From the NCBI RefSeq assembly GCF_027812955.1, contig NZ_JAPYZV010000001.1:62001-126000 (forward strand): a DNA stretch of 64,000 bases, read 5' to 3'. The first letter of the stretch is position 1; every line of letters begins with the position of its first letter. Positions 1 to 64,000 of the stretch are shown here, piece by piece. The position numbers and the translations under genes are program-made. The notes under the pieces were generated by a model. It ran no database searches, had not been told where the DNA came from, and saw only the letters and a list, made by a program, of their open reading frames with translations. Source of the stretch: Pedococcus sp. 5OH_020. Lineage in GTDB: Bacteria; Actinomycetota; Actinomycetes; Actinomycetales; Dermatophilaceae.

Positions 1-661
1 CTGCGGCTGCGAGCAGGTCCGCCTTGGTGCCCCGCGCGACGATCCGTCCCTTCCCGATGACGACGAGGTCGTCGGCGATCACCTCGATCTCGTGCAGGAG
101 GTGCGAGGAGAGCAGCACCGTGCCGCCGCGGTCGGCGTACCCGCGCAGCAGGTCGCGCATCCAGCGGATCCCGGCGGGGTCCAGCCCGTTCGCCGGCTCG
201 TCGAGGATGAGTACATGGGGGTCTCCCAGGAGAGCGGCACCGATGCCCAGGCGCTGGCGCATCCCGAGCGAGTAGTTGCGGACTCGCCGGTCCGCCTCGT
301 CCTCGGTGAGGCTCACCAGGTCGAGCATCTCCTGAACCCTCGTCCGGGGCAGGCCCATGGTGCGCTGGGCGAGGGTGAGGATCTCCCGACCGGTGCGACC
401 GGCGTGCTGTGCTGAGGCGTCCAGGAGGACCCCCACGTCCCGCCCGGGGTTGGGCAGGTCGGTGAACCGGCGGCCGTCGACGGTGGCGGTCCCCGAGGTG
501 GCCGGCGTGAGCCCGACCATGATGCGCATGGTGGTGGACTTCCCGGCGCCGTTGGGTCCGAGGAAGCCCGTTACGCGGCCTGTCGCGGCGGTGAAGGAGA
601 CGTCGTCGACGGCGGTCATCCCGCGGCCGTAGGTCTTCGTGAGTGACTCGACTGTGATCAT
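1..661 (-). CDS. ABC transporter ATP-binding protein (C-terminus beyond window)
   Basis: Reads leftward from the ATG at 661 and leaves the window after about 220 codons, so it is partial here. It has a Walker A (GPNGAGKSTT) near residue 36, the signature NYSLGMRQRLG and the Walker B LILDEPANGLD. This is the layout of the ATPases that power ABC-2 type drug, antibiotic or lipid exporters, which are usually about 300 residues long. It hydrolyses ATP on the cytoplasmic face. Its permease is expected just outside the left edge. It diverges from the 875 operon, which encodes a second such ATPase; the two are not tandem copies. Confidence 0.9.
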   Translation of the reverse strand, partial: MITVESLTKTYGRGMTAVDDVSFTAATGRVTGFLGPNGAGKSTTMRIMVGLTPATSGTATVDGRRFTDLPNPGRDVGVLLDASAQHAGRTGREILTLAQRTMGLPRTRVQEMLDLVSLTEDEADRRVRNYSLGMRQRLGIGAALLGDPHVLILDEPANGLDPAGIRWMRDLLRGYADRGGTVLLSSHLLHEIEVIADDLVVIGKGRIVARGTKADLLAAA

Positions 662-862
662 GCTGAGCATCGTGGCCGCGATCGACCGGCCGACACATCG
701 GGGAGCCACCCGGGCCTGACCCTGAGGCGACCCTGAACCCATGTCGGGGTCCGGAACCGACCGCGCCAGGGAGAGACCGGAGCATCAGCGACCTCGTGGG
801 GGGGCTGGGTGAGCTGAAGGACGCGAAATCGCACGCTCCGTGCGCGGATCCGAGTGCTGACA

Positions 863-868
863 TAGGTT
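863..868 (+). promoter_or_regulatory. -10-like box TAGGTT, probable leaderless start
   Basis: TAGGTT ends six bases before the GTG at 875 and no Shine-Dalgarno lies between. That spacing puts transcription at or next to the start codon. Inferred from position only; no clear -35 was found. Confidence 0.45.
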
Positions 869-874
869 GACGAG

Positions 875-1987
875 GTGACTCGGTCGACGCGCTGGGCCGT
901 CGTGGTCGCCCTCGCGGCAGCACTGGCCCTGACCCCGGTGCTCGTTCGGGTCCTCCCTGTGCCGGGGGCTCGGGCCGAGGGCTCCGCGGCGGCGCTTCTC
1001 CAGCGGATGCGCGCCTCATGGGGCCGCCCCTATGCCGGCTACGTCGAGTCCACGGGCTCCATCGCTCTCCCGGTCTCCGACCAGTTCGAGTCGGTCGCCT
1101 CGCTGCTCGGGGGGCGAACCCAGCTGCGGGTCTGGTGGCGCGCTCCGGACGACTGGCGGGCCGACACCCTCAGCCCCACGGGCGAGCACAGCATCCGCAC
1201 GTCACGGGACGGGGTCTGGGTCTGGGACTTCGAGGGCAACCGGGTGACCCGTCTTGGACCGGTCCCCCAGGGGGAGGTCCGACTCCCGCAGGACGCCGAC
1301 TCGCTGCCACCCGCCCTGGCAGCCCGCATGCTCGTCGACGCAAGGCCCGAGGAGGTGTCCACGCTGCCGTCGCGGCGCGTTGCGGGCCGAGCGACCGATG
1401 GTCTCCGCCTCCGCCCCTCGGAGCCCCTGTCGAGCATCGGGCGGGTGGACGTATGGGCCGACCGCTCCTCCGGCATACCCGTGCTCGTGGAGGTCTACGG
1501 CACCTCGCCGGGGGTCGCCGCGCTCTCCACCACGTTCCTGGACTTCACGCCCACCAAGCCGGCCGCGGCGGACACGGCCTTCGCCCCACCGCCGGGGTCG
1601 CGCCTCAGGACCGGCAGCCGCTTCGACGTGCTCGCAGCGGTGCGGCAGTTCTCCGTGGCCACGCCGCCCGACGCGCTTCTGGGTATGCGGCGCGGCGGCT
1701 CGGCGACCGGCGTCGACGCCATCGGCCAGTACGGGCGCGGCGTCACCCAGGCGCTGGTGGCTGCCCTGCCGCCGCGGCTGGCCCGCTCGCTCCGCAGCCA
1801 GCTCCAGGGGGCTGCCGGTGTCAGCCGACTCCCCGAGGGGCTCATGGTCGTCGTCGGGCCGGTCGGGCTGCTGCTCACCGACCCCGGCCGCACCGGCGAG
1901 GACTGGCTCGTCACCGGCACCCTGACGCCACAGGGCCTCGCGCGCGCTGCCACCGAGCTGGCCGCCTCACCAGGGGCCGGCGGATGA
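875..1987 (+). CDS. LolA/RseB-like exported protein of an ABC operon
   Basis: 370 residues starting at GTG 875. A hydrophobic signal or anchor segment spans about residues 7-29, followed by a soluble extracytoplasmic domain. The middle (Trp-rich beta strands such as RVWWRAPDDWRAD and GVWVWDFEGNRVTRL) resembles the LolA/RseB lipid-binding fold found in actinobacterial exported proteins. Its stop overlaps the ATG of the following ABC ATPase (ATGA), so the three genes to 3722 form one translationally coupled operon. A lipid-handling or sensing partner of the exporter is an inference from context; the family match is by pattern, not search. Confidence 0.7.
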   Translation: MTRSTRWAVVVALAAALALTPVLVRVLPVPGARAEGSAAALLQRMRASWGRPYAGYVESTGSIALPVSDQFESVASLLGGRTQLRVWWRAPDDWRADTLSPTGEHSIRTSRDGVWVWDFEGNRVTRLGPVPQGEVRLPQDADSLPPALAARMLVDARPEEVSTLPSRRVAGRATDGLRLRPSEPLSSIGRVDVWADRSSGIPVLVEVYGTSPGVAALSTTFLDFTPTKPAAADTAFAPPPGSRLRTGSRFDVLAAVRQFSVATPPDALLGMRRGGSATGVDAIGQYGRGVTQALVAALPPRLARSLRSQLQGAAGVSRLPEGLMVVVGPVGLLLTDPGRTGEDWLVTGTLTPQGLARAATELAASPGAGG

Positions 1988-2910
1988 TCCGCACCGAGGG
2001 CCTCACCAAGAGGTATGCCGCCGTGACAGCGGTCGACGGCGTGTCACTGTGTGTGGCGGAGGGTGACATCTACGGGTTCCTCGGCGCGAACGGGTCGGGC
2101 AAGAGCACCACGATCCGCTGCGTGCTGGGACTGGTGCTCCCCACGTCCGGAACCATCGAGCTGCTCGGCGAGCGGATGCCCCGGGCCGGCTCCCGGGTCC
2201 TACCCAGAGTCGGAGCTCTCGTCGAAGGCCCCGCGGCCTACGGTCACCTGTCAGGCGCCGCGAACCTCCGCCTCCACGACGCGAGCGGTCGGCTGCCAGC
2301 GGGCGCCGTCGCTGGCGGTCGACGCGACCGCAGCCGTCGGGTGCGTGAGGTCCTGGAGGTCGTGGGCCTGGGCGCGGTCGGCGGGCGACCGGTCTCGGCG
2401 TACTCCATGGGAATGCGCCAGCGCCTCGGCCTCGCTGCGGCCCTGCTGCGCCAGCCCGAGCTCCTCGTCCTCGACGAACCCACGAACGGGCTTGACCCGC
2501 AAGGCATCCGAGAGGTCCGCGAGCTGTTGCGGCGGCTGCACCGGGACGGTACGACGATCCTGCTGTCCAGCCATCTGCTCGCCGAGGTCGACCAGCTCTG
2601 CACCAAGGTAGGAGTCCTCGACCGCGGCCACCTCGTCCTCCAGGAGGAGCTGGCCGGGCTGCGTGCCCCCACCGGCCGGACCGTCGTTGAGACGTCGGAC
2701 GTGCACCGGGCCCTGGCCGTGCTCGACGGCACCGTCGAGCGGCGGGAGGGTGACCGGCTCCTCGTCCGGGCAGCCGACGCGGCCGAGCTCAACGAGCGTC
2801 TGGTCAGGGCAGGGGTCAGGGTCCGCACGCTCGGCGCCGAGCGCCTCACCCTCGAGGAGGTGATCACCGAGCGCACCAGCGCCCGGAGACCGGGGGAGGT
2901 GGCGCGCTGA
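1984..2910 (+). CDS. ABC transporter ATP-binding protein
   Basis: 308 residues from ATG 1984, which overlaps the upstream stop by ATGA. It has a Walker A (GANGSGKSTT) near residue 40, signature YSMGMRQRLGLAAAL, Walker B LLVLDEPTNGLD, then the H-loop SSHLLAEVD. The roughly 100-residue C-terminal tail is typical of ABC-2/DrrA-like exporter ATPases. It should energise the permease encoded immediately downstream. Substrate unknown. Confidence 0.95.
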   Translation: MIRTEGLTKRYAAVTAVDGVSLCVAEGDIYGFLGANGSGKSTTIRCVLGLVLPTSGTIELLGERMPRAGSRVLPRVGALVEGPAAYGHLSGAANLRLHDASGRLPAGAVAGGRRDRSRRVREVLEVVGLGAVGGRPVSAYSMGMRQRLGLAAALLRQPELLVLDEPTNGLDPQGIREVRELLRRLHRDGTTILLSSHLLAEVDQLCTKVGVLDRGHLVLQEELAGLRAPTGRTVVETSDVHRALAVLDGTVERREGDRLLVRAADAAELNERLVRAGVRVRTLGAERLTLEEVITERTSARRPGEVAR

Positions 2911-3722
2911 TGGGGGTGGAACTGCGCAAGCTGTTCGGACGCAGGCGGACGTGGTTGGCCTTCGCCCTGCTCAACGTACTGCCGACCCTGGTCGCGGGAC
3001 TCCTCGCCTGGACGCGGATCGCTCCGCGGCCCGGGGAGGGGCCGGCGTTCCTGGCGGCGGTGACCGCCAACGGGTCGCTGTTCGCCATAGCCGCCCTGGC
3101 GATCGTCCTGCCCTTGTTCCTGCCCGTCGCAGTGGCGGTGGCCGCGGGAGAGAGCGTGGCGGGCGAGGCACAGTCAGGAACGCTCCGTTACCTGCTGCTG
3201 CGGCCGGTGGGGCGCACCAGGCTGCTGCTGCGCAAGCTCGTCGCGGTCTCGACGTTCGTCGTGGTCGCCGTCCTGGGTGTCGCCCTGGTCGGATTCGTCG
3301 TGGGACGGCTGCTGCTCGGCAACGCACCCGTGTCCCAGGCGATGATCAGCGTCTCGGGGTCCGTGCTGTCGCCCTGGCAGATCGCCTGGCGCACTGGCGC
3401 GGCCATCGCTTTCGTCACCGTGTCGATGCTCTGCGTGGCCGCCATGGGCCTGTTCCTGTCGACGGTGACCGATGCGCCGCAGTCCGCAACCCTTGGTGCT
3501 CTCGCGTTCCTCATCGGGTCCTCCGTGCTGCTGACGCTGGACGCGGCTCGCCCCCTGCAGCCGTACCTGCCGACGCGGTACTGGCTCTCCTTCGTCGACC
3601 TCTACCGCGACCCGATCCTGTGGAGCAACATCGAGCGCGGGGTGGGGCTGCAGGTGGTGTACCTCGTCGTCCTGCTCGGTGCGGCGTGGGCCAACTTCAC
3701 CACGAAGGACATCACCAGCTGA
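2910..3722 (+). CDS. ABC-2 type permease
   Basis: 270 residues; ATG 2910 overlaps the ATPase stop (TGATG). About six hydrophobic segments are visible, beginning with WLAFALLNVLPTLVAGLLAW near residue 15 and ending with a C-terminal helix near 240-260. The loop with GEAQSGTLRYLLLRPV is the diagnostic ABC-2 family sequence after the second membrane segment. It forms the membrane channel of the exporter with the ATPase at 1984. The downstream gene converges from the other strand. Confidence 0.92.
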   Translation: MGVELRKLFGRRRTWLAFALLNVLPTLVAGLLAWTRIAPRPGEGPAFLAAVTANGSLFAIAALAIVLPLFLPVAVAVAAGESVAGEAQSGTLRYLLLRPVGRTRLLLRKLVAVSTFVVVAVLGVALVGFVVGRLLLGNAPVSQAMISVSGSVLSPWQIAWRTGAAIAFVTVSMLCVAAMGLFLSTVTDAPQSATLGALAFLIGSSVLLTLDAARPLQPYLPTRYWLSFVDLYRDPILWSNIERGVGLQVVYLVVLLGAAWANFTTKDITS

Positions 3723-3761
3723 GCGCTTCCCTCCCCACTCTCCGGCCGGGGCTGAGCAAGC

Positions 3762-4562
3762 TCACGACGTGAGCCGGGCGCAGTCTGCCGGACCCCAGCT
3801 CGGCACCCGGCCGGTCCCCAGCGCCTCGCCGACCAGCCGCTGCACCAGCGGGTCCGCGGGCAGCTCACTGTGCCGCACCTGCAAGGTGGGGCAGATGCTC
3901 TGCAGCGACGGACTCGGGACGCCGTCGAGCACGGCCGAGCTCGGCGGTGCCACCACGTCGTCCCGGGTGCTCCACAGTGAGACGTACTCGGGGCCGGCGG
4001 GGAGTGGCTCCCCGTCCAGCCTGGCCAGCACCGGGCTGGAGGGGGACAGCTGCTGGCACGCCAAGGGGCACCGTCCCTCGACCAGGGCGCCGAGGTCGGC
4101 AAGGTTGGTGCCGTGGTGCGGCGACCCCAGGGTGACCAGGCGCCGTACGGTGTCGCTCCCACCGTGCTCCGTCACCCACAGGCGCGCGACGACGCCCCCA
4201 GCGGAGTAGCCGACGACGTCCACCGAGGCTGCTCCGGTCCGGTCTCGCGCCTCCTGTGCCGCGCTCGCCACGGCGTCCGCCTGGACGGCGAGGTCGCCGA
4301 GGGCCTGGTCCGGCAGCTGCACGATCGTGACGTCACGCCCGGCGCCGCGCAAGGACGCCGCCATGGACTGCAGCCCCGCGACGGACCCGCCGTACCCGGG
4401 CACGAGGAGCACCGGTCCGGGCCTGCTCTGGTCGACGCGGCCGGCTCCCTGGCCATAGCGGGCGGACGCCAGCACGCCCACGACGGCAGCTGCCCCGATG
4501 GCGAGGATGGTGAGGGTGACGACCAGCATCCTGCGTCGAGCGGGCGCCAGGTGGTCGATCAC
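3762..4562 (-). CDS. Lipase/esterase-like alpha/beta hydrolase, membrane-anchored
   Basis: 266 residues from a GTG at 4562. An N-terminal membrane anchor or signal (about residues 11-33) precedes an alpha/beta hydrolase domain. The oxyanion region VLLVPGYGGS is near residue 51, the nucleophile elbow GYSAGG has Ser at about 120, and the motifs STRDDVV and VRHSELPADP are candidate Asp and His positions. This layout matches EstA/LipA-type secreted lipases and PGAP1-like hydrolases. It lies 36 bp after the MMPL transporter on the same strand, so the two are probably co-transcribed and may share a lipid substrate (inference). Confidence 0.82.
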   Translation of the reverse strand: MIDHLAPARRRMLVVTLTILAIGAAAVVGVLASARYGQGAGRVDQSRPGPVLLVPGYGGSVAGLQSMAASLRGAGRDVTIVQLPDQALGDLAVQADAVASAAQEARDRTGAASVDVVGYSAGGVVARLWVTEHGGSDTVRRLVTLGSPHHGTNLADLGALVEGRCPLACQQLSPSSPVLARLDGEPLPAGPEYVSLWSTRDDVVAPPSSAVLDGVPSPSLQSICPTLQVRHSELPADPLVQRLVGEALGTGRVPSWGPADCARLTS

Positions 4563-4598
4563 CAGCCCATCATGCGCTTGCGACGGGAACCGCAGCCC

Positions 4599-6833
4599 TC
4601 ACGACCCGGGGCTCGGGGCTGCCGACGGCAGGCCCGCCGGTGACAGCCCGACGTCAGGCTCGGGAAGCCTTCGCGGCCAGGCGCTGAAACGGCCGAGCAG
4701 GGTGAGGACCGACGGTACGAGGATCGTGCGCACGACGAAGGCGTCGAGCAGCACCCCGAGGCCCATGAGGAAAGCCAGCTCGCGGAACTGCCGCAGCGGG
4801 ACGAGGGCGAGCATCCCGAAGCTTGCGGCGAGCGTCAGGCCGGCCGCGGTGATGGCGCCGGAGGTCTCCGGGATCCGCTCCGCCAGAGCCCGGCGCAGGG
4901 TCGTGTGGTTGGCCCGGCTCCAGACGTGGCCGACCCCGTAGATGTTGTAGTCGGACCCCAGTGAGAGGAGCAGCACCGAGGCCGCGAACGGCACGTAGAA
5001 CGTCACGCCGTCGTGCCCGAGCCGGTCGTGGAACACGAGCGTGAGACAGCCCAGTGAGGCGGCGAGGGCGAGCACGCTGCAGGCCAGCAGGAGCACCGGC
5101 GCGAGGACCGCCCTGAGGAACACCATGAGCAGGATGAGGTTGGTCAACAGCACCGCGATGGCGATGCGCAGCAGGTCCGCGTTGGTCGCGTCCACCAGCT
5201 CGCCGGCCACGGCCGTGTCGCCAGCCAGGCCGAAGTCCAGGCCGCCCAGCCCCGCCTGCCGCAGGAGCTTGGGCATGGTCGTGGACAGCCGGTTGACGTC
5301 GCTGATCGCCGTAGGCCCGAGCGGGTCGTGGTCGAGGATGACCAGGAACCGGGCAGCGTCGCCCGCGCGCGTTACCAAGGCGCCCTGCGCAAGGTCCTCG
5401 GGCAGGGCGCTGGGACTGAGCACGCCCGCGACCCCGGGCTGTCGCTCCAGCTCCTGGCCGAGCCGGGTGAGCTTCTGCTGGTCGCTGCCCACCTTGCTGC
5501 CCTGCAGGAGCAGCTCGGTGGGCGCGATGATGCCAGCTGCGAACCCGGCGGCTGCGGCGTCCGCGGCGACGTGTGACTGGCTGTCGGCAGGCAGCGCGGC
5601 GACGAAGGTCACTCCCAGGCGCATCCGGCTCGCGGCAGTGCTCAGCATGGCGAGGCCGACGATGCAGGCCCCGGCCAGCACGAAGGCGACCACGCGCACG
5701 GTGAGGACCCGGGCCGCGAGACGCACCAGGCGGGGCGCGCCCTCTCTCTTCAGCCCAGTCGGCCAGAACAGCGCCCGGCCGAAGATCGCCAGCAGGGCCG
5801 GCAGCAACGTCACCGAGACGACGACCGCGGTGAGGACGGAGAGCGCCAGCACGGGTCCGAACGCGCGGAAGAACCCGGACCGGGCGACCAGCATCGCGGC
5901 ACTGCCGGCCGCCACCGCGATCCCGGCAACGACGACGATCCGGCCGGTCTGCGCGGTCGCCGTCTTGGCCGCCGTCAGCCGGTCCTGGCCCTGCACCAAC
6001 CCGGTGCGCATGCTGGACAGGAAGAAGATGGCGTAGTCCGTGACGATGCCGAGGACGAGCGCCAGGACCAAGGGCTTGAGCTCCTCGGGGACGCCGCCGT
6101 TGAGGTACCCGCCGACGTAGTTCGTGGTCCGAACCGCCAGGAAGTACGACGCCGCGGCGGTCAGCAGTGCCACCAGGGGGGCCACGACCGACCGGAACTT
6201 CAGGGCGACGATGCCGATGACCACGGCGAGGGTCGCGGCCTCGAGCAGCCACAGGTGGCTGTAGAGGATCCGGGTCTGCGCCACCTGGGCAGGGACGGTC
6301 CCCGTCACCCCGACGAGGTGGTCGTCCGGCCGGTTCATCTGCTGCCGGCCGAACGTCTGCGCCGCGGTGACCTCCTCGGAGAAGCTGGTACCGGGCTTCG
6401 TGACGATGTACGTCAGGGCAGTGGTGCCCTGCTTGGAGGAGGACGGGAAGACGCCCCTGGCGTTCACGATGGGTACCGCCGCCGCTATCGGGCCGACGTC
6501 CCCGGCCCTGCCTTTGGCGACTGCCACCGCGCGTTCCGCAACCCGCTTCTGCGCCGCCTCCGACAGGCCGTGGTCGTCATGCTGCACCAGCAGGGTGCGC
6601 GACAGGATGGGGAAGCCGAAGGCCTTCGCGGAGGTGACCTCCGTGCTGATGGCATGGCTGTGGGGCGGCGCGAACCCTCTCAGCCCCGCGTTGGGCAGCG
6701 TGGCGGGCAGCCATACGGCCGCGGCGACACCGGCTACCGCCCACGCCAGCACGACGAACCAGCGGAGCTTGACCACGAGCCAGGCATACGCCCTGCTCAC
6801 CGCGCCGACCTCGGACTTGCGCCACGACCTCAT
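4599..6833 (-). CDS. MMPL family transporter (RND superfamily)
   Basis: 744 residues; ATG 6833 is preceded by GGGAGG at seven bases. One N-terminal helix, a periplasmic-type loop of about 150 residues and a block of five helices occur twice, the usual two-fold RND/MMPL design. Recognisable elements include the proton-relay region with GIVTDYAIFFLSSMRTG in the first half and SLGSDYNIYGVGHVWSRA in the second. MMPL proteins of actinobacteria export lipids, glycolipids or drugs using proton motive force. The lipase-like gene follows closely. Confidence 0.92.
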   Translation of the reverse strand: MRSWRKSEVGAVSRAYAWLVVKLRWFVVLAWAVAGVAAAVWLPATLPNAGLRGFAPPHSHAISTEVTSAKAFGFPILSRTLLVQHDDHGLSEAAQKRVAERAVAVAKGRAGDVGPIAAAVPIVNARGVFPSSSKQGTTALTYIVTKPGTSFSEEVTAAQTFGRQQMNRPDDHLVGVTGTVPAQVAQTRILYSHLWLLEAATLAVVIGIVALKFRSVVAPLVALLTAAASYFLAVRTTNYVGGYLNGGVPEELKPLVLALVLGIVTDYAIFFLSSMRTGLVQGQDRLTAAKTATAQTGRIVVVAGIAVAAGSAAMLVARSGFFRAFGPVLALSVLTAVVVSVTLLPALLAIFGRALFWPTGLKREGAPRLVRLAARVLTVRVVAFVLAGACIVGLAMLSTAASRMRLGVTFVAALPADSQSHVAADAAAAGFAAGIIAPTELLLQGSKVGSDQQKLTRLGQELERQPGVAGVLSPSALPEDLAQGALVTRAGDAARFLVILDHDPLGPTAISDVNRLSTTMPKLLRQAGLGGLDFGLAGDTAVAGELVDATNADLLRIAIAVLLTNLILLMVFLRAVLAPVLLLACSVLALAASLGCLTLVFHDRLGHDGVTFYVPFAASVLLLSLGSDYNIYGVGHVWSRANHTTLRRALAERIPETSGAITAAGLTLAASFGMLALVPLRQFRELAFLMGLGVLLDAFVVRTILVPSVLTLLGRFSAWPRRLPEPDVGLSPAGLPSAAPSPGS

Positions 6834-6948
6834 CGCTCAGCCTCCCTTTCCCGAGAAGACCTACCCGGTTTCTCGGTGCGGTGCACGTGGACGTCTGGTC
6901 AGGTGCGCTGGAGGTCCGCGTCAGAGGCCTGCGGACGCACCGCGGCGC

Positions 6949-7521
6949 TCAGGACGGGCGCCACCCACGACGTACCGTGCGCAAGGTCACCGACAAGCGC
7001 TCCTGCTCGACCGCCGGGATGCTGTGCTGCCAGACCGTGCGGCTGCGTCCCGACAGCACGTACGCCGAGCCCGGCTGGAGCATCACCTCGTAGACTCGGC
7101 GCTGCGTGCCGGTGCCTCGCTGGAAGCGCAACAGGCACGGGGATCCCAGAGAGACGCCCACGACGTCCCCGAACGCAGGGGCATCACGGTGCCACCCGAT
7201 GGTCGCTCCGGGTGGATAGCGCGTCACGAGCACCTCGGCGAGGTCCTCGGGGTGGCGCGCCAGCAGCTCGGCGCTTCGACGACGAACCTCGGTCAGCCAC
7301 GGCGGCACCGGCTCGCCGGGGGAGAGCTCTCCGCTGTCGAAGGAGTAGCCGAGGCCGTAGTGGCGCACCGTACGTCGGGCCACCTGCCCGTGCATCCGTA
7401 CCTCGCCGTACTCGAGGTCGCGCACCCGCCCGAGCAGGAGCTGCTCCTCCTCGGTGGACAGGAGCTCCGGCAGGTAACGCAGACCCTCAGGTTCCTCGAC
7501 GACGCCGCGCATCCGGCCCAC
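6949..7521 (-). CDS. AlkB-like 2-oxoglutarate/Fe(II) dioxygenase
   Basis: 190 residues from GTG 7521, chosen because GAGGAG lies six bases upstream. The catalytic iron motif HRDAP (His111, Asp113), the distal His166 in WQHSIPA and the 2-oxoglutarate-binding R-x5-R pair (Arg175, Arg181 in QERLSVTLRTVR) are all intact. The family oxidatively removes alkyl groups from nucleic acids; bacterial AlkB-like proteins of this size mostly act on DNA or RNA bases. It follows the sigma/anti-sigma pair by about 50 bp and may belong to that transcript. Confidence 0.9.
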   Translation of the reverse strand: MGRMRGVVEEPEGLRYLPELLSTEEEQLLLGRVRDLEYGEVRMHGQVARRTVRHYGLGYSFDSGELSPGEPVPPWLTEVRRRSAELLARHPEDLAEVLVTRYPPGATIGWHRDAPAFGDVVGVSLGSPCLLRFQRGTGTQRRVYEVMLQPGSAYVLSGRSRTVWQHSIPAVEQERLSVTLRTVRRGWRPS

Positions 7522-7572
7522 GTGCTTCTCCTCTGTCCGGGTCCGACACCGGCGGACGACCGACCCCTGAGC

Positions 7573-7851
7573 TCAGTGTGGCGACGCGTCGAAGAATTCG
7601 ATGAGCGACTCGGCCTCCTCCCGGCAGGCAGCGCACCCGGCAAGGTGTCGGGCCATGGCGACGTCACGCTGGTCCTCCTGGGCGACGGCTGCTTCGACGT
7701 AGCGGTCCATGCGCTCGAAGCACTCCTCGCAGGACAGCCACGGGGTCGTGTCGAGCAGGAGGGAATCCACGGCTGCCTCTGTCAGGGCGCCGGGAGCCAG
7801 CGCGGCCGCGGGTCGGTCCGGTGAGGATGGCATGGGGCTGGTGCTGGTCAT
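7573..7851 (-). CDS. Zinc-finger anti-sigma factor (ZAS type)
   Basis: 92 residues; ATG 7851 overlaps the sigma-factor stop (ATGA). The motif ARHLAGCAACREE carries the H-x3-C-x2-C pattern of zinc-binding anti-sigma domains, preceded by a Cys pair in SCEECFERMD. Such proteins hold their cognate ECF sigma factor inactive, and some release it on oxidation of the cysteines. Short length and no membrane segment point to a soluble RsrA-like factor. Partner assignment rests on the coupled gene order. Confidence 0.88.
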   Translation of the reverse strand: MTSTSPMPSSPDRPAAALAPGALTEAAVDSLLLDTTPWLSCEECFERMDRYVEAAVAQEDQRDVAMARHLAGCAACREEAESLIEFFDASPH

Positions 7852-8582
7852 GCTGGACCTGCCGAGGTGGTGGGGGCGGTGGCGGTCAGGTATCCGCGCG
7901 CGCTCAGCTCTGTGCGCAGGCGCGTGCGGGTGTCGTGGACGGTCTTGTAGAGGGCGCCGCGGGTGGTGCCCAACCGGTCGGCCAGGACGTCGATGGGGAC
8001 TCCGTCGACGAGCAGGGCGATGGCAACCCGTCGTTGGTGGGGAGTGAGCACGCTCCGCATGGCGGCCACCAGTGCCTGGGCGAGGTCGCTCCCTTCGGCG
8101 TGACGTTCGGGGCTGTCGTGGTTCCCGGCTGCGACGTCGAAGTCACGAAGCTCGACCTCGCGATGCTGCCACTGCAGGCGACGCACCTCGCACGCGGCCT
8201 CGAGGATCGCGAACTTGAAGGCCCAGGTGGTGAACCGGCTGCGGCCCTCGAAGGTGTGCAGCTTGCCGAGCAGGGCCGTCATGGCGTCGTCCGCTGCCTG
8301 GTTCGCGATGTCCTCCACCGTGCCCGGGGAGGCGTCCGGAAGGGCTGCCCGCATGCGCCACACCTGGTGTGCGGCGGCCTTCAGCATGAGCCGGTGCAGC
8401 TCGCGCAGGGCCACGGTCTGCTCGTGGCCCGGGGTGGTGAGCGCCACGACCCAGTCTCGCGACCGACCTGGCGCCCCGGTGGGTGCCGTGGGAGGCACAG
8501 CGGCCGATGACTCGAGTGGTGTCTCGGCCACCTGCGTGACGGCCCGCGTGGAGCGGGCCTCGTCGCGGTCGACGGTGCTCAC
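7848..8582 (-). CDS. ECF-type RNA polymerase sigma factor
   Basis: 244 residues from GTG 8582. The frame stays open further upstream, but that stretch overlaps the better-supported small gene ending at 8579, and GTG 8582 makes a GTGA overlap with its stop. Region 2 is around residues 60-130 (DIANQAADDAMTALLGKL, then FTTWAFKFAILEAA) and region 4 around 165-225, with helix-turn-helix PIDVLADRLGTTRGALYKTVH. The first 45 residues are low-complexity. The zinc-finger anti-sigma factor follows immediately. Confidence 0.88.
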   Translation of the reverse strand: MSTVDRDEARSTRAVTQVAETPLESSAAVPPTAPTGAPGRSRDWVVALTTPGHEQTVALRELHRLMLKAAAHQVWRMRAALPDASPGTVEDIANQAADDAMTALLGKLHTFEGRSRFTTWAFKFAILEAACEVRRLQWQHREVELRDFDVAAGNHDSPERHAEGSDLAQALVAAMRSVLTPHQRRVAIALLVDGVPIDVLADRLGTTRGALYKTVHDTRTRLRTELSARGYLTATAPTTSAGPA

Positions 8583-8839
8583 CGGCCGGCCGGGTCCGGG
8601 TGCAGTGGGGAGTCGATCGGGGACAGGATCCGCGCCGCCAGGTCTGGGCGGCAGCCGGCATCGACCAGCTGGAGGAGGGCGTGCAGGTCGACCGTGGCCC
8701 GGGCCAGAGAGTCCGCGAGCGCGGCAGCGAAGCCCACCTCCCGCAGTCTGCAGGCGCGCCACGCCACCACGTCGACGGGCGGGCCGGGGAACCGGCACGG
8801 TCTCGCCGCGCCGGGTATCTGCCTCTGCTGGGTGCTCAT
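8579..8839 (-). CDS. Small conserved actinobacterial protein upstream of the sigma factor
   Basis: 86 residues from ATG 8839. I recognise the pattern AWRACRLREVGF...LADSLA...DLHALLQLVDAGCRPDLAARIL from small actinobacterial hypothetical proteins, but no function is known to me. It contains no membrane segment. Its stop overlaps the sigma-factor GTG, so it leads a three-gene coupled unit. The frame continues upstream to 8923 without a better start signal. No strong Shine-Dalgarno precedes either candidate start. Confidence 0.65.
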   Translation of the reverse strand: MSTQQRQIPGAARPCRFPGPPVDVVAWRACRLREVGFAAALADSLARATVDLHALLQLVDAGCRPDLAARILSPIDSPLHPDPAGR

Positions 8840-9001
8840 GCACTGTTTGCTGCGCGGAGCGGCCGGAGTCTTACCACGCTCCCGCGACTCGGTAAGGACT
8901 GCGAGGCACGACCGCGCTAACACCCTGTCAGCGTCTCACCGCCCCTGGCTCGATGTCAGCCAGAACCGGTGGGCTCACGTCAAACCTCCGAGGAGGACCT
9001 C

Positions 9002-9472
9002 ATGGCCACGACCCACCTGCCCGTGGACGCCCGTCACCCTGGTGACCCGTCCGCACCAGCATCCCGAGTCCGCAGGGACGCGGCGTACCAGGCCTACGTG
9101 GTCCTGCGCAGCGCCTTCGTCGTCGCACCGGTGGTGTTCGGACTCGACAAGTTCCCCAACCTCCTCGTCCGCTGGGACCAGTACCTGGCGCCGGTGCTGG
9201 CCCGACCCCTTCCCGTGACCCCCCGCCACGCCATGTACGCCGTCGGAGTGGTCGAGGTCCTCGCCGGGGTGGTCGTCGCGCTGCACCCCCGGCTGGGTGC
9301 GGTGGTCGTGGCCGGCTGGCTGGGCGGCATCATCGTCAACCTGCTGCTCATCCCGGGCTTCTACGACGTGGCCCTGCGGGACTTCGGGCTGCTCCTGGCC
9401 GCGGTGGCCCTGCAACGCCTCGCCACCCGGTACGACGCCAGGCCGACGTGGTGGCCCCTGGCGAAGGCCTAG
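9002..9472 (+). CDS. DoxX-like integral membrane protein
   Basis: 156 residues from ATG 9002, preceded by GAGGAGGA at 8990-8997. Four hydrophobic segments are visible: around VLRSAFVVAPVVFGLDKF, AVGVVEVLAGVVVAL, VVVAGWLGGIIVNLLLI and FGLLLAAVALQRLA. Size and four-helix layout fit the DoxX/DoxD-like family of small respiratory-associated or redox membrane proteins, but I cannot identify a specific subfamily. It diverges from the sigma-factor unit and precedes the patatin gene by three bases, so the two are likely co-transcribed. Confidence 0.75.
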   Translation: MATTHLPVDARHPGDPSAPASRVRRDAAYQAYVVLRSAFVVAPVVFGLDKFPNLLVRWDQYLAPVLARPLPVTPRHAMYAVGVVEVLAGVVVALHPRLGAVVVAGWLGGIIVNLLLIPGFYDVALRDFGLLLAAVALQRLATRYDARPTWWPLAKA

Positions 9473-9475
9473 GCC

Positions 9476-10447
9476 ATGACGACGGCATTCGTCCTCACCG
9501 GGGGTGGCAGCCTGGGCGCAGTCCAGGTGGGCATGATGGCCGCTCTGCAGGAGCAGGGAGTCACGCCCGACGTGCTGGTCGGCACCTCTGTGGGCGCGGT
9601 GAACGCGGCCTACCTCGCGGGACCCGGGACCAGCGACGGACGGCTCGAGTCGCTGTCGCGGCTCTGGAACCGGATGCGGCGCCGGGACGTGTTCGCGCCG
9701 CATCCCCAGCGCTGGGTGGGTGCCGTGCTGGGCGCCGCGCCGTCACTGTTCACCGAAGACCCGTTGCGCCGGCTCCTGCAGGACAACCTCGGCTACGCCG
9801 AGCTCGAGCACGCCCGGCTCGAGGTACACGTGACGGCGGCCGACCTCGTGACCGGGGAGGCGGCCATCCTGAGTGCCGGCCCGGTCGTCACCGCGGTCCT
9901 CGCCAGCGCGGCCGTACCGGGGCTGTTGCCGGCCGTCACCCGAGACGGCAGGACCCTGGTCGATGGCGCCGTGGGTGACGTGGACGCGCTCCGCCACGCG
10001 GACGCCTGCGGCGTCGACGAGATGTACCTCCTGCCGGCCGGGTACCCGTGCGCCGGACCCGCTCCCGTGAGCGCGGCAGGCACCGCCCTGACGTCCCTCA
10101 GCCTCGTGCTGCACCACCAGCTGCTGCACCAGGTCCGGGAGTACCGGGGTCGGGCAGCGCTGCACGTGGTGCCGCCGTTGTGTCCGCTGGTGGTGTCTCC
10201 GGCGGACTTCAGCCACGCAGCCTCGCTCCAGAACCGCGCGCGGCACGCCACCCGCGGCTGGCTCACGCAGTCCGCAAGCCACGCTGCCGAGCCCGACGCC
10301 ACAGCCCTCGCCCTCCACCATCACGCCGGATGGGACCGGCCTCCGCAGACGGCATGGGCCCAGTCGCCGCAGACCGAAGGGCCCCAGTCCCCGCACACCG
10401 GCGACCCCGGTGCCCACCTGTCGACCCTGAAAGGCCTGACCGCATGA
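9476..10447 (+). CDS. Patatin-like phospholipase
   Basis: 323 residues. It has the glycine-rich oxyanion loop GGGSLG at residues 9-14, nucleophile Ser38 in GTSVG and the catalytic Asp163 in LVDGAVGD, the full Ser-Asp dyad of bacterial patatins (acyl hydrolases of phospholipids and other lipids). No signal peptide, so it is probably cytoplasmic or delivered to membranes from inside. The last 50 residues are Pro/Gln/Thr-rich with a QSPQT-type repeat. Its stop overlaps the folE start (ATGA). Confidence 0.9.
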   Translation: MTTAFVLTGGGSLGAVQVGMMAALQEQGVTPDVLVGTSVGAVNAAYLAGPGTSDGRLESLSRLWNRMRRRDVFAPHPQRWVGAVLGAAPSLFTEDPLRRLLQDNLGYAELEHARLEVHVTAADLVTGEAAILSAGPVVTAVLASAAVPGLLPAVTRDGRTLVDGAVGDVDALRHADACGVDEMYLLPAGYPCAGPAPVSAAGTALTSLSLVLHHQLLHQVREYRGRAALHVVPPLCPLVVSPADFSHAASLQNRARHATRGWLTQSASHAAEPDATALALHHHAGWDRPPQTAWAQSPQTEGPQSPHTGDPGAHLSTLKGLTA

Positions 10448-11190
10448 GCGCCAACCCCGCGACGTCCCCTGACCCGTCCGACCGACCCGCGCCTGCCTCC
10501 GTACCTTCGGGTGACTCTGTAGCCCGGCATTCGTCCGTCGCCCAGCGTCCGTCCGTCGCCCAGCGTCCGTCCGTCGCCCAGCGTCCGTCCGTCGCCCAGC
10601 GTCCGTCCTGGGCTGGCCCCAGCGCCGTCGCGGACCCCGACCTGGACGCGGCAACCCGGGGCGCTCACGCCCTGCTGGAGGGCCTGGGGGTCGACCTGGC
10701 CGGTGAGTCGCTGCAGCGCACCCCGGAGCGGATGGCCGCCGCACTGGCCGAGCTGATGACACCGCGGCCGTTCCAGCTGACCACCTTCCCCAACGATGGC
10801 GGCTACGACGAGCTGATCGTCGCCCGCAGCCTCCCGGTCCGCTCGCTGTGCGAGCACCACATGCTGCCGTTCATCGGGAGCGCCCACGTCGGCTACCTGC
10901 CTGGCGAACGGATCCTGGGCCTGTCCAAGCTGGCCCGGGTCGTCGAGCACTTCTCTCGCCGTCCGCAGGTGCAGGAACGCCTCACCGTGCAGGTCGCGCA
11001 CTGGCTCACCGGGCAGCTGGCTCCTGCTGGCGTGGGGGTGGTCATCGAGGCGGAGCACCTGTGCATGACCCTGCGGGGCGTCCAGGCCCCGGGGACGACG
11101 ACAGTGACCTCGAGCCTGACCGGCGTACTGCGCGACGACCCGCGCTCCCGGGCGGAGTTCCTCGCCCTGACCCAGCCCCGCAGCAGCTGA
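10444..11190 (+). CDS. folE: GTP cyclohydrolase I
   Basis: 248 residues from ATG 10444. The zinc and active-site motif SLCEHHMLPFIG (Cys136 and His139) and the second zinc Cys in EAEHLCMTLRGVQ are intact, so it should convert GTP to 7,8-dihydroneopterin triphosphate. The first 60 residues are not part of the enzyme fold and carry the six-residue repeat RPSVAQ. The genes around it are a patatin, an FAD reductase and PEP synthase, not folate genes, so this may be an additional or specialised copy. It is translationally coupled to the patatin gene. Confidence 0.93.
   Translation: MSANPATSPDPSDRPAPASVPSGDSVARHSSVAQRPSVAQRPSVAQRPSVAQRPSWAGPSAVADPDLDAATRGAHALLEGLGVDLAGESLQRTPERMAAALAELMTPRPFQLTTFPNDGGYDELIVARSLPVRSLCEHHMLPFIGSAHVGYLPGERILGLSKLARVVEHFSRRPQVQERLTVQVAHWLTGQLAPAGVGVVIEAEHLCMTLRGVQAPGTTTVTSSLTGVLRDDPRSRAEFLALTQPRSS
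10528..10608 (+). repeat. 18-bp tandem repeat inside folE
   Basis: Unit CGTCCGTCCGTCGCCCAG, with three exact copies at 10546-10599 plus near-copies at both ends. It keeps frame and encodes RPSVAQ repeats in the disordered N-terminal extension of FolE. Confidence 0.95.
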
Positions 11191-11218
11191 GCTGCCACCG
11201 TTTCGGAGGAGAGACCCC

Positions 11219-12469
11219 ATGGGCACACCGACTGCCGTCATCGTCGGTGCCGGACTGGCCGGCGCCAAGACCGCGGAGGCGCTGCGGGACCACGGCTTCG
11301 ACGGCCGGATCCGGTTACTGGGACAGGAGCCGCACCGGCCGTACGAGCGACCGCCGCTGTCCAAGCAGAACCTCACCGCCGGGCACGTCGAGGACGGGCT
11401 CTACGTCCACCCGACCGGGTGGTACGCGGAGCACGACGTGGACCTGCGCACCGGCTGCCGGGTCGAGCGCATCGACCTGCGCGCCAGGGAGCTGGGCACG
11501 TCCGCCGGGCAGCTGGGCTGGGACGTGCTGGTCCTCGCCACAGGCTCCAGCCCCAGGCGTATCGCCATCCCGGGCTCTGACCTCAGCGGTGTGCACTACC
11601 TGCGCACGCTGGAGGACAGCAACGCCCTCCATGCGCGCCTGCAACGGCGTCCGGACGTCGTGATCGTCGGCGGGGGCTGGGTCGGCCTGGAGGTTGCCGC
11701 GGCGGCAGCCACGACTGGCGCCTCGGTCACCGTCCTCGAGCAGGCGCGGCTACCGATGGAGGCCATCCTGGGCGAGCGCCTGGCGAGGTTCCTCGTCGCA
11801 GCCCACCGCGGCCACGGAGTGCAGGTCCGCAGCGCCGCGAAGGTCGCTGCCTTCACCAGCAACGGCCGGCGGCAGGTGAGCGGGGTACGGCTGGCCGACG
11901 GCACGGTGCTGCAGGCGGACCTCGTCGTCGTGGGGATCGGCGCCGTCCCGCAGACGGAGCTGGCCGCCGCGGCGGGCCTCGCGGTGGACAACGGGGTCGT
12001 CGTGGACGACCACCTGCGCACCGGCCATCCCGACGTCTACGCGGTGGGGGACCTTGCGAACGCCTACCACCCGACGCTGAAGCGCCGCCTCCGCGTCGAG
12101 CACTGGGCCAACGCGCTGAACCAGCCCCAGACGGTGGGGGCCGCCGTGACGGGCCAGGACGAGCCGTACGACCGCCTGCCCTACTTCTTCAGCGACCAGT
12201 ACGACCTCGGCCTGGAGTACATGGGTCACCTCGACCCGTCCCTGCCGCATGACGTCGTCGTGCGCGGGGACGAGCAGACGGGCACCTTCCTCGGCTTCTG
12301 GGTCCAGCGCGGGCGCCTCGCGGCCGGGCTCGCCGTGAACAGCTGGGGCGCCCTGGACGAGGTGGAGCCCCTGATCCGTTCGGGACGGCAGGTGAGCCTC
12401 GCGGAGCTGGCCGACCCTGACGTGCCCCTCGGCCAGCTCGGCCGACGGCCGGTTCGCCGGGCCGGCTGA
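11219..12469 (+). CDS. FAD/NAD(P)-dependent oxidoreductase, ferredoxin-reductase type
   Basis: 416 residues; ATG 11219 follows GGAGGAGA. The FAD motif is AVIVGAGLAGAKTAEALR at the N-terminus and the NAD(P) motif VVIVGGGWVGLEVAAAA is near residue 145. DVYAVGDLANAYH near 275 is the second FAD-contact motif, followed by a C-terminal reductase domain. The order and the RPPLSK motif match reductases of bacterial oxygenase systems (rubredoxin or putidaredoxin reductase-like). No ferredoxin or oxygenase gene is adjacent, so the electron acceptor is unknown. Confidence 0.9.
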   Translation: MGTPTAVIVGAGLAGAKTAEALRDHGFDGRIRLLGQEPHRPYERPPLSKQNLTAGHVEDGLYVHPTGWYAEHDVDLRTGCRVERIDLRARELGTSAGQLGWDVLVLATGSSPRRIAIPGSDLSGVHYLRTLEDSNALHARLQRRPDVVIVGGGWVGLEVAAAAATTGASVTVLEQARLPMEAILGERLARFLVAAHRGHGVQVRSAAKVAAFTSNGRRQVSGVRLADGTVLQADLVVVGIGAVPQTELAAAAGLAVDNGVVVDDHLRTGHPDVYAVGDLANAYHPTLKRRLRVEHWANALNQPQTVGAAVTGQDEPYDRLPYFFSDQYDLGLEYMGHLDPSLPHDVVVRGDEQTGTFLGFWVQRGRLAAGLAVNSWGALDEVEPLIRSGRQVSLAELADPDVPLGQLGRRPVRRAG

Positions 12470-12555
12470 GAGCAGGCGTCCAGGATCCCAAACGTGGGCA
12501 GACTCGCCGCGCCGTGCCGCGGGTGTGCCAGAGTGCGCGTGTGGAGGCCACCTCG

Positions 12556-13374
12556 ATGCCGGCGCCGACGCCGGTGTTCTTCCTCGCCGGCGGGACCGGC
12601 ATCTCGGCGGAGACCCTCGGCAACATGATGTTGCAGCAGTTCCCCACCGTGACGTTCGTGCGCCGCAAGATCCCGTTCATCACCAGCATCGACCGGGCCC
12701 GTCAGGTGGTGCTGGAGCTCGACGCAGCGATGACCGACTCGGTGACCCCTCTCGTCTTCTCCACGGTCTCCGACCAGGAGATCCGGGCCGAGCTGCAGAA
12801 GACGGCGTGCGCCTTCATCGACCTGTTCGGCTCCCATCTGGACACGGTGGAGCGGGTGCTGCACGTCAACGCGGCGCACGACGTCGGTGCCCTGCACGGC
12901 GTCGGTGACCTGCGTCGTTACGAGGCACGCATGAAGGCCGTCGAGTTCGCCATGGAGCACGACGACGGGCAGAGCCTGCGCAACCTGGAGAACGCCGACC
13001 TGATCCTCGTCGCGCCATCCCGCTGTGGGAAGACGCCGACCTCCATGTACCTCGCGCTCCAGCACGGGATCAAGGTGGCGAACTACCCGCTGGTCGAGGA
13101 GGACTTCCAGACCAGCGACCTGCCGCGCCCGGTCCGGCCGTATGGCGCCAAGTGCTTCGGGCTGCTCTCCACGGCCGCCCGCCTGAGCCAGGTGCGCGGC
13201 GAACGCCGCCCCGGGTCGCGCTACGCGGCCCTCTCGCAGTGCAGCTACGAGCTGCGCCGAGCCGAGGCGCTGTACCGCGCCCACCGGATCCCCTCGATCA
13301 ACTCGGCCGCGATGTCGGTGGAGGAGATCGCGGCCGTCATCATGCAGACCCTGCGACTCAACGGTGTCGGGTGA
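12556..13374 (+). CDS. ppsR: PEP synthase regulatory protein (kinase/pyrophosphorylase)
   Basis: 272 residues from ATG 12556, favoured over GTG 12541 because GGAGG at 12543-12547 lies eight bases before it. The nucleotide-binding motif [15 protein letters not shown] and the N-terminal [19 protein letters not shown] match the DUF299/PSRP family. These proteins phosphorylate PEP synthase with ADP on a threonine to inactivate it and remove the phosphate by phosphorolysis. The length is close to the E. coli protein. The target enzyme is encoded 29 bp downstream, which makes the assignment firm. Confidence 0.93.
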
Positions 13375-13403
13375 GGACGCCCGCCGTGACGAAAGGACAC
13401 TCC

Positions 13404-15776
13404 GTGAGCACGAACATCAGGTGGTTCTCAGAGCTCGGGCTGGGCGACGTCGAGTCGGTGGGAGGCAAGAACTCCTCGCTCGGCGAGATGGTGCAGTCCC
13501 TGGCGGAGGCGGGGGTCCGGGTCCCAGACGGGTTCGCCACCACGGCGGACGCCTACCGACGGTTCCTGCTGCACGACGGTCTGGTCGACCGGGTCAACGG
13601 GTTGCTCGAAGGGCTCGACGTCGACGACGTCCGGCGGCTCTCGGAGGTCGGCACGCAGATCCGTGACGCCGTCGAGGCGCAGGCCTTCCCGCCGGACCTC
13701 GAGGCGGACATCCGGTCGGCCTACGGGAAGCTCGTCGGGGACCAGGGCGAGGAGGCGAGCTTCGCCGTCCGCTCCAGCGCCACCGCAGAGGACCTGCCGG
13801 AAGCCTCCTTCGCCGGACAGCAGGAGACGTTCCTCAACATCCGGGGCATCGACAGCGTGCTCCAGGCCATCAAGCTCGTGTTCGCCTCCCTGTACAACGA
13901 CCGCGCCATCGCCTACCGGGTCCACCACAGCTTCGACCACGCAGCCGTGGCCCTGTCCGCCGGGGTGCAGCGCATGGTCCGCTCGGACATCGGCGCCTCG
14001 GGCGTGATGTTCACCATCGACACCGAGTCCGGCTTCCCCGAGGCGGTGTTCATCACGAGCAGCTACGGCCTCGGCGAAGCGGTCGTCCAGGGAGCCGTGA
14101 ACCCCGACGAGTTCTACGTCTACAAGCCGGCCCTGCGCGAGGGCCGGCCCGCCATCCTCAAGCGTGGGGTGGGCGGCAAGGCGACGAAGATGGTCTACAC
14201 GCAGGACGCGTCGGTGGGCCGCACGGTCGAGTTCGTGCCGGTCCAGGAGTCGGAGCGGGGCCGGCTCAGCCTGACCGACGCCGAGGTGACCGAGCTCGCA
14301 CGCCACGCCGTCAAGATCGAGGAGCACTACGGCCGCCCCATGGACATCGAGTGGGGCAAGGACGGCGTCGACGGTGGGCTCTACATCCTGCAGGCCCGTC
14401 CGGAGACCGTGAAGTCGCGGCAGAGCGGCTCGACGATGCAGCGGTTCCGCATGGAGGAGCGGGGGCCGGTGGTCGTCGAGGGCCGGGCGATCGGGCAGAA
14501 GGTCGGCGCGGGAGCCGTCCGCCTGATGAGGTCGATCGAGTCGATGCACGAGTTCCAGCCCGGAGAGGTGCTCGTCGCCGACATGACGGACCCCGACTGG
14601 GAGCCGATCATGAAGCGCGCCAGCGCCATCGTCACCAACCGCGGCGGCCGCACCTGCCATGCGGCCATCATCGCCCGCGAGCTCGGCATCCCGGCCGTCG
14701 TGGGCACCGGAGCGGCTACCACGCAGCTCGCTGACGGGCAGGACGTGACGGTCTCCTGCGCCGAGGGCGACACGGGCTTCGTCTACGACGGCAAGCGGGC
14801 CTTCTCCGTGACCGAGACCGCGCTGGAGGACATGCCCGACGTGCCGGTGAAGATCATGATGAACGTCGGCACGCCGGAGCAGGCCTTCGAGTTCTCCCGG
14901 CTCCCGCACCGTGGCGTCGGGCTCGCCCGCCTTGAGTTCATCATCAACCGGCAGATCGGCATCCATCCCCGGGCACTGCTCGAGCTCGACGACCAGGAGC
15001 CCGCGATCCGCTCGGAGATCGAGGGCCTCATCGCCGCGTACGACGGTCCGCGCGCCTTCTTCGTGCAGCGGGTGGCCGAGGGGATCGCCATGCTGGCGGC
15101 CGCCTTCGCGCCCGAGCCGGTGATCGTGCGGATGTCCGACTTCAAGTCCAACGAGTATGCCGGGCTGCTCGGTGGCGAGCGCTACGAGCCGCACGAGGAG
15201 AACCCCATGATCGGCTACCGCGGCGCCTCGCGGTACCTCTCGGACGACTTCGCCGAGTGCTTCGCCATGGAGTGCGAAGCGCTGCGGCTCGTGCGCGACG
15301 ACATGGGCCTGACCAACGTCAAGGTGATGATCCCGTTCGTCCGGACCGTGACAGAGGCCAAAGGGGTCATCGACCTCCTGGCCCAGAACGGCCTGCGCCG
15401 TGGGGAGAACGACCTCCAGGTCGTCATGATGTGCGAGGTCCCCTCGAACGCCATCAACGCCGAGGAGTTCCTGGAGCACTTCGACGGGTTCTCCATCGGT
15501 TCCAACGACCTCACGCAGCTGACCTTGGGCCTTGACCGGGACTCCGCGCTCGTCGCAGGGTCCTTCGACGAGCGGGACCCCGCCGTGAAGAAGCTGCTGT
15601 CCATGGCGATCACGGCGTGCCGTGAGCGAGGGAAGTACGTCGGGATCTGCGGGCAGGGGCCCTCGGACCACCCGGACCTCGCCGACTGGCTCATGGACCA
15701 GGGAATCGAGTCGATGTCCCTCAACCCCGACACCGTCGTCGAGACCTGGCTGCGGCTGGCCCGCCGCACCCGGTAG
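13404..15776 (+). CDS. ppsA: Phosphoenolpyruvate synthase
   Basis: 790 residues from GTG 13404, with AAAGGA six bases upstream. The N-terminal ATP-grasp domain runs to about residue 350. The swivelling phosphohistidine domain has His419 in [13 protein letters not shown], and the C-terminal PEP-binding TIM barrel ends with the family motif [18 protein letters not shown]. It converts pyruvate and ATP to PEP, AMP and phosphate, feeding gluconeogenesis. Length matches E. coli PpsA. Its regulator PpsR is directly upstream. Confidence 0.96.
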
Positions 15777-15871
15777 CGCCGCCAGCGGCCTCCTTCGGGT
15801 CGGCGGTTGTCCTCCCGGCGATCGGGGTACTGACCCTGCGCCGCTGCGACTGCTGACCGGAGGAGGGCGAC

Positions 15872-17482
15872 GTGACGTCGGTGCACGCTCTCCTGTCCCG
15901 CCTCGCGGACCTGCGGGTGCTCGTCCTCGGTGACGCGGTGCTCGACCTCTGGACGTACGGCTCCTCGCAGCGGCTCGCGCGCGAAGCCCCGGTCCCGGTG
16001 CTCGACGTGTGCCAGGCGGACCAGGCCCCGGGCGCCGCGGCGAACTGCGCAGCCAACGCGGCGGCTCTGGGCTGCGAGGTCGACTACGTCGGCATCGTCG
16101 GTTCCGACGACACCGGACAGCGGCTGCGAACAGCGCTCCAGGCGCGCGGCGTGGACCCTGGGCTGCTGGTGCAGGACCCTCTGGGCGCAACACCGGCCAA
16201 GCATCGGCTGGTCTGCGACGGGCAGGTCGTGGCGCGTTTCGACACCGGTCTGCCCGGCCGGTGGTCGAGCGAGGCCCTGGAGGCGCTGCGAGACCGGGTA
16301 CTGCGGCACCTCGACCTGGCGGACGTGGTCGTCGCCGCGGACTACGGCAACGGCACGCTCACCTCCCCACTGATCGAGGACCTGGGCCGGGCGCGAGCCC
16401 GGCTCCGGGGGCCACTGGTGGTGGACGGGCACCGGTTCGCCCGCTGGCGTGGTTGCCGGCCCACGGCTATGACGCCCAGTGCGAGCGAGGTGCTCGCCGA
16501 GTGGGGGGAGCTGTTCGCTGCCGATGCCGATGCCGATGCCGATGCCGATGCAGGTGCACGTCCAGGTGCACGCGGACGTGACGGTGACGGTGCCGCTCCT
16601 GACCCGCTGGGCGCCATCGCACAGCGCTCCCAGCAGCTGCTCCAGCACAGTGGCAGCGAGCTGCTGCTGACGACCTTCGACTCGCGAGGCACGCTGCTGG
16701 TGCAGCGAGGACGCGCTCCGCATCGGACCACCGGGCTGGCCGTGGCCAACGCACAGGCCTGCGGTGCCGGCGACACGCTGACCACGGCCTTCGCCGTCGC
16801 CCTGGCGGCTGGAGCAAGCCCGGCGCAGGCGGCTGACCTCGCCCAGGAGGCCGCCAGTATCGTAGTCGTCGAGCCCGGCACCTCCTGCTGCTCGGTCCGG
16901 GAGCTGAAGGCTCGCCTCGAGCGTCGGGCGCACGTGGCCGACGGGAGCATCTCGGCAGGTGAGCTGGAGGACGCCGTCCGGGCGCATCGCGCCGCCGGGC
17001 GGCGCATCGCCTTCACCAACGGCTGTTTCGACGTGCTCCACGCCGGGCACGTCGCCTACCTCAGGCAGGCCCGCGCCCTCGGGGACGTCCTCGTGGTCGC
17101 GGTCAACAGCGACGCCAGCGTGGCGCGGCTGAAAGGTCCGGGCCGGCCCATCGTCCCGGAGTCGGAGCGTGCCGCTCTGCTTGCAGCGCTGCGTCCGGTC
17201 GACCACGTCGTGCTCTTCGACGAGGAGACGCCCGAACGGCTGCTCGAGCTCGTCCGTCCCGACGTGTACGTCAAAGGTGGCGACTACACGCCCGAGATGC
17301 TGCCCGAGACCGCCGTCGTCGAACGCCTCGGCGGCGAGGTCGTGATGGTCGACTACGTCGACGGTCACTCCACGACGGAGCTCGTCGAGCGCATCCGGGC
17401 TCGTGACGACCGCCCGCAGCACGTGCCGTCGAGCCGCAACAGACCGGCCGAGGGGTCGGTACCCGGCGACCGGTGGGCGTGA
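15872..17482 (+). CDS. hldE: Bifunctional heptose-7-phosphate kinase / heptose-1-phosphate adenylyltransferase
   Basis: 536 residues from GTG 15872 after GGAGGAGGG. The N-terminal PfkB kinase domain (1-345) has the anion-hole motif ACGAGDT with the catalytic Asp at 301. The C-terminal nucleotidyltransferase domain (375-510) starts FTNGCFDVLHAGH and contains the ribokinase-independent motif YVKGGDYTPE. HldE makes ADP-heptose from D-glycero-D-manno-heptose 7-phosphate, with a GmhB phosphatase acting between its two steps. Neither GmhA nor GmhB is in the window. An ADADADADADA insertion (about residues 217-227) interrupts the kinase domain. Two glycosyltransferases follow in overlapping reading frames. 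Confidence 0.92.
   Translation: MTSVHALLSRLADLRVLVLGDAVLDLWTYGSSQRLAREAPVPVLDVCQADQAPGAAANCAANAAALGCEVDYVGIVGSDDTGQRLRTALQARGVDPGLLVQDPLGATPAKHRLVCDGQVVARFDTGLPGRWSSEALEALRDRVLRHLDLADVVVAADYGNGTLTSPLIEDLGRARARLRGPLVVDGHRFARWRGCRPTAMTPSASEVLAEWGELFAADADADADADAGARPGARGRDGDGAAPDPLGAIAQRSQQLLQHSGSELLLTTFDSRGTLLVQRGRAPHRTTGLAVANAQACGAGDTLTTAFAVALAAGASPAQAADLAQEAASIVVVEPGTSCCSVRELKARLERRAHVADGSISAGELEDAVRAHRAAGRRIAFTNGCFDVLHAGHVAYLRQARALGDVLVVAVNSDASVARLKGPGRPIVPESERAALLAALRPVDHVVLFDEETPERLLELVRPDVYVKGGDYTPEMLPETAVVERLGGEVVMVDYVDGHSTTELVERIRARDDRPQHVPSSRNRPAEGSVPGDRWA
16521..16550 (+). repeat. CCGATG hexamer repeated five times in hldE
   Basis: Five exact copies of CCGATG encode the Ala-Asp run in the kinase domain of HldE. 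A gain or loss of units would keep frame. Confidence 0.95.
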
Positions 17483-18288
17483 CGCGCGTGGAGGTCGACG
17501 TGCTCGTGCCCACGTTCCAGCGTCCGGATGCCTTGGCCGTCACGCTGGCCGGTCTGGCAGCGCAGACGTGCCGCTCGTTCCGGGTGGTGGTCAGCGACCA
17601 GACTGCTGACCCGGTGGCCACGGTCCCACTCGTCGCGGCGACGACGCGGATCCTCGAACAGCACGGCATACCGGTGGAGCACCACCACCACGCGCCGCCC
17701 CGCGGCCTTGCCGAGAACCGCCAGCACCTGCTGTCGCTGGCTCGGGCACCGCACGTCCTGTTCCTGGACGACGACGTCTGGCTGGAGCCCTGGGCAGTGG
17801 AACGGCTCCTCGAGGCCATCGCCGCGCTGAGATGCGGCTTCGTCGGCTTCGCGGTCCAGGGGCTGTCCTACCGCGACGACCACCGTCCCGCCGAGCTGGA
17901 GCCGTTCGAGGAGTGGGTGGGCGGCGTGCGTCCTGAGCGCGTGCGCCGCGGCGGCCCGAAGTGGCAGCGGTTCACCTTGCACAACGCCGCCAACCCGACG
18001 CACCTCGGCGAGCGCCTCGGGCTGCGGCCGGGGGAGTGGCGCGCCTACAAGGTCGCCTGGGTCGGCGCCTGCGTCCTCTACCGCCGAGACGCCCTGGCCG
18101 ACGCGGGGGGCTTCTCGTTCTGGAAGGACCTGCCCCGCGAGCACGTGGGCGAAGACGTCGTGGCGCAGCTCCGGGTGATGGAGCGGCACGGCGGGGCCGG
18201 CCTCCTGCCCAGTGGCGCGGTCCATCTCGAGCTGCCCACGACGGTCCCGCAGCGCGACGTCAACTGCTACGACGCCGTCGGCCTATGA
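17473..18288 (+). CDS. Glycosyltransferase family 2
   Basis: 271 residues. Start GTG 17473 is used; GTG 17479, which overlaps the hldE stop as GTGA, is equally possible. The GT-A fold is visible: VDVLVPTFQRPDAL at the N-terminus, the metal-binding DDD in HVLFLDDDVWLEPW near residue 100, and the acceptor-side motif HVGEDVV near 237. No membrane segment. With HldE before it and a GT9 enzyme after it, it probably adds a sugar to a heptose-containing glycan (inference). Confidence 0.88.
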   Translation: MGVTRVEVDVLVPTFQRPDALAVTLAGLAAQTCRSFRVVVSDQTADPVATVPLVAATTRILEQHGIPVEHHHHAPPRGLAENRQHLLSLARAPHVLFLDDDVWLEPWAVERLLEAIAALRCGFVGFAVQGLSYRDDHRPAELEPFEEWVGGVRPERVRRGGPKWQRFTLHNAANPTHLGERLGLRPGEWRAYKVAWVGACVLYRRDALADAGGFSFWKDLPREHVGEDVVAQLRVMERHGGAGLLPSGAVHLELPTTVPQRDVNCYDAVGL

Positions 18289-18298
18289 GGACCGGCCT

Positions 18299-19426
18299 GT
18301 GACGAGCAGGGGCGTCATCGAGGACGTGAACCGCGTCGTCGCCCTGCGCGCCAACGCCATCGGTGACTTCCTCATGGTGTTACCCGCGCTGGAGGCGGTA
18401 CGGCGTACCTATCCCCGCGCGCACGTGACCGTCGTGGGCGACGCGTGGCTGCCCGGGCTCTTGGACGGGCGACCCGGTCCCTGGGACCGCTGCGTCGTGG
18501 CGCCCCCGTACCCCGGCCTCCGCGGTCTGCCGGCGGATGCCGCGCCAGGCCCGGAGGTGGGCTCCTTCCTGCTGGAGCACCGGGCCTGCCGGTACGACGT
18601 GGCGCTACAGCTGCATGGCGGCGGGGGCACGAGCAACCACCTCGTCGGCCAGCTGGGCGCCCGGGTGTCCGTGGGAGCGCGCGCCCCTGGCGCGCCCCCG
18701 CTGGACCGCTGGACCCCCTACCTGCCGCACCGGCACGAGGTGCTGCGCTGGCTGGACGTCGTCGACCTCGTCGGCGCTGGTCAGTCCTTGGAGGTGCGGG
18801 ACCTCGTCCCGCGGCTCACCGTGACGGCGCAGGACCTTGTGGAGAGCCGGTCCGCCCACCCGGGCGACGACCAACCTTTCGTCGCCCTGCACGTGGGCGC
18901 GCGCGACCCGCGCCGCCGCTGGCGTCCGGAGCGGTTCGCCGACGTGGCGCGCCGGCTCCTGGCGTCGGGGCTCGACGTGGTGCTGGTCGGCGGGAACGAG
19001 GACCGTGAGCTGTCCCACGACGTTGCTGCGCGGCTGGCCGGCGTACGGACACCAGGAGGAGGTCGCTGTCACGACCTCAGCGCTCGGCTGACCCTCGGTG
19101 GCACGCTCGGGACGCTGGCCAGGGCAGCGGTCTTCGTCGGCAACGACTCCGGCCCCAGACACCTCGCGACCGCGGCGGGGACGCCGACGGTCGCGGTGTA
19201 CTGGGTCGGCAACGTGATGACGTTCGGGCCGCTGGTCGGCGCCGCCGACCGCGCGCTCGTGTCGTTCCAGACCAGCTGCCCGGTGTGTGGTCAGGAGCAG
19301 GTGGGACGGCGGTGCGAGCATGACGTGTCGTTCCTGGACCCCGTGACCGCGGACGAGGTGTACGCCGGCCTGCAGGACGCGCTGTGGTGGAGCCAGGTAG
19401 CCGCCTCGACTACCGGTTGCGGCTGA
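18299..19426 (+). CDS. Glycosyltransferase family 9 (heptosyltransferase-like)
   Basis: 375 residues from GTG 18299, shortly after AGGA. It has the GT-B fold of family 9: RVVALRANAIGDFLMVLPAL at the N-terminus, VALHVGARDPRRRWRPERF in the middle and the sugar-nucleotide site VFVGNDSGPRHLATAAGTPTVAVY. Family 9 includes LPS heptosyltransferases that use ADP-heptose, and HldE upstream would supply that donor. A Cys cluster (SCPVCGQEQVGRRCEH) near the C-terminus is typical of this subfamily. The 3' end overlaps the convergent zinc-ribbon gene by 17 bp. Confidence 0.9.
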   Translation: MTSRGVIEDVNRVVALRANAIGDFLMVLPALEAVRRTYPRAHVTVVGDAWLPGLLDGRPGPWDRCVVAPPYPGLRGLPADAAPGPEVGSFLLEHRACRYDVALQLHGGGGTSNHLVGQLGARVSVGARAPGAPPLDRWTPYLPHRHEVLRWLDVVDLVGAGQSLEVRDLVPRLTVTAQDLVESRSAHPGDDQPFVALHVGARDPRRRWRPERFADVARRLLASGLDVVLVGGNEDRELSHDVAARLAGVRTPGGGRCHDLSARLTLGGTLGTLARAAVFVGNDSGPRHLATAAGTPTVAVYWVGNVMTFGPLVGAADRALVSFQTSCPVCGQEQVGRRCEHDVSFLDPVTADEVYAGLQDALWWSQVAASTTGCG

Positions 19427-19664
19427 CCTGGCCCAGCGAGTCGACTGCGCCTTCAGCCCCGGCCGTCCTGGCGCAGTGGGCGCAGCAGAACAGCCCCAGC
19501 TCCGACTCGATGCCGTGCCCGAGGATCCGGCACCCGCAGTGCGCGCAGCCGGGCGCCCAGGCGTGGATGGCGCACTCCATGCTGTCGTACGTGCCCGACG
19601 CGTCACCCCTGGTGATCGTGAAGGCCTTCTCGTAGTCGTTGCCACAGACGTCACAGACCGCCAT
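19410..19664 (-). CDS. Small Cys-rich zinc-ribbon protein
   Basis: 84 residues from ATG 19664, with GAGGGG just upstream. Four Cys pairs or singles (CDVCG, MECAIH, CAHCGCR, CCAHC) and a conserved GHGIE segment make up nearly the whole protein. I recognise it as a common actinobacterial small metal-binding protein, sometimes labelled prokaryotic metallothionein-like, with no established function. It overlaps the end of the convergent GT9 gene and diverges from the lysozyme gene at 19870. Confidence 0.8.
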   Translation of the reverse strand: MAVCDVCGNDYEKAFTITRGDASGTYDSMECAIHAWAPGCAHCGCRILGHGIESELGLFCCAHCARTAGAEGAVDSLGQVSRNR

Positions 19665-19869
19665 GTCGACCCCTCTCTCGCTGCATCCGCCCGTCCTGCG
19701 GTACCCAGCGGGCCGGTACCCAGCAGTCCCGATGCGAAACCGACCCCACCACCACGCAACGCTGGTGACTAGTCCCGATGGGCGATGTCCAGTGCAGGCG
19801 CACAGGGGCACGCTGGTGCTGACCCACGTGACGGGCCGTGGGCTACCTCGTGTGAAGGGAAGCGACACC

Positions 19870-20625
19870 ATGACGACGTCTGCTGCCGTCCTGAAGGCGC
19901 ACGGCATCGTGCGGACCACCGAGGTGGTCGAGCTCGCGGCGCTGGCCGGCCTCGAGCTGGCCGCGGCGGCGACCCTCCTGCAGAAGGAGTCGGGCGGCGG
20001 CGCCAACGTCTACGGCCATGACGCCGTCGAGACCGGCGGCTTCTACACCAAAGGAGGACCGGTCACCGCCGCCAACTACCGGAAGTACAAGGCGCACCGG
20101 AGCCAGCTCGGCGCCCAGGGGGTGGGTCCGGTCCAGCTGACGCTGCCGGCCTTCCAGGACCGCGCGGACGACAAGGGCGGCTGTTTCGACTGGGCGGTCA
20201 ACGCACTGGTCGGCTTCCAGATCCTTGCCGGCAACATCACGGCGCTCGGGGTCCGTAGCGGCTTCCGGGCCTACAACGGCTCCGGACCCGCGGCCGAGCG
20301 CTACGCCGACGACGCCCTGGCTAAGCTGCGGGTATGGCGCGACCGGCTCGCGGGAACTCCGACAGCCGCTCCGCACGTGGGACGCCCGGTGCTCCACGAG
20401 GGTGACACCGGGGCCCTGGTGTCGACGCTCCAGAAGTTCCTGAACCGGACCTTCCCCCTGTACTCGCACGTCGACCTGGCCCCGCAGCGCTATGGCCCGC
20501 AGACCTCGAAGGTGATCGCGGAGTTCCAGCGGCGTGCCGGCGTCGCCGGCCCGGGGGTCGTCAAGAGCGGGACGCAGGTCGGCCCGCCCACCTGGGCCGC
20601 CCTGGAGTTCTTCGGCTTCCGGTAG
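19870..20625 (+). CDS. Phage-type lysozyme with peptidoglycan-binding domain
   Basis: 251 residues from ATG 19870. The N-terminal 160 residues resemble the lysozyme-like domain of actinophage endolysins, with catalytic Glu in LLQKESGGGANVYGHD and a closing FRAYNGSGPAAERYADD motif. The C-terminal part from about residue 175 (LHEGDTGALVSTLQKFLNR...YGPQTSKVIAEFQRRAG) is a PG_binding_1 repeat. There is no signal peptide, as in holin-dependent endolysins, yet no other phage gene is nearby. It is probably a domesticated endolysin (inference). Confidence 0.85.
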   Translation: MTTSAAVLKAHGIVRTTEVVELAALAGLELAAAATLLQKESGGGANVYGHDAVETGGFYTKGGPVTAANYRKYKAHRSQLGAQGVGPVQLTLPAFQDRADDKGGCFDWAVNALVGFQILAGNITALGVRSGFRAYNGSGPAAERYADDALAKLRVWRDRLAGTPTAAPHVGRPVLHEGDTGALVSTLQKFLNRTFPLYSHVDLAPQRYGPQTSKVIAEFQRRAGVAGPGVVKSGTQVGPPTWAALEFFGFR

Positions 20626-20667
20626 CCCACAGGGTGCGCTCGCTGCGGGACTGGGTACAGGGAGGCC

Positions 20668-22239
20668 ATGAGCAGCGCGGTGAGCCGTGAGCGGCCCGCC
20701 ACCGCGGGGCACGTCTTCGTGGTCCACGGGCGGATGGAGACCTTGGTCAAGGACGCCATGGTGGTCAGCACCGACCGGGCGTTCGCCGTGGAGGACCACT
20801 GGGTGCCGGCCCTCGGTGGAGGCGACACCTCGGAGCTCAAGCCCGAGGGCTGGGGCAGGGAAGGAAGGGTCTACGGGCGCGCCCCCGGCGGCCGCCAGAT
20901 CTGGTTCCTGGACGTGTCGGACAGCGTACGGTCCCCCCGGACCTTGGTGGACGGTCTGCGCGGCGTCATCGAGGCCATCGCCTCGTCGGGCCTGCACGTC
21001 TCTGCCGGTCGGGCCCTTCCGCTGGTGGCGGTCCCGGTCCCGGGTATCGGCGGCGGTGCCTTCAGGGAGCACGCGGGGGAGGTGATCGCCGACCTGCTGG
21101 CAGCGCTGAGCGACCTGGTGGCAGAGCTGGCCGTCGACGTGGTGATCGTCGCCACCACTCGAGCGCAGTTCGCTGCCATCCAGCGCGAGCGCCGCGTGAC
21201 ACAGTCCTTCCCCCTGTCGTGCGAGCTGACCGAGAAGGCGGAGGCGATCGGCACGGCGGCCGCCTCCGGACGGCTCAGCCTCTTCCTCGGTGCTGGGGTC
21301 AGCATCCCGGCCGGTCTTCCGTCCTGGGCCGACCTGGTGGAGGAGATGCGGCAGGTCGCCGTGGCCGATGGCGCCCAGCTCCCGGCCGAGGGTTTCGACG
21401 CGCTCGGCGTGCTGGACCAGACGGAGCTGTTGCGAGGACTTCTCGGTGACCGGCTCGAGACGCTGGTGGCGCAGCGGTTCGCCGACGCCACCCCTGCGCT
21501 CTCGCACGCGCTCCTGGCGAGCCTGCGATGCCGCGAGGCGGTGACCACCAACTACGACGGGTGCTACGAGACCGCCGTGACCGCGCAGGACCCTCAGGCC
21601 ACCATCGCGGTGATGCCCTGGCAGAAACCGTTGCCGGGCCGGCCCTGGCTGCTCAAGCTGCACGGCGACGCCCGACGGCCGGAGTCTGTCGTGCTCACCC
21701 GTGGGCAGTTCTTGGGGTACGACAGCCACTGGCGGCCTGTCGGCTCCCTCTTCCAGTCACTGCTGATGACGCGCGAGCTCCTCGTGGTGGGCGCCTCGCT
21801 GACGGACGACAACGTCCTGCGGCTCGCGCACGAGGTGCGCGCCCTGCGGCAGCGGCACGACCTGCACGACCCGCTGGGTCACGTGCTCGCCCTCGGCCCG
21901 CAGCCGCTGCGCGCCCGCCTGTGGGCGGGGGAGCTGGAGTGGGTGTCGATGGAGGGTGACACCGGGGAGGAGCAGGCGCGCCAGCTCGAGATCTTCCTCG
22001 ACGCCGTGGTGGCGCATGCCTCCCACAGCGCTCCCTACCTTCTGCATCCCTACTACGGCGACCTGCTCAACGACGACGAGGAGAGCGACCTGGCGGAGCG
22101 CGCGCGAGAGCTCGCCGCCCGCATCGAGACCGCGGTCACGACGGGAGCGGTGCGGCAGCACGCCGGCTGGGCGGAGCTGCTCGCCGCCCTAAGAGCCCAC
22201 GGTGCCCACCTCGAGGCTGGTCCTGAAGCGCGTTTGTGA
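20668..22239 (+). CDS. SIR2-domain NADase-like protein with macro-like N-terminus
   Basis: 523 residues; ATG 20668 follows GGGAGG. Residues 200-400 form a SIR2_2-type domain with FLGAGVSIPAGLPSW (GAGVS at 208-212), TTNYD (Asn295) and LLKLHGDARRPESVVLT (His332), so the NAD pocket and the Asn/His pair used by defence NADases are intact. Residues 15-175 look like a divergent macro domain (VVHGRMETLVKDAMVV; later PVPGIGGGAF), which would bind ADP-ribose-type ligands. The C-terminal 120 residues are helical and unassigned. SIR2 proteins of this class deplete NAD during phage infection. No classical defence partner lies next to it. Confidence 0.8.
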   Translation: MSSAVSRERPATAGHVFVVHGRMETLVKDAMVVSTDRAFAVEDHWVPALGGGDTSELKPEGWGREGRVYGRAPGGRQIWFLDVSDSVRSPRTLVDGLRGVIEAIASSGLHVSAGRALPLVAVPVPGIGGGAFREHAGEVIADLLAALSDLVAELAVDVVIVATTRAQFAAIQRERRVTQSFPLSCELTEKAEAIGTAAASGRLSLFLGAGVSIPAGLPSWADLVEEMRQVAVADGAQLPAEGFDALGVLDQTELLRGLLGDRLETLVAQRFADATPALSHALLASLRCREAVTTNYDGCYETAVTAQDPQATIAVMPWQKPLPGRPWLLKLHGDARRPESVVLTRGQFLGYDSHWRPVGSLFQSLLMTRELLVVGASLTDDNVLRLAHEVRALRQRHDLHDPLGHVLALGPQPLRARLWAGELEWVSMEGDTGEEQARQLEIFLDAVVAHASHSAPYLLHPYYGDLLNDDEESDLAERARELAARIETAVTTGAVRQHAGWAELLAALRAHGAHLEAGPEARL

Positions 22240-22344
22240 GCGGATGCGCCTGGGTAACTGCTGCGCACTTCGGTTGAAAGCCCAGCCGAGCCAGCCGTCA
22301 CGTCTCTCGGTGGCTGGGTCCGGGCCAGCCGAAAGGAGCGCCGC

Positions 22345-24870
22345 GTGGAGCAGCCTCAGCACGACCTGGGCACCGAGGGTCGACAGGGACACCTTGCACC
22401 GCAGGGACGACAGGTCCCCTTCATCGGGGCCTTCGAGAGCACCTACCTGCCGGTGCACGGGGTCGACGTCACGGAGACGACCCAGCATGACCATCGATGG
22501 GCCGACGACGTCGACGCGGTCCTCGACGCAGGCGTGCGGTCTCTGCGGTACCCGTTGCGCTGGCACCGCATCGAGGCCGAGCCGGGCCGGTATGACTGGC
22601 GCGAGGCGGACGCGGTCCTCGACCACCTGCGCGAGCGTGGCGCCGAGCCCATCCTCGACCTCGTCCACCACACCAGCTACCCCGGCTGGCTCACCGACGG
22701 GTTCCGTGACGCCCGGTTCCCCGGAGCCTTCGTCGACTTCGCGGAGCGGGTAGCGCAGCGGTACCCCTGGCTCTCCTCGTACACGCTCTTCAACGAGCCG
22801 TTCGCCACGCTGTTCCTGGCCGGGCACGAAGCCCTCTGGCCGCCCTACGACCACGGCCTCGAGGGTCTTGCCCGGCTGGCTCTGAACGTGCTGCCCGCCA
22901 TCAGCGCGGCGTCCCAGTGCTGGTCCGAGCTGCTCCCGGACGCCGCCCACCTGTGGGTCGACACGTGCGAGCACCACGGCGGCGCGCCGGGCGTCCCCAT
23001 GGAGTACGCCGCCCTGGCCAACGAGCGGCGGCACGTCATGCTCGACCTGGCCCTCGGCCAGAACCTGGACCCCTCGGCACCGTTCCTCGCCGCGTTCCTC
23101 GAGGCGGGAGCCGAGCCGTTGCTGTCGATGCCGCCCGTGCGCGTGGACGTCCTGGGCCTGGACTACTACTCGCACTCGGAGTGGTGGTACGACGAGCGCG
23201 GTGCCCAGTGCCCGTCGCCGCACCCGGTCGGGCTCGCCGCCGTCGCCGCCCAGTACGCACGACGCTACGACCTTCCCCTGGTGCTCAGCGAGACGAACCT
23301 CAGGGGTCTGCCCTCCGACCGGGCATCCTGGCTGCGGTACACCCTGGAGCAGTACGAGGCCGCGGTGCAGCACGGGGTCCCGCTGCAGGGCTTCTGCTGG
23401 TTCCCCTCCCTGGACTCCTGTGACTGGGACTCCCTGCTGGCCCGTCCAGCCGGACGGCGGGACCCGGTCGGCGTGCGCTCGCTGGGTCGGCACGGCAGCC
23501 GGCTCCGGACCGTCTTCACCGAGGTCTGGGAAGCGGCCGCGGCGGGCGCGCCCGCCGCCGACCTGCCGGCCTACCGCTTCCAGTCGCCGTGCGACAGGCA
23601 GCTCGCCGGCTTCGTCGAGCAGCTCTCCCACTGGCCGTGGACCGACCCACCGGAGCAGGAGACGCCCGCTCCGATCCCCATCCCGATCGAGACCAGGAGC
23701 GCCATGCCACCCGACTCCTCACCCCGGCCCGCCGGCCGCGACCTGGTCGTCCTGTCCCACCTGCGCTGGGCCTGGGTCTGGCAACGACCACAGCACCTGG
23801 TCTCCAGGTTCGCCGAGCAGTGGGCCTCGCAGGGCGCGCGGACCTGGTTCGTCGAGGAGCCGAGACTCGCCGACGTGGAGCGGCCGCAGCTGGGCATGCA
23901 GGCCGTCGACGGTGTGACACGGGTGTGGCTGGCGCTGCCGAGGGGCGAACGCAGCGAGGAGACGCACGTGGGGTTCGATGCCGGGGAGGCGCACGCGTAC
24001 GGCGACCTGCTGGCCGACTTCCTCTCCGCGCAGGGGACTGTCCGGCCGGACGTACTGCTCTACACGCCCATGGCCCTCGACCTCGCGGAGCAGCTGGCGC
24101 CGAGCCGCCTGTTCTACGACGTCATGGACGACCTGGCCTCGTTCGCCAAGGCCCCCTCTGGGCTGGTCCTGCGCCAGCGACGTGCGCTCACCGAGGCGGA
24201 CGTGGTGTTCACCGGCGGGCGCTCGCTGCACCGTGGCGTCATGCAGCACCGCACGGGGCCGTGTCACCTGTTCCCCAGCGGCGTCGAGACGGCGCACTAC
24301 GCACGGTCACGCCGGCTCACGACCCCCCAGCAGCGACCGGTGGCGGGCTACGTCGGGGTCGTCGACGAGCGCGTGGACCTCGATCTCCTCTCGACGCTGG
24401 CCGGAGCCTTGCCCGACTGGACGATCCGGGTGGTCGGACCGCTCGCGAAGATCGAGACGTCCGCGTTGCCCGTGGCGCCGAACCTCGAGTACCCAGGGAT
24501 GGCGCCGTACGAGGAGCTGCCCGAGATCATGGCCGGCTTCACCGTGGCGCTGATGCCCTTCGCCCTGAACGAGGCGACCAGGTCGATCAGCCCGACGAAG
24601 ACGCTCGAGTACCTCGCGGCGGGTCTGCCGGTGGTCTCCACCCGGGTGCCCGACGTGGTCGCCGACTACGCCGACGTCGTGCACTTCGCCGACGACGGCG
24701 TCGAGTTCGCCGAGGCGTGCCGCCACGTCGCCCAGCAGTCCCGCTCGGAACGGGACCGCCGGGTGCAGCGGATCGCCCGTCAGCAGGAGTGGGACGTCAT
24801 CGCCCGGCGGATGTACGAGCTGATGACGGGCGTGCAGTCGCTGGGCCGCGTCGGCCAGGAACCGGCATGA
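22345..24870 (+). CDS. Glycoside hydrolase (GH1-like) fused to GT-B glycosyltransferase
   Basis: 841 residues from GTG 22345, with GAAAGGAG six bases upstream. Residues 25-400 are a TIM-barrel glycosidase of the GH1 type, with acid/base Glu151 in TLFNEPF and nucleophile Glu316 in VLSETN. Residues 465-830 are a GT-B transferase starting VVLSHLRWAWVWQRPQHL, a hallmark of a bacterial family 1/4 group, with the donor-site motif SPTKTLEYLAAGLPVVST. A Pro-rich linker joins them. An in-frame ATG at 23704 with AGGAG before it could also produce the transferase alone. No signal peptide, so both halves act inside the cell. Confidence 0.87.
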   Translation: MEQPQHDLGTEGRQGHLAPQGRQVPFIGAFESTYLPVHGVDVTETTQHDHRWADDVDAVLDAGVRSLRYPLRWHRIEAEPGRYDWREADAVLDHLRERGAEPILDLVHHTSYPGWLTDGFRDARFPGAFVDFAERVAQRYPWLSSYTLFNEPFATLFLAGHEALWPPYDHGLEGLARLALNVLPAISAASQCWSELLPDAAHLWVDTCEHHGGAPGVPMEYAALANERRHVMLDLALGQNLDPSAPFLAAFLEAGAEPLLSMPPVRVDVLGLDYYSHSEWWYDERGAQCPSPHPVGLAAVAAQYARRYDLPLVLSETNLRGLPSDRASWLRYTLEQYEAAVQHGVPLQGFCWFPSLDSCDWDSLLARPAGRRDPVGVRSLGRHGSRLRTVFTEVWEAAAAGAPAADLPAYRFQSPCDRQLAGFVEQLSHWPWTDPPEQETPAPIPIPIETRSAMPPDSSPRPAGRDLVVLSHLRWAWVWQRPQHLVSRFAEQWASQGARTWFVEEPRLADVERPQLGMQAVDGVTRVWLALPRGERSEETHVGFDAGEAHAYGDLLADFLSAQGTVRPDVLLYTPMALDLAEQLAPSRLFYDVMDDLASFAKAPSGLVLRQRRALTEADVVFTGGRSLHRGVMQHRTGPCHLFPSGVETAHYARSRRLTTPQQRPVAGYVGVVDERVDLDLLSTLAGALPDWTIRVVGPLAKIETSALPVAPNLEYPGMAPYEELPEIMAGFTVALMPFALNEATRSISPTKTLEYLAAGLPVVSTRVPDVVADYADVVHFADDGVEFAEACRHVAQQSRSERDRRVQRIARQQEWDVIARRMYELMTGVQSLGRVGQEPA

Positions 24871-25259
24871 GCACCGAGCAGGTCGAAGCGGCTCACCCTC
24901 AGGCGACTCACGCTCCGGTGAGGCACGACCCACCCGCGCCGGTCCGTCCCCCGGCGGCGCCGACGACCCTCCTGCCGAGCCTGGCCAACGCTCTCGAGGC
25001 CGCCCAGAGCCGAGGGGTGAGCGCCGCGGTCGCCGGCCTTCAGGACGCTGCCCTCGGGGCGCTGCGGCTGACCGGCCCGGGCGTGCCCGTGCTGGCCGAG
25101 GCGGCGGTCAGCTCCGCTACACCCTTCCTGCGGGCCCCGTTGCTGGCGCGGCTGTCCGCCGTCCTGCTCATGCACCCGCCGACTGTCGCCGACGGTGGTG
25201 CCTGCCCGAGCTGCGGGAAACCGGCCCCCTGCCCGACGTCACGGCTGGTGCAGTGGTGA
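24867..25259 (+). CDS. Hypothetical protein with C-terminal zinc-knuckle motif
   Basis: 130 residues; ATG 24867 overlaps the upstream stop (ATGA), so it is translationally coupled to the hydrolase-transferase fusion. The first 40 residues are Pro/Ala-rich, the middle is a helical Ala/Leu-rich segment, and the end carries CPSCGKPAPCP, a possible metal site. I do not recognise the family. Coupling suggests a partner or adaptor of the fusion protein. Confidence 0.65.
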   Translation: MSTEQVEAAHPQATHAPVRHDPPAPVRPPAAPTTLLPSLANALEAAQSRGVSAAVAGLQDAALGALRLTGPGVPVLAEAAVSSATPFLRAPLLARLSAVLLMHPPTVADGGACPSCGKPAPCPTSRLVQW

Positions 25260-25300
25260 CGCGGTGGCGCCAGCGCTGAGGTGGTGTCCTGCCGTCGCGG

Positions 25301-25702
25301 CTAGCCCTCGCGATGGAGCAGGGCCTGCATCTCGGTGAGCTCGAAGAACTCGGCGACCTGACGCGCCGACCGGCCCCCGTGGTCGGGGTCGGCGCCGGCG
25401 TCGAGGAGGGCCCGCACGGTCGCTGCCGAGCGGCGGAAGACCGCCGAGCCCAACGCCGTCTGGCCGCGGTCGTTCACCCTGGAATGGTCCGCCCCGTGGT
25501 CGAGCAGCAGTCGGACGGTGTCCGGGTGGTCGTGGTAGGCCGCCAGGATGAGCAGCGTGTCACCCACGCTGTTGGTGAGGTCGACCGGAAGGCCGGCCTC
25601 GAGCTGCGCGCGAAGCGCGTCGGTCTGCCCTTCCCGGGCGAGGTCCAAGGCCGCCTGGAGCAGCCCGAGCTCCTGCGGGGTCAGGTCTGAGATTCCGCTC
25701 AC
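25301..25702 (-). CDS. Ankyrin-repeat protein
   Basis: 133 residues with about three ankyrin repeats: NSVGDTLLILAAYHDHPDTV, then RLLLDHGADHSRVNDRGQTAL, then RALLDAGADPDHGGRSA. No signal peptide. Ankyrin proteins are encoded next to catalases in several bacteria (for example ankB-katB of Pseudomonas aeruginosa), where they support catalase function. Here it diverges from a Fur-type regulator and catalase, which suggests a similar role (inference). Confidence 0.88.
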   Translation of the reverse strand: MSGISDLTPQELGLLQAALDLAREGQTDALRAQLEAGLPVDLTNSVGDTLLILAAYHDHPDTVRLLLDHGADHSRVNDRGQTALGSAVFRRSAATVRALLDAGADPDHGGRSARQVAEFFELTEMQALLHREG

Positions 25703-25814
25703 CCGTGGACTCTAGCGCCGGACTGCGGCGTGAGATCTCCACGTGCGGTTCGCCTCTCGACCTGTCCGAGGCGTGGACGACGCGCCGTACGGCGTGCCCG
25801 AGGAGTGACCAACA

Positions 25815-25835
25815 CTTGCATCATTCCAGATCTGG
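25815..25835 (+). promoter_or_regulatory. Candidate peroxide-regulator operator/promoter of the fur-katA unit
   Basis: CTTGCATCATTCCAGATC followed by TGG, 18 bases before GTG 25853. It contains TTGCAT as a possible -35 and the perfect palindrome CCAGATCTGG. From memory, the CTTGAC-x-x-ATTCCAGA pattern resembles operators upstream of actinobacterial furA/catR genes; this needs comparison. Confidence 0.45.
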
Positions 25836-25852
25836 TGGTGGGGTCAGGGCTT

Positions 25853-26296
25853 GTGAGAGCACCCCTGCAGGACCGGCTGAGGTCCGCCGGCCTGCGTGTC
25901 ACGCGACCGCGCCTGACCACCCTGGAGGTCCTGGACGAGGCCCAGGCCCGGCAGGAGCACCTCCCGGTGGCCGATGTCGCCGGACGGGTCCGCGGCCTGC
26001 TGGGGTCGGTCTCCACGCAGGCGGTGTACGACTGCCTCGAGGCGCTCGCAGGCGCAGGCCTGGTGCGTCGGATCGAGCCGGCCGGTCATCCCGCCCGCTA
26101 CGAGAGCCGGGTCGGCGACAACCACCATCACCTCGTCTGCCGGGACTGCGGCGCGACCGTCGACGTGGACTGCGCCGTCGGTCACGCGCCCTGCCTCTCC
26201 CCGACGTCCGCCGAGGGCTTCCTCGTCGACGAGGCCGAGGTCGTGTACTGGGGCCGCTGCCCCGGCTGCGCCACCTCAGCCACCCTGACGCTCTGA
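25853..26296 (+). CDS. Fur-family peroxide regulator (CatR/FurA-like)
   Basis: 147 residues from GTG 25853; upstream codons in this frame are unlike Fur proteins. Residues 1-80 form the winged helix (LRSAGLRVTRPRLTTLEVL, SVSTQAVYDCLEAL). The metal region HHHLVCRDCG supplies His ligands and the first CxxC, and CPGCA the second. Placement before a catalase matches catR-catA of Streptomyces and furA-katG of mycobacteria, where the regulator represses itself and the catalase until oxidised by peroxide. Confidence 0.9.
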   Translation: MRAPLQDRLRSAGLRVTRPRLTTLEVLDEAQARQEHLPVADVAGRVRGLLGSVSTQAVYDCLEALAGAGLVRRIEPAGHPARYESRVGDNHHHLVCRDCGATVDVDCAVGHAPCLSPTSAEGFLVDEAEVVYWGRCPGCATSATLTL

Positions 26297-26340
26297 CCCA
26301 TGACCTGTGACCTATGACCACCGCACCGAAAGGGACAACC

Positions 26341-28008
26341 ATGACAGACGTAGCCAGCCAGGCCTCCGCGGCCACCGAGGAGGACCGTCCGGTCCTGACC
26401 AACCGCCAGGGCCACCCCATCTACGACAACCAGAACCAGCGCACCGTCGGGGCGCGGGGGCCGGCGACGCTGGAGAACTACCAGTTCCTGGAGAAGATCA
26501 GCCACTTCGACCGTGAGCGCATCCCCGAGCGGGTGGTGCACGCCCGCGGGGCCACGGCCTTCGGCTACTTCGAGGCGTACGGCGCCTGCGGCGACCAGCC
26601 GATCGCGGACCTGACCCGCGCCAAGCTGTTCCAGGAGAAGGGGAAGCGGACCGACCTGGCCATCCGGTTCTCGACGGTGGCCGGTGGCCGCGACTCCTCC
26701 GAGGTGGCTCGCGACCCGCGCGGCTTCGCCGTGAAGTTCTACACCGAGGACGGCAACTGGGACCTGGTCGGCAACAACCTGGGCGTCTTCTTCATCCGCG
26801 ACGCCATCAAGTTCCCGGACTTCATCCACTCCCAGAAGCCCGACCCGGTCAGCTTCTTCCGCCAGGACCCCAACCGGGCGTTCGACTTCATCAGCCAGAC
26901 GCCCGAGGCGATGCACATGGTGACGCTGGTGTTCAGCCCGCGCGGCATCCCGGCCAGCTACCGCACCCAGCAGGGCTTCGGGGTGAACACCTACAAGTGG
27001 GTGAACGCCCAGGGCGACACCAAGCTCGTGAAGTACCACTGGCTGCCCAAGCAGGGCGTGAAGTCCCTGACGGCAGAGGACGCGGCCAACATCCAGGCCG
27101 GCGAGCTGGGCTCGGCGACCAAGGACCTGTACGACGCCATCGGGGCCGGCGACTACCCGGAGTGGGAGCTCAACGTCCAGCTCATGGACGACCACGACCA
27201 CCCGGAGCTCGACTTCGACCCGCTGGACGACACGAAGGTCTGGCCCGAGGAGCTGTTCCCGCTCCACCCGGTGGGCCGCATGGTGCTGGACCGCGCACCG
27301 GAGAACTTCTTCGCCGAGAACGAGCAGATCGCCTTCGGCACCGGCGTGCTCGTCGACGGCCTGGACTTCTCGGACGACAAGATGCTGGTGGGTCGGACCT
27401 TCTCCTACAGCGACACCCAGCGCTACCGGGTGGGACCGAACTACCTCCAGCTGCCGGTGAACCAGGCGAAGAACGCCCGGGTGGCCACCAACCAGCGCGA
27501 CGGCCAGATGGCGTATGGCGTCGACCTGGGCGAGGGGCAGAACCCGCACGTCAACTACGAGCCGTCGATCCTCGGTGGCCTGCGTGAGGCGCAGTACCCG
27601 ACGCACGACGAGCAGGGCCCGGTGATCGAGGGCCGGCTGACCCGCAAGCGGATCCCGCGCACCAACGACTATGCCCAGGCGGGCGAGCGGTACCTGCTGT
27701 CCGAGCAGTGGGAGAAGGACGACCTGGTGGCCAACCTCGTCGGCGCCCTCGGCCAGTGCGACCGCCCCATCCAGGAGCGCATGGTGTGGCACCTCTTCCT
27801 GTGCGAGGACGAGCTGGGCCAGCGCGTGGGCGACGGTCTGGGCATCTCGGCCGACGACGTCCGCCACCTGGCACCGCTGCAGACGCAGACGTTGAACGAG
27901 GAGGAGCAGCAGCGGCTGTCGAACCTGGGCAAGAACGGGCCGCGCGACGTCTCCGGCCACGTGATGACGCACTGCGTGCCCAACGAGCGGGTCGTCGTCG
28001 AGCGCTGA
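26341..28008 (+). CDS. katA: Haem catalase
   Basis: 555 residues from ATG 26341, chosen over ATG 26314 because AAAGGGA lies just before it. The catalytic His67 ([12 protein letters not shown]), the Asn of [10 protein letters not shown] (145/146) and the haem-ligand Tyr in [14 protein letters not shown] are present. It splits hydrogen peroxide into water and oxygen. The C-terminal part after about residue 480 is longer than in the smallest catalases but lacks the separate domain of large-subunit types. It lies 44 bp downstream of the Fur-type regulator, so regulation by that protein is likely. Confidence 0.96.
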
Positions 28009-28033
28009 TCCCAGCAGCACCCCCGACGGCCAG

Positions 28034-28065
28034 GAGGGCCGGTCCGCCACGGTGGGCCGGCCCTC
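28034..28065 (+). terminator. Hairpin terminator after katA
   Basis: GAGGGCCGGTCC at 28034-28045 pairs with GGGCCGGCCCTC at 28054-28065 (12 bp with one G-U), loop of eight. No T tract follows, as is common in actinobacteria. Confidence 0.75.
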
Positions 28066-28113
28066 GCCCGCTAGCGTGCCAGCCGTTGACCCGCACTACC
28101 TGAAGGAGCCGGT

Positions 28114-28881
28114 ATGCCTGTTCTCGACAGCTTCACCCTCGACGGCAAGGTCGCCGTGGTGACCGGGGGAAACCGGGGCCTGGGCAGGGCCTTCGCGCAC
28201 GCCCTCGGGGAGGCCGGGGCCACGGTGGTGCTCCTGGCCCGCGACGCCACGAAGAACGGCGAGGTCGTCGCCGAGCTCCGAGACAAGGGGATCGACGCGA
28301 CGGCGTTCGAGGCAGACGTGGCGGACCGCGAGAGCCTCGCCCGCGCCGCGGACCGCGCGTACGCCGAGCTGCGCACGGTGGACGTCCTGGTGAACAACGC
28401 CGGCACCTGTATCCACCGACCTTCCCTCGAGGTGACCGAGCAGGAGTGGGCCGACGTGCTCGACGTCAACCTCAACGGCGTCTGGCACGGCTGCCAGCTC
28501 TTCGGCCGTCGCATGGTCGAGGCGGGTGAGGGCGTCATCGTCAACATCGGCTCCATGTCGGGCGACATCGTCAACCGCCCCCAGTGGCAGCCCGCCTACA
28601 ACGCCTCGAAGGCCGCCGTCCACCATCTGACGCGGTCGCTGGCCGCCGAGTGGGCGCCGTACGGCGTCCGCGTCAATGCCTTGGCGCCGGGCTACGTCCG
28701 GACCGAGATGACGCCCGTCGACCGACCCGAGTTCAGGAGCCGCTGGATCGACGACACCCCGCAGCAGCGCGCTGCGACGCCGGAGGAGATCGCGCCCTCG
28801 GTGGTGTTCCTCGCCAGCGCTGCCTCCTCGTACATGACCGGAGCGGTGCTGACGGTCGACGGCGGTTACACCGTCTTCTGA
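28114..28881 (+). CDS. Short-chain dehydrogenase/reductase
   Basis: 255 residues from ATG 28114, preceded by AAGGAG. It is a classical SDR: cofactor loop TGGNRGLG (17-24), NNAG (94-97), catalytic Ser in NIGSMSG, Tyr162 and Lys166 in YNASK, and the C-terminal MTGAVLTVDGGY. An acidic residue after the second strand is absent (LARDATK), which leans toward NADPH use. FabG-like or sugar/polyol dehydrogenase activities are all possible; neighbours do not settle the substrate. Confidence 0.92.
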   Translation: MPVLDSFTLDGKVAVVTGGNRGLGRAFAHALGEAGATVVLLARDATKNGEVVAELRDKGIDATAFEADVADRESLARAADRAYAELRTVDVLVNNAGTCIHRPSLEVTEQEWADVLDVNLNGVWHGCQLFGRRMVEAGEGVIVNIGSMSGDIVNRPQWQPAYNASKAAVHHLTRSLAAEWAPYGVRVNALAPGYVRTEMTPVDRPEFRSRWIDDTPQQRAATPEEIAPSVVFLASAASSYMTGAVLTVDGGYTVF

Positions 28882-29008
28882 CGTCACCAGCGGAAGGCGC
28901 GCAGGTGAGGGGTGCGCGGCGCGCGGGTCCGTGCCATCCTCCGAGGAGCCGTGGTTGTCGCTGCCGCTGAGGGCACCTCCGGGTCGGGTAGATCATGTGA
29001 CGAGGGGT

Positions 29009-30100
29009 ATGGGGGTGCCTGTGAGCGCTTCGCCGCCGGCGGACGCCGGGAGGCAGTCCGAGCCGCCGGCGGACGTGGCGGCGCTGATCCCCTTGGTGCG
29101 ACGGATCGTCGAGGCCCGGGTCGGGAACCACCCGGCGGCCGACGACCTGGTCCAGGAGACCCTGGTCCGCGTACTCGCCGCGGCCTCCCGCGTCGAGCCG
29201 GGCCTGCTGGAGCCGTACGCCATCGTGACCGCGCGCAACGTGATCGCCTCCCTGTGGCGCCAGGCGGACCGGCAGAGGCGCAACCAGCACCGGGTCGTGG
29301 ACCTGCGCCCCGCCGAGGAGCCGGACGAGCAGGTGCTCGCGGTCGAGGAGCAGTCGGCCGTGGCGCAGGCCCTGGCCCGGCTCTCGGACCGCGAGCGGGA
29401 GGCCCTGGTGGCCCACGAGGTGGCGGGGGAGGACACCCATGCCCTGGCGTCCCAGACCGGTTCCACGCCTGGGGCGGTGGCGGCCCAGCTCAACAGGTCT
29501 CGGGCGCGGATGCGCGTCGAGTATCTGCTGGCGCTGGAGAACGCGGACCCACCCACCGAGCGGTGCCGGCCGGTGCTGCTCGCGCTCTCCAGCGGCGACA
29601 GGCGGCGGCAGCGGGAGGTCGACGCGGCCAGGCACGTGCTGGAGTGCGACCTCTGCGCCCGGCTCAGCCAGCCGCTCATGGAGCGGGGGCAGCAGCGTGA
29701 CGACGAGGTCCACATCTCCGTCACCAGCGACGCGGACGTCGTCGCCGCGCGGCAGGGGGCTCGGGAGCTGGCGTCACGACTGGGCTTCCGGGCGACCGAC
29801 CTGACCATCCTCGCGACGGCGGTGTCCGAGGTCACCCGCAACATCGTCCGGTTCGCGGGTAGCGGAGAGGTGGTCGTGGAGCTCGTCGAGCGGCCGCGCC
29901 GAGGCGTCCGCGTGACCGCTCGGGACACCGGTCCGGGGATCCACGACGTCGAGCAGGCGCTCGCCGACGGCTACAGCACGAACGCAGGCCTGGGACTGGG
30001 CCTGCCGGGAGCACGGCGGCTGATGGACGAGTTCGCCGTCGTCTCGGAGCCCGGTCATGGCACCACGGTGACCATGACGAAATGGCTCCAGGAAGGATGA
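29009..30100 (+). CDS. Sigma factor / zinc anti-sigma-like / RsbT-type kinase fusion
   Basis: About 363 residues; GTG 29021 is another possible start. Residues 20-95 look like sigma region 2 (PLVRRIVEARVG, DDLVQETLVRVL) and 115-170 like region 4 (LSDREREALVAHEV, TPGAVAAQLNRSRARMR). Residues 180-215 contain AARHVLECDLCARL, the H-x3-C-x2-C pattern of zinc anti-sigma factors. Residues 235-360 are an RsbT-like GHKL ATPase with SEVTRNIVRF, DTGPGI and GLGLGLPGARRLMDEF. RsbT kinases phosphorylate RsbR/RsbS, and homologues of both follow directly (ATGA overlap at 30097). Confidence 0.85.
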   Translation: MGVPVSASPPADAGRQSEPPADVAALIPLVRRIVEARVGNHPAADDLVQETLVRVLAAASRVEPGLLEPYAIVTARNVIASLWRQADRQRRNQHRVVDLRPAEEPDEQVLAVEEQSAVAQALARLSDREREALVAHEVAGEDTHALASQTGSTPGAVAAQLNRSRARMRVEYLLALENADPPTERCRPVLLALSSGDRRRQREVDAARHVLECDLCARLSQPLMERGQQRDDEVHISVTSDADVVAARQGARELASRLGFRATDLTILATAVSEVTRNIVRFAGSGEVVVELVERPRRGVRVTARDTGPGIHDVEQALADGYSTNAGLGLGLPGARRLMDEFAVVSEPGHGTTVTMTKWLQEG

Positions 30101-30102
30101 CC

Positions 30103-31011
30103 ATGCAGCAGCAGGACGGTACCGACACCAGGGACGACGCGCCGGAGCGGCAGGACCCGGGCGAACAGGAGGAGCAGCTGCTTCCCCAGCTGGTCGCCCA
30201 CCTGCGCGAGCACCGCACCAGGCTGCGCCAGGAGTGGTCGAACCGCATCCAGGCGGCACATCTGCTCGAGGCCATGACGCCGCAGGAGATGGCCGCTGAG
30301 ACGACCTCCGTCTACGACAACTATGTCGAGGTCCTCGAGACCGGCAGCGTCGAGGCACTGCAGCACTACGCGCGCGACCTCTCGGAGCGCATCATCCCGC
30401 GAGGCGTCGAGACGCACGAGGTCGTGGGCATCGTCCTGCTGCTGCGCGACGTGCTGGCCCGGTCCCTGTTCGAGAAGTACCAGCAGGAGCTCGGCCTGCT
30501 CAACCGGGTCCTCGACGCCTACGAGCCGGCCGCCAACCGCATCGCGAACACGGTGGCGGTGAGCTTCGTCGAGGAACGGGAGAGAGTCATCCGCCAGCAG
30601 CAGGACGCCATCCGCGAGCTGTCCACCCCGGTGCTGCCGGTGCGCGAGCGGCTCCTCATCCTGCCCATCATCGGCGTGCTGGACAGCGAGCGGGCCCGCC
30701 AGCTCACCGAGCAGCTGCTCACGGGCATCCGCACGCACCGGGCCAAGGTCGTCGTCATCGACATCACCGGTGCTCCGGACGTCGACCAGACCGTCGCGAA
30801 CCACCTCGTCCAGACCGTCGACGCGTCACGGCTGATGGGTGCGAGCGTCATCATTACCGGACTGTCCCCGAAGATCGCCCAGACGCTCGTCACCATCGGC
30901 GTCGACCTCAGCAAGATGAACACGATCGGCGACCTTCAGGGCGGCCTCGAGGAGGCGGAGCGCCTGCTCGGGTACGCCGTGACGAGAGAGGAAGGTGCCA
31001 ACGGCCCGTGA
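30103..31011 (+). CDS. RsbR-like stressosome co-antagonist (STAS)
   Basis: 302 residues from ATG 30103, spaced six bases from GAAGG; ATG 30097, overlapping the previous stop, is the alternative. The N-terminal 170 residues are helical and variable, as in RsbR sensors. The STAS domain (about 185-290) has VVVIDITGAPDVDQTVANHLV, where the Thr residues correspond to the RsbR phosphorylation region, then GASVIITGLSP. It likely forms the stressosome shell with the RsbS-like product of the next gene and is a substrate of the fused RsbT-type kinase. Confidence 0.9.
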   Translation: MQQQDGTDTRDDAPERQDPGEQEEQLLPQLVAHLREHRTRLRQEWSNRIQAAHLLEAMTPQEMAAETTSVYDNYVEVLETGSVEALQHYARDLSERIIPRGVETHEVVGIVLLLRDVLARSLFEKYQQELGLLNRVLDAYEPAANRIANTVAVSFVEERERVIRQQQDAIRELSTPVLPVRERLLILPIIGVLDSERARQLTEQLLTGIRTHRAKVVVIDITGAPDVDQTVANHLVQTVDASRLMGASVIITGLSPKIAQTLVTIGVDLSKMNTIGDLQGGLEEAERLLGYAVTREEGANGP

Positions 31012-31418
31012 CGCCCGGACCGGCACTGGTCTCCATCCTGCGCCAGGGTGCCTACCTGATCGCCTCCGTCCACACTGCGCTCGACGACTCGCAGATGGTC
31101 CGGTTCCAGGACGACCTCATCGGGGAGATCGGCCGGGCTCGCTCCCGCGGCGTCATCATCGACGTCGCCGCCCTGGACGTCCTGGACTCGTTCGGCTCCA
31201 ACACGTTGCGCAGCATCGCCGAGATGGCGCGCCTGCGCGGCGCAGTCACCGTCATCGTCGGGATCCAGCCCGACGTCGCTCTCGCCATGGTGAAGCTTGG
31301 CATGGGCACCGGCTCGGTACCCACGGCGCTGGACCTCGAAGAGGGGCTGGAGTACCTCGACCGGCACGTGCAGCACTCGCCCGCGGCCAGTGCCCGGGGC
31401 GGAGAGCGCTCCCGGTGA
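31008..31418 (+). CDS. RsbS-like STAS anti-sigma antagonist
   Basis: 136 residues; GTG 31008 overlaps the RsbR-like stop (GTGA). It is a single STAS domain with VIIDVAALDVLDSFGSNTL, in which the Ser of LDSFGS is the expected phospho-acceptor, and VIVGIQPDVALAMVKLGM. Size and gene order (RsbR then RsbS) match stressosome operons. The 25-residue tail is Ala/Arg-rich. Confidence 0.92.
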   Translation: MTPGPALVSILRQGAYLIASVHTALDDSQMVRFQDDLIGEIGRARSRGVIIDVAALDVLDSFGSNTLRSIAEMARLRGAVTVIVGIQPDVALAMVKLGMGTGSVPTALDLEEGLEYLDRHVQHSPAASARGGERSR

Positions 31419-31702
31419 ACCTGGGCGACCTCGAGCTGGACTACCGCGCCGCCTTCCTGCGCTACCTACCCCGCCGCGAGGAGGTGGCCAGGGCGCGGGG
31501 GTACGACATCGGCCGCCAGGCTGTCGCGACAGGCGTGAGCATCCTCGACGTCGCCGCCATCCACCACGAGATCCTGCTCGAGGTCCTGCACGACACGCCA
31601 GCGGCGGAGGTCGACGAGATCACCGGAGCGGCGGCGGAGTTCCTCCAAGAGGTGCTCGCGCCATACGACATGACCCAGCGTGGCCTCCTCGAGGGAAGCT
31701 GA
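31415..31702 (+). CDS. Stand-alone RsbU N-terminal-like protein
   Basis: 95 residues; GTG 31415 overlaps the preceding stop (GTGA). The segment LDYRAAFLRYLPRREEVARA...GRQAVATGVSILDVAAIHHEIL matches the helical RsbT-binding domain at the N-terminus of RsbU phosphatases. No phosphatase domain follows. It could act as a binding partner that captures the RsbT-type kinase domain, or work with a separate PP2C such as the one at 35698. Confidence 0.8.
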   Translation: MNLGDLELDYRAAFLRYLPRREEVARARGYDIGRQAVATGVSILDVAAIHHEILLEVLHDTPAAEVDEITGAAAEFLQEVLAPYDMTQRGLLEGS

Positions 31703-31986
31703 GCGGGCCCGCAGCACCGCTCCCACCAGCACAGATGAGCCGCGATACTGGTTGGTAGGCGCGGACGCGTGCCGCTGGCTGACATGACGCGGAAGCTCAG
31801 GCCGGTCCGGCCCGGCTCACCCAGGACCCCGTGCGGTCGGGCCGTCACGTGGAGCAGACAGCCGCGTCATGTGGCTCGGGGGAAGGGATCTTCATCGGTG
31901 CAGGGCCGGGGAAGCCCGCCGCCGGGCCACACGTCCGTGAGGCGGTGCCGCGCTCCGCGTAGCCACCACGACAGAGGAGCAACGCA
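31703..31986. other. 284-bp intergenic region before the secreted protein
   Basis: No coding frame with actinobacterial codon use was found and no strong hairpin. It probably carries the end of the stressosome operon and the promoter of the gene at 31987. Confidence 0.5.
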
Positions 31987-32532
31987 ATGATGTTACGAAC
32001 CAAGATCGTCGGGACCGGAACCGCTGTGGTCGTCGCCGCAGCCCTGGGAGTCCTTCCCGGAGCCGCGGCCGCCAGCGCAGCCCCGCAGGCCGCCGCCCCT
32101 CGGGCAGTCGCCGCAGCCGTCCCCGCTGCCACCACCATCCCGGTCACCGGCACCCTGCCCAACGGGACGGCCTTCACCGGTGCGCTGAGCAACCTCACCA
32201 CCTCCGTGGTGAACGGCGTCCTGACGCTGTCGGGAACGATCACCGGCACCGGTCTGCCCGCCGCTGGCACGACCTTCACCGCGCCGATCCAGAACCTCGC
32301 TGTCGGCGCCAGCTGCACGATCCTGACGCTCGACCTCGGGCCGCTGCACCTGAACCTCCTCGGCCTGGTCATCGACCTTGCACCCGTCCACCTCAACATC
32401 ACGGCGGTGCCGGGGGCCGGCAACCTGCTCGGCAACCTGCTGTGCGCCGTGGCGCACCTGCTCGACGGCTCGTCGCCGCTCGGAGGCCTGTCAGCCCTGC
32501 TCAACCGGCTGCTCCTGGGGCTCGGTCTCTGA
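31987..32532 (+). CDS. Secreted hypothetical protein
   Basis: 181 residues from ATG 31987, seven bases after GAGGAG. A signal peptide with likely AxA cleavage near residue 30 precedes an Ala/Pro-rich stretch. A hydrophobic C-terminal domain follows, with LDLGPLHLNLLGLVIDL and GAGNLLGNLLCAVAHLLDG, containing two Cys that may form a disulphide. I recognise this arrangement from secreted actinobacterial proteins of unknown function. A strong hairpin terminator follows, so it is monocistronic. Confidence 0.82.
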   Translation: MMLRTKIVGTGTAVVVAAALGVLPGAAAASAAPQAAAPRAVAAAVPAATTIPVTGTLPNGTAFTGALSNLTTSVVNGVLTLSGTITGTGLPAAGTTFTAPIQNLAVGASCTILTLDLGPLHLNLLGLVIDLAPVHLNITAVPGAGNLLGNLLCAVAHLLDGSSPLGGLSALLNRLLLGLGL

Positions 32533-32561
32533 CCTGTTCCGCTGCACAGCTCGGCAACAGG

Positions 32562-32590
32562 CGGTGCCCTCGCTCTTGGCGGGGGCACCG
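32562..32590 (+). terminator. Hairpin terminator after the secreted-protein gene
   Basis: CGGTGCCC at 32562-32569 pairs with GGGCACCG at 32583-32590, loop of 13, followed by TCTTCTCGTT. Confidence 0.8.
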
Positions 32591-32647
32591 TCTTCTCGTT
32601 GCGGTGCAACGGCTCCCGGCTGCGGAGCCACACCGCGGCCCAGTCCT

Positions 32648-32701
32648 GAAGACCTCGAGTTGCGGGCCTGACAGCCACTACGCACACTCGAGGTGGTCTT
32701 C
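32648..32701. repeat. Long imperfect inverted repeat upstream of the dehydrogenase
   Basis: GAAGACCTCGAGT (32648-32660) and ACTCGAGGTGGTCTTC (32686-32701) are complementary except for a three-base bulge, with a 25-base spacer. It could be a second terminator or a regulatory structure for the gene at 32798. Confidence 0.6.
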
Positions 32702-32797
32702 GCTTTCCCGTGGTTGTGGCTCCGGCTGGTCTCACGTTCGGACGGCGTCCTAGGCCTGACCCAGCCCATCGATGCCGGCTGCCCTCAGGAGGCGACA

Positions 32798-33946
32798 ATG
32801 CGAGCCATGGTGTACCGCGGGCCCTACAAGGTCCGCGTCGAGGACAAGGCTCCACCACCCATCGAGCACCCCAACGACGCCATCGTCCGCGTGACGCTGG
32901 GGGCGATCTGCGGCTCGGACCTGCACCTCTACCACGGGATGATGCCCGACACGCGGGTGGGGATGACGTTCGGCCACGAGTTCATCGGCGTGGTGGAACA
33001 GGTCGGCTCCTCCGTCCAGAGTCTCAAGCCCGGAGACCGGGTCATGGTGCCGTTCAACATCTTCTGCGGGACGTGCTACTTCTGCGCCCGAGGGCTCTAC
33101 TCCAACTGCCACAACGTCAACCCCAACGCCACCGCCGTGGGCGGCATCTACGGCTACTCGCACACCTGTGGCGGGTACGACGGTGGGCAGGCCGAGCTGG
33201 TGCGCGTCCCGTTCGCCGATGTCGGCCCCACCGTCATCCCCGACTGGATGGACGACGAGGACGCGGTGATGCTCACCGACGCCTGTCCGACCGGCTACTT
33301 CGGGGCGCAGCTCGGCGACATCGTCGAGGGCGATGTCGTGGTCGTCTTCGGAGCCGGCCCGGTTGGCCTGTTCGCCGCCAAGTCGGCCTGGCTCATGGGG
33401 GCTGGTCGGGTGGTCGTCATCGACCACCTCGAGTACCGCCTCGAGAAGGCGCGCACGTTCGCCCACGCGGAGACCTTCAACTTCACCGAGTACGACGACA
33501 TCGTCGTCCACCTCAAGAAGGTCACGGACCATCTGGGGGCGGATGTCGTCATCGACGCCGTCGGTGCGGAGGCCGACGGCAGCTTCCTGCAGCACGTGAC
33601 GACCGCGAAGCTGAAGCTTCAGGGCGGCTCCCCGGTGGCCCTCAACTGGGCGATCGACTCGGTGCGCAAAGGGGGGACCGTGTCAGTGGTCGGCGCCTAC
33701 GGGCCCCTCTTCAGTGCCGTGAAGTTCGGCGACGCGCTCAACAAGGGGCTGACCCTGCGGATGAACCAGTGCCCCGTGAAGCGGCAGTGGCCCCGGCTCT
33801 TCGAGCATGTCCGCAACGGCTACCTCAAGCCGAGAGACCTCGTGACGCACCGCATCCCGCTCGAGCACATCGCCGAGGGCTACCACATCTTCTCCTCCAA
33901 GCTCGACGGCTGCATCAAGCCGCTCGTCGTGCCCGACGGCTACTGA
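32798..33946 (+). CDS. Zinc-dependent dehydrogenase, formaldehyde-dehydrogenase-like
   Basis: 382 residues from ATG 32798, with AGGAGG just upstream. The catalytic zinc motif is GAICGSDLHLYHG, the conserved GHEFIGVV follows, and the structural zinc Cys set lies in CGTCYFCARGLYSNC. The Rossmann motif is VVVFGAGPVGLFAAKSA. The insertion containing GGYDGGQAELVRVPFADV is typical of the glutathione-independent formaldehyde dehydrogenase subgroup of medium-chain dehydrogenases. Exact substrate unknown. It is followed by a coupled gene of unknown function. Confidence 0.92.
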   Translation: MRAMVYRGPYKVRVEDKAPPPIEHPNDAIVRVTLGAICGSDLHLYHGMMPDTRVGMTFGHEFIGVVEQVGSSVQSLKPGDRVMVPFNIFCGTCYFCARGLYSNCHNVNPNATAVGGIYGYSHTCGGYDGGQAELVRVPFADVGPTVIPDWMDDEDAVMLTDACPTGYFGAQLGDIVEGDVVVVFGAGPVGLFAAKSAWLMGAGRVVVIDHLEYRLEKARTFAHAETFNFTEYDDIVVHLKKVTDHLGADVVIDAVGAEADGSFLQHVTTAKLKLQGGSPVALNWAIDSVRKGGTVSVVGAYGPLFSAVKFGDALNKGLTLRMNQCPVKRQWPRLFEHVRNGYLKPRDLVTHRIPLEHIAEGYHIFSSKLDGCIKPLVVPDGY

Positions 33947-33963
33947 CCCGACAGGAGCAAGCC

Positions 33964-34545
33964 ATGCCCTACACAGCAGAGAAGCCGCCGCCGGCCAGGA
34001 CGAGCGAGGAGCTGAGGGCCACGATCCCGGGTTGGGGCGTCGACCTCGACCCGCGGGACCGGCCCTCCGTGCCGCGGGAACAGCCCAGCACCCACCTGAC
34101 CGGAGCGCACTGGGACTTCCCGGAGCGGCAACCTGAGAAGTGGCCCCGCGAGCGGTCCGTCGAGCACAAGTTCCTCACCCCGGTCTTCGGGACCGCCACC
34201 CCGCCCAGGGGGCTCTCCGGCGGCATCCGCAAGGCGGCATACCGCTACAGCGAGGGTCGCACGGCCCACTGGCTGCTCCTCGTGCTCGCCGACCGGGTCG
34301 ACGCCCAGGAGAGCCACCTGCGTTCCTTCCTCACCCTGCGGCCGGACAACCCCATCACGCAGACCGGGGTCCTGAGCGAGCTGCGGCACCACCCGATCAG
34401 GTCGCGCTTCGGGGTCAAGCGGACGGACCTGGTCCACCAGAGCCTGGACCCCGTCGTCGTCGCGGGTCCGTGGGTGCTCGCCGGCGCCGCCGTCTACGTC
34501 GTGGGCCGACGGGTGCTGCGCAGCCTCCGGGGGCTCATGCGCTGA
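33964..34545 (+). CDS. Conserved hypothetical protein next to the dehydrogenase
   Basis: 193 residues from ATG 33964, preceded by AGGAG. The N-terminal half is hydrophilic and Pro-rich. The middle (GGIRKAAYRYSEGRTAHWLLLVLADRVDAQES) is amphipathic, and residues near 160-180 (VVVAGPWVLAGAAVYVVGRR) form a likely C-terminal membrane segment. I do not recognise the family. It lies 17 bp after the dehydrogenase and its last 11 bases overlap the convergent MEDS-kinase gene. Confidence 0.75.
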   Translation: MPYTAEKPPPARTSEELRATIPGWGVDLDPRDRPSVPREQPSTHLTGAHWDFPERQPEKWPRERSVEHKFLTPVFGTATPPRGLSGGIRKAAYRYSEGRTAHWLLLVLADRVDAQESHLRSFLTLRPDNPITQTGVLSELRHHPIRSRFGVKRTDLVHQSLDPVVVAGPWVLAGAAVYVVGRRVLRSLRGLMR

Positions 34546-35569
34546 GACCGGGTGAGTCGGCGCCGGCGGAGCCGACGTCGAACGAGCCGACGTCGAACGA
34601 GCCGACGTCGAACAGGGCCCAGACCACCTTGCCGTCCGCGAAGGTGTCGCAGTCCCACCGGTCGGCGACGGCCTCGACGATCGCCAGCCCTCGTCCACCC
34701 ACCGCAGCGGGATCGGCGAGCTGACGACGTGCTGTGCCGGCGCCGGCGTCCGTGACGGCCACCAGCACAGAGGTGCCGGACCGCTCGAGGCGTACCTGGA
34801 AGGGGGAGCCGGCGTGGGTCACCGCGTTGGTGGCCAGCTCGGAGCAGACCAGGTTCGCGTCAGCGACGAGGTGCTGGACGCCCCAGGAGCGGAGCACCCT
34901 GGCGACGAAGCGGCGTACGGCCGGGACGGCCTCCGGCACGGGTAGGAACGTCTCCGTCCGCTGCGTCGCACCGAGCCCCCGGTGGCCCGGTCCGGCCGCG
35001 CGGTAGCTGCCCGGCGCGATGACCCGGGAGTGGCGCTCGCACACCTGTCGCAGTCTCGCCAGGCCTGCGGCCTCGAGGTGCTCGGTAGGGTAGCCGCAGA
35101 GCAGGGAGAAGCTGCGAGCGCGGGCGAGCTCGTTCCACAGCGACTCCAGCTGGACTGCGGCGGCGACGTTGCCGTCGCGCCAGAGCAGGCCGACCATCTC
35201 GCCGAAGACCCTGAGGCGTCGCCCGCCGGTCGCGGCGCGGTCCAGCACGGCGCAGACGTGTTCGGCGAACAGCGTGGCATCGGCGGAACCGTTGACGAGG
35301 AACCGGGAGAGCAGCTCCATGGCGTCCACCGCGACATACCGGCCAGAACGTCGCAGGATGACAAGATCCGCGCCCAGACGCCCCAGCGTGGCCTCGAGAG
35401 CGCCGCGATGCTCCGGTGTCGCCACGACCACGACTGCCTCCTGCTGCCGCAGACCGTCCACGACGTGCGCGACGATGGCGTCCTGCATCTCCACGTCGTC
35501 CTCGTAGAAGCACACGGCGTGGGCAGACAGTGACGTGAGGCGGACACTGGTCGTCACAGTTTCAACCAT
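34535..35569 (-). CDS. MEDS sensor with anti-sigma-type GHKL ATPase
   Basis: 344 residues from ATG 35569. Residues 15-170 match the MEDS/DcmR sensory domain (HAVCFYEDDVEMQDAIVAHVVDGL). Residues 210-325 are an RsbW/SpoIIAB-like ATPase (LVCSELATNAVTHAGSPFQV, VTDAGAGTARR, GRGLAIVEAVADRW). Such fusions bind and phosphorylate anti-sigma antagonists in response to unknown signals. The C-terminus ends in three FDVGS repeats encoded by a DNA tandem repeat. The PP2C phosphatase encoded next on the same strand is a natural partner. Confidence 0.87.
   Translation of the reverse strand: MVETVTTSVRLTSLSAHAVCFYEDDVEMQDAIVAHVVDGLRQQEAVVVVATPEHRGALEATLGRLGADLVILRRSGRYVAVDAMELLSRFLVNGSADATLFAEHVCAVLDRAATGGRRLRVFGEMVGLLWRDGNVAAAVQLESLWNELARARSFSLLCGYPTEHLEAAGLARLRQVCERHSRVIAPGSYRAAGPGHRGLGATQRTETFLPVPEAVPAVRRFVARVLRSWGVQHLVADANLVCSELATNAVTHAGSPFQVRLERSGTSVLVAVTDAGAGTARRQLADPAAVGGRGLAIVEAVADRWDCDTFADGKVVWALFDVGSFDVGSFDVGSAGADSPGLSA
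34569..34613 (-). repeat. 15-bp tandem repeat at the 3' end of the MEDS gene
   Basis: GAGCCGACGTCGAAC three times exactly (plus-strand reading), encoding FDVGS x3 on the minus strand. Confidence 0.95.
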
Positions 35570-35697
35570 AGGGACCGGTCCGGCGGTGCGGGGCCCGTTT
35601 CCTCAGGTCGTCTCAGATTCGCGCCATAGTCCCGACGGCGTAGCCCCCTGTGCCCGGTCGCGGACCTCCACCGGCGCCTGCCCGGCTACGGAATACG

Positions 35698-37476
35698 TCA
35701 GCGCTCGGGGCCGTCGAGCCGCAGGCAGAGCGCCGCGACGTCGTCGTCACGCGTGGCGTCCCGCACCCGCGCGACGAGCTGGGCGAGAGCCACGTCGAGG
35801 TCCCCTTGGCGCAGCAGCGCCAGGGCCTCGAGCAGCCGCTGCTGCCCTACGTCGATGTCCTCGCCCCGCCGCTCGATGAGACCGTCGGTGAACACCAGCA
35901 GGGTGTCTCCCGGCCGGAACGGCACCACGTGCTCGCCACGCCGCTGAGGCACCACCCCGAGCGGGCTGCCGTCGGTGTTCTCGAGCTGCTCACCCGTCCC
36001 GTCCCGCCGCAGCAGTACCGGCGGCGGATGGCCGGCGTTGGTGACGGTGAGCAGGCCCTCGGAGGTGTCGGCCAGCAGGTATGCCAACGTCACGAGCTGC
36101 TCGCCGCCGTACTGCAGGAGCATCCGGTCGAGGCGGCCCACGACCACGCCCGGCGAGGGGTCCAGCGCCACGTACGCTCTGACCGCCGAACGCATCTGCG
36201 CCATGGCGGCTGCGGCAGCCACCCCGCGACCCATGACGTCCCCTACGAAGAGGGCCAGCCGACCGTCGTCCAGCGGGATGACGTCGTAGAAGTCGCCACC
36301 GATGTCGGTGCGGCCGGAGGGGCTGTAGAGCGCGGCGATGTCGCACCCCGGCACGCGAGGCATGTGGTCGGGCAGGACGGCGTGCTGGAGCCGGCGCGCG
36401 GCGGCAAGCGTCTCGCTGTGCAGCTCGGAGTTGTCGATGGCCATCGCACCCCGCTTGGCCAGCTCCTCCGCGAACGCGACGTCGTCGGCGGTGTAGGTGC
36501 GTCCCGACTCCGCAGCCACCCAGGTCATGACGCCGAGCAGCCGGTCCCGGGCGATGAGGGGAACGGTCAGCGAGCTGCGCAGGTTCAGGTCCCGGGCGAT
36601 CCGCAGGAGCTCTTCGTCCCGGGCGCCCGCGACCAGCATGTCGTCGGTGATCTCGGCGAGCAGCTCGCTCTTCCGCGTCCTCATGACGTTCCAGGGGCCG
36701 GCCGGCGCGTCCGGGTCACTGGGGTACCGCTCCGCCAGCTCCTGCGCGAGCTGGACCTTGGCGGGGTCGAAGTGGGCCACGGCCAACCGGTGCAGGCGTC
36801 CGTCACGCACGAGGTCGATGGCCGACCAGTCCGCGAAGGTGGGAACCGCCAGCCGGGCCACCTGGGCCAGGGTCGCCTCGTAGTCGAGGCTGCTGGCGAG
36901 CTCGGCGGAGGCGTCGGCCAGGAAGGTGAGCTTGGCCTGCCGCTCGGCCGCCTCCGCCTCGGCGCGGATGCGCACGAGGGCCTGGGCGCAGGTGTCGGCG
37001 AGGATCTCGAAGAAGTCCAGCTCGGCGTCGTCCAGGACCCGGTGCCCCGGGAAGGACAGGCCTATCGCGCCGATCGTGCCGCTCGACACGCTCAGCGGGA
37101 GACAGACGATGGACCGCTCGCCGCGGTCCGCCCACGGCATGTCGGGGTAGTGCTCGAGGATCTCCCGACGGCCGCTGAGCAACAGGCGCTCCCCGGAGCG
37201 GAGGACCTGGGTGGCCGGCGTCGCGACGGTCAAGGGGTAGCTCGAGTACTGCTGCTCGTCACCCTCCAGGCCGCCCCGCAGCCCCATCAGCCTCACCTGG
37301 TCACCGTCGCGCACGCTGAGGGACGCGATGGTGGCGCCCACGGCGTCTGCGCTCTCCTGCACCACGATCTTCGTCACGGCGTCGAGATCCGCTGCGCGCA
37401 CCAGCGACGCGGTGACCCGCGCGAGACGGGTCAGACGGTCGCCCAGCCCCTCGAAGGCCGCTGACTGCTGTGTCAC
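35698..37476 (-). CDS. GAF-domain PP2C (SpoIIE/RsbU-type) phosphatase
   Basis: 592 residues from GTG 37476 (GTG 37479 is adjacent). Two GAF-like domains (about 20-165 and 190-335) precede a PP2C phosphatase domain (about 370-590). The latter has ALYSPSGRTDIGGDFYDVIPLDDGR, VGDVMGRGVAAAAAMAQM and LLVFTDGLIERRGED, carrying the Asp metal ligands. These enzymes dephosphorylate STAS antagonists to free sigma factors. No membrane segment, so signals are cytosolic. No strong Shine-Dalgarno is seen. It may serve the stressosome proteins at 30103-31702 or the MEDS kinase next to it. Confidence 0.92.
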   Translation of the reverse strand: MTQQSAAFEGLGDRLTRLARVTASLVRAADLDAVTKIVVQESADAVGATIASLSVRDGDQVRLMGLRGGLEGDEQQYSSYPLTVATPATQVLRSGERLLLSGRREILEHYPDMPWADRGERSIVCLPLSVSSGTIGAIGLSFPGHRVLDDAELDFFEILADTCAQALVRIRAEAEAAERQAKLTFLADASAELASSLDYEATLAQVARLAVPTFADWSAIDLVRDGRLHRLAVAHFDPAKVQLAQELAERYPSDPDAPAGPWNVMRTRKSELLAEITDDMLVAGARDEELLRIARDLNLRSSLTVPLIARDRLLGVMTWVAAESGRTYTADDVAFAEELAKRGAMAIDNSELHSETLAAARRLQHAVLPDHMPRVPGCDIAALYSPSGRTDIGGDFYDVIPLDDGRLALFVGDVMGRGVAAAAAMAQMRSAVRAYVALDPSPGVVVGRLDRMLLQYGGEQLVTLAYLLADTSEGLLTVTNAGHPPPVLLRRDGTGEQLENTDGSPLGVVPQRRGEHVVPFRPGDTLLVFTDGLIERRGEDIDVGQQRLLEALALLRQGDLDVALAQLVARVRDATRDDDVAALCLRLDGPER

Positions 37477-37550
37477 CACGTCAGGATGCCAGGAGCAGGA
37501 CTCCAGGCAACCTCCAATCACGAAATGTCGCGACTTGCCTTGCGACGCTG

Positions 37551-39107
37551 CTAGACCCAGCTGGGGAACCACATCCGCATCGACCACTGCCCCTGGGGGA
37601 TCACCTGGGCGGTGTAGACCGGCCAGAAGAACGCGAAGAGGGCCAGCGTGAGCAGGCAGTATGCCCCCACGGCGAGCAGTCCGAGCTCTCGCCGTGTCGG
37701 CGAGTCGGTCTCCCTGCCGAGCCACAGGCCGAGGACGAACACCACGCCGAGCACCACCCAGGGCTCGAACGCCACCGTGTAGAAGGAGTAGATGGTGCGC
37801 TCCTCCAGGCTGAACCAGGGCAGGTACCCCCCGGCGAGCCCGGCCAGGATGCCGCCGGCCCGCCAGTCGCGGTGGAAGAGCCAGTAGTACAGCAGCACGA
37901 ACACGGCCACGGCACCCAGCCACCAGACCGACACCGTACCGATGGACGTGATGGCCTTCGAGCACTGCTCGACGACGCAGCCGTCCTGCCCTCGCTTCGG
38001 CCCCTCGTAGAAGAAGGACGTGGGGCGGCCCTGGACCACCCACGACCAGGGGTTCGTCCGGTACGGGTGGTTGTCGTGCAGGTTGACGTGGAAGGTGTAG
38101 ATCTCCTGGTGGTAGTGCCACAGCGACCGCAAGGCGTCGGGCACCCACGCTGCCTGTTTGGAGGGGTGCGCCGCCCCCCAGCCGCGGTCGTACCCCGCGG
38201 TGGAGCGGAACCACCCTGTCCAGGAGGCGACATACGTGACGAGGGCGGCGCCGACCATGACGGCGGCGGCCGGGAGCCCGTCTCGCACCACCATCGCGGT
38301 GACCCGGTGCCGGATCCCGACGGCGCGCCGCGCGCCAAGGTCCCACCAGACCGTCATGAGCCCGAAGGCGACGAGGAAGAACAGCCCCGACCACTTGGTG
38401 CCCGTGCACAGCCCCAGACAGACCCCCGCCACCCAGCGCCACGGTCGCACCCCCAGCGACGGGCCGAGCCCTGCCGCGCGCTGCCGCGCGGACAGCAGGG
38501 CGGCGCGCTCGGCGAGCAGCGCCCTCGAGCGGTCGCGGTCGATGAGGAGCGCGCAGAACGCCGCCAGCGCCCAGAACATGACGATGAGGTCCAGCAGCCC
38601 GGTGCGCGACTGGACGAAGTGGTGCCCCTCGAACGCGACGAGGAACGACGCGATGGCACCCAGCAACGAGGAGCCGAACATCCGGCGGGCGGCCCTGCCG
38701 ATCATCAGGATCGACAGGGTGCCCAGCACGCACACCGAGAACCGCCAGCCGAAGGAGGACGTCTGGCCGAAGAGCTGCTCACCGATGGCGATGAGCCACT
38801 TGCCCACCGGGGGGTGGACGACGAGGTCCCCCTCCGTCCCGAACACGTTGGGGGTGCCGGCGGTGAACAGCTCGTCCGGCTTCTTGAGCGTGTCGGGGAC
38901 CCGCATCTCCACGCGGTAGTCGAGCATCGAGACGCCCTGCTTGACGTAGTACGTCTCGTCGAACACGAGCTGGTGCGGTCGACCCAGGGACCAGAACCGC
39001 ATCCCGCCCCCCACGGCTGCGAAGAACAGCGGTCCGACCCAGCCCCACACCGTGTCGGTCGGCCTGAACCCGAGCAGCCGTGATCGCAGCAGCTCCACCG
39101 GGGTCAT
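37551..39107 (-). CDS. pmt: Protein O-mannosyltransferase
   Basis: 518 residues from ATG 39107; ATG 39116 is also possible. It is a GT39/PMT protein with about ten membrane helices. The catalytic loop FDETYYVKQGVSML carries the Asp-Glu pair and is followed by HPPVGKWLIAIGEQLFG. FEGHHFVQSRTGLLDLIVMFW and the late motif NPWSWVVQGRP are also family marks. It transfers mannose from polyprenyl-phosphate mannose to Ser/Thr of proteins during Sec export. The divergent pairing with rsmI is the usual actinobacterial order. Confidence 0.93.
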   Translation of the reverse strand: MTPVELLRSRLLGFRPTDTVWGWVGPLFFAAVGGGMRFWSLGRPHQLVFDETYYVKQGVSMLDYRVEMRVPDTLKKPDELFTAGTPNVFGTEGDLVVHPPVGKWLIAIGEQLFGQTSSFGWRFSVCVLGTLSILMIGRAARRMFGSSLLGAIASFLVAFEGHHFVQSRTGLLDLIVMFWALAAFCALLIDRDRSRALLAERAALLSARQRAAGLGPSLGVRPWRWVAGVCLGLCTGTKWSGLFFLVAFGLMTVWWDLGARRAVGIRHRVTAMVVRDGLPAAAVMVGAALVTYVASWTGWFRSTAGYDRGWGAAHPSKQAAWVPDALRSLWHYHQEIYTFHVNLHDNHPYRTNPWSWVVQGRPTSFFYEGPKRGQDGCVVEQCSKAITSIGTVSVWWLGAVAVFVLLYYWLFHRDWRAGGILAGLAGGYLPWFSLEERTIYSFYTVAFEPWVVLGVVFVLGLWLGRETDSPTRRELGLLAVGAYCLLTLALFAFFWPVYTAQVIPQGQWSMRMWFPSWV

Positions 39108-39156
39108 GCCGGTCATCGTATGCAAGGACCTCGCAAGCCCCTGACAGGATGGCGGG

Positions 39157-40023
39157 GTGACCAGCTCCAGCGGTGTCCTCGTCCTCGCCGCGACCCCGAT
39201 CGGTGACCCGCGCGACGCCGCCCCCCGCCTCGCGCAGGAGCTGGCCAGCGCGGACGTCGTGGCGGCGGAGGACACCCGACGGCTGCGGCGGCTCTGTTCG
39301 GACCTGGCCGTCGCCCCGTCGGGGACGGTCCTGAGCTACCACGAGCACAACGAGGCCTCCCGGACCGCCGAGCTGGTGGAACGGCTCACGGCGGGTGCGC
39401 GGGTCGTCGTCGTGACCGACGCCGGCATGCCGTCGGTGTCCGACCCGGGGTACCGGCTGGTCGACGCGGCGGTGGCGGCCGGGGTACGCGTCACGTGTGT
39501 CCCCGGGCCCAGCGCCGTCCTCATGGCCTTGGCCGTGTCCGGCCTCCCCGTCGACCGGTTCTGCTTCGAGGGGTTCCTGCCGCGCAAGGGTGGGGAACGC
39601 GCGCGGGTCCTCGAGTCGCTGGCCGACGAGCGGCGCACCCTGGTGTTCTTCGAGGCGCCGCACCGCATCGAGGCGAGCCTGCGCGCCATGGCGGCGGCGT
39701 GGGGCGCGCAGCGCCGTGCCGCCGTGTGCCGCGAGCTGACGAAGACGTACGAGGAGGTACGCCGAGGGAGCCTCGGCGAGCTTGCCGACTGGGCCGCCGA
39801 GGGCGTACGCGGTGAGATCACCGTCGTGGTGGCCGGGGCGGAGCTCCGGGTGCGGTCGCTCGAGGACGCGGTGGCCGACGTGCTGCACCGGGTGGGCGCC
39901 GGCGAGCGGCTGAAGCACGTCTGCGCCGATGTCGCCGCCGAGTCCGGGCTGTCGAAGAAGGCGCTCTACGACGCAGTGGTGGCGGCGAGAACGGTCAGCC
40001 GGGCCACGACAGCAGGCCCTTGA
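39157..40023 (+). CDS. rsmI: 16S rRNA (cytidine-1402-2'-O)-methyltransferase
   Basis: 288 residues from GTG 39157. It is a SAM-dependent tetrapyrrole-methylase-fold enzyme: [17 protein letters not shown] at the N-terminus, [40 protein letters not shown] and FFEAPHRI. RsmI methylates the ribose of C1402 in the ribosomal P site, helping decoding fidelity. A CAGGAT box lies seven bases before the start, so the message may be leaderless. Confidence 0.94.
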
Positions 40024-40054
40024 CGAAGGCGCGACAGGAGGCCCGTGAGGACGG

Positions 40055-40840
40055 TCAGCCGAGCCAGGACAGGTGGCCCTTGAGGAGCGCGTACCCGACG
40101 AAGGCCACCACGTCCAGCACCGTGTGCGCGACGACGAGCGGACCGACCCGGCGCGTGCGGGTGTAGGCCCACCCGAAGACCAGGCCCATCGCCAGGTTGC
40201 CGACGAAGCCCCCGAAGCCCTGGTAGAGGTGGTACGTGCCGCGGATCACGGCGGAGACGAGCATGACCGCCGGCAGCGACCACCCGGCCCTGAGCCACCG
40301 GGTGTACAGGTAGCCGACCATGATGACCTCTTCCAGCACCGCGTTCTGGGCGGCGGCGAGCACCAGGACCGGGATGGTCCACCAGTGGTCCGCGAGGTTG
40401 GCGGCGGCGATCGTCGTGTTGAGCCCGAGCCCCCGCGCCGCGGCATACAGCCCGAGCCCCGGCAGCCCCACGGCCGCCGCCAGCGCCAGTCCCTGGAGCA
40501 GGTCGCGTCCCGGTCGGCGCAGGTCGAAGCCCATGGCGCCGGTGGCGTCGGCCCGGTCTCTGCGAAGCAGGTGCAGGGCCAGGGCGACGGGCACGAGCGA
40601 CAGGCCGATCCCCACGAGCTGGTAAGCCAGGTCGAGCCAGGGCCGGTCCGGGGTGACAGTCGAGTTCATGGCTGTCGTCTGCTGGTTCAACGCCACCCGC
40701 TGCGTGAGCTTGTCGACCAGCGAGAGGAGAGAGCGCACGGCCGAGGCGCCCAGGCTGACGCCCAGGACGAGCACGGTCTCGGTGACGAGCTGGCGCCTCG
40801 TGAGGGCGCCGGCCGCCGGGGTGGGAGTCCGCACGGTCAC
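40055..40840 (-). CDS. CPBP/CAAX-type intramembrane metalloprotease
   Basis: 261 residues from GTG 40840, which overlaps the DUF4126 stop (GTGA). About seven hydrophobic segments. The motifs are AVLEEVIMVGYLYTRWL (Glu-Glu with downstream Arg), IRGTYHLYQGFGGFVGNLAMGL and VVAHTVLDV, the EExxxR, H and HxxxD-like elements of the ABI family. Members act as CAAX-like proteases or in peptide processing and immunity. Substrate unknown. Confidence 0.88.
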   Translation of the reverse strand: MTVRTPTPAAGALTRRQLVTETVLVLGVSLGASAVRSLLSLVDKLTQRVALNQQTTAMNSTVTPDRPWLDLAYQLVGIGLSLVPVALALHLLRRDRADATGAMGFDLRRPGRDLLQGLALAAAVGLPGLGLYAAARGLGLNTTIAAANLADHWWTIPVLVLAAAQNAVLEEVIMVGYLYTRWLRAGWSLPAVMLVSAVIRGTYHLYQGFGGFVGNLAMGLVFGWAYTRTRRVGPLVVAHTVLDVVAFVGYALLKGHLSWLG

Positions 40841-41436
40841 GCGAGCGCGGCCCTTCGGTCGCGTCGGCGTCGCCACCGGCGGACGGTGAGCCAGAGCCAG
40901 ACGAGCAGCCCGGCGAGCAGGGCCAGGGCGAGCACCACGAGGACCGGCAGGAAGACGGCTACGAGGCTCAGCCCGACCGACGCGCCGTCCTCGACAGTGG
41001 ACGCGACGGGCGCCCCGAAGCCCAGCGTGCCGGCGTTGATCGCCGGTCTGGCCACGGTCTTCCCACCGTGCACCAGGCCTGACAGGACGACCCCGAGCAC
41101 GACGCCCACCCACGGGTGGCTCGTCATCCACGAGGAGTGGTCGAGTCCTTCCGCGGCGGAGGTCGCGGCGAAGACCAGCCCTCCCATGCTGGGGCGGATG
41201 AACGTCTGGACGGCATCGTTGACGCTGTCCACGGCAGGGATCTTGTCCAGGACCACCTCCGTCAGGAGCAGCAGCGCGCCGATGCCGATGGCCCACCAGG
41301 ACTCGACCCAGGCGTAGCTCTGCGGGAGCGTGATGACGTCGCTGAAGCGTGCGATGAGCGCCACCACGAGGAACGGGATGTAGGCGTTGAGGCCCGCCGC
41401 GGCGGACAGCCCCATGCCGGTCAGGGCTGCGAGCAT
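40837..41436 (-). CDS. DUF4126-family membrane protein
   Basis: 199 residues from ATG 41436, with AGGAG upstream. The N-terminal signature GMGLSAAAGLNAYIPFLVVALIARF and the middle LDKIPAVDSVNDAVQTFIRP match DUF4126. About five membrane helices, ending in an Arg-rich cytosolic tail. Function unknown. It is translationally coupled to the CPBP protease downstream and divergent from metG. Confidence 0.87.
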   Translation of the reverse strand: MLAALTGMGLSAAAGLNAYIPFLVVALIARFSDVITLPQSYAWVESWWAIGIGALLLLTEVVLDKIPAVDSVNDAVQTFIRPSMGGLVFAATSAAEGLDHSSWMTSHPWVGVVLGVVLSGLVHGGKTVARPAINAGTLGFGAPVASTVEDGASVGLSLVAVFLPVLVVLALALLAGLLVWLWLTVRRWRRRRDRRAALA

Positions 41437-41541
41437 CGATCATCTCCTGGGGCTCGGCGGGGCTGTCGGGACATGTCTACTCGACGCCGGGCCGCGTCGC
41501 CGGGTTCCCGGCTCGCCGGAAGGCGCCGTGCAGCGCACCCC

Positions 41542-41547
41542 TAGGAT
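41542..41547 (+). promoter_or_regulatory. -10-like box TAGGAT before metG
   Basis: Six bases separate TAGGAT from the metG GTG and there is no Shine-Dalgarno, pointing to a leaderless message. Confidence 0.5.
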
Positions 41548-41553
41548 TCAGGC

Positions 41554-43356
41554 GTGAGCAAAGTGCTGTCCGCCGTCGCCTGGCCGTACGCCAACGGCCC
41601 CCGCCACCTGGGCCACGTCGCCGGGTTCGCCGTGCCCTCGGACGTCTTCAGCCGCTACATGCGGATGGCCGGGCACGACGTGCTCATGGTGAGCGGCTCG
41701 GACGAGCACGGCACCCCCATCCTGGTCCTCGCGGACAAGGAGGGGGTGACGGCCCGAGAGCTCGTGGACCGCAACCACGCCGTCATCGCCGCCGAGCTCG
41801 CCGACCTGGGATGCTCGTACGACCTCTACACGCGCACCACGACGGCCAACCACTACGCGGTCGCCCAGGAGCTCTTCAGCCAGGTCTGGAAGAACGGCTA
41901 CATGGTGGAGCAGACGACCCGGGGCGCCATCTCGCCGTCCACGGGGCGCACGCTGCCGGACCGCTACATCGAGGGCACCTGCCCGATCTGCTCCTACCCG
42001 GAGGCCCGCGGCGACCAGTGCGACAACTGCGGCAACCAGCTCGACCCCACCGACCTCATCGACCCTCGATCCAGGATCGACGGTGAGGTCCCGGAGTTCG
42101 TCGAGACGCAGCACTTCTTCCTCGACCTGCCGGCGCTCGCCGACGCGCTCCGAGAGTGGCTGGAGGGTCGGGAGGCGTCGGGGACCTGGCGCCCCAACGT
42201 CATCAAGTTCAGCCTCAACATCCTCCAGGAGATCCGCCCGCGCGCCATGACGCGCGACATCGACTGGGGCATCCCCGTGCCGCTGGACGGCTGGCGTGAC
42301 CAGCCGACGAAGCGGCTGTACGTCTGGTTCGACGCCGTCATCGGGTATCTGTCGGCCTCCATCGAGTGGGCCCGACGGCAGGGGCAGCCCGAACGATGGC
42401 GCGAGTGGTGGAACGACCCCGGGGCACTGTCGTACTACTTCATGGGCAAGGACAACATCACCTTCCACTCCCAGATCTGGCCGGCCGAGCTCCTGGCGTA
42501 CGCGGGCGCCGGCTCCCGCGGCGGCGAGCCGGGCCAGTATGGCGTGCTGAACCTGCCCACCGAGGTGGTGTCCAGCGAGTACCTGACCATGGAGGGCAAG
42601 CAGTTCTCGACCTCTCGGGGCTACGTCATCTACATCCGCGAGGTCCTCGACAGGTACGGGCCCGACGCGATCCGCTACTTCATCTGCGCCGCCGGGCCGG
42701 AGAACCAGGACGCCAACTTCACCTGGGCGGAGTTCGTGCAGCGCAACAACTCCGAGCTCGTCGCGGGCTGGGGCAACCTCGTCAACCGCACCGCCGCCAT
42801 GGTCGCGAAGAGCTTCGGTGCCATCCCTGAGCCGGGCGCGCTGGAGCCGGTGGACGAGGCAGTCCGAGCCAGGGTCGTCGCCGCCTTCGACACCGTGGGA
42901 GACCTCCTCGCCCGACAACGCGTCAAGGCTGCCGTCGCCGAGACGATGCGGACCGTGGGCGAGGTCAACAAGTACGTCACGGACACGGAGCCCTTCAAGC
43001 TCAAGGGCGACGACCAGCGGGACCGGCTCGCCACCGTCCTCCATACGCTCGCGCAGTGCGTGAGCGACCTCAACACCATGCTGAGCCCGTTCTTGCCGCA
43101 CTCCTCCAACGCGGTCCACCGGGTCCTCGGCGGCGAGGGCGTGTTCATGCCGATGCCCGAGCTGCGTCAGGTCGAGGACCTCGACAAGGAGGCTGGCAGC
43201 GGCTATCCCGTCATCACGGGTGAGTACACCGGCACTCCGGCCTGGGCCTCCCGCCCGGTGGTCGTCGGCGCCCGCGTGAGCAAGCCCACACCGCTCTTCG
43301 CCAAGCTCGACGAGTCGGTCGTCGAGGACGAGCTCGGCCGGCTCGCCGAAAGCTGA
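41554..43356 (+). CDS. metG: Methionyl-tRNA synthetase
   Basis: 600 residues from GTG 41554. It is a class I synthetase: the HIGH-region [16 protein letters not shown] at the N-terminus, the zinc knuckle [18 protein letters not shown] near residues 145-165, [15 protein letters not shown], and the KMSKS-equivalent GKQFSTSRG near 350. An anticodon-binding helical domain follows. There is no C-terminal tRNA-binding appendage, as in many actinobacteria. It charges initiator and elongator tRNA-Met. Confidence 0.96.
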
Positions 43357-43370
43357 GCCGGCGCGTGCCC

Positions 43371-44234
43371 ATGACGACTCGCGAGACGCCCGCGCCGGGT
43401 GGCCGCCGAGGGGTGCCCGTCGCGCCGGACCCCTTGCCGATCGCGGTGGTCGACAACCACACCCACCTCGATATCGCCCGCGACGGAGAAGCCGCCCCCG
43501 ACGTGGCGCACGCCATCGCGGCGGCGACCGCGGTGGGCGTGGACCGGCTCGTCCAGATCGGCTGTGACCTGCCCGGCGCCCGGTTCACCGTGGAGATGGT
43601 GGAACGGCACCCTGCGATGCTGGGCGGAGTCGCCCTGCACCCCAACGAGGTCCCGCGGCTCGCCGAGACCGGCGGGCTGCAGGACGCCTACGACGAGATC
43701 GAGCGGCTGGCCGCCCACCCCCGGGTACGCGTCATCGGCGAGACCGGGCTGGACTACTACCGCACCGGCCCGGACGGCGTTGGGGCGCAACAGGAGTCGT
43801 TCCGCTGGCACATCGACCTTGCGAAGCGGACCGGCAAGGCTCTGCAGATCCACGACCGGGACGCCCATGACGACGTGCTGGGGATCCTCGCGCAGGAGGG
43901 TGCCCCGGAGAAGACCGTCCTGCACTGCTTCTCCGGCGACCTCGCCATGGCCAGGGAGTGCGCTGAGCGTGGCTTCTACCTGAGCTTCGCGGGGACGGTG
44001 ACGTTCAAGAACGCCAGGGGTCTGCGTGACGCGCTGTCGGTGACCCCGCTCGAGCGGGTCCTGGTCGAGACCGACGCCCCCTACCTCACCCCCGCTCCCT
44101 GGCGCGGCGCCACCAACGCGCCATACCTCGTGCCTCTCACGGTGCGGGCGATGGCCGGGGTTCTGGGCGTCGCCGTACCCACGCTGTGCCAGGCCGTCAG
44201 CGACACGTCCGAGGCGGTGTACGGCCCCTGGTGA
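43371..44234 (+). CDS. tatD: TatD-family metal-dependent DNase
   Basis: 287 residues from ATG 43371 (GTG 43365 is an in-frame alternative). The metal ligands are visible in order: DNHTHLDI, VIGETGLDYY (Glu), QIHDRD (His), LHCFSG (His) and ETDAPYLTPAPWRG (Asp). TatD proteins are 3'-5' exonucleases linked to DNA repair and turnover. The usual neighbours metG and rpfB flank it. Confidence 0.94.
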   Translation: MTTRETPAPGGRRGVPVAPDPLPIAVVDNHTHLDIARDGEAAPDVAHAIAAATAVGVDRLVQIGCDLPGARFTVEMVERHPAMLGGVALHPNEVPRLAETGGLQDAYDEIERLAAHPRVRVIGETGLDYYRTGPDGVGAQQESFRWHIDLAKRTGKALQIHDRDAHDDVLGILAQEGAPEKTVLHCFSGDLAMARECAERGFYLSFAGTVTFKNARGLRDALSVTPLERVLVETDAPYLTPAPWRGATNAPYLVPLTVRAMAGVLGVAVPTLCQAVSDTSEAVYGPW

Positions 44235-44236
44235 AC

Positions 44237-44274
44237 GGCCAGGCGGTCGATACCAGGAGGCAAGCCGCCTGGCC
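44237..44274 (+). terminator. Hairpin after tatD
   Basis: GGCCAGGCGG (44237-44246) and CCGCCTGGCC (44265-44274) are perfectly complementary with an 18-base loop. It begins two bases after the tatD stop. Confidence 0.75.
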
Positions 44275-44305
44275 GAACCTTGGACGTTCCGTTATCAAAA
44301 TTTGA

Positions 44306-45661
<1,356 letters not shown>

Positions 45662-45676
45662 CGAGGACCTTCGCAG

Positions 45677-45709
45677 CAGCGCCCCGGACCCGTGTGGTCC
45701 GGGGCGCTG
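45677..45709 (+). terminator. Strong hairpin terminator after rpfB
   Basis: AGCGCCCCGGACC (45678-45690) pairs perfectly with GGTCCGGGGCGCT (45696-45708), five-base loop, plus one more closing pair outside. Confidence 0.88.
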
Positions 45710-45720
45710 TCGCGTTCCCC

Positions 45721-45726
45721 TAAAGT
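45721..45726 (+). promoter_or_regulatory. -10-like box TAAAGT before rsmA
   Basis: Seven bases before the rsmA ATG with no Shine-Dalgarno between; probable leaderless start. Confidence 0.5.
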
Positions 45727-45733
45727 CGGCGCC

Positions 45734-46603
45734 ATGGTGGAGCAGGACGGCACCGGGTACCTCGGGGCGGCGCAGGTCCGGGAGATCGCGGCCGGGCTGG
45801 GTCTTCGCCCCACCAAGCAGTGGGGCCAGAACTTCGTCGTCGACGCCAACACCGTCAAGCGCATCGCCCGGGTCGCCGGGGTCAGCGAGCGGGACTCCGT
45901 CGTCGAGGTCGGCCCCGGGCTGGGGTCCCTGACGCTCGCACTGTTGCCGCGCGCCGGACATGTCACCGCCGTCGAGGTCGACCCCGCGCTGGCAGAGGCC
46001 CTCCCCGGCACGGTGCGACGCCTGGCTCCCGCCTACGCCGAGCGGCTGACCCTGGTGCACGCCGACGCCATGCAGGTGCGCGAGCTGCCCGACCCGCAAC
46101 CGACCGCGCTGGTGGCCAACCTGCCGTACAACGTGTCGGTGCCCGTCGTCCTCACCTTCCTCGAGGCCTTCCCGACACTCGAGCGCGTCCTGGTCATGGT
46201 CCAGCTCGAGGTGGCGGAGCGGTTGGCCGCCGGTCCGGGGAGCAAGGCGTACGGCGTACCCAGCGTGAAGGCGGCCTGGTATGCCGCCGTGCGGCTGGCC
46301 GGCACCGTCCCGCGGAGCGTCTTCTGGCCCGTTCCGAACGTCGACTCCGGGCTGGTGGCCCTCGAGCGTCGCCCGCCCCCGGAGACGGCAGCGTCCCGGG
46401 TCGACACCTTCGCGTGCGTCGACGCCGCCTTCGCCCAGCGACGCAAGACGCTGCGCGCGGCCCTCGCCGGCTGGGCCGGCTCCGCGGCCCGGGCCGAGGA
46501 GTGCCTGCGCGCCGCGGGCGTCGACCCGCGGACGCGCGGTGAGCAGCTGGGGGTCGAGGCCTTCGCGGCCATCGCCGCTGCCAGGGGCCGGCTGCCGTCC
46601 TGA
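45734..46603 (+). CDS. rsmA: 16S rRNA dimethyladenosine transferase
   Basis: 289 residues from ATG 45734. It has the SAM-binding KsgA fold: [47 protein letters not shown] (the NLPY catalytic motif) and the C-terminal domain with RRKTLRAAL. It dimethylates A1518 and A1519 of 16S rRNA late in 30S assembly. It is separated from rpfB by a terminator and has its own -10-like box. Confidence 0.95.
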
Positions 46604-46656
46604 CCCCACGGTCTCCGCACGCCCTCCGGTCAGGAAACGGGAAACTGTGCACCCAT

Positions 46657-46662
46657 TAGGGT
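46657..46662 (+). promoter_or_regulatory. -10-like box TAGGGT before ispE
   Basis: TAGGGT lies seven bases before ATG 46670 with no Shine-Dalgarno; probable leaderless start. Confidence 0.5.
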
Positions 46663-46669
46663 TGCGGCC

Positions 46670-47617
46670 ATGACCTCCGCTGCCGTGACGCCGTCCTCGG
46701 TGACGGTTCGGGTGCCGGCGAAGGTCAACCTCGAGCTGCTCGTCGGGCCCCCTCGGGAGGACGGCTACCACCCTCTGGCGACCGTCTACCAGGCGGTCAC
46801 CCTGTTCGACGAGGTGACCGTCAGGACCGCCGCCGAGTGGAGCATCTCGGTCGTCGGGCCGCAGTCGGTGGGAGTCCCGGCGGACGACACCAACCTCGCC
46901 GCACGTGCCGCTCGGCGGCTGGCCGCGGCGAACGGGGTGGTCCAGCCCGTCCACCTGCGGGTGCGCAAGGAGATCCCGGTGGCCGGGGGGATGGCGGGCG
47001 GCTCCGCTGACGCCGCGGCGGCACTCGTGGCCTGCGACCAGCTCTGGGGTCTGTCCCTGTCCCGGCCCGCGCTCGAGAAGATCGCCGCAGACGTGGGCAG
47101 CGACGTGCCGTTCCTCCTCTCGGGGGGGACGGCCATGGGCTCCGGTCGTGGTGAGGTCCTGGCTCCGGTGCTCGCCAAGGGCACGTACCACTGGGTGTTC
47201 GCCCTGAGCGAGAAGGGACTCTCGACGCCGGCGGTGTACGCGGAGTGCGACCGGCTGCGCTCCGGCCGCCCGGTGCACCAGCCGTCGCCGAGCCCCGAGA
47301 TGATGACCGCCCTGCGCTCCGGCAACGCACGCGCCCTCGGTGAGGCGCTGAGCAACGACCTGCAGGCGGCTGCCATCTCGTTGATGCCCGAGATCGGCGA
47401 CGTCCTCGATGCGGGGCTCGAGTTCGGCGCGGTCGGGGGCGTGGTGTCGGGCTCGGGCCCCACCGTGGCGTTCCTCGCCGAGGACCACGAGTCCGCCCTC
47501 GACCTGGCGGTCTCGCTGACGGCGTCGGGCGCGGTGCAGGACGTCCGTCGCGCGACCGGTCCCGCGCATGGCGCGCATGTGGTCCCCACGTCCAGGCCGG
47601 TGTCATGGCCAACCTGA
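46670..47617 (+). CDS. ispE: 4-diphosphocytidyl-2-C-methyl-D-erythritol kinase
   Basis: 315 residues from ATG 46670. It is a GHMP kinase: RVPAKVNLELLVGPPREDGYH at the N-terminus carries the catalytic Lys, the ATP loop is IPVAGGMAGGSADAAAAL, and the third motif is GGVVSGSGPTVAFLA. It performs the ATP-dependent step of the MEP isoprenoid pathway, feeding undecaprenyl phosphate and menaquinone synthesis. Its end overlaps the ABC-F start by 13 bp. Confidence 0.95.
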   Translation: MTSAAVTPSSVTVRVPAKVNLELLVGPPREDGYHPLATVYQAVTLFDEVTVRTAAEWSISVVGPQSVGVPADDTNLAARAARRLAAANGVVQPVHLRVRKEIPVAGGMAGGSADAAAALVACDQLWGLSLSRPALEKIAADVGSDVPFLLSGGTAMGSGRGEVLAPVLAKGTYHWVFALSEKGLSTPAVYAECDRLRSGRPVHQPSPSPEMMTALRSGNARALGEALSNDLQAAAISLMPEIGDVLDAGLEFGAVGGVVSGSGPTVAFLAEDHESALDLAVSLTASGAVQDVRRATGPAHGAHVVPTSRPVSWPT

Positions 47618-49449
47618 TCTCGGTGGAACGTGCCTCGCTCGCGCTCGGCACGGCGCAGGTGCTCGACGAGATCTCGCTCGGCGTCCTCGGCGGTGACCGG
47701 ATCGGGGTCGTAGGACGCAACGGCGGCGGCAAGACGACGCTGCTGCGCGTCCTGGCCGGGCTGCGCCCGGTGGACTCCGGCAGGGTGACCCGGGTCGGCG
47801 GCGCGACGATCGGCGTCCTCGCGCAGGAGGACGTGCTGGACCCGTCCCACTCGGTCCGCCAGGCCGTGCTGGGCGACCTTGCCGAGCATGTGTGGGCCGG
47901 CGACGCGCGGATCCGCGACGTGCTCACCGGCCTGCTCGGCGGCCTCGACGCGTCGGCGGTCGGAGGCCTGGAGGCCACGGTGGGCCCGCTCTCAGGTGGC
48001 GAACGACGCAGGCTCGCCCTGGCTCGCCTGCTGGTCGCCGACCCGACGGTGCTCTTCCTCGACGAGCCGACGAACCACCTCGACGTGGAGGGCGTCGCCT
48101 GGCTGGCGGAGCACCTGGTGCGGCACCGTGGTCGGCAGGACAACGCCCTGTTCGCGATCACGCACGACCGCTGGTTCCTCGACGCGGTGGCCACGCAGAC
48201 GTGGGAGGTCGTGGACGGCAAGGTCAACGCCTTCGAAGGCGGCTACGCCGCCTACGTGCTGGCCAGGGCGGAGCGGGAGCGGATGGCGGCGGCAACGGCC
48301 GAGCGGCGGGACAACCTGCTGCGCAAGGAGCTGGCCTGGCTTCGCCGGGGCGCGCCGGCGCGGACGTCCAAGCCCAAGTTCCGTATCGAGGCGGCCAACA
48401 CCCTCATCGCGGACGAGCCGCCGCCCCGCGACGACGTCGAGCTGCTGCGCTTCGCGACCACCCGGCTGGGCAAGGACGTCGTCGACCTGCACGACGCCTC
48501 GGTGGTCCTCGGCGACCGCCTGCTGCTCGACCGGGTCACCTGGCACCTCGCCCCGGGCGAGAGGGTCGGCATCGTGGGGGTGAACGGGGCCGGCAAGTCC
48601 ACTCTGCTGCGCGCCATCGCGGGACAGGTGCCGCTCACCTCCGGCAAGCGTAAGCAGGGCGTCACCGTCCGGCTGGCCTACCTGACCCAGGAGGTGCGCG
48701 AGCTCGAGAGGTATGCCGAGTGGCGGGTCATCGAGGCCATCGAGGACGTACGCAAGTACGTGCAGCTCGGCCGCAAGGAGGTGAGCGCGTCCCAGCTGGC
48801 GCAGCGGCTGGGGTTCACCGGCGGCCGCCAGCAGACCCGGGTGTCCGACCTGTCCGGCGGTGAGCGTCGGCGGCTGCAGCTCACCCGGCTGCTGATGGAC
48901 GAGCCCAACCTCCTGCTGCTCGACGAGCCGACGAACGACCTCGACATCGAGACCCTGACCTCGCTGGAGGACGTCCTGGACGGCTGGGCGGGCACGCTGC
49001 TCGTCGTATCACACGACCGGTACCTGCTGGAGCGCGTCTGCGACCGCCAGGTGGCCCTGCTGGGGGACGGCAAGGTGCGCGACCTGCCCGGAGGCGTCGA
49101 GCAGTACCTCGAGCTGCGGCATGCCGCACCGGCCGGCGGGTGGCCTGCGACCGGTGTCGCGGCCGAGAGTCGAGCGCTGACCACCGCGCCCGCGGGACCG
49201 TCGGCCTCGGGGGACGAAGCCGCCACCGCCAGCCCGGCGCAGCTGCGCGAGGCTCGCAAGGAGATGGCTCGCATCGAGAAGCAGCTCACCCGGCTGTCGG
49301 AGCGCGAGGACCGCCTGCACACGGCCATGGTGGAGGCCGCCGCCGACCACACCAAGGTCCTGGAGCTCAACGCCCAGCTGCGCGAGATCGTCGACGAGCG
49401 CGAGGCCCTGGAGCTCGACTGGCTGGCTGCCGCCGAGGTCGCCGGCTAG
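47605..49449 (+). CDS. ABC-F family ATPase (Uup/EttA-like)
   Basis: 614 residues from ATG 47605. It has two ABC domains and no membrane segment: Walker A GRNGGGKTT and GVNGAGKST, signatures LSGGERRRLALARLL and LSGGERRRLQLTRLL, Walker B FLDEPTNHLD and LLDEPTNDLD. The linker between domains and the C-terminal coiled coil (KEMARIEKQLTRLSEREDRLH) fit Uup-like ABC-F proteins. These bind the ribosome and relieve stalled or antibiotic-inhibited translation. The start overlaps ispE. Confidence 0.94.
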   Translation: MANLISVERASLALGTAQVLDEISLGVLGGDRIGVVGRNGGGKTTLLRVLAGLRPVDSGRVTRVGGATIGVLAQEDVLDPSHSVRQAVLGDLAEHVWAGDARIRDVLTGLLGGLDASAVGGLEATVGPLSGGERRRLALARLLVADPTVLFLDEPTNHLDVEGVAWLAEHLVRHRGRQDNALFAITHDRWFLDAVATQTWEVVDGKVNAFEGGYAAYVLARAERERMAAATAERRDNLLRKELAWLRRGAPARTSKPKFRIEAANTLIADEPPPRDDVELLRFATTRLGKDVVDLHDASVVLGDRLLLDRVTWHLAPGERVGIVGVNGAGKSTLLRAIAGQVPLTSGKRKQGVTVRLAYLTQEVRELERYAEWRVIEAIEDVRKYVQLGRKEVSASQLAQRLGFTGGRQQTRVSDLSGGERRRLQLTRLLMDEPNLLLLDEPTNDLDIETLTSLEDVLDGWAGTLLVVSHDRYLLERVCDRQVALLGDGKVRDLPGGVEQYLELRHAAPAGGWPATGVAAESRALTTAPAGPSASGDEAATASPAQLREARKEMARIEKQLTRLSEREDRLHTAMVEAAADHTKVLELNAQLREIVDEREALELDWLAAAEVAG

Positions 49450-49462
49450 GTCTGATGTCGGG

Positions 49463-50011
49463 CTAGGCCTCGAACGGGGAGAGCAGGCGTCGGAGCATCG
49501 CTGCCAGCTCCTCGCAGTCACTGCTGGACAGCTCGACGAGGAGGTCCCGCTCCCGGTCCAGCAGGTCGGCCATGGCGGCGTCGACCGTCTGTTGACCCGA
49601 GGCGGTGAGCCGCACGATCACGCCACGCCGGTCCGTGAGGCTGGGGCTGCGCTCGACCAGCCCGCGGTGCTGGAGCCGGTCGACGCGGTTGGTCATCGTT
49701 CCGCTCGTCACCAGGGTCTGCCGGATCAGCTGACCGGGGGAGAGCGCGTAGGGCGCCCCGGCGCGGCGCAGGGCGGACAGCACGTCGAACTCCCAGCCCT
49801 CCAGCTGGTGCCTGGCGAACGCCTGGGCTCGGTCGAGGTCCAGGCGCCGCGCCAGGCGGGAGACGCGGGACAGCACCTGCAGGGGAGCCACGTCGAGGTC
49901 GGGGCGCTCGCGACGCCAGGCGTCGACGATCTGGTCGACGTCGTCCGGTTGGGGCGGCGTCGGGCCGTCATCGTCCGGCTGGGGCGTCCGGCCGACCCCG
50001 TAGGCGCTCAT
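49463..50011 (-). CDS. tamR: MarR-family regulator, TamR/PecS type
   Basis: 182 residues from ATG 50011. A 60-residue N-terminal extension with an extra helix precedes the MarR winged helix, as in PecS, UrtR and TamR. Key segments are ALRRAGAPYALSPGQLIRQTLVTSGTMTNRVDRLQHRGLVERSPSLTDRRG. Streptomyces TamR is divergent from a trans-aconitate methyltransferase gene and responds to citrate, aconitate and related ligands. The same arrangement is seen here with the gene at 50086, and a perfect operator palindrome lies between. The symbol is transferred by this context. Confidence 0.87.
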   Translation of the reverse strand: MSAYGVGRTPQPDDDGPTPPQPDDVDQIVDAWRRERPDLDVAPLQVLSRVSRLARRLDLDRAQAFARHQLEGWEFDVLSALRRAGAPYALSPGQLIRQTLVTSGTMTNRVDRLQHRGLVERSPSLTDRRGVIVRLTASGQQTVDAAMADLLDRERDLLVELSSSDCEELAAMLRRLLSPFEA

Positions 50012-50036
50012 GATGACAACTGTAACGACCATCAAG

Positions 50037-50054
50037 TATCTTGATATCAAGATA
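50037..50054. promoter_or_regulatory. MarR/TamR operator palindrome
   Basis: TATCTTGATATCAAGATA is a perfect 18-bp palindrome between the divergent regulator and methyltransferase genes, AT-rich against its surroundings. An extra half-site ATCAAG sits just before it. Confidence 0.88.
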
Positions 50055-50085
50055 AGTGCACGAGCCGAGCGCGGAGGCAGAAGCG

Positions 50086-50889
50086 ATGAGTGTGCGTTGG
50101 GACCCGCAGCAGTACGCGAAGTTCGCGGACCACCGTGGCCGCCCGTTCACGGACCTCCTGGCACGGGTCGGCGCGGAACATCCTTCCGTCGTCGTGGACC
50201 TCGGCTGCGGCAACGGGCCCCTCACGCTGTCCCTCGCGCAGCGCTGGCCGGGCGCCACGGTCGTCGGGGTGGACCAGTCGCCCCAGATGCTCGAGGCCGC
50301 CCGCGGCCTCGACGTCGACAGCCGTGTCGAGTGGGTGCAGGCCGACGTCCGTGCATGGGACCCCAGGTCCTTGGCTGCGCCGCCCGACGTCCTGGTCACG
50401 AACGCGACCTTGCAGTGGGTGCCCGGGCACGTCGAGCTCCTCGTGCAGTGGGCGCAGAGCCTGGCCCCCGGCGGGTGGCTGGCGATGCAGGTGCCCGGGA
50501 ACCTCGAGGCTCCGTCCCACGCCTTGATGCGTGAGGTCGCGGCGTCGCACCCCGCGGCGGAGCGTCTGGAGCCCGCGCTGCGCCGCCTGGCCGTGGAGGC
50601 TCCGGCCCGGTATGTCGAGCTGCTGGCGGGCGCCGGGCTGGCGGTCGACGGCTGGGAGACGACCTACCAGCACGTGCTGGACCCGCTTGGCCAGCAGGAG
50701 AACCCGGTCCTGGAGTGGGTCCGCGGGACGGGCCTGCGGCCGGTGCTGGACACGTTGACCGACGAAGCGGAGCGAACGGCGTTCCTGGCGGAGTACGACG
50801 CTCGGCTGCGCACCGCATACCCCCGCACCTCGGTGGGCGTCATCTTCCCGTTCCGTCGCGTCTTCTGCGTCGCCCACCGCCCAGCCTGA
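50086..50889 (+). CDS. tam: Trans-aconitate 2-methyltransferase
   Basis: 267 residues from ATG 50086, eight bases after GGAGG. It is a class I SAM methyltransferase with motif I VVDLGCGNGPLTLSLA and the Tam-type VTNATLQWVPGHVELLVQWA. The N-terminal VRWDPQQYAKFADHRGRPF and C-terminal PYRTSVGVIFPFRRVFCVA-like ending are family marks. Tam methylates trans-aconitate, a by-product of aconitase that inhibits the TCA cycle. The divergent TamR-like regulator supports the call. Confidence 0.9.
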   Translation: MSVRWDPQQYAKFADHRGRPFTDLLARVGAEHPSVVVDLGCGNGPLTLSLAQRWPGATVVGVDQSPQMLEAARGLDVDSRVEWVQADVRAWDPRSLAAPPDVLVTNATLQWVPGHVELLVQWAQSLAPGGWLAMQVPGNLEAPSHALMREVAASHPAAERLEPALRRLAVEAPARYVELLAGAGLAVDGWETTYQHVLDPLGQQENPVLEWVRGTGLRPVLDTLTDEAERTAFLAEYDARLRTAYPRTSVGVIFPFRRVFCVAHRPA

Positions 50890-50903
50890 TCGGCCAAGCT
50901 CAC

Positions 50904-50950
50904 GATTTTGTGCGTGTCGCCGCCCTCTGGGCCATGACACGCACTAAATC
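50904..50950. terminator. Bidirectional hairpin between convergent tam and TetR genes
   Basis: Arms 50904-50918 and 50936-50950 are complementary over 15 bases with a single T-T mismatch; the core GTGCGTGTC/GACACGCAC is perfect. A/T runs flank both sides. Confidence 0.82.
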
Positions 50951-50966
50951 CTGAGTTCGGTCGGGG

Positions 50967-51626
50967 TCAGCGGATGGTGGACAGGCTCGGTTTCTTCTCC
51001 AGACCGGCCAGACCGTTCCAGGCCAGGTTGACGAGGTGGGCCGCGACGTCGGTCTTCTTCATCTTTCGAGAGTCCAGCCACCACTGTCCGGTCAGCGCCA
51101 CCATGCCGACCAGCATCTGGGCGTAGAGGGGGGCCGTCCTGGGGTCCAGCCGCCGGCTCTTGAACTCGGCGGCGAGGATGTGCTCGACCTGGCTCGCCAC
51201 GTCGGAGATGAGGCTGGCGAAGGACCCTGTCGACTGACCGGCGGGGCTGTCGCGGACCAGGATGCGGAAACCGTCGGTGTTGCTCTCGATGTAGTCGAGC
51301 AGGGCTCCGGCCGCGCGCTCCAGCGTCTGGCGGCTGCCCAGCTCCGCGCTGAGCGCGCCTGTGATCCCCCCCAGCAGCGCCGCGATCTCGCGGTCGACGA
51401 CGACGGCGTACAGCCCCTCCTTGCCGCCGAAGTGCTCGTACACCACTGGCTTGGACACGCTGGCCCTCGACGCGATCTCCTCGACGGAGGTCCCTTCGAA
51501 CCCCTTGTCGGCGAAGAGCCTCCGGCCGACCTCGATGAGCTGCTCACGGCGCTGCTTGCCGGTCATCCGGGAGCGCGCGCTGGTGGGGGCTGGCTTCTCC
51601 CGGGCGTCGGTCACGGGTCCCATCAT
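50967..51626 (-). CDS. TetR-family transcriptional regulator
   Basis: 219 residues from ATG 51626 (ATG 51623 and GTG 51614 also in frame). The DNA-binding domain is KQRREQLIEVGRRLFADKGFEGTSVEEIASRASVSKPVVYEHF, near residues 25-70. The C-terminal ligand domain ends with GQWWLDSRKMKKTDVAAHLVNLAW, common in actinobacterial lipid-responsive TetR proteins. It lies 20 bp downstream of the desaturase on the same strand and probably controls that operon through the repeats at 52764-52794 (inference). Confidence 0.9.
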   Translation of the reverse strand: MMGPVTDAREKPAPTSARSRMTGKQRREQLIEVGRRLFADKGFEGTSVEEIASRASVSKPVVYEHFGGKEGLYAVVVDREIAALLGGITGALSAELGSRQTLERAAGALLDYIESNTDGFRILVRDSPAGQSTGSFASLISDVASQVEHILAAEFKSRRLDPRTAPLYAQMLVGMVALTGQWWLDSRKMKKTDVAAHLVNLAWNGLAGLEKKPSLSTIR

Positions 51627-51645
51627 GCCCGCCAGCAGGGGGACC

Positions 51646-52722
51646 TCAGGTCGGCAGCCGGCGCGCGTCCAGGCGCTTCGCAACCGGCCACCGCACGTCG
51701 CTGGCCCAGCCGAGCCTCTCGAAGGCCCAGATGACCCGCGCGCTGCTGTCGACCTGGCCCTTCTCCACCCCGTGGCGGGCGCACGTGGGGTCGGCATGGT
51801 GGAGGTTGTGCCACGACTCACCCATGGACAGCACGGCCAGCCACCAGACGTTGCCGGACTTGTCCCGGCTGCGGAAAGGACGCTCGCCGATCGTGTGACA
51901 GATGGAGTTGATCGACCACGTGACGTGGTGCAGCAGCGCGACCCGCACCAGCGAGCCCCAGAAGAAGGCCGTCACGGCACCCTGCCAGCTCATCGACCAG
52001 AGGCCCCCCACGACAGCGGGCAGCAGCATGGAGACGGCGACCAGGGCGGGAAAGGCGCGGTCCACCTTCTGAAGGTCGGCGTCAGCCATGAGGTCGGGGG
52101 CGTACTTGCTCCGCGGGGTCTGCTCCACGTCGAACAGCCAACCGGTATGGGCCCACCACAGGCCCTTCGCGAGCGCCGGGACCGTCTCCCCGTAGCGCCA
52201 CGGCGAGTGCGGGTCGCCTTCGCGGTCCGAGAAGGCGTGGTGTCGCCGGTGGTCGGCCACCCATCGCACCACGGGGCCCTCGATCGCCAGCGACCCGGCC
52301 ACGGCCAGCGCGATCTTCAGCGCGCGAGCGGCCTTGAAGGACCCGTGGGTGAAATGGCGGTGGAAGCCGACGGTGATCCCGTGCCCGGCGACCGCATACA
52401 TGACGACGGCGATCAGCAGGTCGTGCCACCCCAACCCCCAGCCCCACGCGACCGGGATGGCGGCGACCAGAGCCAGGAACGGCACCCCGATGAAGAGGGC
52501 GAGGGCCACCTGTTCGCCGGTGCGCTTCTTCTCGGCGGGGACCTCGACGGGCCCGCCGTGCGCGGGAGTGCTCGCCTCGGTCGGGGTCTGCCCGGTCGGG
52601 GTCTGCCCGGTCGGGGTCTGCCCGGTCGGGGTCTGCCCGGGCGCGGTCCTCCCGGCGGCGGGCTCCCCGGCCGCGGGCTTGCCGCGAACGGTCTTTCCGG
52701 TGGTGGGAGTCACGGTTGTCAT
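51646..52722 (-). CDS. Acyl-CoA/fatty acid desaturase, delta-9 type
   Basis: 358 residues from ATG 52722, six bases after GGAGGG. The membrane di-iron histidine boxes are complete: HRHFTH, HRRHHAF and HNLHHADPT. Four membrane helices are predicted around them. It introduces a cis double bond into saturated acyl chains, adjusting membrane fluidity. The first 70 residues are low-complexity and carry four TPTGQ repeats encoded by a DNA tandem repeat. A TetR regulator follows in the same operon. Confidence 0.93.
   Translation of the reverse strand: MTTVTPTTGKTVRGKPAAGEPAAGRTAPGQTPTGQTPTGQTPTGQTPTEASTPAHGGPVEVPAEKKRTGEQVALALFIGVPFLALVAAIPVAWGWGLGWHDLLIAVVMYAVAGHGITVGFHRHFTHGSFKAARALKIALAVAGSLAIEGPVVRWVADHRRHHAFSDREGDPHSPWRYGETVPALAKGLWWAHTGWLFDVEQTPRSKYAPDLMADADLQKVDRAFPALVAVSMLLPAVVGGLWSMSWQGAVTAFFWGSLVRVALLHHVTWSINSICHTIGERPFRSRDKSGNVWWLAVLSMGESWHNLHHADPTCARHGVEKGQVDSSARVIWAFERLGWASDVRWPVAKRLDARRLPT
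52581..52640 (-). repeat. 15-bp tandem repeat in the desaturase gene
   Basis: Plus-strand unit TCGGGGTCTGCCCGG, four exact copies, encoding TPTGQ x4 on the minus strand in the N-terminal tail. Confidence 0.95.
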
Positions 52723-52763
52723 GTCAGACCCTCCGACGGTCGCCGACATCGCTCCGAGCGAAC

Positions 52764-52794
52764 TTACGCCACCGTAACCTACGGTCTCGTAGGT
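52764..52794. promoter_or_regulatory. Two overlapping operator-like inverted repeats upstream of the desaturase
   Basis: TTACG-CCAC-CGTAA (52764-52777) and ACCTACG-GTCT-CGTAGGT (52777-52794) share the same N4 spacing and abut. They sit 42 bp before the desaturase ATG, where a TetR repressor would block transcription. Confidence 0.75.
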
Positions 52795-52919
52795 GTCATC
52801 CAGAGACGGAACGCCGGGGAGCGACCGCGCAGCGCCGATGTGAGGGAGCAGGGAGCGCGGACCGGTGCCGCGGCACCGAGCGTCTTGGCTACCCTTGGTC
52901 GGTCCCTCGCCGAGGGCGT

Positions 52920-52998
52920 TCCCCGGTTGGTCTGCTGGCAGGGCCCGCCTGACTTTGAATCAGGATTAGCGACGATGGTTCGATTCCATCCCGGGGAG
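52920..52998 (+). tRNA. tRNA-Gln-like gene, anticodon TTG, irregular
   Basis: Acceptor arms TCCCCGG and CCGGGGA (discriminator G) pair perfectly. The T arm GATGG-TTCGATT-CCATC is canonical, and the anticodon arm CCTGA-CTTTGAA-TCAGG places TTG at positions 34-36. CCA is not encoded. Two extra bases lie between the D and anticodon stems, and the variable region is nine bases (ATTAGCGAC), so it departs from a standard tRNA-Gln. From memory, tRNA-Gln near glmU is seen in other actinobacteria. Confidence 0.7.
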
Positions 52999-53023
52999 CG
53001 ACACGACAAGGGAGGGCAGCGCC

Positions 53024-53569
53024 ATGGGGACGATCGCCGTGCACGAGTTCGTCAGCCTCGACGGGGTCTTCGAAGACCCCAGCTGGACGTTCGACTACGG
53101 GTTCGACCCCGAGATGGGGGAGACGCTCGCGGCGGTCACGCAGGCGTCGACGGCGATCCTGCTGGGTCGGACGACGTTCGAGATGTTCGCCCCGGCCTGG
53201 TCCACCCGCACGGTGGCGGACGACCCCGGTGCCCCGTTCTTCAACGACACCCCGAAGTACGTCGTGGGCGCCCAGGAGCCGAGCGTCCAGTGGGCCGGCT
53301 CCACGCGTCTGGGACCGTACGACGCAGCGACCATCCAGCGCCTCAAGGACGACACCGACGGCACCATCTACGTCTCGGGCAGCGGCACGCTCGTCCGGGC
53401 ACTGCTGCGTGACGGGTTGGTGGACGTCCTCCATCTCTTCGTCTACCCGGTGGCCCTCGGGCAGGGGCGGCGCCTGTGGGCCGAGGGCGGTGAACCGACG
53501 CGGCTCGCTCTGAGCCAGCACCAGGCGTACGAGAACGGCGTCGTGCATCTCGGTCTCACGCCGGCCTAG
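53024..53569 (+). CDS. Dihydrofolate-reductase-fold protein (RibD C-terminal type)
   Basis: 181 residues from ATG 53024. The pattern IAVHEFVSLDGVFEDPSW, ILLGRTTFEMFAPAW, YVVGAQEPSVQWAGS, IYVSGSGTLVRALLRDGLVDVLHLFVYPVALGQGRRLW is that of the RibD_C/YyaP-type NADPH-dependent reductase-like family. Specific substrate unknown. It begins 26 bp after the tRNA-like gene and stands alone before glmU. Confidence 0.9.
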   Translation: MGTIAVHEFVSLDGVFEDPSWTFDYGFDPEMGETLAAVTQASTAILLGRTTFEMFAPAWSTRTVADDPGAPFFNDTPKYVVGAQEPSVQWAGSTRLGPYDAATIQRLKDDTDGTIYVSGSGTLVRALLRDGLVDVLHLFVYPVALGQGRRLWAEGGEPTRLALSQHQAYENGVVHLGLTPA

Positions 53570-53758
53570 CCGTCAGTACAGCCGCCTGCCCACCCCTCAC
53601 GCAGCCGCGAGGCCACCACTGCCGCCTAGCCACCGCACGCGCCCCAGGGACTGCTCCGGGAGGGAACGGCGGGAGGCTGGCGCACCGGGGCGACCATGAC
53701 CGCCCGGTAGCATGACGGCGTCCCGTCGCACCCCACCACCTCGCTGGAGTCCTCGCGC

Positions 53759-55285
53759 GTGAACGCCCCCCACGGCCGCCCCAGGCTCGCCGCCGTCATC
53801 GTCCTCGCCGCGGGCGAGGGCACCCGGATGAAGTCCGCCACCCCGAAGGTGCTGCACAGGATCGGCGGTCGCACGCTCCTCGGACACGCCATCGCGGCGG
53901 CTCGGGCCGCTGGTCCGGAGCATCTGGCAGTGGTCGTGCGGCACGAACGGGACCTGGTCGCGGCGCACATCGCCGAGATCGACCCCGAGGCTGTCATCGC
54001 CGACCAGGACGAGATCAAGGGGACCGGCCGCGCCACGGAGTGCGCGCTCGCAGCGCTGCCCAAGGGCCTCGAGGGCACCGTCCTGGTCACGTACGGTGAC
54101 GTGCCACTGCTGGCAGGGGAGACGCTCGAGGCGCTGCTCCACGAGCACGCCGGCACGGGCAGCGCGGTCAGCGTCATCACCGCGCGCCTGGACGACCCGA
54201 CGGGATACGGGCGCATCCTGCGCGGCCCCGACGGCGAGGTCGTCGGCATCGTGGAGCAGAAGGACGCCAGCGAGGAGCAGCGTGCCATCACCGAGATCAA
54301 CTCGGGGATCTACGCCTTCGACGCCTCCATGCTGCAGCACGCGCTCTCCCAGGTCGGCACCGACAACGCGCAGGGCGAGAAGTACCTCACCGACGTGCTG
54401 GCGATCGCCCGCAGCTCCGGTGGGCGCGTGAGTGCGCATCTGGTCGACGACCTCTGGCAGACCGAGGGCGTCAACGACCGTGTGCAGCTGGCCCGGCTGG
54501 GCCGGGAGCTCAACCGTCGCACCACGGAGCGGTGGATGCGCGACGGCGTGACCATCGTCGACCCCGCCACCACGTGGATCGACGCCGACGTGACGATCGG
54601 CCGGGACACCACCATCCTGCCGAACACCCAGCTGCTGGGAGCCACGGCCGTCGGCGCGGACGCCACCATCGGGCCCGACTGCACGCTCACCGACACGGAG
54701 GTGGGCGATGGTGCGCAGGTCAAGCGCACGGAGGCCCAGCTGGCGGTCATTGGACCGCGGGCCACCGTTGGACCTTTCAGCTATCTCAGACCGGGGACCG
54801 AGCTGGGCGCCAAGGGCAAGATCGGCGGCTTCGTGGAGACGAAGAACGCCAAGATCGCCGACGGGGCGAAGGTGCCCCACCTGACGTATGCCGGCGACGC
54901 GACGATCGGTGAGGGCGCCAACATCGGTGCGGGCACGATCTTCGCCAACTACGACGGCGTGGCCAAGCACCACACCTCCGTGGGCCGGTACAGCTTCGTC
55001 GGCTCGGACTCGGTGCTCATCGCGCCGGTCACGATCGCGGATGGCGCCTACGTCGCTGCCGGCTCGGCCGTCACCGGTGAGGTGGGTCCGGGCCAGATGG
55101 CAGTCGCCCGCGGCAGGCAGCGCAACGTCGACGGCTGGGTGGCGGCCAAGCGGGCCGGGACGAAGACGCACCTCGCGGCCGAGGCGGCGGGCGGCGGGGG
55201 CGAGTCCGGGCCGCCGGAGGCCGGAGGGCAAGACGCCAGCCCCAGGCATACCCAGGCATCGACCGAAGGGCAGGCCCAGGCGTGA
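53759..55285 (+). CDS. glmU: Bifunctional GlcNAc-1-P uridyltransferase / GlcN-1-P acetyltransferase
   Basis: 508 residues from GTG 53759. The N-terminal pyrophosphorylase domain has VIVLAAGEGTRMKSATPKVLH, and the C-terminal left-handed beta helix runs from about residue 265 to 460 with GPFSYLRPGTELG and NIGAGTIFANYDG. It makes UDP-GlcNAc for peptidoglycan and surface glycans. The last 45 residues are a disordered Gly/Glu/Gln-rich tail. The stop overlaps the prs start (GTGA), a common actinobacterial pair. Confidence 0.96.
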   Translation: MNAPHGRPRLAAVIVLAAGEGTRMKSATPKVLHRIGGRTLLGHAIAAARAAGPEHLAVVVRHERDLVAAHIAEIDPEAVIADQDEIKGTGRATECALAALPKGLEGTVLVTYGDVPLLAGETLEALLHEHAGTGSAVSVITARLDDPTGYGRILRGPDGEVVGIVEQKDASEEQRAITEINSGIYAFDASMLQHALSQVGTDNAQGEKYLTDVLAIARSSGGRVSAHLVDDLWQTEGVNDRVQLARLGRELNRRTTERWMRDGVTIVDPATTWIDADVTIGRDTTILPNTQLLGATAVGADATIGPDCTLTDTEVGDGAQVKRTEAQLAVIGPRATVGPFSYLRPGTELGAKGKIGGFVETKNAKIADGAKVPHLTYAGDATIGEGANIGAGTIFANYDGVAKHHTSVGRYSFVGSDSVLIAPVTIADGAYVAAGSAVTGEVGPGQMAVARGRQRNVDGWVAAKRAGTKTHLAAEAAGGGGESGPPEAGGQDASPRHTQASTEGQAQA

Positions 55286-56262
55286 CCGGCATCCTCAAGG
55301 CGACCGAGAAGAACCTCATGGTCTTCGCGGGGCGGGCCCACATCGAGCTCGCACAGGAGGTGGCGAAGCTGCTCGGCACCGACCTGGTGCCGACGAGCGC
55401 GTACGACTTCGCCAACGGGGAGATCTACGTCCGCTACGAGGAGTCCGTGCGAGGGTCGGACGCCTTCGTGATCCAGAGCCACACCAAGCCCATCAACGAG
55501 GCGATCATGGAGCAGCTGCTCATGGTCGACGCGCTCAAGCGGGCCAGCGCGAAGCGGATCACCGTCGTCCTGCCCTTCTACGGCTACGCCCGTCAGGACA
55601 AGAAGCACCGGGGCCGCGAGCCCATCTCGGCGCGGCTCATGGCAGACCTCTTCAAGACCGCGGGAGCCGACCGGCTGATGGCTGTCGACCTGCACACGGC
55701 GCAGATCCAGGGTTTCTTCGACGGTCCCGTCGACCACCTCATGGCGCTGCCGATCCTGTCCGACTACGTCGCTCGCCGGTACGGCCACGAGCAGCTCGCG
55801 GTCGTATCGCCCGACGCGGGGCGGATCAAGGTGGCCGAGCAGTGGTCGCAGCGTCTCGGGGGCGCGCCGCTGGCCTTCATCCACAAGACGCGTGACATCA
55901 ACCGCCCCAACGAGACGGTCGCCAACCGGGTCGTCGGCGAGGTCAAGGGCCGCGTCTGCGTCCTCGTCGACGACATGATCGACACCGGGGGGACCATCAC
56001 CAAGGCGGCCGACGCCCTCATGGCCGAAGGAGCGTCCGGGGTGGTGATTGCGGCCACCCACGCGATCTTGTCCGGACCGGCCGTGGAGCGGCTCAAGGAC
56101 TGCGGCGCAGCCGAGGTCATCGTGACGAACACCCTGCCCATCGACCTCGCCAGCGACTTCGACAAGCTCACCACCCTCTCGATCGCGCCGCTGATCAGCC
56201 GCGCGATCCAGGAGGTGTTCGAGGACGGCTCCGTCACGAGCCTCTTCGACGGCCAGGCCTGA
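55282..56262 (+). CDS. prs: Ribose-phosphate pyrophosphokinase
   Basis: 326 residues from GTG 55282. Signature elements: RAHIELAQEVAKLLGTDL, FYGYARQDKKHRGREPISARL (ATP region), VVSPDAGRIKVAEQW and the PRPP loop VLVDDMIDTGGTITKAA. It makes PRPP for nucleotide, histidine, tryptophan and NAD synthesis, and for decaprenyl-phosphoryl-arabinose or ribose in actinobacteria. It is translationally coupled to glmU. A very strong hairpin follows. Confidence 0.96.
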   Translation: MTGILKATEKNLMVFAGRAHIELAQEVAKLLGTDLVPTSAYDFANGEIYVRYEESVRGSDAFVIQSHTKPINEAIMEQLLMVDALKRASAKRITVVLPFYGYARQDKKHRGREPISARLMADLFKTAGADRLMAVDLHTAQIQGFFDGPVDHLMALPILSDYVARRYGHEQLAVVSPDAGRIKVAEQWSQRLGGAPLAFIHKTRDINRPNETVANRVVGEVKGRVCVLVDDMIDTGGTITKAADALMAEGASGVVIAATHAILSGPAVERLKDCGAAEVIVTNTLPIDLASDFDKLTTLSIAPLISRAIQEVFEDGSVTSLFDGQA

Positions 56263-56270
56263 GGCCGCTG

Positions 56271-56335
56271 CTTCCGAAGTCCGGGACTTCGGCGCGACAC
56301 GCCGCGGGGAGACCCGAAGTCCCGGACTTCGGAAG
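56271..56335. repeat. Nested palindrome hairpin after prs
   Basis: Two 22-base arms (56271-56292, 56314-56335) are exact inverted copies with a 21-base spacer. Each arm contains the self-palindrome CCGAAGTCCSGGACTTCGG. It is probably a terminator for glmU-prs and may belong to a dispersed REP-like family. Confidence 0.85.
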
Positions 56336-56390
56336 CGCCAGCCGGGGGGAGGGGCAGGCAGGGGAGTGGCAGGCAGGGAAAGTGGCGGGC

Positions 56391-56945
56391 TCAGCTGCGC
56401 GCCCCGGAGCGGCGCGCCCGGTATGCCGCGACGTTGGCCCGGTTGCCGCACCCACCGTCGCAGTAGCGCTTGGACCGGTTCTTGGACAGGTCCACCACGA
56501 CGTCGGCGCAGTCGGGCGCCGAGCAGACCCGCAGGCGGTCGAGCTCGTCGGCGCGGATGACGTCGACCAGAGCCATCGCCGCCTCCACCGCCATGCGGGT
56601 GGCCAGCGGCGCGTCCGGTGACGTGGCGTGCAGATGCCAGGACCACTCGCCGTGCCTGACGAGCTGCGGAAGCGCCTGCGCCTCTGACAGCAGGGTGTTG
56701 ACCGCCTCCACCGCCTCGTCGCAGGACGCCGTCCACAGCGCTCGCAGCCTCGGACGCAGGGCCCGTACCGCCGCAAGCTCGTTCTCGTCGTGCCTTCGGG
56801 AGCCGGTCCACTCCCACTCCCGGACGAACCGGTCCAGGTCGTCCACGGTGGTCAGGTCGTCCGTGTCCGAGGGCAGTGCCGCTGCGGTGTTGACCAGGGC
56901 CGCCGCGCCGCGCAGGGCCACGGTCGTGTCATGGGCAAAGATCAT
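56391..56945 (-). CDS. CGNR zinc-finger (ABATE domain) regulator
   Basis: 184 residues from ATG 56945. The N-terminal helical ABATE-type domain (LRGAAALVNTAAALPS, RLRALWTASCDEAVEAVN) is followed by the CGNR finger RVCSAPDCADVVVDLSKNRSKRYCDGGCGNRANVAAYR at about 140-177, with all four Cys. These actinobacterial proteins are thought to be stress-related transcription regulators. It diverges from the EamA transporter at 57113, which may be its target. Confidence 0.92.
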   Translation of the reverse strand: MIFAHDTTVALRGAAALVNTAAALPSDTDDLTTVDDLDRFVREWEWTGSRRHDENELAAVRALRPRLRALWTASCDEAVEAVNTLLSEAQALPQLVRHGEWSWHLHATSPDAPLATRMAVEAAMALVDVIRADELDRLRVCSAPDCADVVVDLSKNRSKRYCDGGCGNRANVAAYRARRSGARS

Positions 56946-57069
56946 CTTGACTCCTGACGGTCGTCCCCTCTACCGTCATGAGTGTAATCGCATTGGGTGC
57001 TTACATCGCAGCGGCCCCCGGCCGCGAAGCCTGCTCCAGCGAGACAAGCGGGGAGAGGCGCGAGACGGC

Positions 57070-57102
57070 AAGAGACCAGTGAGAGACAAGTGAGAGACAA
57101 GG
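57070..57102 (+). repeat. Three 11-bp direct repeats before the EamA gene
   Basis: AAGAGACCAGT, GAGAGACAAGT and GAGAGACAAGG follow one another at 57070-57102, ending ten bases before ATG 57113. Purine-rich; could be a regulator site or a source of several weak ribosome-binding sites. Confidence 0.7.
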
Positions 57103-57112
57103 TGGACCTGCG

Positions 57113-58144
57113 ATGAGGGCGACTCGACCCGCTGGACTCGGGCTCTGGTTCGCGGTCGCCTCGGCGGCCACCTTCGGGACCAGCGGACCGTTCGCCAAGT
57201 CGCTCCTGCAGGAAGGGTGGAGCTCCGGCGCAGTCGTCCTGCTGCGCGTCACGGGCGCTGCGCTGGTGCTGGCAATCCCCACCGTGATGGCCATCCGGGG
57301 GCGGTGGGCGCTGGTCCGCCGCAACCTCGGCGCGGTCGCGGCGTACGGCGTCGTCGCAGTGGCCGGCTGCCAGGTCAGCTACTTCTACGCCGTACAACGG
57401 CTCTCCGTCGGCGTCGCGCTCCTGCTGGAGTACCTCGGCGTCGTGCTCGTCGTGCTGTGGGCCTGGTTGCGGACCCGCCGGGCTCCTGCGCGGCTGACGG
57501 CGACCGGGATGGTGGTCGCCCTGGCTGGGCTCGCGCTGGTGCTCGACCTGGCTGGCCAGGCTCGCCCGGACCTGGTGGGGGTTCTGTGGGGCCTGCTCGC
57601 AGCGGTCGGCCTGGCGACCTACTTCGTCATCGCCGCACACGACTCCGGCCTGCCGCCGGTCGCCCTCGCCGGTCTGGGGATGGGCCTGGGAGCCGCGGTC
57701 CTCGCGGTCCTGGGCGCGGTGGGACTGGTGCCGATGCACTTCTCGAGCGCCGGCGTGCGGCTGCTCGGCCGGACGCTGCCGTGGTGGCTCCCGGTGGTCG
57801 AGCTCGCCCTCGTGGCAGCGGCGGCGGCCTACCTGCTCGGCGTCGTGGCCGCGCGCCTGCTCGGATCCACCGTGGCCGGCTTCGTCGGGCTCACCGAAGT
57901 GCTGTTCGCGGTGCTCTTCGCCTGGCTCCTGCTCGGGGAGCTGCCCGCACCCGTGCAGCTTGCGGGCGGGGTGCTGATCGTCGCCGGCGTCGTCTGCGTC
58001 CGGCTCGGGGAGCTGCGGCAGGCCTCGAGGGACTCGGCCGAATCCATCCGGAGCGCCGAGGACGACTCGGACGACTCGGACGACTCCGACGACTCCGACG
58101 GTTCCACCTCGCCGGATTTCCCTCTCCCTGCGGGCGTCGCCTAG
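57113..58144 (+). CDS. EamA/DMT-family transporter
   Basis: 343 residues from ATG 57113. Ten hydrophobic segments in two EamA repeats: ASAATFGTSGPFAKSLL at the start of the first and ATYFVIAAHDSGLPPVAL at the start of the second, ending with the helix VQLAGGVLIVAGVVCVRL. DMT carriers export small metabolites or amino acids. The acidic C-terminal tail contains a repeated Asp-Asp-Ser run encoded by a 9-bp tandem repeat. Divergent from the CGNR regulator. Confidence 0.91.
   Translation: MRATRPAGLGLWFAVASAATFGTSGPFAKSLLQEGWSSGAVVLLRVTGAALVLAIPTVMAIRGRWALVRRNLGAVAAYGVVAVAGCQVSYFYAVQRLSVGVALLLEYLGVVLVVLWAWLRTRRAPARLTATGMVVALAGLALVLDLAGQARPDLVGVLWGLLAAVGLATYFVIAAHDSGLPPVALAGLGMGLGAAVLAVLGAVGLVPMHFSSAGVRLLGRTLPWWLPVVELALVAAAAAYLLGVVAARLLGSTVAGFVGLTEVLFAVLFAWLLLGELPAPVQLAGGVLIVAGVVCVRLGELRQASRDSAESIRSAEDDSDDSDDSDDSDGSTSPDFPLPAGVA
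58061..58096 (+). repeat. 9-bp tandem repeat in the EamA gene tail
   Basis: GACGACTCG twice, then GACGACTCC twice; encodes DDS x4 in the cytosolic tail. Confidence 0.93.
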
Positions 58145-58285
58145 ACTCTCGGGGTTGCCTCGGCGAGGGACACTGCACGGCTCAGGCCGACACGTCCGTG
58201 ATTCGACGCGGTGTGGTCTCCGTGCTGCGCCCCGCGTCGAGGCCCACCGCATCCTTCAGCTCTCCCACCTGCCCCAGGAGTTTTC

Positions 58286-58939
58286 GTGTCTGACAACAAG
58301 CTCGTCGCTGAGAAGCGCACGCAGTTCGGCAAGGGCGCTGCCCGCAAGATCCGCCGGGACCACAAGATCCCCGCCGTCATGTACGGCCACGGGGCCGAGC
58401 CGGTGCACATCACGCTCCCGGGCCACGACACCATGATGGCTCTCAAGGTCGCCAACGCCCTGCTCACCATCGTCGTCGACGGCCAGGAGCAGCTAGCCCT
58501 TGCCAAGGACGTCCAGCGTGACCCCATCAAGCCGGTCATCGAGCACGTCGACCTCGTCGTCGTGCGCCGCGGCGAGAAGGTCACCGTCGACATCCCGATC
58601 CACGTGGAGGGTGAGGCCGCTCCCGAGACGGTGGTGACCATCGACGCCCAGACGATCCAGCTGGAGGCCGAGGCCACCCACATCCCGGAGAGCGTCGTCG
58701 TCTCCGTCGAGGGCCTCGAGGCCGGCACGCAGATCAAGGCCTCGGACCTCGAGCTGCCGTCCGGCTCCACCCTGGTGGTCGACGGCGAGACCCTCGTCGT
58801 CAACATCACCGCGCAGATCTCCCCGGAGGCGCTGGACGCCGAGCTCGCCGAGGCGGACAGCGAGGCGGGTATCGAGCACGGTGCCCCTGCCCAGGCTGAG
58901 TCCGCCGAGGGCGGGGCGGCCGTGCCCGCGGAGGCCTGA
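58286..58939 (+). CDS. rplY: 50S ribosomal protein bL25 (CTC form)
   Basis: 217 residues from GTG 58286, five bases after AGGAG. The 5S rRNA-binding domain is about residues 5-95 ([46 protein letters not shown]). The TL5/CTC beta domain runs to about 185, and an acidic Ala/Glu-rich tail closes the protein. A TAGACT box at 58143-58148 may be its promoter, giving a leader of over 100 bases. A perfect hairpin follows the stop. Confidence 0.95.
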
Positions 58940-58952
58940 GCCACGCGCTGTC

Positions 58953-59000
58953 GTATGCCGGAGGGCCAGGTCCGTCTGTGGACCTGGCCCTCCGGCATAC
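58953..59000 (+). terminator. 21-bp perfect hairpin between rplY and pth
   Basis: Arms 58953-58973 and 58980-59000 are exactly complementary with loop GTCTGT. The 3' arm ends nine bases before the pth start and overlaps its -10-like box. Confidence 0.9.
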
Positions 59001-59003
59001 TGT
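58998..59003 (+). promoter_or_regulatory. -10-like box TACTGT before pth
   Basis: Six bases before GTG 59010. Its first three bases are the last three of the upstream terminator stem. Confidence 0.45.
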
Positions 59004-59009
59004 CCGCCC

Positions 59010-59621
59010 GTGAGTGATGAAGGCGGGACCGGCCCCTGGCTCGTGGTCGGGCTCGGCAACCCGGGCCCGCGCTATGCGGGGAACCGGCACAACGTCGGCG
59101 CCATGGTCGCCGACGAGCTGGCTGCTCGAGGCTCGGTGAAGCTGAGCTCGCACAAGGCCCGGGCGGCGGTGGCGACGGTGCGGGTCGGCGTGCAGCCCGG
59201 AGGCGCGCCGGGGCCCGCAGCGGTGGTCGCGGTCCCGGCGGCGTACATGAACGAGTCGGGCGGCCCCGTGAAGGCGCTCATGAAGTTCTTCTCCGTCGAC
59301 GTGGACCGGCTCGTCGTCGTGCACGACGAGCTCGACATCCCTGCCGGCGACGTCCGGCTCAAGAAGGGTGGGGGAGAAGGTGGGCACAACGGGCTGCGTT
59401 CGGTGAGCTCGGCGCTGGGCACGAAGGACTACCTGCGGGTGCGGGTCGGCATTGGGCGACCGCCGGGACGGATGGACCCGGCCGACTTCGTGCTCCGCGA
59501 CTTCTCCCCGACCGAGCGCAAGGAGCTGCCCTTCCTCGTCGCTGACGCCGCGGACGCGGTCGAGCTCATGGTGACCCAGGGCCTGCTTCCGGCCCAGCAG
59601 CGGTTCCACAGCCCGACCTGA
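59010..59621 (+). CDS. pth: Peptidyl-tRNA hydrolase
   Basis: 203 residues from GTG 59010. Conserved elements: [20 protein letters not shown] with the catalytic His, [48 protein letters not shown] and [11 protein letters not shown]. It releases tRNA from peptides dropped by ribosomes. No Shine-Dalgarno is visible, in keeping with a leaderless start. Order rplY-pth is conserved in actinobacteria. Confidence 0.95.
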
Positions 59622-59693
59622 CCGAAGGGCCCGAGGGCGTCCACCGTACGGCCCAGGATGGTCGATCACGCCACGCCTGCCGCCCGGGGGTCC

Positions 59694-59699
59694 TAGTTT
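59694..59699 (+). promoter_or_regulatory. -10-like box TAGTTT before the NeuD-like gene
   Basis: Six bases before GTG 59706 without a Shine-Dalgarno; probable leaderless start. Confidence 0.5.
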
Positions 59700-59705
59700 G
59701 GCGCT

Positions 59706-60356
59706 GTGGGCACTCCGATCATCCTGGTGGCAGCCGGTGGGCTGGCCCTGGAGACCGCGGAGGCGGCGTCCGCGGCGGGCTGGACCGTCCGCGGAGCAGT
59801 GGACGACGACCCGCAGCGGTGGGGTGCTCTGGCGGGGGGCTGGCTCCCGGTGCTCGGTGGGACAGACGCCTTGCGACAGCATGAGGACGCGTCGGTCGTC
59901 ATCTGTGCCGGCCGCGGGCCGGCCAGAGCACAGATCGCCGAGCGCGTGGAGGCTCTCGCCGGACCGTCCCGCTACGGGACCGTAGTACACCCGTCGGTGC
60001 TGGTCCCCGGCTCGTGCACGGTCGGTGAGGGGTCCATCCTGCTCGCCGGCACCGTCCTGACCGCCAACGTGACGATCGGCAGACACGTGGTCTGCATGCC
60101 GCACGTCACCCTCACCCACGACGACGAGGTGCACGACTTCGTCACCTTATGTGCGGGCGTGACACTCGGCGGCTCCGTACGGGTGGGGACCGGGGCCTAC
60201 CTCGGGATGTCCTCCGCGGTCCGCGAGGGAGTCCGTGTGGGAGAGGGCTCGACGCTGGGGATGGGCGCCGTACTGATCCGAGACCTCCCGGACGGAGACA
60301 CGTGGGCCGGGGTGCCCGCTCGCCGGCTGGACGCCGGCTCAGTGGTCGCACAGTAG
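59706..60356 (+). CDS. NeuD-like sugar O-acyltransferase
   Basis: 216 residues from GTG 59706. The N-terminal Rossmann-like pyruvyl/nucleotide-sugar domain (IILVAAGGLALETAEAASAAGWTV, VVHPSVLVPGSC) is followed by hexapeptide repeats from about residue 100 (GEGSILLAGTVLTANVTIGRHVV, GAYLGMSSAVREGVRVGEGSTLGMGAVLI). NeuD/PglD-type enzymes acetylate bacterial sugars of surface glycans. It opens the polysaccharide region at the right of the window. Confidence 0.88.
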   Translation: MGTPIILVAAGGLALETAEAASAAGWTVRGAVDDDPQRWGALAGGWLPVLGGTDALRQHEDASVVICAGRGPARAQIAERVEALAGPSRYGTVVHPSVLVPGSCTVGEGSILLAGTVLTANVTIGRHVVCMPHVTLTHDDEVHDFVTLCAGVTLGGSVRVGTGAYLGMSSAVREGVRVGEGSTLGMGAVLIRDLPDGDTWAGVPARRLDAGSVVAQ

Positions 60357-60722
60357 CCTCCTCGCAGCAGTCGCACGTAGTCATTGACTAGTCACTGACT
60401 ATTTCTTGGTCCGGGCCCTGCGGGGCCGCCACCGAGCCGCCGCCCCGTCGCCGCGGCTGGCGGTGCCCGCGAGGGACGCCAGCCCACGCATCCCGGCCCA
60501 TCTTCCAACCACCGCAGAGATCTGCTCCGCCGACCGGACGAGTGCCCTACGACATGGACAGTAGGCGCGATGTCCAGAGCGTCTAGCGTCTGCGGCGTAG
60601 TCACCGAAATGTGTTGTGTTTCAACCCGATTCGTACGGAGTGGTGCACCACCGAAAGCTCTGTCCGAGCGCGGGGCGCGGGGCTACCGTGCTGACGAACA
60701 CCTCGCTCGGGGAGAGGGACGC
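60357..60722. other. 366-bp intergenic region before the polysaccharide genes
   Basis: No convincing gene. It contains the paired palindromes at 60378-60401 and a moderately AT-rich stretch near 60600-60660 where the promoter of the glycosyltransferase probably lies. Confidence 0.6.
60378..60401. promoter_or_regulatory. Two interlocked palindromes TAGTCAyTGACTA
   Basis: TAGTCATTGACTA (60378-60390) and TAGTCACTGACTA (60389-60401) share two bases, giving an 11-bp period, one helical turn. AT-rich in a GC-rich region, which suggests a cooperative regulator site. Confidence 0.7.
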
Positions 60723-62264
60723 ATGACGGATTTTGCAGGGGCTGACTGGCGAGAGGCGCTCATGGGGCGGCAGGCGGTACTAAGAGCCGATGCCCGGGCG
60801 AGCCGGACGGACGAGGAGGGGCGTGGCGCGGGGGACGCGGACGCCGGCATGGGGCCGGTCTCGCGGCAGCGGACGTGGAACCGGGCGTACCGGCGGCGGG
60901 CGGTGCTGGCGGACCTGGCCGTGGGAACGTTGACGGGCCTCGTGACGGCCGTCGGCGCGCTGCCCGGCGGCTCGCTCGCGCAGCGGGCGCTGGTGCTGGC
61001 CGCGGTCCCGGTGTGCTGGGTCGTGACCCTGGCGTTGTCGCACGGCTACGAACGACGGTTCGCGGGCGCTGGTCCCGAGGAGTACCGGGCCGTGATGCGT
61101 TCCGCGCTCTTCCTCGTAGGTGCCACCGCCCTCGTGTCGTACGGCCTCGAGCTCGACCTGCCTCGAGGGCTGCCGCTGGTCGTGGCTCCGATGCTCTTCC
61201 TGCTGGGCCTGTACGCCCGTCACCTGTTGCGCCGCGACCTTTACCGCCGCCGGGCGCTGGGTCGGGAGACGCAGAGCACGGTCATCATCGGGAACGCCCG
61301 CTCGGTGGTCGCGATGATCCGAGAGATCAATCGCGCCCCCGACCAGGGCCTCAAGGTCGTCGCCGCCTGTGTCTCGGGGCTGAACCTGTCCGGCGACGTG
61401 CCTTCGCAGGTGGAAGGGGTCCCGGTCTTCGGCTATCCCGAGGAGGCCATGTCCGCCGTCGACCTCTTCGACGCGCAGGTCGTGGCGGTGTCCAGCGACC
61501 CGGACCTGCACGGACCCGAGCTCCGCCGGCTCGCGTGGTCCCTGGAGGAGCGGGAGGTGGACCTCGTGGTGTCGCCGGGGCTCCTGGGGGTGGCCGGACC
61601 GCGGCTGTCCATCCGCCCGACCGCCGGGATGCCGCTGCTGCATGTCGAGCGTCCCGTCATGTCCGGCGGCAGACGCGTCGTCAAGGCCACCGTGGAACGC
61701 CTGCTGACCCTGGTGCTCGCCCTGGTGGCGTTGCCGGTCCTCGTCCTCATCGCCATCGCGATCCGGGTCGACTCTCGGGGACCGGTGCTGTTCCGGCAGC
61801 AGCGGGTGGGTGCCCAGGGCCGGGTGTTCAACATGGTGAAGTTCCGCACGATGTGCGTCGACGCGGAGGCCCGCCTGGCCCAGCTGCGGGGGGATGCCGG
61901 CAACGACGTGCTCTTCAAGATGAAGGACGACCCCCGGGTCACCAGGGTCGGTCGCATTCTGCGTCGCTTCTCCCTCGACGAGCTGCCGCAGCTCATCAAC
62001 GTCGTGCGCGGCGAGATGGCACTGGTGGGCCCACGGCCTCCGCTGGAGCGCGAGGTTGCCGCGTACGAGCCCGACGCCGTCCGGCGGCTGCGCGTCAAGC
62101 CAGGGCTGACCGGTCTCTGGCAGGTCAGTGGTCGCAGCGACCTGTCGTGGGACGAGTCGCTGCGTCTGGACCTGTGGTACGTCGACAACTGGTGCCTCGT
62201 CCTGGACCTCCAGATCCTCGTCCGGACGGCCAGGGCGGTCCTGCGCGGCGCAGGAGCCTACTGA
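60723..62264 (+). CDS. Polyprenyl glycosylphosphotransferase (priming sugar transferase)
   Basis: 513 residues from ATG 60723, after GGAGAGGGA. About four N-terminal helices (residues 60-165), a Rossmann-like cytosolic domain (TQSTVIIGNARSVVAMIREI) and one further helix (LLTLVLALVALPVLVLIAIA) precede the catalytic domain. Its motifs are GPVLFRQQRVGAQGRVFNMVKFRTM, RRFSLDELPQLINV and GPRPPL. The family moves a sugar-1-phosphate from UDP-sugar to undecaprenyl phosphate, starting exopolysaccharide repeat units. Confidence 0.94.
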   Translation: MTDFAGADWREALMGRQAVLRADARASRTDEEGRGAGDADAGMGPVSRQRTWNRAYRRRAVLADLAVGTLTGLVTAVGALPGGSLAQRALVLAAVPVCWVVTLALSHGYERRFAGAGPEEYRAVMRSALFLVGATALVSYGLELDLPRGLPLVVAPMLFLLGLYARHLLRRDLYRRRALGRETQSTVIIGNARSVVAMIREINRAPDQGLKVVAACVSGLNLSGDVPSQVEGVPVFGYPEEAMSAVDLFDAQVVAVSSDPDLHGPELRRLAWSLEEREVDLVVSPGLLGVAGPRLSIRPTAGMPLLHVERPVMSGGRRVVKATVERLLTLVLALVALPVLVLIAIAIRVDSRGPVLFRQQRVGAQGRVFNMVKFRTMCVDAEARLAQLRGDAGNDVLFKMKDDPRVTRVGRILRRFSLDELPQLINVVRGEMALVGPRPPLEREVAAYEPDAVRRLRVKPGLTGLWQVSGRSDLSWDESLRLDLWYVDNWCLVLDLQILVRTARAVLRGAGAY

Positions 62265-62383
62265 TGAGCATCGTGCGCGTGGGTGGCTTCGGCCTACCGC
62301 AAAGGGACGATGCCGGTACGGCGCTTGCCGTCGATCGTGGGGTTCCGGACTCGGGGGCGGCCCTCGAGGGGAGGGGCGTGTGA
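62264..62383 (+). CDS. Possible 39-residue coupled small ORF
   Basis: ATG 62264 overlaps the upstream stop (TGATG), and its own TGA overlaps the ATG of the next gene at 62383 in the same way. The product starts MSIVRVGGFGLPQRDDAG and has no recognisable domain. It may simply pass ribosomes from one gene to the next, or be a small protein. Confidence 0.4.
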   Translation: MSIVRVGGFGLPQRDDAGTALAVDRGVPDSGAALEGRGV

Positions 62384-63486
62384 TGCCGTTGCGGGCAGCA
62401 GTCATCGGAGCGGGCTACTGGGGACCGAACCTGGTGCGGAACTTCAGGTCCAGTCCCGACTGGGACCTCGTCGCGGTGTGCGACCTCGACCCGGCCCGCG
62501 CCGCGCGTGTGGTGGGCGACAGGAGCACCGTGGAGGTCGAGACCTCCCTGGAGGCCCTGCTGGCTCGACCGGACATCGACGCCGTGGCCGTGGCAACGCC
62601 CGCCCAGACCCACTGCGGCATCGCCCTCGCGGCCCTGGAGGCCGGCAAGCACGTACTCGTGGAGAAGCCGTTGGCCTCGACGCTCAGCGACGCGACGAGG
62701 ATGGTGGACCGCGCCGAGGAGCTGGGTCTGGTCCTCATGTGCGACCACACCTACTGCTACACCCCGCCCGTCCAGCACCTGCGGGCGCTGGTCCACAGTG
62801 GTGAGCTGGGCGACATCCTGTTCGTGGACTCCGTACGCATCAACCTCGGCCTCGTGCAGCCGGACGTGGATGTCTTCTGGGACCTGGCGCCGCACGACCT
62901 CTCCATACTGGACTTCGTCCTGCCGCACGGTCTTTCGCCTCTGGAGGTCTCGGCGCGCGGCTCCGACCCGATCGGCGCAGGAAACTCCTGTCTGGGGTAC
63001 CTGACGATGCCCATCGGCCACGGAGCGATCGCGAACATCCACGTGAACTGGCTGAGCCCGACCAAGATCCGGCACACCGTCGTGGGTGGCAGCCGCAAGA
63101 CGGTGGTGTGGGACGACCTCAACCCCCAGCAGCGGCTGTCGGTGTACGACCGGGGCGTCGACCTCGAGCTCACCGCCGGCACGGCCGACGCCGCAGAGAA
63201 GCGTGCGGTGAACGTCAACTACCGGCTGGGCGACATGTACGCACCGGCCCTGCCGGAGCGCGAGGCGCTCGGCCAGATGGTGACCGAGTTCGCCGACTCG
63301 ATCCACGAGGGCCGGGCGCCCTTGACCGACGGGCGTGCCGGGTTGCGAGTGCTGGCGGTCCTGGAGGCGGCGTCGGAGAGCCAGCGCCGCGCCGGCGCCA
63401 TGGCTCCGGTCGCTCTGACAGACCTGTACGCGCAGAGGCACGGCTTGGGCCAGCCGGTCGGGGTCGGCGTGGGGCTACTGCGATGA
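62383..63486 (+). CDS. Gfo/Idh/MocA-family NAD-dependent oxidoreductase
   Basis: 367 residues from ATG 62383, six bases after GAGGGG. The NAD fold starts AAVIGAGYWGPNLVRNF; the family EKP motif is HVLVEKPLAST near residue 95, and the active-site segment DLAPHDLSILDF is near 170. The WGPNLVRNF sequence is common in sugar 3-dehydrogenases of polysaccharide clusters (WlbA-like, UDP-sugar oxidation). It is coupled to the epimerase downstream (ATGA). Confidence 0.92.
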   Translation: MPLRAAVIGAGYWGPNLVRNFRSSPDWDLVAVCDLDPARAARVVGDRSTVEVETSLEALLARPDIDAVAVATPAQTHCGIALAALEAGKHVLVEKPLASTLSDATRMVDRAEELGLVLMCDHTYCYTPPVQHLRALVHSGELGDILFVDSVRINLGLVQPDVDVFWDLAPHDLSILDFVLPHGLSPLEVSARGSDPIGAGNSCLGYLTMPIGHGAIANIHVNWLSPTKIRHTVVGGSRKTVVWDDLNPQQRLSVYDRGVDLELTAGTADAAEKRAVNVNYRLGDMYAPALPEREALGQMVTEFADSIHEGRAPLTDGRAGLRVLAVLEAASESQRRAGAMAPVALTDLYAQRHGLGQPVGVGVGLLR

Positions 63487-64000
63487 CCGGCCTGCGCGGC
63501 GCTGCGGTGCTGGTCACCGGAGGAGCCGGGACCATCGGCTCCACGCTCGTCGACCAGCTGCTGATGGCGGGCGTGGCGCACGTCGACGTGCTGGACAACC
63601 TGGTCCGCGGACGGGTCGAGAACCTCGGCTGCGCCCTGGCCTCAGGTCGGGTGACGCTCGTCGAGGGCGACCTGCGTGACCGCGACCTGGTCCACGATGT
63701 CACGCGGGGCAAGGACCTCGTCTTCCACCAGGCTGCCATCCGCATCACCCAGTGTGCGGAGGAGCCGAGGCTGGCCCTCGAGGTCCTCGTCGACGGCACC
63801 TTCACGGTGCTGGAGGCCGCGGCTCAGCACGCCGTCGACAAGCTGGTCTTCGCGTCCTCGGCGTCGGTCTACGGGCTGGCGGAGTCGTTCCCGACCGACG
63901 AGCGGCACCACCACCACAACAACGACACGTTCTACGGCGCCGCCAAGTCGTTCAACGAGGGCATGGCGCGCAGCTTCCGCGCCATGTCGGGGCTCGACTA
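63483..64000 (+). CDS. NAD-dependent nucleotide-sugar epimerase/dehydratase (truncated by window)
   Basis: 172 residues visible from ATG 63483. It is an extended SDR: VLVTGGAGTIGSTLVDQLL, VLDNLVRGRVENL, VEGDLRDRDLV, VFASSASVYGLAE with the catalytic Ser/Thr zone, then FYGAAKSFNEGMARSF with the Tyr-x3-Lys pair. Typical of UDP-glucose 4-epimerase or dTDP-glucose dehydratase-like enzymes. It continues beyond 64000. Confidence 0.92.
   Translation, partial: MTGLRGAAVLVTGGAGTIGSTLVDQLLMAGVAHVDVLDNLVRGRVENLGCALASGRVTLVEGDLRDRDLVHDVTRGKDLVFHQAAIRITQCAEEPRLALEVLVDGTFTVLEAAAQHAVDKLVFASSASVYGLAESFPTDERHHHHNNDTFYGAAKSFNEGMARSFRAMSGLD

Follow-up and report, generated by a model that had tools for sequence, protein, structure and literature searches.

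The window analysed here is a stretch of 64,000 nucleotides of Pedococcus DNA, and the features of interest within it form an overlapping operon followed by a candidate promoter and a possible target gene (Table 1). The first gene of the operon, called sigT for short, occupies a single plus-strand open frame of 389 aa (28931-30100 in the window ORF list). The GTG at 29021 is its likely start, giving a product of 359 aa. This codon lies about 13 nt behind a TA, a spacing that by eye is common to most of 14 upstream regions. In most orthologues CGTANNNT stands at the position of the -10-like element (alignment also read by eye), and the sigT transcript is likely to be leaderless.

Table 1. Features of the sigT operon and its downstream region, in window coordinates
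Feature	Position	Strand	Basis
sigT, fusion gene: ECF sigma, zinc-type segment and RsbT-like kinase	29021..30100	+	frame from 28931
Weak -10-like element TATGGG, about 13 nt 5' of the start codon (putative)	29008..29013	+	by eye
Sigma-70 region 2	29078..29272	+	PF04542
Sigma-70 region 4	29357..29512	+	PF08281
C-x22-H-x3-C-x2-C segment (C182, H205, C209, C212)	29564..29656	+	orthologue alignment
RsbT-like GHKL kinase domain	29732..30082	+	PF13581
rsbR-like gene, alternative start 30082; STAS domain 30628-30906	30097..31011	+	domain match
rsbS-like gene; putative acceptor Ser61 at 31188-31190	31008..31418	+	domain match, chain alignment
rsbU_N, bare RsbU_N domain gene, 95 aa, without phosphatase	31415..31702	+	PF08673, 8.5e-12, above cut-off
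Divergent first-box copy (putative), CATGACGCGG on the + strand	31783..31792	-	
Candidate promoter of the fusion sigma, GCGTCATG-N17-TCTTCAT	31864..31895	+	pattern and matrix scans
Secreted-type protein, 181 aa, candidate target	31987..32532	+	gene call

The sigT product matches the Pfam families Sigma70_r2 (1.4e-11), Sigma70_r4_2 (3.6e-7) and HATPase_c_2 (1.9e-13), all above cut-off, and has no Pfam match to sigma region 3. The presence of regions 2 and 4 without region 3 is characteristic of ECF sigma factors, and the general ECF model of NCBIfam, TIGR02937, scores 71 bits against a cut-off of 42.9. In an AlphaFold2 model made from 14 orthologues (pLDDT 79.8), Foldseek matched the N-terminal half to ECF sigma chains and the C-terminal half to SpoIIAB and RsbW; the low pTM of 0.43 means that the packing of the domains is not given by this model. 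A preliminary description of this DNA had read an ECF-like sigma factor and an RsbT-type kinase in one frame and had named profile searches for the two sigma regions and structure prediction as checks; the profile matches, with both sigma regions in the N-terminal half, and the fold matches of the two halves agree with it.

Behind region 4, as in the ECF48, ECF52 and ECF53 groups, lies the zinc-type segment. Its four ligand positions, C182, H205, C209 and C212 in numbering from 29021, do not vary among the 14 aligned orthologues and are present at six more loci. It is also the best-conserved part of the protein, with a mean pairwise identity over the 14 rows of 0.717 (sigma regions 0.61, kinase 0.67). 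The zinc anti-sigma motif of the preliminary description therefore stands as an invariant ligand pattern but not as a profile match, since neither zf-HC2 nor any other Pfam zinc finger was found in the fusion protein (E<=1 for zf-HC2). The segment resembles an anti-sigma domain, and may mask the sigma domains in cis.

The kinase half retains its N and G boxes, with S269, E270, N274, D302, G304-G306, G325, G327, L328 and P329 invariant in 14 of 14 orthologues; we take these motifs to be RsbT-type. Its best NCBIfam matches are to anti-sigma F (SpoIIAB, 55 bits), the RsbA family (43) and RsbW (28), all below their own cut-offs, with no RsbT model among the 25 best matches listed, and its best PDB matches are likewise SpoIIAB and RsbW. 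The nearest relatives are stand-alone kinases, 48-61% identical, and 23 of 24 of these rows (19 distinct loci) have rsbR and rsbS in the locus. The fusion kinase is also encoded with rsbR and rsbS, as RsbT is, but the order differs in that the kinase comes first, and the single-domain form of RsbT is not kept, because sigma and zinc parts precede the kinase. In the kinase tree the 14 fused kinases form one group (89/80).

All operon junctions in the window are 4-nt overlaps. The overlap of sigT with rsbR- and rsbS-like genes had been noticed before, and to these can be added a third overlapping gene, rsbU_N, that was absent from the preliminary description. The RsbU_N orthologues are 95-138 aa long and lack the PP2C catalytic domain; in the three stand-alone-kinase modules scanned, RsbU_N is joined to PAS and SpoIIE-type PP2C domains. 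Its assignment to the family depends on the Pfam match, because Foldseek gave no match below E 0.09 (1w53 is a weak match at E 0.6, and the KaiA C-terminal domain outranks both 3zta and 1w53). Among 15 genomes searched, PF08673 has a single match, in the fusion operon, in each of the 13 fusion genomes with a match, and none in G004 and G481. Since the operon RsbU_N is their only RsbU_N match, no RsbU-type phosphatase was found in these 13 genomes. SpoIIE-type PP2C domains (E<=1e-10) number from 1 to 9 in 12 of the 15 genomes, and none was found in G893, G910 and G966, three of the 14 fusion genomes searched. The fusion operon contains no rsbV, rsbW or rsbX, and no RsbX gene was identified.

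Other genes in the vicinity include a SpoIIE-type PP2C domain (35716-36270, minus strand, in the frame 35698-38733) about 4 kb from the operon. Behind this gene is a 344-aa minus-strand gene (34535-35569), the C-terminal part of which looks by eye like an RsbW-type ATPase; the two could be a second partner-switching pair or supply a resetting phosphatase. On the 5' side of the operon (25730-28881, plus strand), genes resembling by eye a Fur-type regulator, a catalase and a short-chain dehydrogenase are found, and neighbour clustering at the other loci revealed no conserved link between them and the operon. That clustering, which was based on simple gene calls, recovered only the operon and small clusters; the simple caller missed true genes, including rsbU_N at several loci and the secreted-type gene of the window.

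Full-length fusions occur in 19 genomes from five families and two classes, and partial ones in two more. The genome draws overlapped, and the genome counter reached 1,526. The full fusion was found in 6 of 11 genomes of the genus, 5 of 147 of family f124, 1 of 8 of family f97 (G481), 5 genomes of family f24 (from a draw of 391) and 2 of 66 genomes of another class (f63); wider draws gave the fusion in 4 of 396 genomes of the phylum and 4 of 394 of the class. A contig search with the single window protein as query returned only three Caulobacter ECF genes. Each of the 19 orthologues is in one frame with no internal stop, which rules out a frameshift or two-gene artefact. The preliminary description had proposed a survey for the same architecture beside rsbR and rsbS, and had allowed that two normally separate genes might emerge; the survey instead yielded this conserved fusion in two classes, with split frames only at the G1153 locus, where the fusion extends over two frames (the genome is 83% complete).

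The downstream genes are conserved as well, with rsbR, rsbS and rsbU_N behind sigT at 19 of 21 loci. Among the initial 14 loci, 13 show this order (G481 ends inside rsbR), as do the five full f24 loci and G1153, where rsbU_N is cut by the contig end. At the G1186 locus (L125/L127), rsbU_N begins one base behind the sigT stop and is followed by a secreted-type gene. There, rsbR and rsbS do not lie between sigT and rsbU_N, and may lie elsewhere because the contig begins inside sigT. G004, of the same genus, has a kinase half alone (L051:5234-5773), and no rsbR or rsbS was seen at this locus. Since this kinase falls inside the fused group, next to the G006 kinase in the tree, and a copy of the promoter-like site described below lies just 5' of it, the G004 kinase half is best read as the remnant of a decayed fusion locus.

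The putative acceptor serine of RsbS, placed by alignment to the Ser-to-Ala position of chain 9o4r_a, is kept in all 19 fusion operons with data. It is likewise kept wherever a non-fusion row has an RsbS match, in 23 of 24 rows from 19 distinct loci. The conserved kinase motifs together with this serine argue that catalysis is used. The acceptor threonines of RsbR (T175 and T209 in Listeria numbering from the chain alignment) are a different matter. The T209-equivalent is Ser or Thr in none of the 19 fusion operons (13 Glu, 2 Ala, 2 Val, 1 Gln, 1 His), and is Ser in 15 of 19 distinct non-fusion loci; at the T175-equivalent, only some rows have Ser or Thr, and a Thr aligned with T241 is kept in all 13 rows compared. 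Because the fused proteins form one group, the loss at T209 may reflect one event or a few. Without Ser or Thr at this position, part of the known phosphorylation switch is missing, and a built-in phosphate mimic may stand there instead. In this regard, T209A and T241A each raise SigB-dependent transcription without stress, as described in the mutant results of PMC9237128.

Genes for secreted-type proteins of about 180 aa stand beside 9 of 21 fusion loci, at varying positions and orientations. Seven of these nine genes are preceded by a shared two-box site with a spacer of exactly 17 bases, and the site is degenerate at the other two (L046, L050). The window has a single CGTCAYG-N(14-20)-TCTTCA, at 31865, where 0.02 are expected. 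The stricter CGTCAYG-N17-TCTTC occurs 9 times in the 257,271 bases of the 21 fusion loci, compared to a mean of 0.07 in 30 first-order shuffles, and not at all in 250,961 bases of 35 other loci (some of them overlapping). It is also absent from 1.6 Mb of background, 400 kb each from two genomes with the fusion (G000, G001) and two without (G003, G005), so that this background does not discriminate a genome-wide association of site and fusion. The candidate promoter was seen only near fusion operons, with no copy in 800 kb elsewhere in two fusion genomes.

Because the pattern was derived from the secreted-type genes, independent support comes from further copies of the site. Locus L094 has three, before a PRC/DUF2382 gene (its YsnF/AvaK model is just below cut-off), a trehalose synthase gene (TIGR02455, 877 bits) and one unknown gene, and L087 has a near copy before a SnoaL_2 gene. 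A weight matrix built from nine sites, two of them from L094, scores the sites at 21 to 28.4, with a maximum of 18.8 in the 1.6-Mb background; it also gives matches of 20.0 inside rsbR at five loci, which probably reflect coding conservation. Copies of the first box in the opposite direction lie near forward sites in the window and at L047 (8942) and L048 (1855), as if in back-to-back promoters. Autoregulation was considered and rejected: the 14 aligned sigT upstream regions show by eye a TANNNT-type element and not the two-box site.

The sigma-zinc half has relatives of another kind. It is 40-60% identical in the window protein to that of 11 other proteins, and all seven of these relatives tested have a hydrophobic stretch behind it (19-residue mean 1.68-2.35). 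The hydropathy maximum is 0.97 in the window protein and at most 1.60 in the 14 fused orthologues, and the membrane helix and extracytoplasmic part of the ECF48/52/53 type are replaced in the fusion protein by the kinase. By the descriptions given in PMC8999054 and PMC5826349, the membrane-type relatives resemble ECF48, ECF52 and ECF53. In a sigma tree of 28 rows, three of them long outgroup rows, one branch (81/97, not starred) splits the 14 fused from the 11 membrane-type proteins. Thus, a single sigma-zinc cassette is found with either of two C-terminal controls: in one family a membrane-type part, in the other a stressosome kinase.

The promoter type is apparently shared between the two. 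The box GCGT(A/C)AT(G/C) lies divergently within 400 bases 5' of the sigma gene at 9 of the 11 membrane-type loci (L054-L060, L089-L091 and L096, of which L089 and L090 are close relatives), and is not found upstream at L059 and L060. As a rough control, GCGTAATG has no match in 1.6 Mb from genomes that belong to another group and are richer in G+C. A pattern including CGT at the matching distance has 6 sites in 108,655 bases of membrane-type loci, 5 in 269,272 bases of fusion loci, 3 in the 1.6-Mb background and none in 105,022 bases of stand-alone-kinase loci. Genes behind the membrane-type sites include those for DUF2382 (L055, L091), mechanosensitive-channel-type (L090) and GAF-ANTAR (L056) proteins, so that DUF2382 genes stand behind sites at both kinds of locus. 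The membrane-type proteins apparently serve a separate stress regulon. That the box is common to both kinds of locus, with targets partly in common, argues that the sigma half reads the two-box site; another regulator is possible.

Based on these data, we favor, with somewhat better than even confidence, a model in which the fusion protein is a stressosome-held ECF sigma factor, its activity governed by the RsbT-like kinase at its own C terminus, without a phosphatase cascade. The model draws on the architecture, the operon, the conserved kinase, zinc-ligand and RsbS serine residues, the sole RsbU_N in 13 genomes and the promoter-like site, all of them read from sequence; the binding, phosphorylation and transcription steps of the cycle are inferred. 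In the resting state, a stressosome core of RsbR and RsbS would hold the kinase domain and so keep the sigma domains off RNA polymerase, and the zinc segment may contribute to this masking. Stress sensed by the N-terminal domain of RsbR would lead the kinase to phosphorylate Ser61 of RsbS and leave. The freed protein would then dock through its kinase domain on RsbU_N, in place of the activation of an RsbU phosphatase; docking would most likely stabilize the released, active state, the main variant being a holding or inhibitory role for RsbU_N. Finally, the sigma domains would bring RNA polymerase to GCGTCAYG-N17-TCTTC promoters near the operon. The least secure parts of this explanation are the roles given to RsbU_N and the zinc segment.

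The preliminary description had suggested that the kinase, on leaving the stressosome, could itself act as the sigma factor, shortening the cascade to one step. The first proposal gains partial support from the conserved fusion, the rsbR/rsbS operon, the sole RsbU_N and the candidate promoter. The second agrees with the lack of any RsbU-type phosphatase match in 13 genomes, but it had overlooked RsbU_N; given a bare RsbU_N gene in the operon, the protein, once released, probably docks on a partner rather than acting in a single unaided step.

SpoIIAB and RsbW are the best fold and profile matches of the kinase half; this, and the presence of kinase and sigma on one chain, would also fit a protein in which the kinase clamps its own sigma half in cis, as RsbW and SpoIIAB do, and unphosphorylated RsbS is an RsbV-like antagonist. 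On this view, binding of the kinase to RsbS, and not its release, would leave the sigma factor active. This arrangement is unlikely, however, as the nearest sequences are the stand-alone kinases of rsbR-rsbS loci (48-61% identical), and the sigma factors known to be clamped are of the SigF/SigB type, with region 3, and not ECF. The operon, moreover, keeps a bare RsbU_N; this domain is where RsbT is known to dock, according to the binding results of PMC12143880.

A comparably small chance attaches to the zinc segment being the true anti-sigma switch, responding to redox, metal or proteolysis, with the RsbT part serving mainly to place the protein on the stressosome scaffold. The segment is the best-conserved part of the protein (0.717, against 0.61 for sigma and 0.67 for kinase in 14 rows) and is common to the membrane-type relatives, but a scaffold tether does not account well for kinase motifs invariant in 14 of 14 proteins and an RsbS serine kept in 19 of 19. 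Less probable still is that the protein is mainly an RsbT that activates a phosphatase elsewhere, the sigma half having a minor or lost function. Candidate phosphatases exist, in that 12 of 15 genomes searched have 1-9 SpoIIE-type PP2C domains, and yet three fusion genomes have none at E<=1e-10, the bare RsbU_N is the sole RsbU_N match in 13 fusion genomes, conservation in sigma regions 2 and 4 is close to that of the kinase, and a candidate promoter exists.

If the stressosome-held sigma model is correct, the RsbU, RsbV and RsbW steps are gone and transcription could serve as a direct readout of stressosome release; to our knowledge, this would be the shortest known link from stressosome to RNA polymerase. 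We consider it somewhat more likely than not that the stressosome shell here would store and discharge a sigma factor, that a former phosphatase would be a non-enzymatic docking protein, and that a dedicated promoter type would be common to membrane-tethered sister proteins. The proposed promoters are open to test. A search of mostly open literature gave no sigma factor-RsbT fusion, in line with the earlier remark that no system of this form has been described; each part is known, and no account was found of these parts joined directly, with a bare docking domain.

Three proteins, RsbU, RsbV and RsbW, link the stressosome kinase RsbT to the sigma factor SigB in Bacillus. The fusion system shares with the Bacillus and Listeria stressosomes the RsbR/RsbS-like STAS proteins, the RsbT-like kinase, RsbU_N and the RsbS serine. 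It differs in having an ECF-type sigma factor on the same chain as the kinase, an RsbU cut to its N-terminal domain, an operon that lacks rsbV, rsbW and rsbX, and an RsbR with no Ser or Thr at the T209-equivalent. RsbT binds RsbU via RsbU_N together with the linker, in the account of PMC12143880, and other stressosome outputs described there and in PMC9237108 have RsbU_N joined to GGDEF or histidine kinase domains. As in those systems, the output of the RsbRST module is swapped by modular fusion; whereas they carry the output on RsbU_N, the fusion system carries it on the kinase and leaves RsbU_N bare.

Among ECF sigma factors, ECF41, ECF42 and ECF238 have C-terminal extensions that are SnoaL-like, TPR or cysteine-rich (PMC8999054). 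The proposed control of sigma by a C-terminal domain in cis is similar, but the extension here is a GHKL kinase, which sets the fusion apart by the descriptions in that source; the sections considered here name no GHKL kinase extension. ECF283, a Nocardioides protein listed there under phosphorylation, is one numbered group to check as a possible home for the fusion. ECF48, ECF52 and ECF53 have an ECF sigma with a fused zinc anti-sigma domain and a membrane helix (PMC8999054, section 3.5; PMC5826349), and for these groups the zinc segment has been proposed as a redox, metal or proteolysis switch. The fusion protein likewise has sigma and then a zinc-type segment on one chain, but instead of a membrane-type hydrophobic stretch and an extracellular domain it has a cytoplasmic kinase. 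With one sigma-zinc cassette under two C-terminal controls and the promoter type apparently kept, the two families would provide a clean case of regulatory-module exchange.
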